In this document: positions 1-23,111 of the stretch, piece after piece
Numbering within the stretch: the first letter of the stretch is position 1
Layout of the letters: each line of letters opens with the position of its first letter
Virus record (IMG/VR): IMGVR_UViG_3300008107_001276
Coordinates: 1-23,111 of that record
Source: a virus
Direction: 5' to 3' (one strand)
Length of the DNA: 23,111 bases
The notes under the pieces: model-generated
Told to the model about the DNA's origin: nothing
Database searches by the model: none
What the model saw: the letters and a program-made list of their open reading frames with translations, nothing else
Position numbers and translations under genes: made by a program

Positions 1-1
1 G

Positions 2-163
2 GCACGCATTGAGGCTGTGCACGCTGTCGCAGAGTACAGCGTTGCTACACGCAACAATGTGAACATCAAATCAGCATACGACTGGGAGCGTTTCCGTAAC
101 TGGGTCGTATCAACCAAAAAGTACAATGCGTTCGTACAGTACGCAGAACAGAAAGGAGTGTGA
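2..163 (+). CDS. Unknown phage protein, C-terminal end only
   Basis: The reading frame is open from the window edge to a TGA at 161-163, giving the last 53 residues of a protein that starts outside the window. It is rich in aromatic and charged residues (YDWERFRNWV, FVQYAEQKGV) and has no motif I recognise. The final codons, GAAAGGAGTG, also supply the Shine-Dalgarno sequence for the amidotransferase at 168, so the two genes are probably in one transcript. That the frame is real is inferred from the tight junction and protein-like composition. Confidence 0.6.
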   Translation, partial: ARIEAVHAVAEYSVATRNNVNIKSAYDWERFRNWVVSTKKYNAFVQYAEQKGV

Positions 164-167
164 CACA

Positions 168-1055
168 ATGTGTCTACTAACATTCATGCACGAGGGCGTT
201 ACCGCCGACGTGGAGCAACTAACTATCGGTGCGAAGAACAACCCTGACGGGTTCGGGTTTGCTATTCATGCTGGTACAAAAGTTATCCGCCACAACGGTA
301 TGCACTTTGACCAAGTACTAGAGCGTTTCCTCAAAGAGCGTTCTATTCACAGTGGTCCTGCGTTGTTTCACTCACGTATCACAACGCATGGCACTACCAA
401 TGTCCAGAACTGTCACCCGTTTCAGATTGGTCGTGACCAACAATCAGTGTTAGCGCACAACGGCATGTTGCCGATTGACGCTCATGCTGGTCGTTCGGAT
501 ACACGTATTCTTGCGGAAGACCTGATACCTAGTTGGGGTGGTGTTACATCGTTTGACGGACGCAAGTTTGTCAAGAAGATTAGTAAGTTCGCTCAAGGTT
601 CTAAGTTGGTTGTCATTACTGCCAACCCAAGTACCAAGCAGGACTATTACATCATCAACGAGCAGGACGGTCACTGGCAAGACGGTGTGTGGTGGTCAAA
701 CACTTCATACAAGTATTCACGCTACACATACAGCGGTGTTTCAATGTATTCATCGGGTTGGTCTCGTGTTGACGACATTGACGACGACCTCGAGATTGTC
801 TCTACTGCCAACTACGCTAACGGTGACTCCGTTGCGTGGTACCGGGACGAAGACGGCATTGAGTACCCTGTTGAGTGGTGGACATGCAACACATGCATGA
901 ACAACGTCATGGTCACAGAAGAACTGTACGATGACATGTTGTTCTGTGAAGTGTGTGATACCTGCTGGTATTGCAACGACGACAGAGTTCTGTGTATGTG
1001 TCGCCACAACGGCAACTACAATCATTCAGCATACGACTACCATCACAAGTTCTAA
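168..1055 (+). CDS. Class II glutamine amidotransferase (Ntn hydrolase) with Cys-rich C-terminal tail
   Basis: This is a predicted glutaminase domain that releases ammonia from glutamine by means of an N-terminal cysteine. An upstream in-frame ATG exists at 126, but the start at 168 is preferred: it follows GAAAGGAG at a normal distance and puts Cys at residue 2, exposed after Met removal, as this family requires. Visible family features are NNPDGFGF (24-31), the H-S-R motif (68-70), L-A-H-N-G (95-99, the oxyanion Asn-Gly) and S-D-T (110-112). The glutaminase-like part covers about residues 1-185. Residues 240-278 carry eight cysteines (240, 243, 260, 263, 266, 269, 276, 278) in CxxC-like spacing, likely one or two zinc sites; the end is His/Tyr rich. 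No synthetase domain is fused, so the ammonia acceptor is unknown. A partner amidoligase or a peptide/nucleotide-modifying role is possible. The fold call is firm; the substrate is not. Confidence 0.87.
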   Translation: MCLLTFMHEGVTADVEQLTIGAKNNPDGFGFAIHAGTKVIRHNGMHFDQVLERFLKERSIHSGPALFHSRITTHGTTNVQNCHPFQIGRDQQSVLAHNGMLPIDAHAGRSDTRILAEDLIPSWGGVTSFDGRKFVKKISKFAQGSKLVVITANPSTKQDYYIINEQDGHWQDGVWWSNTSYKYSRYTYSGVSMYSSGWSRVDDIDDDLEIVSTANYANGDSVAWYRDEDGIEYPVEWWTCNTCMNNVMVTEELYDDMLFCEVCDTCWYCNDDRVLCMCRHNGNYNHSAYDYHHKF

Positions 1056-1070
1056 CAAGGAGAAAACAAA

Positions 1071-1577
1071 ATGGAAAAATCAAAACGTGTAGGCGTGAAC
1101 TTGATGTTCACGTACGAGGGTGACAATGAGTATGTTGGAGACAAATACTTTCATGTAATAGTTGAGAAACTAAATGAGGTAATCAACGAACTACAAGAAA
1201 AGGAAAACATACGTGGGTCAATTGGTGAATACTGTTCTTCTGTTAGAACAACTGAAAAAGGTGTTCACCTATTGTCTCTGGGGTTCCTTAGACATGACTC
1301 ACTTCCTATAGTTATTCGTGACGAGGTACACCGACAGGAAGACTACGAAAGTCTGTGGGATGAAATGCATAAGTGTGGTCTGGAACCCAGAGTTCACTTG
1401 CGTGACATTCCTGTTAGTGATTTCTTCCCAATGTTCATGAAGAAGAACCAGCAAGCAATCAAAGAAAGTATTAGAAAGTCTATAAATGACTTTGTCTGTA
1501 AAGCGTACATCGATGATGTTCGTGGACGTTTTGAGGACGGTCTTATAGAAATAGAAAAAACAGAGGAGCAACTATGA
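1071..1577 (+). CDS. Hypothetical protein, 168 aa
   Basis: I do not recognise this protein. It starts after a clear AAGGAG 15 nt downstream of the amidotransferase stop, so it is probably co-transcribed. The sequence is mixed alpha/beta in appearance, with a charged N-terminal helix (about residues 28-45) and a C-terminal basic-then-acidic helix pair (about 122-168). There is no signal peptide, membrane span or Cys/His cluster. It uses more AGA/AGT/ATA-type codons and is more A+T rich than the genes on either side, which may mean separate acquisition. Its 3' end overlaps the next gene by 4 nt (ATGA), indicating translational coupling. Confidence 0.8.
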   Translation: MEKSKRVGVNLMFTYEGDNEYVGDKYFHVIVEKLNEVINELQEKENIRGSIGEYCSSVRTTEKGVHLLSLGFLRHDSLPIVIRDEVHRQEDYESLWDEMHKCGLEPRVHLRDIPVSDFFPMFMKKNQQAIKESIRKSINDFVCKAYIDDVRGRFEDGLIEIEKTEEQL

Positions 1578-1825
1578 AACTACCCAGAATACCAGTGACC
1601 ACAAAGTGGGGTGAGCCTGCCCGTATCGACCTCGTGAACATACAATTCGGCTCTCACCGTGAGCACCTTGACCGTCAACTCCGTTACATAGTGCATGTAA
1701 CGGTGTTGAACGAGGACGGAACAAACAAATCCCAGTACCAGTTCTGGGGAACAACAGAGGGCACAGTCAACAGCGTGTTGTCTGAGCCAGTCAACCTAAA
1801 AGAAATCATGAGAGGAAATTACTAA
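1574..1825 (+). CDS. Hypothetical small protein, 83 aa
   Basis: An unrecognised 83-residue protein whose ATG overlaps the upstream TGA (ATGA), with GAGGAG just upstream of the start. The sequence suggests a small beta-rich domain: alternating hydrophobic stretches such as IDLVNIQFGS and YIVHVTVLNE are followed by a Gln/Trp segment (about 54-63). No catalytic motif, membrane span or zinc-binding cluster is seen. Its TAA overlaps the next ATG by one base (TAATG), so it belongs to the same translationally coupled string of small genes. Confidence 0.72.
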   Translation: MKLPRIPVTTKWGEPARIDLVNIQFGSHREHLDRQLRYIVHVTVLNEDGTNKSQYQFWGTTEGTVNSVLSEPVNLKEIMRGNY

Positions 1826-2037
1826 TGAACACATCAACTATTACACTGACCGACGACGAGATGATTGCCGTGTGCAAATCGCTCAGTATCGGATGTGACC
1901 AACTTGCCAAGAAACTTATCAACATGCGTGGCAGTACCAAGCAACTCAAAGTAGTCAACGAGGAACTGTCACTCATCATGTCTGCTCGTGGCAAGATTGA
2001 GCACGCAATGATGGACATTATCAACGGAGAACAATAA
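1825..2037 (+). CDS. Hypothetical small helical protein, 70 aa
   Basis: An unrecognised 70-residue protein predicted by eye to be almost entirely helical. Residues about 8-65 alternate hydrophobic and charged positions (for example LTDDEMIAVCKSLSIGCDQL), which would suit a helical hairpin or small oligomer. The start is set by TAATG coupling to the gene above, with AGAGGAAA upstream as ribosome-binding site. There is no DNA-binding helix-turn-helix that I can defend. The next gene starts inside its stop codon. Confidence 0.7.
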   Translation: MNTSTITLTDDEMIAVCKSLSIGCDQLAKKLINMRGSTKQLKVVNEELSLIMSARGKIEHAMMDIINGEQ

Positions 2038-2198
2038 TGGGTACATACACAGTCACAGCAACAGTCACATTCTCAATAGAGTGCGACAACCAACTAGAAG
2101 CAGAGGACATTGTAGTAACAATGCTTCACCACGAAGCAGACCGCAACGACGTACAGATTATGAGTCTGTCTTATGACAGCAAAGGGGAAGAACAATGA
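2037..2198 (+). CDS. Hypothetical small beta-type protein, 53 aa
   Basis: This short gene fills what would otherwise be a 157-nt gap. Its ATG shares its A with the upstream TAA (TAATG) and its own TGA overlaps the next ATG (ATGA), so it fits exactly into the coupled series. The protein begins MGTYTVTATVTFSIECDNQ, a strongly alternating beta-strand pattern, followed by an acidic helix (about 20-35) and a second strand (about 39-46, VQIMSLSY). This beta-alpha-beta look recalls small phage proteins of unknown role. No function is claimed. It is supported mainly by position and composition. Confidence 0.68.
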   Translation: MGTYTVTATVTFSIECDNQLEAEDIVVTMLHHEADRNDVQIMSLSYDSKGEEQ

Positions 2199-2596
2199 GA
2201 CCAGAAGAATACTACGAGTCACAAAACACACTAGACAACTACGAGGTAGACACAATGATTGCAGACAATGCATACGTACCAGAACAAACAGAACGTGTAG
2301 CGTCAAGTTACAACTATCTGTTTGAGAACAGAGAACTACTCAAAGCGTACATGAAAGGACTGATTGAGTTGTTTGATGTTGACCGTGACGGTGACGACTG
2401 GTGGGGTAGCCTGAGGCTCCCCAACGGTTCGTATGCCGACATCAACATCTACACCTATGAGATTGGCATGGGTGAAGCAGAAGAACTATTGTGCGCCACA
2501 GCATACCCTGTGGACGCACATGGTAACGTCATGACAGGTTATGGCATGACACTACAAACACGATGGCTGACCAGCCTGAACGGAGAAACAAAATGA
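2195..2596 (+). CDS. Hypothetical acidic protein, 133 aa
   Basis: An unrecognised, strongly acidic 133-residue protein in the coupled small-gene string, starting in an ATGA overlap preceded by GGGGAAG. The N-terminal 45 residues are Glu/Asp/Asn/Tyr rich and probably extended; residues about 45-65 look helical. After that comes FDVDRDGDDWW. The D-x-D-x-D-G order resembles the start of an EF-hand calcium loop, but the usual acidic twelfth position is a Ser here, so I do not call calcium binding. The last third looks like small beta strands. It ends in an ATGA overlap with the next gene. Confidence 0.75.
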   Translation: MRPEEYYESQNTLDNYEVDTMIADNAYVPEQTERVASSYNYLFENRELLKAYMKGLIELFDVDRDGDDWWGSLRLPNGSYADINIYTYEIGMGEAEELLCATAYPVDAHGNVMTGYGMTLQTRWLTSLNGETK

Positions 2597-2820
2597 AAAT
2601 CAAAGACATGATTCGACACCTCAGCGAACTCAACCCAGAAGATGAAATCTGTGTTGTGTGGTGGGAACGTCCCGAACGTGAAGCCATCGGCGGTGACCTG
2701 TGCGTTGACGATTGGGGGCGTATCTGTCAAGAGTTTGACGACTACATCGCTTTTGATGGGTCTGACCTCAACGACTGGATGGAACAAGCAATCATCGACT
2801 ACATGAAAGCAAGCGAGTGA
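2593..2820 (+). CDS. Hypothetical small phage protein, 75 aa
   Basis: I choose the ATG at 2593, which overlaps the upstream TGA (ATGA) and follows ACGGAGAAAC, over an in-frame ATG at 2563 deep inside the previous gene. The start MKIKDMIRHLSELNPEDEI is a pattern I have seen at the N-terminus of many short phage proteins of unknown function: a helix, then Leu-x-x-Leu-x-Pro-x-x-x-Ile, then a beta strand (CVVWWE). The C-terminal half is acidic with a final helix. No active site is visible. Its last base is the first base of the next start codon (TGATG). Confidence 0.75.
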   Translation: MKIKDMIRHLSELNPEDEICVVWWERPEREAIGGDLCVDDWGRICQEFDDYIAFDGSDLNDWMEQAIIDYMKASE

Positions 2821-2942
2821 TGAAGCAGAGATGGAAGTGCCCAAAATGCCCACGACAAATTATAACACTCGTTCCCTTGACAGCACCCCCCGTATGTGGG
2901 GCGCATGCCAAGCCCATAGAAATGGAGCGTTCCCCGAAATGA
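2820..2942 (+). CDS. Tiny zinc-ribbon protein, 40 aa
   Basis: A 40-residue gene whose ATG overlaps the preceding TGA (TGATG), with AGCGAG nearby as a weak ribosome-binding site. It carries two metal-binding knuckles: W-K-C-P-K-C (residues 5-10) and P-P-V-C-G-A-H (23-29). These are separated by an Ile/Leu/Val segment (14-20) and the T-A-P-P turn (21-24). From family knowledge, single zinc-ribbon proteins of this style (W-x-C-P-x-C ... A-P-P-x-C) recur in actinobacteriophages without known function, and may bind nucleic acid or protein. A longer open frame at 2831-3079 overlaps it but lacks coupling and has a random-looking composition, so I prefer this one. Confidence 0.72.
   Translation: MKQRWKCPKCPRQIITLVPLTAPPVCGAHAKPIEMERSPK
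2884..2904 (+). other. GC-rich imperfect hairpin inside the zinc-ribbon gene
   Basis: GCxCCCC (from 2884) can pair with GGGGxGC (to 2904), with one mismatch and an 8-nt loop. It contains a C6 run at 2886-2891. The C-run could alternatively pair with any of the G5 runs 80 nt downstream, competing with quadruplex formation. It may be coincidental, because it lies inside coding sequence. Confidence 0.3.
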
Positions 2943-2969
2943 CAGGACGCATGATAACCTTCCACCAAC

Positions 2970-2997
2970 GGGGGAGGGGGACAACAGGGGGTGGGGG
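2970..2997 (+). promoter_or_regulatory. Potential G-quadruplex: four runs of five G
   Basis: The sequence is G5-A-G5-ACAACA-G5-T-G5, meeting the usual definition of an intramolecular quadruplex with very short loops (1, 6, 1). Such a run pattern is far from expected in DNA of this composition. It is on the sense strand of the transcript leading into the replication genes, so both DNA and RNA quadruplexes are possible. The complementary strand would be a C-rich i-motif-like tract. The motif is seen directly; the role is inferred. Confidence 0.7.
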
Positions 2998-3004
2998 CAC
3001 AAGA

Positions 3005-3040
3005 CCGTTTGTGTCGCCACCCAGAGGTGGCGCACAACGG
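3005..3040 (+). promoter_or_regulatory. Strong bulged hairpin, no T-tract
   Basis: CGCCACC (3015-3021) pairs perfectly with GGTGGCG (3026-3032) around a CAGA tetraloop. The stem then continues outward as CCG-TTGTG against CACAACGG with two single-T bulges on the left arm, about 15 base pairs in all. No U-run follows, so it is not a classic intrinsic terminator. With the adjacent G tract it may form an RNA regulatory leader or a DNA site. Confidence 0.6.
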
Positions 3041-3081
3041 TTGCTACCAAGTACGGCTACCACAAAAAGGAGTAACTAGGT

Positions 3082-3558
3082 ATGGTTGCAAGTCCTAAAG
3101 GTTGTGGTATCAGAGAACATGACGAGACCTGTCTCTGTGATGTGGTTGTCAAAACTCCAACACCGATTAGGTGTCGGATACCTGACGACCTCGAACACGG
3201 CAAGTACATTGCCGAACTCATCAACTGGGATTACAAAGACTTGTCTGTGTTCTTTGAGGCGTACACGAAAGGCATGGACGCTATACGCAAAGCGTATGAG
3301 CGTGGCATGACACCTGATGAGGCTGCAGGCAAAATCAGGGGTCGTCGTAAACGGAAAAGCAATTACAGTCATTTCGTTCCCAAGTTTCTCACATGGGACG
3401 TGTATAATTACATACGTGAACGAGTTGTCGCTGGTTGTGGACCGTCCGCCCTTGTGCGTGAGGTTCAGGAACAGTTCAACGTGACCATTCATAAATCTTA
3501 TGTCACCAAGACAAAGAACAGAATGATTGAACGTGGAGAAATGGAAAGACCAGTATGA
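3082..3558 (+). CDS. Hypothetical basic protein, possible C-terminal HTH, 158 aa
   Basis: First gene of the replication/recombination block, with AAGGAG nine bases upstream. An early Cys-rich segment (residues 8, 17, 19 and 31) is followed by a helical region (about 43-72) and a very basic patch, K-I-R-G-R-R-K-R-K (83-91). Residues about 103-155 look like a small helical domain, with helix, turn, helix and a basic third helix (SYVTKTKNRMIERGEME), which could be a winged-helix or homeodomain-like DNA binder. I do not recognise the family. Basic charge and its place directly ahead of a nuclease, helicase and primase suggest nucleic-acid binding. It ends in an ATGA overlap with the nuclease. Confidence 0.75.
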   Translation: MVASPKGCGIREHDETCLCDVVVKTPTPIRCRIPDDLEHGKYIAELINWDYKDLSVFFEAYTKGMDAIRKAYERGMTPDEAAGKIRGRRKRKSNYSHFVPKFLTWDVYNYIRERVVAGCGPSALVREVQEQFNVTIHKSYVTKTKNRMIERGEMERPV

Positions 3559-4391
3559 AGATAGAAACAGTTGACGGAATCAAAAAGATTTGGGTTAGGC
3601 AGTCTTGGCTGAATGACCTGATGATTTGCCCCGAACGTGCTCGTTTAGGTATTCAGATGCCAGAGTGGCGACAGAGTTCCGACGCCACACACATAGGAAC
3701 CTCGGTTCACTCTGGCATCGAACACATCCTTACACATCACGACGACAAGGGTGGTGTCAATGTGGCAATGGAAACATTGCGTACACTCATTGATACTGAA
3801 CCTTTCAGAATGAACTCAACCTCATCCGTTGATGAGATGGAGTTCCATGTGGCGAACATGATGGCAACATTCGTTATAGAGATTCTTCCTCTTGTGGAAG
3901 CCGGTGGGTCAGCAGAGAAAACCTTTGCTACCAAACTTGCTGACGTTGAGGAGAATGTCGAACTGTGGCTGTCGGGAACCATTGACTACATCGAACCTAA
4001 CGGTACGTTGTGGGATTGGAAAACTGCAGCAAGAAAGTATTCGCAGGGTGAAAAGCAACGACAATCCATTCAAGCGTCAGCGTACGCTTGTGCTGCTGTG
4101 CAGTGTGGTTGGGTTGCTGATTACCCCATCCGCTTCAACTACGGGGTCATGACCCGTGCGAAGAAAAGCGTCGGGCAAGTTGTGCCTGTCGTGCGAACAA
4201 AACAACACGTTGATTGGCTGATTCATCAGGCATCAAACGCTGTGCGTTCGCTCTCCGCTATCGGTCTTGATAATCCGTGGATGGCAAACGACCAGCATGG
4301 ACTCTGCTCAGAGAAGTGGTGCCCGTACTGGTCAATCTGTAAGGGGTCACGTATCAGTGACCAAGACAACAAACTAGAGGAGACACTCTAA
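3555..4391 (+). CDS. RecB/Cas4-like PD-(D/E)XK exonuclease with predicted Fe-S cluster
   Basis: A predicted single-strand-directed DNA exonuclease of the RecB/Cas4 group (family knowledge). Core motifs are visible in order: G-T-S-V-H (48-52), whose His is typical of this group; G-T-I-D-Y (141-145), with the metal-binding Asp144; D-W-K-T (154-157), the D-x-K pair; and Q-A-S-A-Y (173-177), the Q-x-x-x-Y motif. Cys25 together with Cys251, Cys256 and Cys262 matches the split one-plus-three cysteine layout that holds a 4Fe-4S cluster in Cas4 and AddB. Length, 278 residues, is normal. It overlaps both neighbours by 1-4 nt and sits just upstream of the helicase, so it probably processes ends in phage replication or recombination. 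It is not linked to any CRISPR array here. Confidence 0.87.
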   Translation: MKIETVDGIKKIWVRQSWLNDLMICPERARLGIQMPEWRQSSDATHIGTSVHSGIEHILTHHDDKGGVNVAMETLRTLIDTEPFRMNSTSSVDEMEFHVANMMATFVIEILPLVEAGGSAEKTFATKLADVEENVELWLSGTIDYIEPNGTLWDWKTAARKYSQGEKQRQSIQASAYACAAVQCGWVADYPIRFNYGVMTRAKKSVGQVVPVVRTKQHVDWLIHQASNAVRSLSAIGLDNPWMANDQHGLCSEKWCPYWSICKGSRISDQDNKLEETL

Positions 4392-4780
4392 TGGCTATGG
4401 ACAAAGACCAGAGCATTATTACCCAAGTTGCTGCAAAGATTGCAAGCGACCTCACCATCCACAACGCAAACTTTGCTGACTTCCTCATGCACCTCACTGC
4501 AGTCAAGGAAGCACTGTTTGAGGAAATCTACGGGACAACAACACCCGAAGAAAAGATTGTCAAGCAGACATTCCCCACAGCAACTGAACAGGACTTCACT
4601 GTTCGTGTCAAAGGTGAACAGCACGGTCCTCTTCCTACATGGTTGATTGAGGCATGTAAGCGTGATGGCATTACTGAAGTCTACGACAACCGTGATGGTT
4701 TGTCGGTCAATCCAAAGCGTCCATGGTTCAAAGCCGTGAACGACAAGGAGAAGGCTTACTGGCAACCTAAAGGAGCCTAA
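4391..4780 (+). CDS. Hypothetical protein between nuclease and helicase, 129 aa
   Basis: The start is set by a TAATG overlap and a GAGGAG ribosome-binding site. The N-terminal half (about residues 5-58) appears helical. The C-terminal half has a conserved-looking core, GPLPTWLIEACKRDGITEVY, followed by N-P-K-R-P-W-F-K and a terminal Tyr-Trp-Gln-Pro. This Trp/Lys-rich C-terminus and its place between nuclease and helicase would suit a replication accessory such as a single-strand binder or helicase loader. I see no OB-fold signature that proves it, so function is left open. Confidence 0.75.
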   Translation: MAMDKDQSIITQVAAKIASDLTIHNANFADFLMHLTAVKEALFEEIYGTTTPEEKIVKQTFPTATEQDFTVRVKGEQHGPLPTWLIEACKRDGITEVYDNRDGLSVNPKRPWFKAVNDKEKAYWQPKGA

Positions 4781-5826
4781 TGAGACTCTCGCTTGAACAA
4801 ATTCAGGCGGGTTGGGAAAGCGTAGGGGCGGATACGGAAGTGTCCGCCTCTATTGCTCCCCACGAATACCGCCACTATGTTCCACTATCAGACGCTGCAC
4901 AATCATTTGTGCGGTGGGCACAGAACCCCAACGAACGTATCTACACAGGTGTTGAACCAATCGACGCAGAAATGCGTGGTATCGCCCCCGGTGAGATGGC
5001 AATGATGTTGGGATACAGCCACGGCGGTAAAACGCTAGTGCTGCTACACATGCTGATGAACAACCGTGACAAACGGGTAGCCCTGTTCATTCCCGATGAA
5101 CCCAAGACGTTAGTGCTCACGAAACTGACATGCATGTTCCACAATGTGGACGCACGCCTGTTGGAGCAACGTGTCGCAGATAACGACAGAGAAGCCATCG
5201 ACCTGTTACGTATGACAGCAGAAGAAAACTTTCCCAATCTAGCAGTTTTCGACCAACCACTTCTGCCATCAGACATGGAACGGGCGTATGCCGAAGTCAG
5301 TGACGTATGGGGAGACAAACCAGAACTAGTCGTTGTTGACTACCTCGAACTTGTGGAAGCAGGAGAGCAAGTACCTGACAAGGCTGGATACCTGAAAGGT
5401 TTCGGACGTAGGCATGACGTGCCGTTGATGGTTCTCCATCAAACGTCACGCACATCAGGAGCAGACGGACGTAAACTAACCATCTCGTCAGGTGCATACG
5501 GCGGTGAACAGCAAGCCACATCAATCATTGGTGTACGACGCAAGAAGTACGAAATCATGTCAGAACTGCAAGACATCCACGAATCGTTATCCCGCAAACA
5601 CAACGAACGAATGCTAGAACGATACGAACAACTGCAGTACGACAAACGAATCCACGAGTACACACTCACCCTGTCATTGTTGAAAAACAAACGACCGGGT
5701 GGAATGCTCGTTGACGACATCGACTTCGAGTTAGACGTACACACTGGCAGGCTCTGGGAACTACGCTCAGGTGAACTACCAGACCAGTACCTTAGGAATG
5801 TTTCATGGAACGAGAACAAGTCATAG
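4780..5826 (+). CDS. DnaB/RecA-type replicative helicase (SF4), short form
   Basis: A RecA-fold ATPase resembling the C-terminal half of DnaB-type helicases. Walker A is G-Y-S-H-G-G-K-T (78-85). A catalytic Glu lies in I-P-D-E-P (104-108). Walker B is L-V-V-V-D-Y (183-188). V-L-H-Q-T-S-R (218-224) is the conserved Gln/Arg sensor motif, and S-G-A-Y-G-G (about 237-242) precedes the final strands. At 348 residues it lacks the full DnaB N-terminal domain; only about 50 residues precede the ATPase. A charged helical insert (about 265-300) is unusual and may mediate oligomer or primase contact. It starts in TAATG after AAAGGAG and overlaps the primase gene by 22 nt, so the two are probably translated together as the replisome core. 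Confidence 0.87.
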   Translation: MRLSLEQIQAGWESVGADTEVSASIAPHEYRHYVPLSDAAQSFVRWAQNPNERIYTGVEPIDAEMRGIAPGEMAMMLGYSHGGKTLVLLHMLMNNRDKRVALFIPDEPKTLVLTKLTCMFHNVDARLLEQRVADNDREAIDLLRMTAEENFPNLAVFDQPLLPSDMERAYAEVSDVWGDKPELVVVDYLELVEAGEQVPDKAGYLKGFGRRHDVPLMVLHQTSRTSGADGRKLTISSGAYGGEQQATSIIGVRRKKYEIMSELQDIHESLSRKHNERMLERYEQLQYDKRIHEYTLTLSLLKNKRPGGMLVDDIDFELDVHTGRLWELRSGELPDQYLRNVSWNENKS

Positions 5827-6722
5827 TAGACGGGTTCATTCAACTGTTCCGTGGACGAGGCGACGCTTACGGCTCATGGGATGGTGGATGTATCCGTGAA
5901 GAACTCACCCGTGAAACCTTCTACCACCACCTAACAGAAGGTCCCTACATTGGTGTGTATCCACTTGTTCCATTCCAAAAAGAATGGGGTTGCGTATGGG
6001 GATGCACAGACATCGACGTAGACGACCTTGACGCTGCACGTAATCTACAGATGGCGTTCTCAGTGAAGAACATCGTCGCATGGATTGAGAAAACCCGCAA
6101 GGGTTACCACGTGTGGGTGTTCACCGACAACCTAGTACCAGCTGCGACAATGCGACGAGCGTTCCTAGCAGCACACCAAGCAATCAACTACCCAGCCAAA
6201 GAAGTCAACCCCAAACAAGAATCAGCAGGTTCAGGGCTAGGCAACTACGTACGGCTACCGTACTACGGCGGACTGATTGCAATGCCAGAGAACAGGTTCA
6301 TCATCAATGAATCCAACAAGCCAATACCGCTTGAAACATTCATTGAACTAGCAACCCACACAATGGCAACACGTGAACAATTAGACAGCATCGCTTCTCT
6401 GTGGAAGCCACCAGAAATCAAACCGTTCATGAACGGCATAGAGGTTCCAATCAGCGTCCAGCACATCCTGTCAAGGCTTCAGTCCTTGCCGTATGTCATT
6501 TGGAGGGACGGACCATTCGATGGTCAGGACCGTTCCACTGCATTGTTCCGTTTATCACATATACTTAGAGAAACAGGAATTGAACCCAACGAAGCGTTCG
6601 CAGTTCTCAAATCTGCGGACGAACGATGGGGTAAATTCCATTTACGACATGACGGTGATAAGGAGTTGATTAAAATTGTTGAACGAACTTACAGCATTGC
6701 TTTCGTGGAACAGAATGATTAA
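5805..6722 (+). CDS. Archaeo-eukaryotic-type primase (TOTE-like PrimPol domain)
   Basis: A predicted primase of the AEP superfamily, close to the TOTE-system primase domain. Motif I is T-D-I-D-V-D (68-73), with D69 and D71 as metal ligands. R-K-G-Y-H-V-W (98-104) is the His-containing motif II. N-P-K-Q (135-138) and the following G-L-G-N-Y-V-R-L-P (144-152) are hallmark stretches of this subgroup. The C-terminal 110 residues are helical with an N-G-I-E-V-P-like linker and no helicase domain, so the separate helicase just upstream would supply unwinding. The start overlaps the helicase 3' end and follows TTAGGA. It probably makes primers for phage replication. The superfamily call is firm; polymerase activity beyond priming is untested. 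Confidence 0.85.
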   Translation: MEREQVIVDGFIQLFRGRGDAYGSWDGGCIREELTRETFYHHLTEGPYIGVYPLVPFQKEWGCVWGCTDIDVDDLDAARNLQMAFSVKNIVAWIEKTRKGYHVWVFTDNLVPAATMRRAFLAAHQAINYPAKEVNPKQESAGSGLGNYVRLPYYGGLIAMPENRFIINESNKPIPLETFIELATHTMATREQLDSIASLWKPPEIKPFMNGIEVPISVQHILSRLQSLPYVIWRDGPFDGQDRSTALFRLSHILRETGIEPNEAFAVLKSADERWGKFHLRHDGDKELIKIVERTYSIAFVEQND

Positions 6723-6723
6723 C

Positions 6724-6758
6724 CCCATAACCATCATTTGTTTCTCATGCCTTATGGG
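6724..6758 (+). repeat. Inverted repeat between primase and resolvase genes
   Basis: CCCATAA (6724-6730) and TTATGGG (6752-6758) are perfect inverted copies separated by 21 nt, in the 60-nt gap after the primase stop. The loop is long and there is no T-run, so it is a weak hairpin or possibly a repressor-type operator. This is the only other true gap in the replication block, and a promoter for the resolvase could lie here, but no consensus boxes are convincing. Confidence 0.35.
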
Positions 6759-6782
6759 AATAATTGTTTTATGGAGAACAAA

Positions 6783-7124
6783 ATGAAACACACAATCACT
6801 ATTCCCATCAAGCCAATGGCTAAACAACGACCACGAATGAACACAAAAACACGTCACGTCTACACACCAAAAGTCACATTAGAATATGAAAACAAACTTA
6901 AGGAAGCATGGGATGGTCCCCAATTTGAATCACCTGTTTCGGTGGACATCGTCCTCTACAAAAACAAAGTCAAAGTCACAATCACGGAAGAACCAGCGGA
7001 GAAAAAATCATCCTTCCTTGGTGACATCGACAACTACACCAAAGCAATCCTAGACGGATTAAATGGCACTGCTTATGTTGATGACCGTCAGATAATTAAA
7101 CTGAAAGTGAACAAAGCACAATGA
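6783..7124 (+). CDS. RusA-like Holliday junction resolvase
   Basis: A predicted RusA-family endodeoxyribonuclease that resolves branched DNA. I start it at 6783, after ATGGAGAAC, rather than at in-frame ATGs at 6738 and 6771, because the family opens with a strand and then K-P-M-A-K-Q-R-P-R (10-18), as here. The catalytic acidic motif G-D-I-D-N-Y-x-K (80-87) and the following D-G-L-N-G ... Y-V-D-D-R-Q-I (91-104) give the expected metal-binding Asp residues 81, 83 and 100/101. At 113 residues the C-terminus is about 10-15 residues shorter than usual, ending right after the motif strand. It ends in an ATGA overlap with the next gene. Role: junction resolution before packaging or in recombination. 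Confidence 0.87.
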   Translation: MKHTITIPIKPMAKQRPRMNTKTRHVYTPKVTLEYENKLKEAWDGPQFESPVSVDIVLYKNKVKVTITEEPAEKKSSFLGDIDNYTKAILDGLNGTAYVDDRQIIKLKVNKAQ

Positions 7125-7585
7125 GTAAGAACTCTGACTGGGACATCGCAGGACGTAAATTCAACTTCATGAAAGACCTTCAGTTTGGTAAACGTGGAGA
7201 AAATCTAGTCAAGAACTTTCTCGGTTCACTAGATGATAGAGCATTCGAAGTGAAGACAGACCGCTACCGCAACGGTCGCATGGCTGTCGAAATACAACAA
7301 AACCCTAGACGAGAACTAGATGAAAGCGGTGAGCAGAAATGGAAACCATCAGGAGTGATGGTTACCAAAGCGCACTGGTGGGTCTATGTCTACACACTTG
7401 ATGGCGACCACGGGGCATTCGTGGTTGTATCAGTCAAGCGTCTCAAGAAATACATCAAGAAGAATAAGTCAAAGTTCCCATTGACTGACTTCGCAAAGAA
7501 TTCAGACAATCCAGCAAGAGGCTATGTTCTTCAACCTGAAGACGTAATGGACATGATGATTAACCCACAATATGACGAAGCGTAG
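7121..7585 (+). CDS. PD-(D/E)XK-like protein, possible nuclease
   Basis: A small basic protein with a restriction-endonuclease-like outline. G-K-R-G-E-N-L-V (23-30) is the helix with the first acidic residue (E27). F-E-V-K-T-D (42-47) gives the E-x-K pair (E43, K45), and M-A-V-E-I-Q (54-59) forms the next strand with E57. Together with W-W-V-Y-V-Y (86-91) this resembles phage proteins of the form E-V-K-T-D...V-E, predicted to be PD-(D/E)XK nucleases. The C-terminal half is Lys rich (107-118). It starts inside the resolvase stop (ATGA) and overlaps the next gene by 14 nt. It may be an endonuclease acting on host or replicating DNA; catalysis is inferred. Confidence 0.6.
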   Translation: MSKNSDWDIAGRKFNFMKDLQFGKRGENLVKNFLGSLDDRAFEVKTDRYRNGRMAVEIQQNPRRELDESGEQKWKPSGVMVTKAHWWVYVYTLDGDHGAFVVVSVKRLKKYIKKNKSKFPLTDFAKNSDNPARGYVLQPEDVMDMMINPQYDEA

Positions 7586-8396
7586 AGAAACACCATACGA
7601 ACAACTCATTAACATGAGAGCCAAGCCAACCTCATACGGGGATGGCAGGGTCAACTATGAAGCCATTATGATGGCTGAACCACACGAAGAAATAGAAGAC
7701 GAACAGTGGGACCGTCTTGAAATGAAAGAAATAGTTTCAGACTATCTACTGGAACTAGACCCACGTGAAACGTGGATTATCAACGCCATTATGAGTGAAA
7801 ACAAATCACTGCAACAAATAGCAGACGAACTTTCTTTCACTAAAACCCATGTGTGGAGACTAAGAAACCAAGCATTCGCTAAACTAAAAGCGCTAATGTC
7901 GCAAGACACCAAAATACGAAAGAAGATTCAAATGGCTTCCACATGGGAAGAATCCGCAACACAATGGATGATGGCAATCTCCGACACAGACGGTCAACGT
8001 CCGTCGTCAATCGCCTACATGGAGGACGTACTCGAATACATGCGCCAAGCTGTGCTAGCCGAAACAGAACCACGTTCAGATTCGTTTTTAATTCTAGCGA
8101 AGCGCACAGTTGCGCTCGCTCGTGAACTAGACGAATGGGACACAGGAGAGATGCTGTCGATGGTAATCGGCAAGCAACGAGACTACGGACATGGAAACAT
8201 TAACAGCTTTGGTCTCATCGGTATTGTAGTGCGTTTATCTGATAAAATTGAGCGATACAAAAACTTGATGTTAAAGAAAAGAGAACCCAGCCATGAGTCG
8301 CTGGTAGACACAATCCACGACATTGTTGGATACTGTCTTATCGCCCTCATGTTCCTTGATGGAACATTCCAGCTCAAACTAGGAGAAGAACAATGA
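7572..8396 (+). CDS. Fusion: sigma-70 region 4-like HTH plus Nmad1 (DUF1599)-like domain
   Basis: A two-domain protein. Residues about 50-110 look like sigma region 4: E-L-D-P-R-E-T-W-I-I-N (61-71), then S-L-Q-Q-I-A-D-E-L (79-87) and T-K-T-H-V-W-R-L-R-N-Q-A (90-101), a clear helix-turn-helix. No region 2 is present, so it is not a full sigma factor. After a linker, residues about 195-267 match the nucleotide-modification-associated domain 1 pattern: K-Q-R-D-Y-G-H-G-N-I (201-210), F-G-L-I-G-I-V-V-R (213-221), S-D-K-I-E-R (223-228), and D-T-I-H-D-I-V-G-Y (246-254) followed by A-L-M. The latter domain usually stands alone and has been linked to modified-base phages. It could join transcription switching with nucleotide metabolism. 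The domain calls are by eye. Confidence 0.75.
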   Translation: MTKRRETPYEQLINMRAKPTSYGDGRVNYEAIMMAEPHEEIEDEQWDRLEMKEIVSDYLLELDPRETWIINAIMSENKSLQQIADELSFTKTHVWRLRNQAFAKLKALMSQDTKIRKKIQMASTWEESATQWMMAISDTDGQRPSSIAYMEDVLEYMRQAVLAETEPRSDSFLILAKRTVALARELDEWDTGEMLSMVIGKQRDYGHGNINSFGLIGIVVRLSDKIERYKNLMLKKREPSHESLVDTIHDIVGYCLIALMFLDGTFQLKLGEEQ

Positions 8397-8569
8397 GCGA
8401 AAACGAAAACAAAGACCGTGAACAGATTGACATGTTCTGGGTAGTGGCAAACATCTTTGCACTCATCTATGTCATTGAAGAAAAGTTCGGTCCGCAAACA
8501 GTAGAGCAACTGGTTCAGGTAGCAATGGAAATTGAAAAGTCAATGAAAGAAGAGAACCAACAGCAATGA
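8393..8569 (+). CDS. Hypothetical small protein, 58 aa
   Basis: A short gene coupled on both sides: its ATG lies in the upstream TGA (ATGA), after AGGAGAAG, and its own TGA overlaps the next ATG. A charged head (residues 1-12) is followed by M-F-W-V-V-A-N-I-F-A-L-I-Y-V-I (14-28) and a helical charged tail. The hydrophobic run is 15 residues, short for a membrane span and directly flanked by acids, so it may be a buried helix instead; a small membrane protein is not excluded. No family recognised. Confidence 0.68.
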   Translation: MSENENKDREQIDMFWVVANIFALIYVIEEKFGPQTVEQLVQVAMEIEKSMKEENQQQ

Positions 8570-8748
8570 GGTCACGGCAGTTCACAGTCGCTTTCCACAA
8601 AGAGGTTAACGTACGTGAACTGTCCAGGATTCTTGCTACTCACTACGGGGTGGAGAACGTAGAGGTTGGTGCAGGCATGCAAGCCAACGGGTTGGACTTA
8701 GGATGGATAGTGGTACACAATGAGCGACAAAAACGACTGGATAAATGA
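8566..8748 (+). CDS. Hypothetical small protein, 60 aa
   Basis: An unrecognised protein starting in an ATGA overlap. It has a beta-alpha-beta-beta look: RQFTVAFHKEV, then a helix VRELSRILATHYG, then VENVEVGAGMQ and LGWIVVHNE. This pattern is common in small ferredoxin-like phage proteins of unknown role. The last 29 nt overlap the next gene, a longer overlap than elsewhere in this arm, so one of the two starts may be wrong. Confidence 0.65.
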   Translation: MRSRQFTVAFHKEVNVRELSRILATHYGVENVEVGAGMQANGLDLGWIVVHNERQKRLDK

Positions 8749-9001
8749 GTTCATACCATCAGAACAGGTGGAACAAATTCAGGCAGAAGCAAATAGAATA
8801 ATCAAAGGGCAGGAAACATATTATGAAATGACAGTCCTTATGACGCAAGAAGACATGATTCATGCTGTCCGTGCATTTCATTTAATGCAGGGCGGAGACA
8901 TGGATTCATGGATGATGGGCATGTCGATACTTGCTGCATTGATTGACACAATGGAGTACGCATTGGACCGCGACGATGTGGATGTGTGGGAAGATGACTG
9001 A
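8720..9001 (+). CDS. Hypothetical acidic helical protein, 93 aa
   Basis: An unrecognised 93-residue protein, acidic and Met rich, probably all helical: residues 14-28, 36-57 and 62-82. The C-terminus is a run of Asp/Glu (D-R-D-D-V-D-V-W-E-D-D). The ribosome-binding site is poor (GGTACAC), consistent with translation coupled to the overlapping gene above. No zinc, nuclease or HTH motif is visible. Confidence 0.65.
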   Translation: MSDKNDWINEFIPSEQVEQIQAEANRIIKGQETYYEMTVLMTQEDMIHAVRAFHLMQGGDMDSWMMGMSILAALIDTMEYALDRDDVDVWEDD

Positions 9002-9230
9002 TGACATTGTGACCCGACTAAACACGGAAGACATGACAAAGGCGTATTACAAAGCGTTTCCTAAGGTCGTAACGCTTGAAGATGCTATGCGCCAAGCACT
9101 TGAATCGATTGCCGAGATTGAACGCCTACGGGCAGAACTGGAGTATGTTCGTGACATAGAACTAGGGGAATGTCGCTCAGAATATACAAAAATTAGCAAC
9201 AAGTACGACAGACTGTTAAAAGAACAATGA
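8994..9230 (+). CDS. Hypothetical coiled-coil small phage protein, 78 aa
   Basis: I start it at 8994, where MTDDIVTRL begins, not at an in-frame ATG at 8943 inside the previous gene. M-T-D-D-I-V-T-R-L followed by an A-x-x-E-I-E-R-L-R-A-E-L-E segment (about 39-53) is a design I know from many small actinophage proteins: a short head, a degenerate middle and a C-terminal coiled coil (about 32-75 here). Function is unknown. It overlaps the previous gene by 8 nt and the next by 4 nt (ATGA). Confidence 0.72.
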   Translation: MTDDIVTRLNTEDMTKAYYKAFPKVVTLEDAMRQALESIAEIERLRAELEYVRDIELGECRSEYTKISNKYDRLLKEQ

Positions 9231-9850
9231 CAACCATCGTTGCAATCCAAGGCTCTAACTACGCAGCAATCGGTACCGACTCACGCATCTCATCATTCGA
9301 TGAGGGCGGGATGGCGTACCAAATCACAACACTAGGTGCGGGTTCATCCAAGATAGCGTTCAACGGTAAATACATTCTTGGTGCAGCAGGAGATGTGAGA
9401 GCCATCAACATTCTCCACCATTCATTCACACCACCAGTTCCATCACCGGCTACCAAAGGAAAGAAACTCGATGCATTCATTACAAATAAATTTATCCCTG
9501 CCCTGCGAGAATGTTTCGAACTGCAAGGATACGCCATGCCCGAACGAGATTCTTCTGAACACCTTGCAGAACATGGTTCAACCATACTTGTCGCAATACA
9601 TGGCACAATCTATGTTATTGAAGGCGACTACAGTTGGACTTCCGACTCCACCGGCATCTACGCACTAGGTACAGGCGCACCGTACGCAGGAACGTTAAGG
9701 ATTGTTGGCTTCGTCAATCATTGCCTGCATTTCATCTTTTATATCGCTAGGAAGATTTTCCCACCAGTCCTTGTAACTTTCTGCTCTTGCTTTAATCCAT
9801 TTTTTATTTTGACGAGCAGCACCTGGTTGTTTTTTATTAATCTCCGTTAA
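9227..9850 (+). CDS. Proteasome/HslV-like Ntn hydrolase, 3'-truncated
   Basis: Residues 1-154 look like a phage-encoded proteasome beta/HslV-like protease. Thr2-Thr3 lie at the N-terminus (Thr nucleophile after Met removal), G-T-D-S-R (16-20) carries the Asp equivalent to Asp17, Lys42 may be the base, and there are L-G-A-A-G-D-V-R (51-58), E-G-D-Y-S-W (132-137) and I-Y-A-L-G-T-G (144-150). Relatives I know continue for about 40-50 residues with a helical end. Here the frame after about 9688 instead runs through the antisense of the neighbouring - strand gene, giving an atypical Cys/Phe-rich tail to the stop at 9848-9850. The gene therefore appears cut at the strand switch, and the protein may be inactive or use a non-native tail. 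The intact form would degrade or process proteins in the cytoplasm. The start is coupled to the gene above (ATGA). Confidence 0.75.
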   Translation: MTTIVAIQGSNYAAIGTDSRISSFDEGGMAYQITTLGAGSSKIAFNGKYILGAAGDVRAINILHHSFTPPVPSPATKGKKLDAFITNKFIPALRECFELQGYAMPERDSSEHLAEHGSTILVAIHGTIYVIEGDYSWTSDSTGIYALGTGAPYAGTLRIVGFVNHCLHFIFYIARKIFPPVLVTFCSCFNPFFILTSSTWLFFINLR

Positions 9851-10678
9851 AGCCTTGATGAAATCATCTCTTTTCCATCCATATTCGCTAGGAAATGCAT
9901 CTGCTATGCCATCAACTTTTGGATAATTCCTACCAATTTCAAACTCTTTTAAAACCTCAAGTGGATTAAGGGTGTAACGTGCATTTCTGTCCATTGCAGC
10001 AAAATCAGAAATGGTCAAATTGTCATATCCTCTCTTATCAGAGTTCTTCCATATTTCTAAAGCCTTATTAAAGTTCTTTGGCATTGGAGGTTTTTTGTCA
10101 TGAAACATCCAGTACGGATTAATGTTTTCATCAAGACGAACACCACGTTTGGGTGTTCTTGTCATGTACAAAGACATGCCCTGTCTACCCCTTGATGTTG
10201 TATAAAGAGCTAAATATTTTTCCATCTCCGTAATTGCCCGTGGGTTTAAATTTTTTGTTTCAAAAAAATAATTCCCACCTTCCATATCGTCCATCCACCT
10301 AGAAAGGTGTGGTGTTGTTTTTAATTCTTTCAAACCACCGACAGGACTAATGTGTAAACCATATGAGTATTTAGGTGATGTCAAACTTTTAACTGCCTTA
10401 CCTATAACCCCTGCTTCTTGACCACCAAGAAACGCTGCCATTGAAGCAAGAGCCAATGCCTTGTCCATGTTTGACGCATTGAGAGAAGAACCACGAACAC
10501 CTTGATTAATTCCAGAAAACTCTCCAACAGCATTAGCAATTTCAATTGCTTTCTTTTTTGCCTCACTTGAAGCTTGACCACTTGGTTTTTTTCCACGCAC
10601 AGCGTTGTACGTATCTTGCATCCAATCCAAAGCGTCTTCTGGATTAGGAATCCAATCAAATGGTCCAGAAGGTTTCAT
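9695..10678 (-). CDS. Unknown 327-aa protein downstream of the endolysin
   Basis: Last gene of the - arm, coupled to the endolysin by an ATGA overlap with AGAAGG upstream. An N-terminal part with a mildly hydrophobic stretch (about 72-97) is followed by a domain beginning Y-G-L-H-I-S-P (106-112) and containing G-G-N-Y-F-F-E (134-140) and S-L-Y-M-T-R-T-P-K-R (169-178). The order 'small-residue strand with H-x-S ... Y-F ... Y-x-T-R' faintly recalls ADP-ribosyltransferase or RES-type toxin folds, but I see no firm R-S-E or H-Y-E set, so this is only a hint. The C-terminus is Trp/Lys rich. It could be a virion cargo or a late host-directed protein. It is more A+T rich than the early arm. Its 3' end runs antisense through the truncated Ntn hydrolase frame. 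Confidence 0.7.
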   Translation of the reverse strand: MKPSGPFDWIPNPEDALDWMQDTYNAVRGKKPSGQASSEAKKKAIEIANAVGEFSGINQGVRGSSLNASNMDKALALASMAAFLGGQEAGVIGKAVKSLTSPKYSYGLHISPVGGLKELKTTPHLSRWMDDMEGGNYFFETKNLNPRAITEMEKYLALYTTSRGRQGMSLYMTRTPKRGVRLDENINPYWMFHDKKPPMPKNFNKALEIWKNSDKRGYDNLTISDFAAMDRNARYTLNPLEVLKEFEIGRNYPKVDGIADAFPSEYGWKRDDFIKALTEINKKQPGAARQNKKWIKARAESYKDWWENLPSDIKDEMQAMIDEANNP

Positions 10679-11208
10679 GCGTCAACCTTCTGCCAATGCC
10701 AACCCTCATACTCAGGGTTTTTTGAGCCATCAGCACGAGTAGGCTTACCTTGCAGATAAAAACCGTATGTGGGTGCATTCGCATCAAGCCAAGCAAACAC
10801 TTTATGATTTGAAACATCAAGGTCAACAGCCAAACCGTAACCATGATTTGATGTACCGGGAGTCGCACTAGGCGACTTCCCTTTCTTCAAGAAATACTTA
10901 CGACCATCAAAAATACGTGTGACCTCAGGGACACGACCAGTTTTTTCTAAACTATAACGGTCCATAAACATGGCATACTGACGTTCATACGAACGATAAC
11001 CGTTGCCAGTCAACTTCAAATCAACACCCTCAGACCTTGCATGCTTCCACATAGCATTGAAAGACTTAGCAACAGGTACATACAGGTACCCTCCAGCTTT
11101 TGTTTTACGCAACAACCTTCTGGGGAGCTTCCCGTTGGCTACGGGTCCTAAGGCTTCAGGCACAACTAATCTCTTAGTTGGATACGATAATTTACTACCT
11201 GTTTTCAC
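10675..11208 (-). CDS. M15 peptidase endolysin (VanY/D-Ala-D-Ala carboxypeptidase type)
   Basis: A zinc peptidase predicted to cut peptidoglycan cross-bridges or stem peptides. Visible motifs are G-Y-R-S-Y-E-R-Q (70-77), S-N-H-G-Y-G-L-A-V-D (120-129) with zinc ligands His122 and Asp129, and Y-E-G-W-H-W (167-172) with catalytic Glu168 and zinc ligand His171. This is the complete M15 set. The start is a GTG at 11208 after AAGAAGG, overlapping the giant gene's end by 14 nt; no ATG occurs early enough to keep the domain. There is no signal peptide, so export would need a holin not identified here, or the enzyme may ride in the virion. The 40-residue basic N-terminal part could bind the wall. Confidence 0.9.
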   Translation of the reverse strand: MKTGSKLSYPTKRLVVPEALGPVANGKLPRRLLRKTKAGGYLYVPVAKSFNAMWKHARSEGVDLKLTGNGYRSYERQYAMFMDRYSLEKTGRVPEVTRIFDGRKYFLKKGKSPSATPGTSNHGYGLAVDLDVSNHKVFAWLDANAPTYGFYLQGKPTRADGSKNPEYEGWHWQKVDA

Positions 11209-14200
11209 GGAGTGCCCTTCTTAAAGCTTTTTGTTTAGCCTTGTCATCTTTGCCTTGAAATTCCCTACGCAAACGTTCAGCGTTAATCTGTCGCTCAGTC
11301 ACACGGGTGACTGGAGCACCAGTCAAGAAAGAGAAAATATTTTGCCCCTGACGTTCGCTGGAACGTTCAGTAGATGGAGCAATGTATCTTTCAAGCTCAC
11401 TCAAGCCTGGTATAATGTTAGTTAGACCATATACATCTCTTTCGGTGCCAAAAGTTTTACCACCAAAAGATTCCGTGCCACCAGTCAAAGCAAGCAAGGG
11501 TTGAAGAAGTTTAGAAGCACCACGAAGTTCCACATACTGGTCACTATCTAGAGGAATATCCTGATAGAACTGTTTACCAGCCCACCATTCCAAAGCAGTC
11601 TTGGGAAGTGGGTTCAAGTTCTGGGCAAGACGCATTGGGTCTTGCAGCATTTTCAAATCACGCTGAACCTGCGTATACCCAATATCCGGAACAGCATAAA
11701 GATTTTCACCAAAAGGCAATTTAAATCCATCACCCTCTTGAATCCAAGAAGGAACAATATCACCCTCTTCGGTAGCATTCAAGTTACGAGCAAGGGAATT
11801 GTAGATTGCGTACGTACGTGGACTTAGCCACATTTGCTCCAACTGCAACGGCAAGTTGCGACTCATGAATGTCCAGAAAGGAATCAATGCCTTGGCGTTG
11901 CGGTCAAACTGTGACAACTTGCTGTAATTAAAATGGAACTTCTCAACAGCACCCAACGCTGTATCAAATCCAAAACCTTTACCGCCAAGTTCCACAGGAA
12001 GAACAGCATCCAAAGCCTGACCCATACGGACAAAACCTTCAACGTTTGAACCAACATCACGAGACAAACGGAAAATACCACGCTGAGAAAGACCTGTAGC
12101 AGCATTAGCAACTTCTTGATACTGACCACCACCAGCTGCAAACACAACATCAAGAGCCTGCTTAGCAAACGGTCTATACTCCTCAGGAATGGTATTCAGC
12201 CATCCACGTGGATTATCAAGGAACGCCTTATAGTACTGTGTTCCCCTAACCATGTTGCTGGGTGAAACACCAGCAACAAAGTTCATCACGGTAGCACTCA
12301 AAGCATTGCGAATATGGAAACGAGGAGATGTAGTTTTTACAGCTTTCCAGATTTCCGTATACTTATTCAAAGCTTTTAACAGCTCAGCAACATCACGGTT
12401 GTCAATCTGCAATACACGCTGAAACATATTCTGCATTTCAGCAGGAACATAAACACCAGTTTCAGCAATCTGCTCAAAACCATCACGCAACGCATACTTC
12501 AAAGAGACAACAAACTCATTAGCTTTAGCACTCTTGATAATTTCTTCCAATGGTGAACGGTCACCAGCTATCACCATCAATTTTCCTGCATCTTCATGCG
12601 CACGATAAATCAAAGATAAAGCAATACGAGCATCTTGGTCATCGGGGAACTTGCTTAAATAATCAACAAGGTCACTAGCCTTAACGCCACTACCATATAA
12701 TTTTGTCGTATCAGCAATAGCCTCAGGAATCATGTCTTGTGGTAGCAACTCACGCCTAGCAGCAAGACCTTCTGGGTCTAGCAACTCATACGACTCCCTA
12801 ATCCACTCAAATACCTCATCTATTTGGTCAGCACCAGCCCTCTTGGGAACCTTAGGAGTCCTACGAAGTATTTCTTCTACAGCAGGGATAAAAGACTCAA
12901 TCTGTGAACGAGAAGCATTTAATGCCTCTTCGGCATTCCTGGTCGCTGTCACAGTTGCGTCATGCGCTTCACGCAGGACAGCAACACGTGACTCAAAACC
13001 AGCCCTAAGCGTGGCTTCCACAGAATCGACTTCATTGTAAACACCTTCAGGGGATTTCAAATAACGAAGACGTTCCTTTAACTGTGCAAGGCTAGCAGCC
13101 AATTCCATTTCCTGGTCAGTGGCTTTAGCGACATCAGACAAATTCTTTTTCTTCTCAGCCAAAATTTGCTTAGCGGTTAAAACCCTATCTTCCAAAGGAG
13201 TCGACTGGTCCAAAGCTTTGACTAGCTTTTCTCTTTCAGCAACAAGTTGACGTTCATAACTTGAAACGTCACCACGCTTGCCTTTTTCCAAACGTTTCTT
13301 TCTGTCACGAAGCTTTTTTAATTCGTCATCAATGGCAGCAATATAAGCTTTAGCCTTGTTCTGTATAGTTCTCCTACCGGGAACATCCTTTACAGCATTA
13401 GCTAATTTTCCACCAGAAACAATATCTTGCATTCTTGACTCAACATCAAAAAGCTGAGCATTTAAATCAGCAAGCTTTTTAGATTGCGAAGAAATGCCAT
13501 AACGAAGAGGGCTGTATTCCCAATTCAAAACATCTTGAGCACTCAAACGAGAACCACGAGGAAGAATACCAAAATCGGCATGAAAGTTAGCAGCATCTTC
13601 CATTGTTTGCGCATCAACCAACAGGCGAGTTCTCTGCTCAATAAAACCAACATCTTCTATTTCATCACCGGTCAACCTTGCAGCTCTATCACGAAGCTCC
13701 TCGGCACCACTCAACAAACGAGCAACAGTAGACTTGACCTTATCACTTTTCGGACCATAAGACTTCTTCTGTGGACGCAATTTACTGATTGTTTTTTCAA
13801 GCATTCTGATTTCTGATTCAAACTCATCAATTTGACCACGAGCAGCAGTTTCAGCCAAGCCATAAGAACGCTGACCCCTAGTGGAAGCCTTTAGTGCAGG
13901 ATTTAATTGATTAAATTCCTGCATTCTTATCTTGACAATAAAATCAATCCAAGTCTTTTCAAGCTTGCTGGAAGTCTGCCAAGCAGCTTCACCAACTTCT
14001 CTACGACCAGTAACTTCAGACAAAAACTTACGAATCTGACCACTGGAAATAAATTCTTGAATTTTTTTAGTATTGCCGGGAAACAAAATATTGGCAATAT
14101 CTTTTTCAGCCTCAATGGAAAGTTCCTTGAATCTCCTACTGCGATTAATCCTCGACGTTCCAGCACCCTCGGAAACAGTAAATCCAATATTGGCTCCTTC

Positions 14201-17200
14201 TTCTGTAGCCAAATTATCAATAGTTCGTCCCACACCAGCAATACCAGTCGGGTCCATCAAATCTGCGGTTGCCTCACCCCTCATGAAAGACATTACCTCA
14301 TCAAGATATACATTAATGAATCCCCACGTTTTTACAGCTTCATCAACAGCAGTATTATATGCTGCTGTCTTTTTAATATTTTGACTTTCAAGCTCGTTGA
14401 AGTTTTCTGTATACTTCTGAATATTATCAATAGCCGTATCACGTCGAGCACGTAAATTCTTAATCTCGGTTTTAAGAACATTCTCCATAACAACGTTCTC
14501 TAAAGCCTCAAGTTCTTCTGCACTCAACTGTCTTCCAGCAGCATCAAGGTCGGCTTTGAGCAAACGCAAACGACGAGAATAATCAAGAGAAATCCTAGAA
14601 CGCTTCAATGCTTCCTGAAGTTTCATCTGTGATGACACAACGTAAGCACGTTGTGCAGCACTAGAAAACTTATTGGCTTCAGCACTGGAAGCAGCACGAG
14701 CACGTGCTTCCATCGCTTTTATTGTCCTGTAAACCAACTCACCGTAATCACGAGCAGCAGCCTCGGAACCAGTCTGCGCCAAAACACGTTGAGCAGCGTC
14801 ATTAGAAACACGCTTAGCAGTAGCCTCTAGCTGCTTCTGAGCCTGCTCACGTGCGGTTCCCGTCTTTACAGACCTTGCACCACTCTCTGCGGTACGTCGA
14901 GCCTGCTCGACAATACCGCCAGGTTCTTTGGGGTCACGAACAAAACGTTCAACACTGCGAGGAAGGGGTTCTGGTTCTACAAGAAAATCAGAACGAACAT
15001 TAGATACTTTGCCAATTTCATCGGCAATATCGTTAACAACACCCATCGCATTTTCGACCTGTGTTTGCAATAAATCAACACGGTTCTGAAGAGTGTTTAT
15101 TCTTGCCTGGGATGTTGAAGTTCCAGCAATCCATAATCCGGTATTTTCATCACGGACAGAACCAAGACCTTGCGCTCTCCTATTGAGAACATCATCAAGT
15201 TCTTTCTTTGCAGCATTGAGTTGGTCAGCAAGTTTTCTGGCATCATTAGTTGCTTTTTGCAATTGCTGTTCTGTATATCTCTTGGAACTAATAAACAAAC
15301 CATCAACTAGATTTCGCACACGCTCAAGCTGATACAATGTATCTTCATCAAGCAGGTCCTCAACAGAACCCATCGTGTTTCTATACAAGGAACCAGCAGC
15401 TTTGTCGTCGGCAACCAGACGACGAGAAAATGCTGTCTCTACTTCTTCGCCAACCTTGACTGGAACATTGCGAACCTGTAAGCCCTCACCCATTCCGTAA
15501 CCCTCAAGTTCACGTTGCTCGGCAACGGTTCTCTTGCCAAGAGTTTTACGCATCTCATCAGTCAGCAGATTATCAATATCGGGACTTTCAGCCCTTACTG
15601 TTTCATCAATCTTTGCACGAAGCTTTACGGCAGTATCTTCAAGTTCTTTATAAGCATTAAAATGAACTTCGAGTTCAGCCAACCTGTCTCTAGATTCATT
15701 AACTTCAGCAACCAATGCCCTGCGACGTGATAACCTGTCTTTACGCATTGTCTGATAATTGGTACCAATTTCTGCAATGTCTTTTTTGACAGCTTTTATT
15801 GCTGAGTCGTATGACGCTCTTGCGTCATCGACAGCTCTCTTGATATCCAAAACCTCAACATTTATTTCAGAAATTTTTGCATCAAGACTTAATGTATCAC
15901 TAAAAAGTTTTTCCGCTAACTCATCAAATTTGTTTTGCAAAATAACAGAAGTTTTTGTTAATCCAGCAACTTTTGTTTTTAAAACGTCACCAATTCCTTT
16001 GACTGCTTCACGCAATGAAAGAACAGCGTCAGACTGTGCACGCTTCAAAGCTTTATCGCTGGACTGCAATATTTCTTTATACTCTTCTGCAGCAGCTTTA
16101 TTTGCTGCTTTAGTTCCAGCAACATCCTCTTGCAACTTAAAGGCCTGCTCTTTATTAATAGCAGTTCCCATGTTTTGAAGTTCTTTAAGGAGAGCCTCAT
16201 TACCTACACCCTCACCTACACCTTTGATATACGATGTATAGATTCTGCGGTAATCCGTTTCTAAAACGTCATCAACAATTTGGTCTGGAAAAGCACGTCG
16301 TAAAGTGTCGTTAATATCGGCAATAGTGCCCTGCCTAAAAGTAACTTTCTTGCCAGCAATATTGTATGTGCCGGCATCAATTTTTCTTTGCTTAGCAAAA
16401 GCAGTAGAATCAACAAGGTCAACAGTTATATTGATTATTTTTCTCAAATCTTCTGCAACTTTAGAATTAGAAGAAAGAAACTTTCTACCAAAGTTGCTCC
16501 AAATGTGAGCAACGTGGTTGGGGCGATATGGAAGTTCTTTACCCGTCGCAACCTTGAATGCTTCCACAACATCGTCTTCAATCTTTCTTGCAGCCTGAGC
16601 AGCAGGCGAAGACAAATCTCCAGCCTCCAAAGCATAAGTCAAATTGCGTGCTTCGTTATTATCTAACCCAGACAAAACTTCATTACCGACACGACCCCAA
16701 GTTCCAGCAAAAGCTCCACCAACTGCAGCCTTCGTGTTCATTGAAGCAACAAATGTGGCAGCCTGCGTTGCAGAAATATTTCCTTTTCCAGTAGCAAGTT
16801 TGGTAATTGCTTCTTCAAAGTTTTCAGGAGCAGAACGGAAATAACCTTTTTTGGTTGTCAATACACGCTGTACAGGTTTATATCCAGTTATGCCAGCACG
16901 TGTGCTGGATAGACCACTTCCAACCTTCTGTGCTAAAGCTTCACCGCCAACACGTTTACCCATGAACCTGAAACCTGCCTGAGGCAAGTTGTACAAAACA
17001 CGTTCTTCTTTTGTTAACTTTCCTAAACCGTACTTTCCAGCACGACGAAGAGTATCCTCAAGTGCTTCAGAAGTAATAGCACCTTTAGTTACATTCTTCA
17101 TTCCTTGACGTGCAATATCTGCAGATAATGCAGTTCTGCCAGCAACTCCAGCAACAGCTGAACCACCAAGAGTTACATAAGTTAATGGGTCTAAACCAAC

Positions 17201-17641
17201 GTCGCCAACAAAACCAGCAATACGGTCAAGCCACTTATTGCCCAAACCGCCATTCATGGCAATAACATCACCAAAACCTATACGGTCATCAACTTGGCTT
17301 TGAAACTCATTCCAACTAGCTTTAGTGTTTTCATTGAAATCAACAGCATCCGAAATTTCTTTCAACCCAGAAACAAGATTTGCACGACCAAAATCCAAAA
17401 CCTCTAAAGGCTTGGTCAAAACCTTTGTTACAGGATTATCAAAAGCACCAGCGAGAAGACCCTTCCAACCGCCCGGTCTACCACCACCGCCATCTCCACT
17501 GCCGGCTGTCTGTGTCTGCATAGATTGCAACTCGGCAGCACGTGCAGCAGCACGTTGCTGTAAGGAAGAACGTTTCTTCTGGGTGGGGGTTCCACCAGCA
17601 GCTATACGCCTTGCTAGTTCTAAACGTGGGTCAATAGCCAT
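11195..17641 (-). CDS. Giant presumed internal virion / ejection protein, 2148 aa
   Basis: One uninterrupted 6.4-kb frame. By position among tail and virion genes it is a structural protein. The N-terminus (1-60) is Gln/Gly rich and disordered. Residues about 110-180 have G-F-V-G-D-V-G-L-D-P-L-T-Y (143-155) followed by a small-residue hydrophobic stretch. The middle (about 510-1650) is a long series of Glu/Lys/Arg/Ala-rich helices and coiled coils. Residues about 1900-1938 contain F-D-R-N-A-K-A-L-I-P-F-W-T-F and N-L-P-L-Q-L-E-Q. I recognise that motif (F-(D/E)-R...P-F-(W/Y)-T-(F/W)...N-L-P-L-Q) from very large phage virion proteins of unknown mechanism. The size and helical build recall T7 gp16-like ejection proteins, but no lytic transglycosylase motif was found. 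The upstream gap (23 nt) is A+T rich without a clear Shine-Dalgarno. Confidence 0.85.
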   Translation of the reverse strand: MAIDPRLELARRIAAGGTPTQKKRSSLQQRAAARAAELQSMQTQTAGSGDGGGGRPGGWKGLLAGAFDNPVTKVLTKPLEVLDFGRANLVSGLKEISDAVDFNENTKASWNEFQSQVDDRIGFGDVIAMNGGLGNKWLDRIAGFVGDVGLDPLTYVTLGGSAVAGVAGRTALSADIARQGMKNVTKGAITSEALEDTLRRAGKYGLGKLTKEERVLYNLPQAGFRFMGKRVGGEALAQKVGSGLSSTRAGITGYKPVQRVLTTKKGYFRSAPENFEEAITKLATGKGNISATQAATFVASMNTKAAVGGAFAGTWGRVGNEVLSGLDNNEARNLTYALEAGDLSSPAAQAARKIEDDVVEAFKVATGKELPYRPNHVAHIWSNFGRKFLSSNSKVAEDLRKIINITVDLVDSTAFAKQRKIDAGTYNIAGKKVTFRQGTIADINDTLRRAFPDQIVDDVLETDYRRIYTSYIKGVGEGVGNEALLKELQNMGTAINKEQAFKLQEDVAGTKAANKAAAEEYKEILQSSDKALKRAQSDAVLSLREAVKGIGDVLKTKVAGLTKTSVILQNKFDELAEKLFSDTLSLDAKISEINVEVLDIKRAVDDARASYDSAIKAVKKDIAEIGTNYQTMRKDRLSRRRALVAEVNESRDRLAELEVHFNAYKELEDTAVKLRAKIDETVRAESPDIDNLLTDEMRKTLGKRTVAEQRELEGYGMGEGLQVRNVPVKVGEEVETAFSRRLVADDKAAGSLYRNTMGSVEDLLDEDTLYQLERVRNLVDGLFISSKRYTEQQLQKATNDARKLADQLNAAKKELDDVLNRRAQGLGSVRDENTGLWIAGTSTSQARINTLQNRVDLLQTQVENAMGVVNDIADEIGKVSNVRSDFLVEPEPLPRSVERFVRDPKEPGGIVEQARRTAESGARSVKTGTAREQAQKQLEATAKRVSNDAAQRVLAQTGSEAAARDYGELVYRTIKAMEARARAASSAEANKFSSAAQRAYVVSSQMKLQEALKRSRISLDYSRRLRLLKADLDAAGRQLSAEELEALENVVMENVLKTEIKNLRARRDTAIDNIQKYTENFNELESQNIKKTAAYNTAVDEAVKTWGFINVYLDEVMSFMRGEATADLMDPTGIAGVGRTIDNLATEEGANIGFTVSEGAGTSRINRSRRFKELSIEAEKDIANILFPGNTKKIQEFISSGQIRKFLSEVTGRREVGEAAWQTSSKLEKTWIDFIVKIRMQEFNQLNPALKASTRGQRSYGLAETAARGQIDEFESEIRMLEKTISKLRPQKKSYGPKSDKVKSTVARLLSGAEELRDRAARLTGDEIEDVGFIEQRTRLLVDAQTMEDAANFHADFGILPRGSRLSAQDVLNWEYSPLRYGISSQSKKLADLNAQLFDVESRMQDIVSGGKLANAVKDVPGRRTIQNKAKAYIAAIDDELKKLRDRKKRLEKGKRGDVSSYERQLVAEREKLVKALDQSTPLEDRVLTAKQILAEKKKNLSDVAKATDQEMELAASLAQLKERLRYLKSPEGVYNEVDSVEATLRAGFESRVAVLREAHDATVTATRNAEEALNASRSQIESFIPAVEEILRRTPKVPKRAGADQIDEVFEWIRESYELLDPEGLAARRELLPQDMIPEAIADTTKLYGSGVKASDLVDYLSKFPDDQDARIALSLIYRAHEDAGKLMVIAGDRSPLEEIIKSAKANEFVVSLKYALRDGFEQIAETGVYVPAEMQNMFQRVLQIDNRDVAELLKALNKYTEIWKAVKTTSPRFHIRNALSATVMNFVAGVSPSNMVRGTQYYKAFLDNPRGWLNTIPEEYRPFAKQALDVVFAAGGGQYQEVANAATGLSQRGIFRLSRDVGSNVEGFVRMGQALDAVLPVELGGKGFGFDTALGAVEKFHFNYSKLSQFDRNAKALIPFWTFMSRNLPLQLEQMWLSPRTYAIYNSLARNLNATEEGDIVPSWIQEGDGFKLPFGENLYAVPDIGYTQVQRDLKMLQDPMRLAQNLNPLPKTALEWWAGKQFYQDIPLDSDQYVELRGASKLLQPLLALTGGTESFGGKTFGTERDVYGLTNIIPGLSELERYIAPSTERSSERQGQNIFSFLTGAPVTRVTERQINAERLRREFQGKDDKAKQKALRRALRENR

Positions 17642-17664
17642 ACTAAATAGGTTATTTCGTTACT

Positions 17665-18474
17665 TTATTGCATTCCGCCAAGACCAGCAATGCGACGCAT
17701 TAAAGCATCTTGCAAAGGGCTACGACCAGCAGCAGCAAGAGAAGCAGCATTTTTTGAAAGAACATCACGACGAGCTCTTTCCTGCTCAGCACGCTTCCCC
17801 TGCAAAGAAGCATAAAGTCGCAACTGCTCACTACGGGGCATCATCCCTAATCTGGTTTTAATTCCAGCGTCCTCAACTTCTGGAAACAAATCTGCAGGAG
17901 CACTAGGCTTACCAACACCAGAAACAACATCTTTCAGCGAACGAGTGGGAGCACGACCAGACTCTTTAATAGAAGGAGCAACCGATTTAAGTCTAGAAAT
18001 TTCTTTATTAATTGGTGTAAGAAACTCTGCAGCTTTTGGAAGAATAGGAGCAAGTTCCGGACGGTCCATATATGTTTCATTAGGGCTAGGAAGAAAAGCT
18101 TCTTCATATTTGGTTTTCTTCTTAGACGAACCACCAGTAGAAGGAGTAGAAGAAATCTCCCCAAAAGCATCATCAACAGCGGAATTAATCCAAGAAACTT
18201 CTAGGTCTGGTTTTTCTGCGTACAACTTCTGCTTAGCACTAATAGGGTCCAACGTTCCCTGGGCTAAATCAACAAACACCTGCGCAATTATTGGGTCCTG
18301 TGATTGCATCAAAGCATCAGTCAACGGAGTTAGTTGTTCACCGACATCGCCCATTTCCTGCTGTGCGACACTGAGTGGGTCAGCAGTTCCAGTATAAAGA
18401 GCTGCTTCCTGAGAAAACAAAAACTCCAACAAACGGATTAAAGCATTAAGTTCAGAAGATGACGGTCCAGCCAT
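17665..18474 (-). CDS. Presumed virion protein, 269 aa
   Basis: An unrecognised protein between other late genes, starting in a TAATG overlap after AGGGGG. The N-terminal half is Gln/Ser/Asp rich with helices (about 8-22, 38-75, 80-110). A basic linker with S-K-K-K-T-K (116-121) follows, then a Pro-rich middle, and a C-terminal basic Ala/Arg helix (about 215-269, including QLRLYASLQGKRAEQERARR). The low-complexity helical build suits a phage internal or connector protein. No enzyme motif. It is probably translated together with the upstream gene and lies just before the giant protein. Confidence 0.75.
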   Translation of the reverse strand: MAGPSSSELNALIRLLEFLFSQEAALYTGTADPLSVAQQEMGDVGEQLTPLTDALMQSQDPIIAQVFVDLAQGTLDPISAKQKLYAEKPDLEVSWINSAVDDAFGEISSTPSTGGSSKKKTKYEEAFLPSPNETYMDRPELAPILPKAAEFLTPINKEISRLKSVAPSIKESGRAPTRSLKDVVSGVGKPSAPADLFPEVEDAGIKTRLGMMPRSEQLRLYASLQGKRAEQERARRDVLSKNAASLAAAGRSPLQDALMRRIAGLGGMQ

Positions 18475-19544
18475 TAGTTATTCCCCCTATTGCGATTCTT
18501 TTTACGTGGATTACCACCCTTAGCAATTGCATCAAGAAGCAACTGTTCAATATTTTGACGTCGCTGCAAAGCCTGTGATTCAATTTGCGAAGAGTAAAGA
18601 TTGCGTGCATTTTCTAAAGCACCCAATAAAGCAGCACGCTGAGACTCAGCACCAGTCATTTGACCAGTGCGTGAACCCTCAAAACCGGCAGCCAACTGCT
18701 GCGCAAGATTATTGAAAGCAGCAGCCTGACCTTCACTTTGTGACTGCAAAGTGGTAGCAAACTCTTGTAAAGGAGTTGTGCTTACACCTTGAGACTCCAA
18801 CAACTGTTGAAGTTGTGGAGTCACTTGAGTAGCCTCAGCTTGAATATTGGCATATGGATTAACTTGACCAGCAATTTGCGCTTTTAATGCATCCACAGCA
18901 GTATTGATGACTGGTGTGGAAGCACCGTATTGCTGTGACAGCAAATTAAGCAACTCATCTTGTCCAGTCCTGTAAGAACCTGTGTCCAAAACGTTTTGCA
19001 AATTACGTGCATAACGATTCAATGCACGCTGAGAGGCTTTGGCTTGTTCCAACTCAAACTGTTCTTTGGCGGTCATTCCACCGCCACCACCTCCACCGGA
19101 ACCAAGAAAAGAACTAAAAAATCTAGACATATCAACAGGGGAAACTTCTTCTCCAGTGTATAAATCACCAGAAGCAGTAGTAGGAGAATCTGCGCCTAAT
19201 CCAAGAAGTTCATCAAGCGTAACCGGTTGAGCAGTTTCAGAAGATGTTTCCAAAGGATTCGTTAATCTACCTGGAGTTCTAACAGTGGCTACTGTTGGAA
19301 GAGCTGGTCTTGTTTTCTTACCCAGAAAACCCTTTGCAACATTTGATACGTTGTCAAATAAACCCCATCCACTATATTTTTGTTTTTTGCCAGTCATCTT
19401 TGTGGAACCCATTGGGATAGGTGGTGCATACTGACTATATGAGTATTCCATATCAACTGTGCCATCACGGCGTTGCTTGTATTTGACTGGACCAGCACCC
19501 CACTCATTAACATATTCTGGCTTAGGTGTTTTTTCGTTAGCCAT
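18474..19544 (-). CDS. Presumed virion protein with polyglycine linker, 356 aa
   Basis: I start at the ATG at 19544, six bases after a perfect AGGAGG, and not at an in-frame ATG at 19550 that abuts that sequence and overlaps the upstream stop. The first 145 residues are Pro/Tyr/Thr rich and probably unstructured. A run of seven glycines follows (around residue 150). Beyond it the protein is Gln/Ala/Leu rich and helical (about 158-345), with segments such as QLQQLLESQGVS and a basic tail, K-K-N-R-N-R-G. Composition and position suggest an internal virion or tail-tube-associated protein. No known domain recognised. Confidence 0.78.
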   Translation of the reverse strand: MANEKTPKPEYVNEWGAGPVKYKQRRDGTVDMEYSYSQYAPPIPMGSTKMTGKKQKYSGWGLFDNVSNVAKGFLGKKTRPALPTVATVRTPGRLTNPLETSSETAQPVTLDELLGLGADSPTTASGDLYTGEEVSPVDMSRFFSSFLGSGGGGGGGMTAKEQFELEQAKASQRALNRYARNLQNVLDTGSYRTGQDELLNLLSQQYGASTPVINTAVDALKAQIAGQVNPYANIQAEATQVTPQLQQLLESQGVSTTPLQEFATTLQSQSEGQAAAFNNLAQQLAAGFEGSRTGQMTGAESQRAALLGALENARNLYSSQIESQALQRRQNIEQLLLDAIAKGGNPRKKNRNRGNN

Positions 19545-19546
19545 AA

Positions 19547-19987
19547 TCATCCTCCTAAAAACGGTTGAAATCCACGAAGAAGTGCAGCTTGCTCAGCAAT
19601 TCTGCGTTGTTTTTCTTGGTCAATATCAATCAATCTTTGATTGTATTGAGCCAATAAAGATGCATCATCTAACTCAGAACCACGCAAAGCACTTGAAATA
19701 TCTTCCTCAGTTCGCACCAACTCATCAAGATTCCTTTTAGCAAACTCAGTCAAACCACGCTCATACACACCAGAACGCACACCAGGACCAGCCAACCCAC
19801 GACGAGTAAAACTAGAAACAACACGAGGAGCCTGCTGCTCATAGCCCTGCTGCAAATCAAACTTACGACGAGCACCTCTCTGCTGGGCAAGAAAACGTGC
19901 ATAAGCGTTCTTAGCTGTGGAGGCATCATAAGACTCCTTGGCAGCAGCCTTTTGCCCCTCATAATTAAAGAAATCCACGTTACTCAT
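19547..19987 (-). CDS. Presumed virion protein, helical, 146 aa
   Basis: I choose the ATG at 19987, six bases after AGGAGA, over an in-frame start at 20011. The protein is nearly all helical, Gln/Arg/Ala rich, with a Gly-rich turn G-L-A-G-P-G-V-R-S-G-V-Y (residues about 64-75), then a long charged helix to the C-terminal F-Q-P-F-L-G-G. This 'helix, glycine turn, helix' design resembles small phage structural proteins in the tail or ejection set. Its TGA lies 2 nt from the next start. No enzymatic motif. Confidence 0.75.
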   Translation of the reverse strand: MSNVDFFNYEGQKAAAKESYDASTAKNAYARFLAQQRGARRKFDLQQGYEQQAPRVVSSFTRRGLAGPGVRSGVYERGLTEFAKRNLDELVRTEEDISSALRGSELDDASLLAQYNQRLIDIDQEKQRRIAEQAALLRGFQPFLGG

Positions 19988-20014
19988 AAAGTCTCCTAGA
20001 AATAGGCTCAATCG

Positions 20015-20689
20015 TTACTTAAATAGCTCATCCAGCTCAAAGCTGTACTTATTATGAATCTCAGGAACAAGAGCCTGAATCAAAGCATTTCTTTGCCTTT
20101 GAGCAGTCATCTCCCCAATATGCTGCTTATACAGCATCTCTGGAATATGCCTGGCTTCAGTAGCCAGAAAAGTTCTCACAACAAGGTCATAGTCGTCAGC
20201 CACAGGCAGGGACACATCATGACCACCAACCTTATGATAAACACTAGAACGCCAACAACGAACATGATTAGGAACAGAAACAATATGAGAAAGAGTCTGC
20301 CTGTTTATTTCTGGGCTGGACATAACCCAAACATTGTTTTGCTCATCCCAATAATCAGAACCATAACCAAAAGCCCAACCCTCAGGGTAACGACCACTGG
20401 CACCGCTGATTAAAATCTCTGACCAGTCTGAATACACAAAACCAATACTTTCGTCTGTGAATGCCTCAGTAACTTTTTCTAAACACATAGGCATTAATTC
20501 GTCGTCGTGGTCTAACTCAACAAGGATGTCTCCGAACGCTGCACCGAACCCGACTCGTTTTGCGTGACCGATGTTGCCTCGTGTCGGGACATGGGGGCGG
20601 ATGTAGCGAATCTGTGCCTTGAGTGATGCCCAGGTTCGGGCGAGGATGTCGGCGGGTGTGTTGTATGTCGTAGTAATGACAGAAATCAT
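20015..20689 (-). CDS. Glycosyltransferase family 2 (GT-A fold)
   Basis: A predicted nucleotide-sugar-dependent glycosyltransferase. It opens with M-I-S-V-I-T-T-T-Y-N-T-P (1-12), the typical GT2 first strand. It has G-x-A-x-G-D-I-L-V-E-L-D-H-D-D-E (the D-x-D metal site, about 51-64), G-F-V-Y-S-D (about 82-87) and a late A-D-D-Y-D-L-V-V-R (about 167-175), matching the catalytic E/D-D region. At 224 residues it is short but complete, with no membrane anchor. It sits inside the tail operon, between fibre and virion genes, so it may glycosylate a tail protein or host surface polymer. The 5' part (20521-20640) is about 60% G+C by hand count, while 20041-20160 is about 43%. No clear Shine-Dalgarno is seen. 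Confidence 0.88.
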   Translation of the reverse strand: MISVITTTYNTPADILARTWASLKAQIRYIRPHVPTRGNIGHAKRVGFGAAFGDILVELDHDDELMPMCLEKVTEAFTDESIGFVYSDWSEILISGASGRYPEGWAFGYGSDYWDEQNNVWVMSSPEINRQTLSHIVSVPNHVRCWRSSVYHKVGGHDVSLPVADDYDLVVRTFLATEARHIPEMLYKQHIGEMTAQRQRNALIQALVPEIHNKYSFELDELFK

Positions 20690-20699
20690 TGAAAGTTAA

Positions 20700-21689
20700 T
20701 TACATTTCTGCCGATACATAATATGTAAAGTCAGTTGGTTTAGTGCCAGTCCAAGCACGGATACCTTCAGTACTGGACGTATCATTACTAACTGAGGTGC
20801 TAAACGAAATGTTATTTGCTGTAGCCCTCAAAGACACTTTGTACCAATGCCATTGATAATCAACATTTGATGTTGAGTTTGTTTGATAATAGTAACGCTG
20901 GCATCGAAGTAATTCTTGGTCAATAGTTAAACGCTCAAACGGGACAACATTTGCGGTGGCTGTTAAACGCACCTGCGTCACATACACCTTTTTGGTGTTT
21001 GCGTTCATAGACCCCGAAGGCATTTCTATTTCTACCTGCAAACCATTAGTCAGGTTTGTATAACCTGAAATGTCTACTGTGTGACTAACTTCAGTCCATG
21101 CGTTATTGGTGCAAGAGGCTAACGCCTGTGTCAATCTGTTGGTTACTGTCGTAAAGTTGTCTGATGCTGATGGTGTGCCAATCAAAAGGTTAGGGGTAAC
21201 AGACGCGCCTGTTTCATTGTAAATCCATGCAGCGAATGTAACTGTTCTAGTTATTGATGGGATGTTTGCGGCTTCTATACGTTGACCAATTTTTACGGTT
21301 GTGGCAGAAGTAGCACCAGTAACTAGCAGAGAATACCGTGACAGTTTGTTTGTCGGTATTGTGGTTGATTGTTGCATGGTGACGGTTGCGCCAGCAGGCA
21401 ACACATAGAAACGGTCTGCTCTATAAGAATCTTTTGTGTTGTATGTTGTGGTGGCATTGGCTGATGATGTGCCTCTTTGCCACACATCCATTCCGCCGTT
21501 TATCAAGACATTAGATGTGTTTTCTAAACGTGCTAATTCAACCCATGTTGTGTTGTTCCATACAAGTGTGCGGTCCGTGTCAGTCTCATAAATAACCTGT
21601 CCCTCATAAGGTGATGCTGGACGAGTCGATGATGTACACACACCAGCCTGACTGATACGACTGTTAGGGAGGTAGTTCGATAAGCCCAT
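20700..21689 (-). CDS. Tail fibre / receptor-binding protein, 329 aa
   Basis: The N-terminus M-G-L-S plus the motif T-R-P-A-S-P-Y-E-G-Q-V-I-Y-E-T-D-T-D-R (22-40) repeats that of the next fibre gene, probably a trimer-attachment or capping adaptor. Residues about 62-95 contain L-I-N-G-G-M-D-V-W-Q-R-G-T and Y-R-A-D-R-F, a pattern I know from phage tail-fibre proteins with carbohydrate-binding-like beta domains. The rest is Thr/Ser/Asn-rich beta structure. It starts in a TAATG overlap after GGGGTG. Role: exposed host-recognition fibre. It may well be a target of the glycosyltransferase encoded 10 nt downstream, but that is inference. Confidence 0.85.
   Translation of the reverse strand: MGLSNYLPNSRISQAGVCTSSTRPASPYEGQVIYETDTDRTLVWNNTTWVELARLENTSNVLINGGMDVWQRGTSSANATTTYNTKDSYRADRFYVLPAGATVTMQQSTTIPTNKLSRYSLLVTGATSATTVKIGQRIEAANIPSITRTVTFAAWIYNETGASVTPNLLIGTPSASDNFTTVTNRLTQALASCTNNAWTEVSHTVDISGYTNLTNGLQVEIEMPSGSMNANTKKVYVTQVRLTATANVVPFERLTIDQELLRCQRYYYQTNSTSNVDYQWHWYKVSLRATANNISFSTSVSNDTSSTEGIRAWTGTKPTDFTYYVSAEM
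21576..21613 (-). repeat. Direct repeat copy 1, fibre adaptor
   Basis: A 38-nt stretch matches 22280-22317 (704 nt away) at all but a few positions; most changes are synonymous A/G third-position changes. It encodes the P-Y-E-G-Q-V-I-Y-E-T-D-T adaptor. The similarity thins out gradually on either side. Confidence 0.75.
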
Positions 21690-22384
21690 TATTTATTCAC
21701 CCCATGAATCTGAATCGTTCCACTAAAAGTACCAGCACCAATAGAGAACTTAATCCCGTCAAACTGTGAAGCAGAAGTGTGACGCACCCCACGAAAACTT
21801 AACATATCTGGAAAAGCATTGTAGTTATGGTTCCTAGAAAGAATATGTGTAGTCGTATTATTGTTTGGATAAAAAACATCTATAATAAATGGTGCATAAA
21901 CACTAGTTGTTGTATTCCCAACACTAAAAGATGTTTGACTTGAAACAAGAGCAGCAGCAATAGTTGTGCTGTATGCGTCTAAACTTTGTATCGTGTAGTT
22001 ACTTGCTGTTGCTGTTCCGCCTATTGTGAATTGTCCTGTTATTTGCTGTTGTGAATTGCTTGACAAAATAAACATTCTTATTTGATAAAAATCAAAATCG
22101 CTAGTAAAAACACCATTAATTGTTGCTGATGAAGCAGTAGATACAGACACCGTAGAACCGCTTAATGAAACACCAGAACCACTAACCGATGTTGGGGTCA
22201 TAACTACAAGCCCCGAACGACCTGTTTCCCCTGTTGACGGGTCTACCCACGCAGAGTTGTCGTACACCAGCACACGATTCGTGTCAGTCTCGTAGATGAC
22301 CTGTCCCTCATAGGGTGTGGTGGGGCGTGTCGTAGAGGTGCAGATACCTGGACGCAGGTTAGAAGCAATGTTTGAGATACCCAT
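21689..22384 (-). CDS. Tail fibre protein, 231 aa, shared N-terminal adaptor
   Basis: It begins M-G-I-S and carries T-R-P-T-T-P-Y-E-G-Q-V-I-Y-E-T-D-T-N-R (19-37), closely matching its neighbour. Then comes a short linker and a Ser/Thr/Val-rich beta region (about 60-231), ending I-Q-I-H-G-V-N-K. The 5' part (22201-22320) is about 55% G+C by hand count and the 3' part (21841-21960) about 32%, a sharp shift for one gene. This suggests an old adaptor joined to a more recently acquired tip domain. The start follows AAGGCATAAC, two bases after the upstream stop. No enzyme motif. Confidence 0.83.
   Translation of the reverse strand: MGISNIASNLRPGICTSTTRPTTPYEGQVIYETDTNRVLVYDNSAWVDPSTGETGRSGLVVMTPTSVSGSGVSLSGSTVSVSTASSATINGVFTSDFDFYQIRMFILSSNSQQQITGQFTIGGTATASNYTIQSLDAYSTTIAAALVSSQTSFSVGNTTTSVYAPFIIDVFYPNNNTTTHILSRNHNYNAFPDMLSFRGVRHTSASQFDGIKFSIGAGTFSGTIQIHGVNK
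22280..22317 (-). repeat. Direct repeat copy 2, fibre adaptor
   Basis: Second copy of the repeat at 21576-21613, in the upstream fibre gene. The pair is a natural target for homologous recombination, which would fuse the two fibre genes and delete 704 nt. Confidence 0.75.
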
Positions 22385-22386
22385 TG

Positions 22387-22947
22387 TTATGCCTTGATGA
22401 TGTAGTTAAGAACCATTGTTGGCTGCACGTTGTTATGCGCTGAAGAAGCATTAGCAGCAGCATTTTGAGCCACCGTAATAAGACCACCACCAGTAGAACC
22501 ATCACCGCCAGCAACCGTATCTGAGTTGTTATGCCACAAACCGTTATTATTTGCAAGGTTAGAAATAGTTTTTGTTGTGTGACTGTGTGCAGGCAAACCA
22601 GATTCACCGCTAGTCAACGTATGTGTCTGTGAACCACCCACCTCACCAGCAGCGTCACCACCACCCGTGATAGTCGTAGAAGTCAAACGAGACGCAGCCG
22701 AACCACCCATGTTGTCCACACCAGCCACAACACGACCACGCAAATCAGGCAAATTAAAAGTAGTAGAACCATCACCAACACCGTATGTCGTGCTAACAAC
22801 AGCGAACAACTCACCATACTGGGTACGAGAAACAGCCTGACCATAACAAAGAAGCCAACCAGCAGGAGCAGTAGAACCAGCAAACGGCATCACACCACCA
22901 GCAGGAACAGCACCAACCGTCCCACCAAGCCCCGAACTAATCCCCAT
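22387..22947 (-). CDS. Tail-collar domain fibre protein, 186 aa
   Basis: It contains a classic phage tail-collar domain: P-A-G-G-V-M-P-F-A-G-S-T-A-P-A-G-W-L-L-C (15-34), then Y-G-V-G-D-G-S-T-T-F-N-L-P-D-L-R-G-R-V (about 56-74). The His-containing G-L-P-A-H-S-H-T and the terminal V-Q-P-T-M-V-L-N-Y-I-I-K are also typical. I start it at the ATG at 22947, which overlaps the upstream TGA (TGATG) after GAAGGAAG and gives M-G-I-S as in the other fibre genes; an in-frame GTG at 22965 is rejected. It probably forms part of the tail tip or short fibre. Confidence 0.9.
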   Translation of the reverse strand: MGISSGLGGTVGAVPAGGVMPFAGSTAPAGWLLCYGQAVSRTQYGELFAVVSTTYGVGDGSTTFNLPDLRGRVVAGVDNMGGSAASRLTSTTITGGGDAAGEVGGSQTHTLTSGESGLPAHSHTTKTISNLANNNGLWHNNSDTVAGGDGSTGGGLITVAQNAAANASSAHNNVQPTMVLNYIIKA

Positions 22948-23111
22948 CAGACTTCCTTCTCCCACCCAACAACAGTCACATTCACACCAGAACGATCAGC
23001 GTAACCCTGAAACGTCTCAGCAGCGTCAACCACAAGCGCAGTATCAAACACCACCGTGTCATCCTTCGCAATCGGCAACGCAGAAAACACACGATTACTA
23101 GCAGTCGCAGC
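22947..23111 (-). CDS. Presumed tail/virion protein, C-terminal 54 residues
   Basis: The frame is open from the right window edge to a TGA at 22949-22947, overlapping the collar gene start (TGATG). The fragment is beta-rich: L-P-I-A-K-D-D-T-V-V-F-D-T-A-L-V-V-D, then A-E-T-F-Q-G-Y-A, ending V-N-V-T-V-V-G-W-E. This resembles the C-termini of small phage tail-associated proteins with a strand-turn-strand 'A-x-S-G-V' pattern. The identity cannot be settled without the rest of the gene. Confidence 0.62.
   Translation of the reverse strand, partial: AATASNRVFSALPIAKDDTVVFDTALVVDAAETFQGYADRSGVNVTVVGWEKEV

Follow-up and report, generated by a model that had tools for sequence, protein, structure and literature searches.

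What does a G-rich, hairpin-bearing gap do in front of a set of phage replication genes? The gap, 139 nt long (positions 2943–3081), lies in a 23.1-kb IMG/VR virus record that was analysed over its whole length and is called the window here. To our knowledge, replication origins are unknown for nearly all environmental phages, and quadruplex-assisted replication has hitherto been discussed mainly for mitochondria and eukaryotes.

Structure and setting of the element

The gap separates a 40-aa zinc-finger-like gene (2820–2942; CPKC...C..H in translation), which ends where the element begins, from the gene for a 158-aa protein, whose start codon is the ATG at 3082; all features given for this locus are on the plus strand. 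It contains, in order, the G-quadruplex motif GGGGGAGGGGGACAACAGGGGGTGGGGG (2970–2997), a 5-base linker, a 17-bp hairpin (3003–3042) and AAGGAG. The four G5 runs (2970–2974, 2976–2980, 2987–2991 and 2993–2997) are separated by the loops A, ACAACA and T, exactly the 1/6/1 arrangement of the original prediction, and the pattern G5-N-G5-N6-G5-N-G5 has a single match in the window, whereas 100 dinucleotide shuffles contained no instance of it. These runs are predicted to be able to form a five-tetrad quadruplex. The hairpin region has a folding z-score of −3.2; the CAGA loop and the bulges (two single U, 3010 and 3014) are as first described, whereas the stem has 17 bp rather than roughly 15 and the linker to the quadruplex is 5 nt, not 7. 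The expected ribosome-binding site lies 3′ of the hairpin (AAGGAG, 3067–3072) and is followed by the ATG at 3082. Folding with the quadruplex model of ViennaRNA, one of the checks proposed at the outset, favoured the quadruplex plus hairpin (−77.7 kcal/mol, versus −34.1 kcal/mol without quadruplexes).

Upstream of the first G run, at a distance of 9 nt, is an extended −10-like box (2952–2960; TG at 2952–2953 and TAACCT at 2955–2960), and a TTGACA-like box, ATGACA (2939–2944), stands 10 nt 5′ of this TANNNT box. A sigma-70 consensus scan gave no match at the element, where the boxes do not have the 16–18-nt spacing. With Rfam covariance models, 2400–3700 gave no match at E values up to 5, and the window as a whole gave none above the gathering score; a search for intrinsic terminators or attenuators (a GC hairpin plus a T run) found no terminator-like site. 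An 82-aa open reading frame at 2831–3079 would make the gap coding; it was rejected, being in another frame and crossing the quadruplex and hairpin, where relatives keep structure, so that the gap holds up as noncoding.

The 158-aa product, which we call the CLCDV protein (3082–3558), has an invariant Cys/His N-terminus in alignments and a helical, HTH-like C-terminus in an AlphaFold model (helices at residues 105–151, pLDDT about 82–88), with no Pfam match and no confident PDB match, fold search included. It is followed by a PD-(D/E)XK nuclease (3555–4391; Pfam PF12705, E=2e-14), a 129-aa protein that is conserved within the block (4391–4780), a DnaB-like helicase (4780–5826; phrog_19, E=3e-21) and an archaeo-eukaryotic-type (AEP) primase (5805–6722; PF22548, E=4e-15).

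Conservation before the same genes

A scan with the first 22 nt of the motif recovered two further phages with the same 28-mer at the same place, and looser scans yielded about 20 more loci. Across about 20 leaders of phages that share the gene block the 28-mer is nearly invariant, G5-A-G5-ACWACA-G5-T-G5: in the 20 core leaders the first loop is A, the second ACTACA (14), ACAACA (5) or ACCCTA (1), and the third T, with A in one case. The adjacent CLCDV proteins share 23–40% identity with that of the window, and a 28-mer kept nearly identical beside a protein that has diverged this far indicates that the element is under selection. The hairpin varies in sequence, and its five loop-closing pairs are paired in all 14 distinct relatives with 2–5 pair types each (for L201 the script took a smaller neighbouring hairpin); judged from these sequences, pairing is maintained through compensatory changes. 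All 20 core leaders also have a TANNNT box 4–15 nt 5′ of the G runs and a TTGACA-like box 9–10 or 19–21 nt further 5′, that is, one or two helical turns. If these boxes are a promoter, the G tracts of the window group lie 3′ of it on the non-template strand; the boxes are unlike a standard sigma-70 promoter.

In six relatives (L033:4746–5204, L055, L133, L125, L128 and L138) the first possible CLCDV ATG lies inside the hairpin and has no obvious ribosome-binding site; this codon or a later one may be the translation start.

The original prediction also proposed a two-state switch, in which an upstream C6 run would pair with the G runs and compete with the quadruplex. The run exists (2886–2891), and in the window the last G runs can alternatively pair with the 5′ arm of the hairpin. 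However, the C6 run is coding (APP codons) within the 40-aa zinc-finger-like gene, homologues of which occupy the equivalent place in L003, L068, L131, L148 and L152; no comparable C run is found there in the two relatives inspected (L002 and L003); and pairing of the G runs with the hairpin arm is not general among relatives. We consider such a switch very improbable.

For an unbiased sample, 80 relatives were collected by a helicase-profile search. Where a CLCDV gene is present and the upstream sequence is long enough, nearly all have the four-run element, and L184–L187 have the form G6-AACCAACGGA-G6. Distant relatives that lack CLCDV have G7–10 runs around AAA, G6-AACCTACGGA-G6, or spaced G6 runs; these two-run versions (G6–G10) lie just 3′ of a −10-like box and 5′ of a hairpin. 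As this layout is kept across the sample, distant relatives included, G tracts followed by a hairpin are the usual feature of the locus. The element is conserved before the same genes in many relatives, and the counterexamples that the original prediction named as speaking against it—the same genes with no G runs or hairpin—were found only in part: L229 retains just one G5 run, while in L256 the hairpin and the promoter-like boxes are present but no G run is.

DNA searches of INPHARED returned no match, and primase and nuclease queries found remote relatives only, one of which (MW202803) has a CLCDV-like protein without a quadruplex. A scan of genome contigs gave scattered G-rich matches only, with no phage-like context. 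An enrichment of contig ends at the element, considered as a sign of polymerase stalling, looked weak on inspection and was dropped.

A related motif in unrelated phages

At least 120 IMG/VR stretches, which represent about 110 distinct contexts and come mostly from unrelated phages, contain the pattern GGGGGGACTATAGGGGGG; by our own estimate about one occurrence would be expected in random sequence of that size. Scanning IMG/VR for G7-N6-G7 with the loop unspecified gave 96 loops among the matches listed, about 67 of which fit the consensus AYNAYA; ACTATA (27), ATTATA (23), ATTACA (6) and ATCATA (4) were followed by the rarer ACTACA, ATGATA and ATAATA (two each) and ACAACA (one). When spacing was left free, spacers of 2–6 nt were preferred (76 of 120 among the matches listed). 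G7-N6-G7 can be read as GGG-G-GGG-N6-GGG-G-GGG, giving 1/6/1 loops and the same geometry as the window element. Among 37 unrelated records, 32 contain GGGGGAYNAYAGGGGG, each in exactly one copy (most of the other five had been picked for other loops), and none contains a reversed control pattern. Remote homologues of the initiators occur in eight regions of named phages, none of which contains the motif, so it is not general to initiator genes. Searches of an open-access library on the sequence and on phage quadruplex origins turned up no description of the motif; with that coverage, its novelty is provisional.

Seven of the first ten motif-containing ORFs scanned encode replication-initiation, O-like or DnaD-like loader proteins and three had no match, counts that describe a selection, as ORFs for the context scans were chosen by hand. 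Later scans placed further motif loci in or beside genes for another initiator, a primase, and DnaB-like and other helicases; they also turned up terminases, one integrase, one methyltransferase and a number of ORFs with no match. The 3′ flank of the G strand stands out across 94 distinct unrelated loci: its first 100 nt are AT-rich (GC 0.444 against 0.505; p=3e-8), and hairpins are overrepresented in the next 80 nt (z<−2 in 44%, against 16%; p=6e-4). The 5′ flank shows neither bias. Some flanks appear iteron-like by eye. In 16 of 23 unrelated genomes, against about 9 expected, an extremum of cumulative GC skew lies within 10% of the genome from the motif. No promoter enrichment was found at the unrelated loci, so coupling to transcription is not general.

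The single copy, the location in initiator genes, the AT-rich flank and the skew together point to replication initiation, and the wider motif family has the general features of phage origins (a unique site with an AT-rich flank, often inside initiation genes or adjoining them). We therefore read the window element, at close to an even chance, as a quadruplex-based cis-acting replication-initiation element that may act through a transcription-coupled R-loop. Opening of the region, whether by an initiator or by transcription from a start a few nucleotides 5′ of it, would let the G strand lock into a quadruplex, by itself or together with nascent G-rich RNA. The C strand would be left single-stranded, as an R-loop or open bubble on which the helicase and primase encoded just downstream could load and prime; the role of the hairpin would be to mark or protect the junction. 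For the family as a whole, we suggest with rather more reserve that a so far undescribed, widespread quadruplex signal (G run–AYNAYA–G run, 1/6/1) marks the replication start in unrelated phages; being read as structure, it would work across differing hosts and initiators, and the window would carry its most elaborate, five-tetrad form. Should the motif mark origins, candidate origins could be found in many uncultivated phages with a pattern of 16–28 nt, and a bacterial-virus system would be at hand for the study of quadruplex-assisted replication. Against an origin, several unrelated loci adjoin terminase, integrase or methyltransferase genes and not replication genes.

Two kinds of known origin offer comparison. 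At the mitochondrial H-strand origin, R-loops anchored by the hybrid quadruplex of CSBII prime replication (PMC6317783). There, G-rich non-template tracts with quadruplex potential lie shortly 3′ of a promoter, with replication initiation adjoining, and the window group would resemble this if its conserved boxes are a promoter; the phage motif differs in its fixed 1/6/1 geometry, its AYNAYA loop and the hairpin that follows, and transcription coupling, R-loop and priming are proposed for it. Like a lambda-type origin within an initiator gene, the motif occurs in O-like and DnaD-like genes with an AT-rich flank and, in some flanks, apparent short repeats; unlike it, the motif is defined by a G-quadruplex, and the window group has its element outside any initiator gene. 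The Neisseria pilE quadruplex with its cis-acting sRNA (PMC3547852) is likewise a conserved quadruplex beside promoter-like sequence, but it acts in recombination, and the phage has no silent-copy system.

A second copy and the competing readings

Unlike the single-copy wider family, the window's own group has two copies per genome. A whole-record search found further G pairs in 40 of 40 relatives searched, and in all ten full-length relatives one more G element heads the first rightward operon, 7–9 kb upstream of the first element and on the same strand. It is typically G7-ACTATA-G7, sometimes four-run (for example, G6-AA-GGG-TA-GGG-AT-G6), and again has a 3′ hairpin; in G008 it lies in a divergent region adjoining the terminase genes. 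In L120, L146 and L150, which form a related group, the terminase-side site is occupied by a window-type 28-mer with the loop ATTATA, and the forms therefore look interchangeable. The second element is at the GC-skew minimum in five of seven genomes, a point that is also that of divergent transcription. The GC-skew check suggested by the original prediction gave a mixed picture: proximity to an extremum in most of the unrelated genomes and at this second element, but none at the window-type copy in any of six full-length relatives. With the element at the heads of both rightward operons, each copy could be an initiation site, or one could now be mainly a leader.

Two operon-head copies per genome also suit a leader role: transcription would start just 5′ of the element, and the mRNA of the replication operon would begin with a highly stable quadruplex and hairpin that protect the message, control translation or modify RNA polymerase. 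The element of most core relatives has promoter-like boxes on its 5′ side and a ribosome-binding site on its 3′ side, L002 has terminator-like sequence directly 5′ of it, the second copy has its G strand as sense strand, and compensatory changes keep the hairpin paired. The put RNA of phage HK022, which modifies RNA polymerase, likewise comprises structured elements that head the early operons, two in each genome; however, it is made of paired stem-loops and has no quadruplex, and a sense-strand leader misfits the unrelated motif loci. There the motif is often antisense inside initiator genes or between convergent genes, which fits no leader model. Moreover, the promoter boxes are 9–10 or 19–21 nt apart, not 17, and the hairpins show no sense-strand G-U preference, although G-U versus A-C asymmetry is uninformative on RNA-level selection. 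We regard a leader as rather unlikely, though it is the main competitor; a five-tetrad quadruplex conserved so strongly would be unusual in that role, too.

Alternatively, the element could be a protein-binding or packaging site that is read as DNA sequence, bound for example by the CLCDV protein or acting near terminase genes. Single-nucleotide loops and AYNAYA are conserved more than a quadruplex requires, the boxes are phased at one or two helical turns, and genes for the terminase large subunit often lie nearby (17 of 61 proteins, in part a single clade). However, the terminase-side forms alternate among G7-ACTATA-G7, G5-A-G5-ATTATA-G5-T-G5, G6-AA-GGG-TA-GGG-AT-G6 and G7-A-GGG-TA-GGG-A-G7, which share quadruplex potential and not sequence; this argues against a sequence-read site and for structure as the selected feature. 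Packaging also leaves the placement inside initiator genes unexplained, and we judge this explanation improbable. The original prediction of an origin, a priming site or a leader is borne out for the placement before the replication genes, to which the association of the motif with initiators can be added; as to the role, replication initiation, the reading that we prefer, has partial support.

Several further features accompany these operons. The sequence upstream of the terminase-side element of relatives (for example, L276, around local position 1630) resembles a regulator site, with its conserved GTAAC/GTTAC box and TGAGAAT-ATTCTCA palindrome. A possible third G pair, GGGGGGGCGTACACCGAGGGGGG, follows the second element by about 0.8 kb (G002, about 556; G008, about 22401). 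Two hammerhead-like sequences precede small early genes in the G008 early operon (L276:3050–3800), one of which is a match to Rfam Hammerhead_II that stays under the gathering score (E=7e-4); self-cleavage of phage early transcripts is possible. In the window, a protein encoded at 7572–8396 combines a sigma-70 region-4-like domain with a DUF1599 nucleotide-modification domain and may serve the phage as a sigma factor at the terminase-side promoter, and the rightward block also encodes a class-II glutamine amidotransferase-like protein (126–1055) and an HslV-peptidase-like protein (9227–9850).
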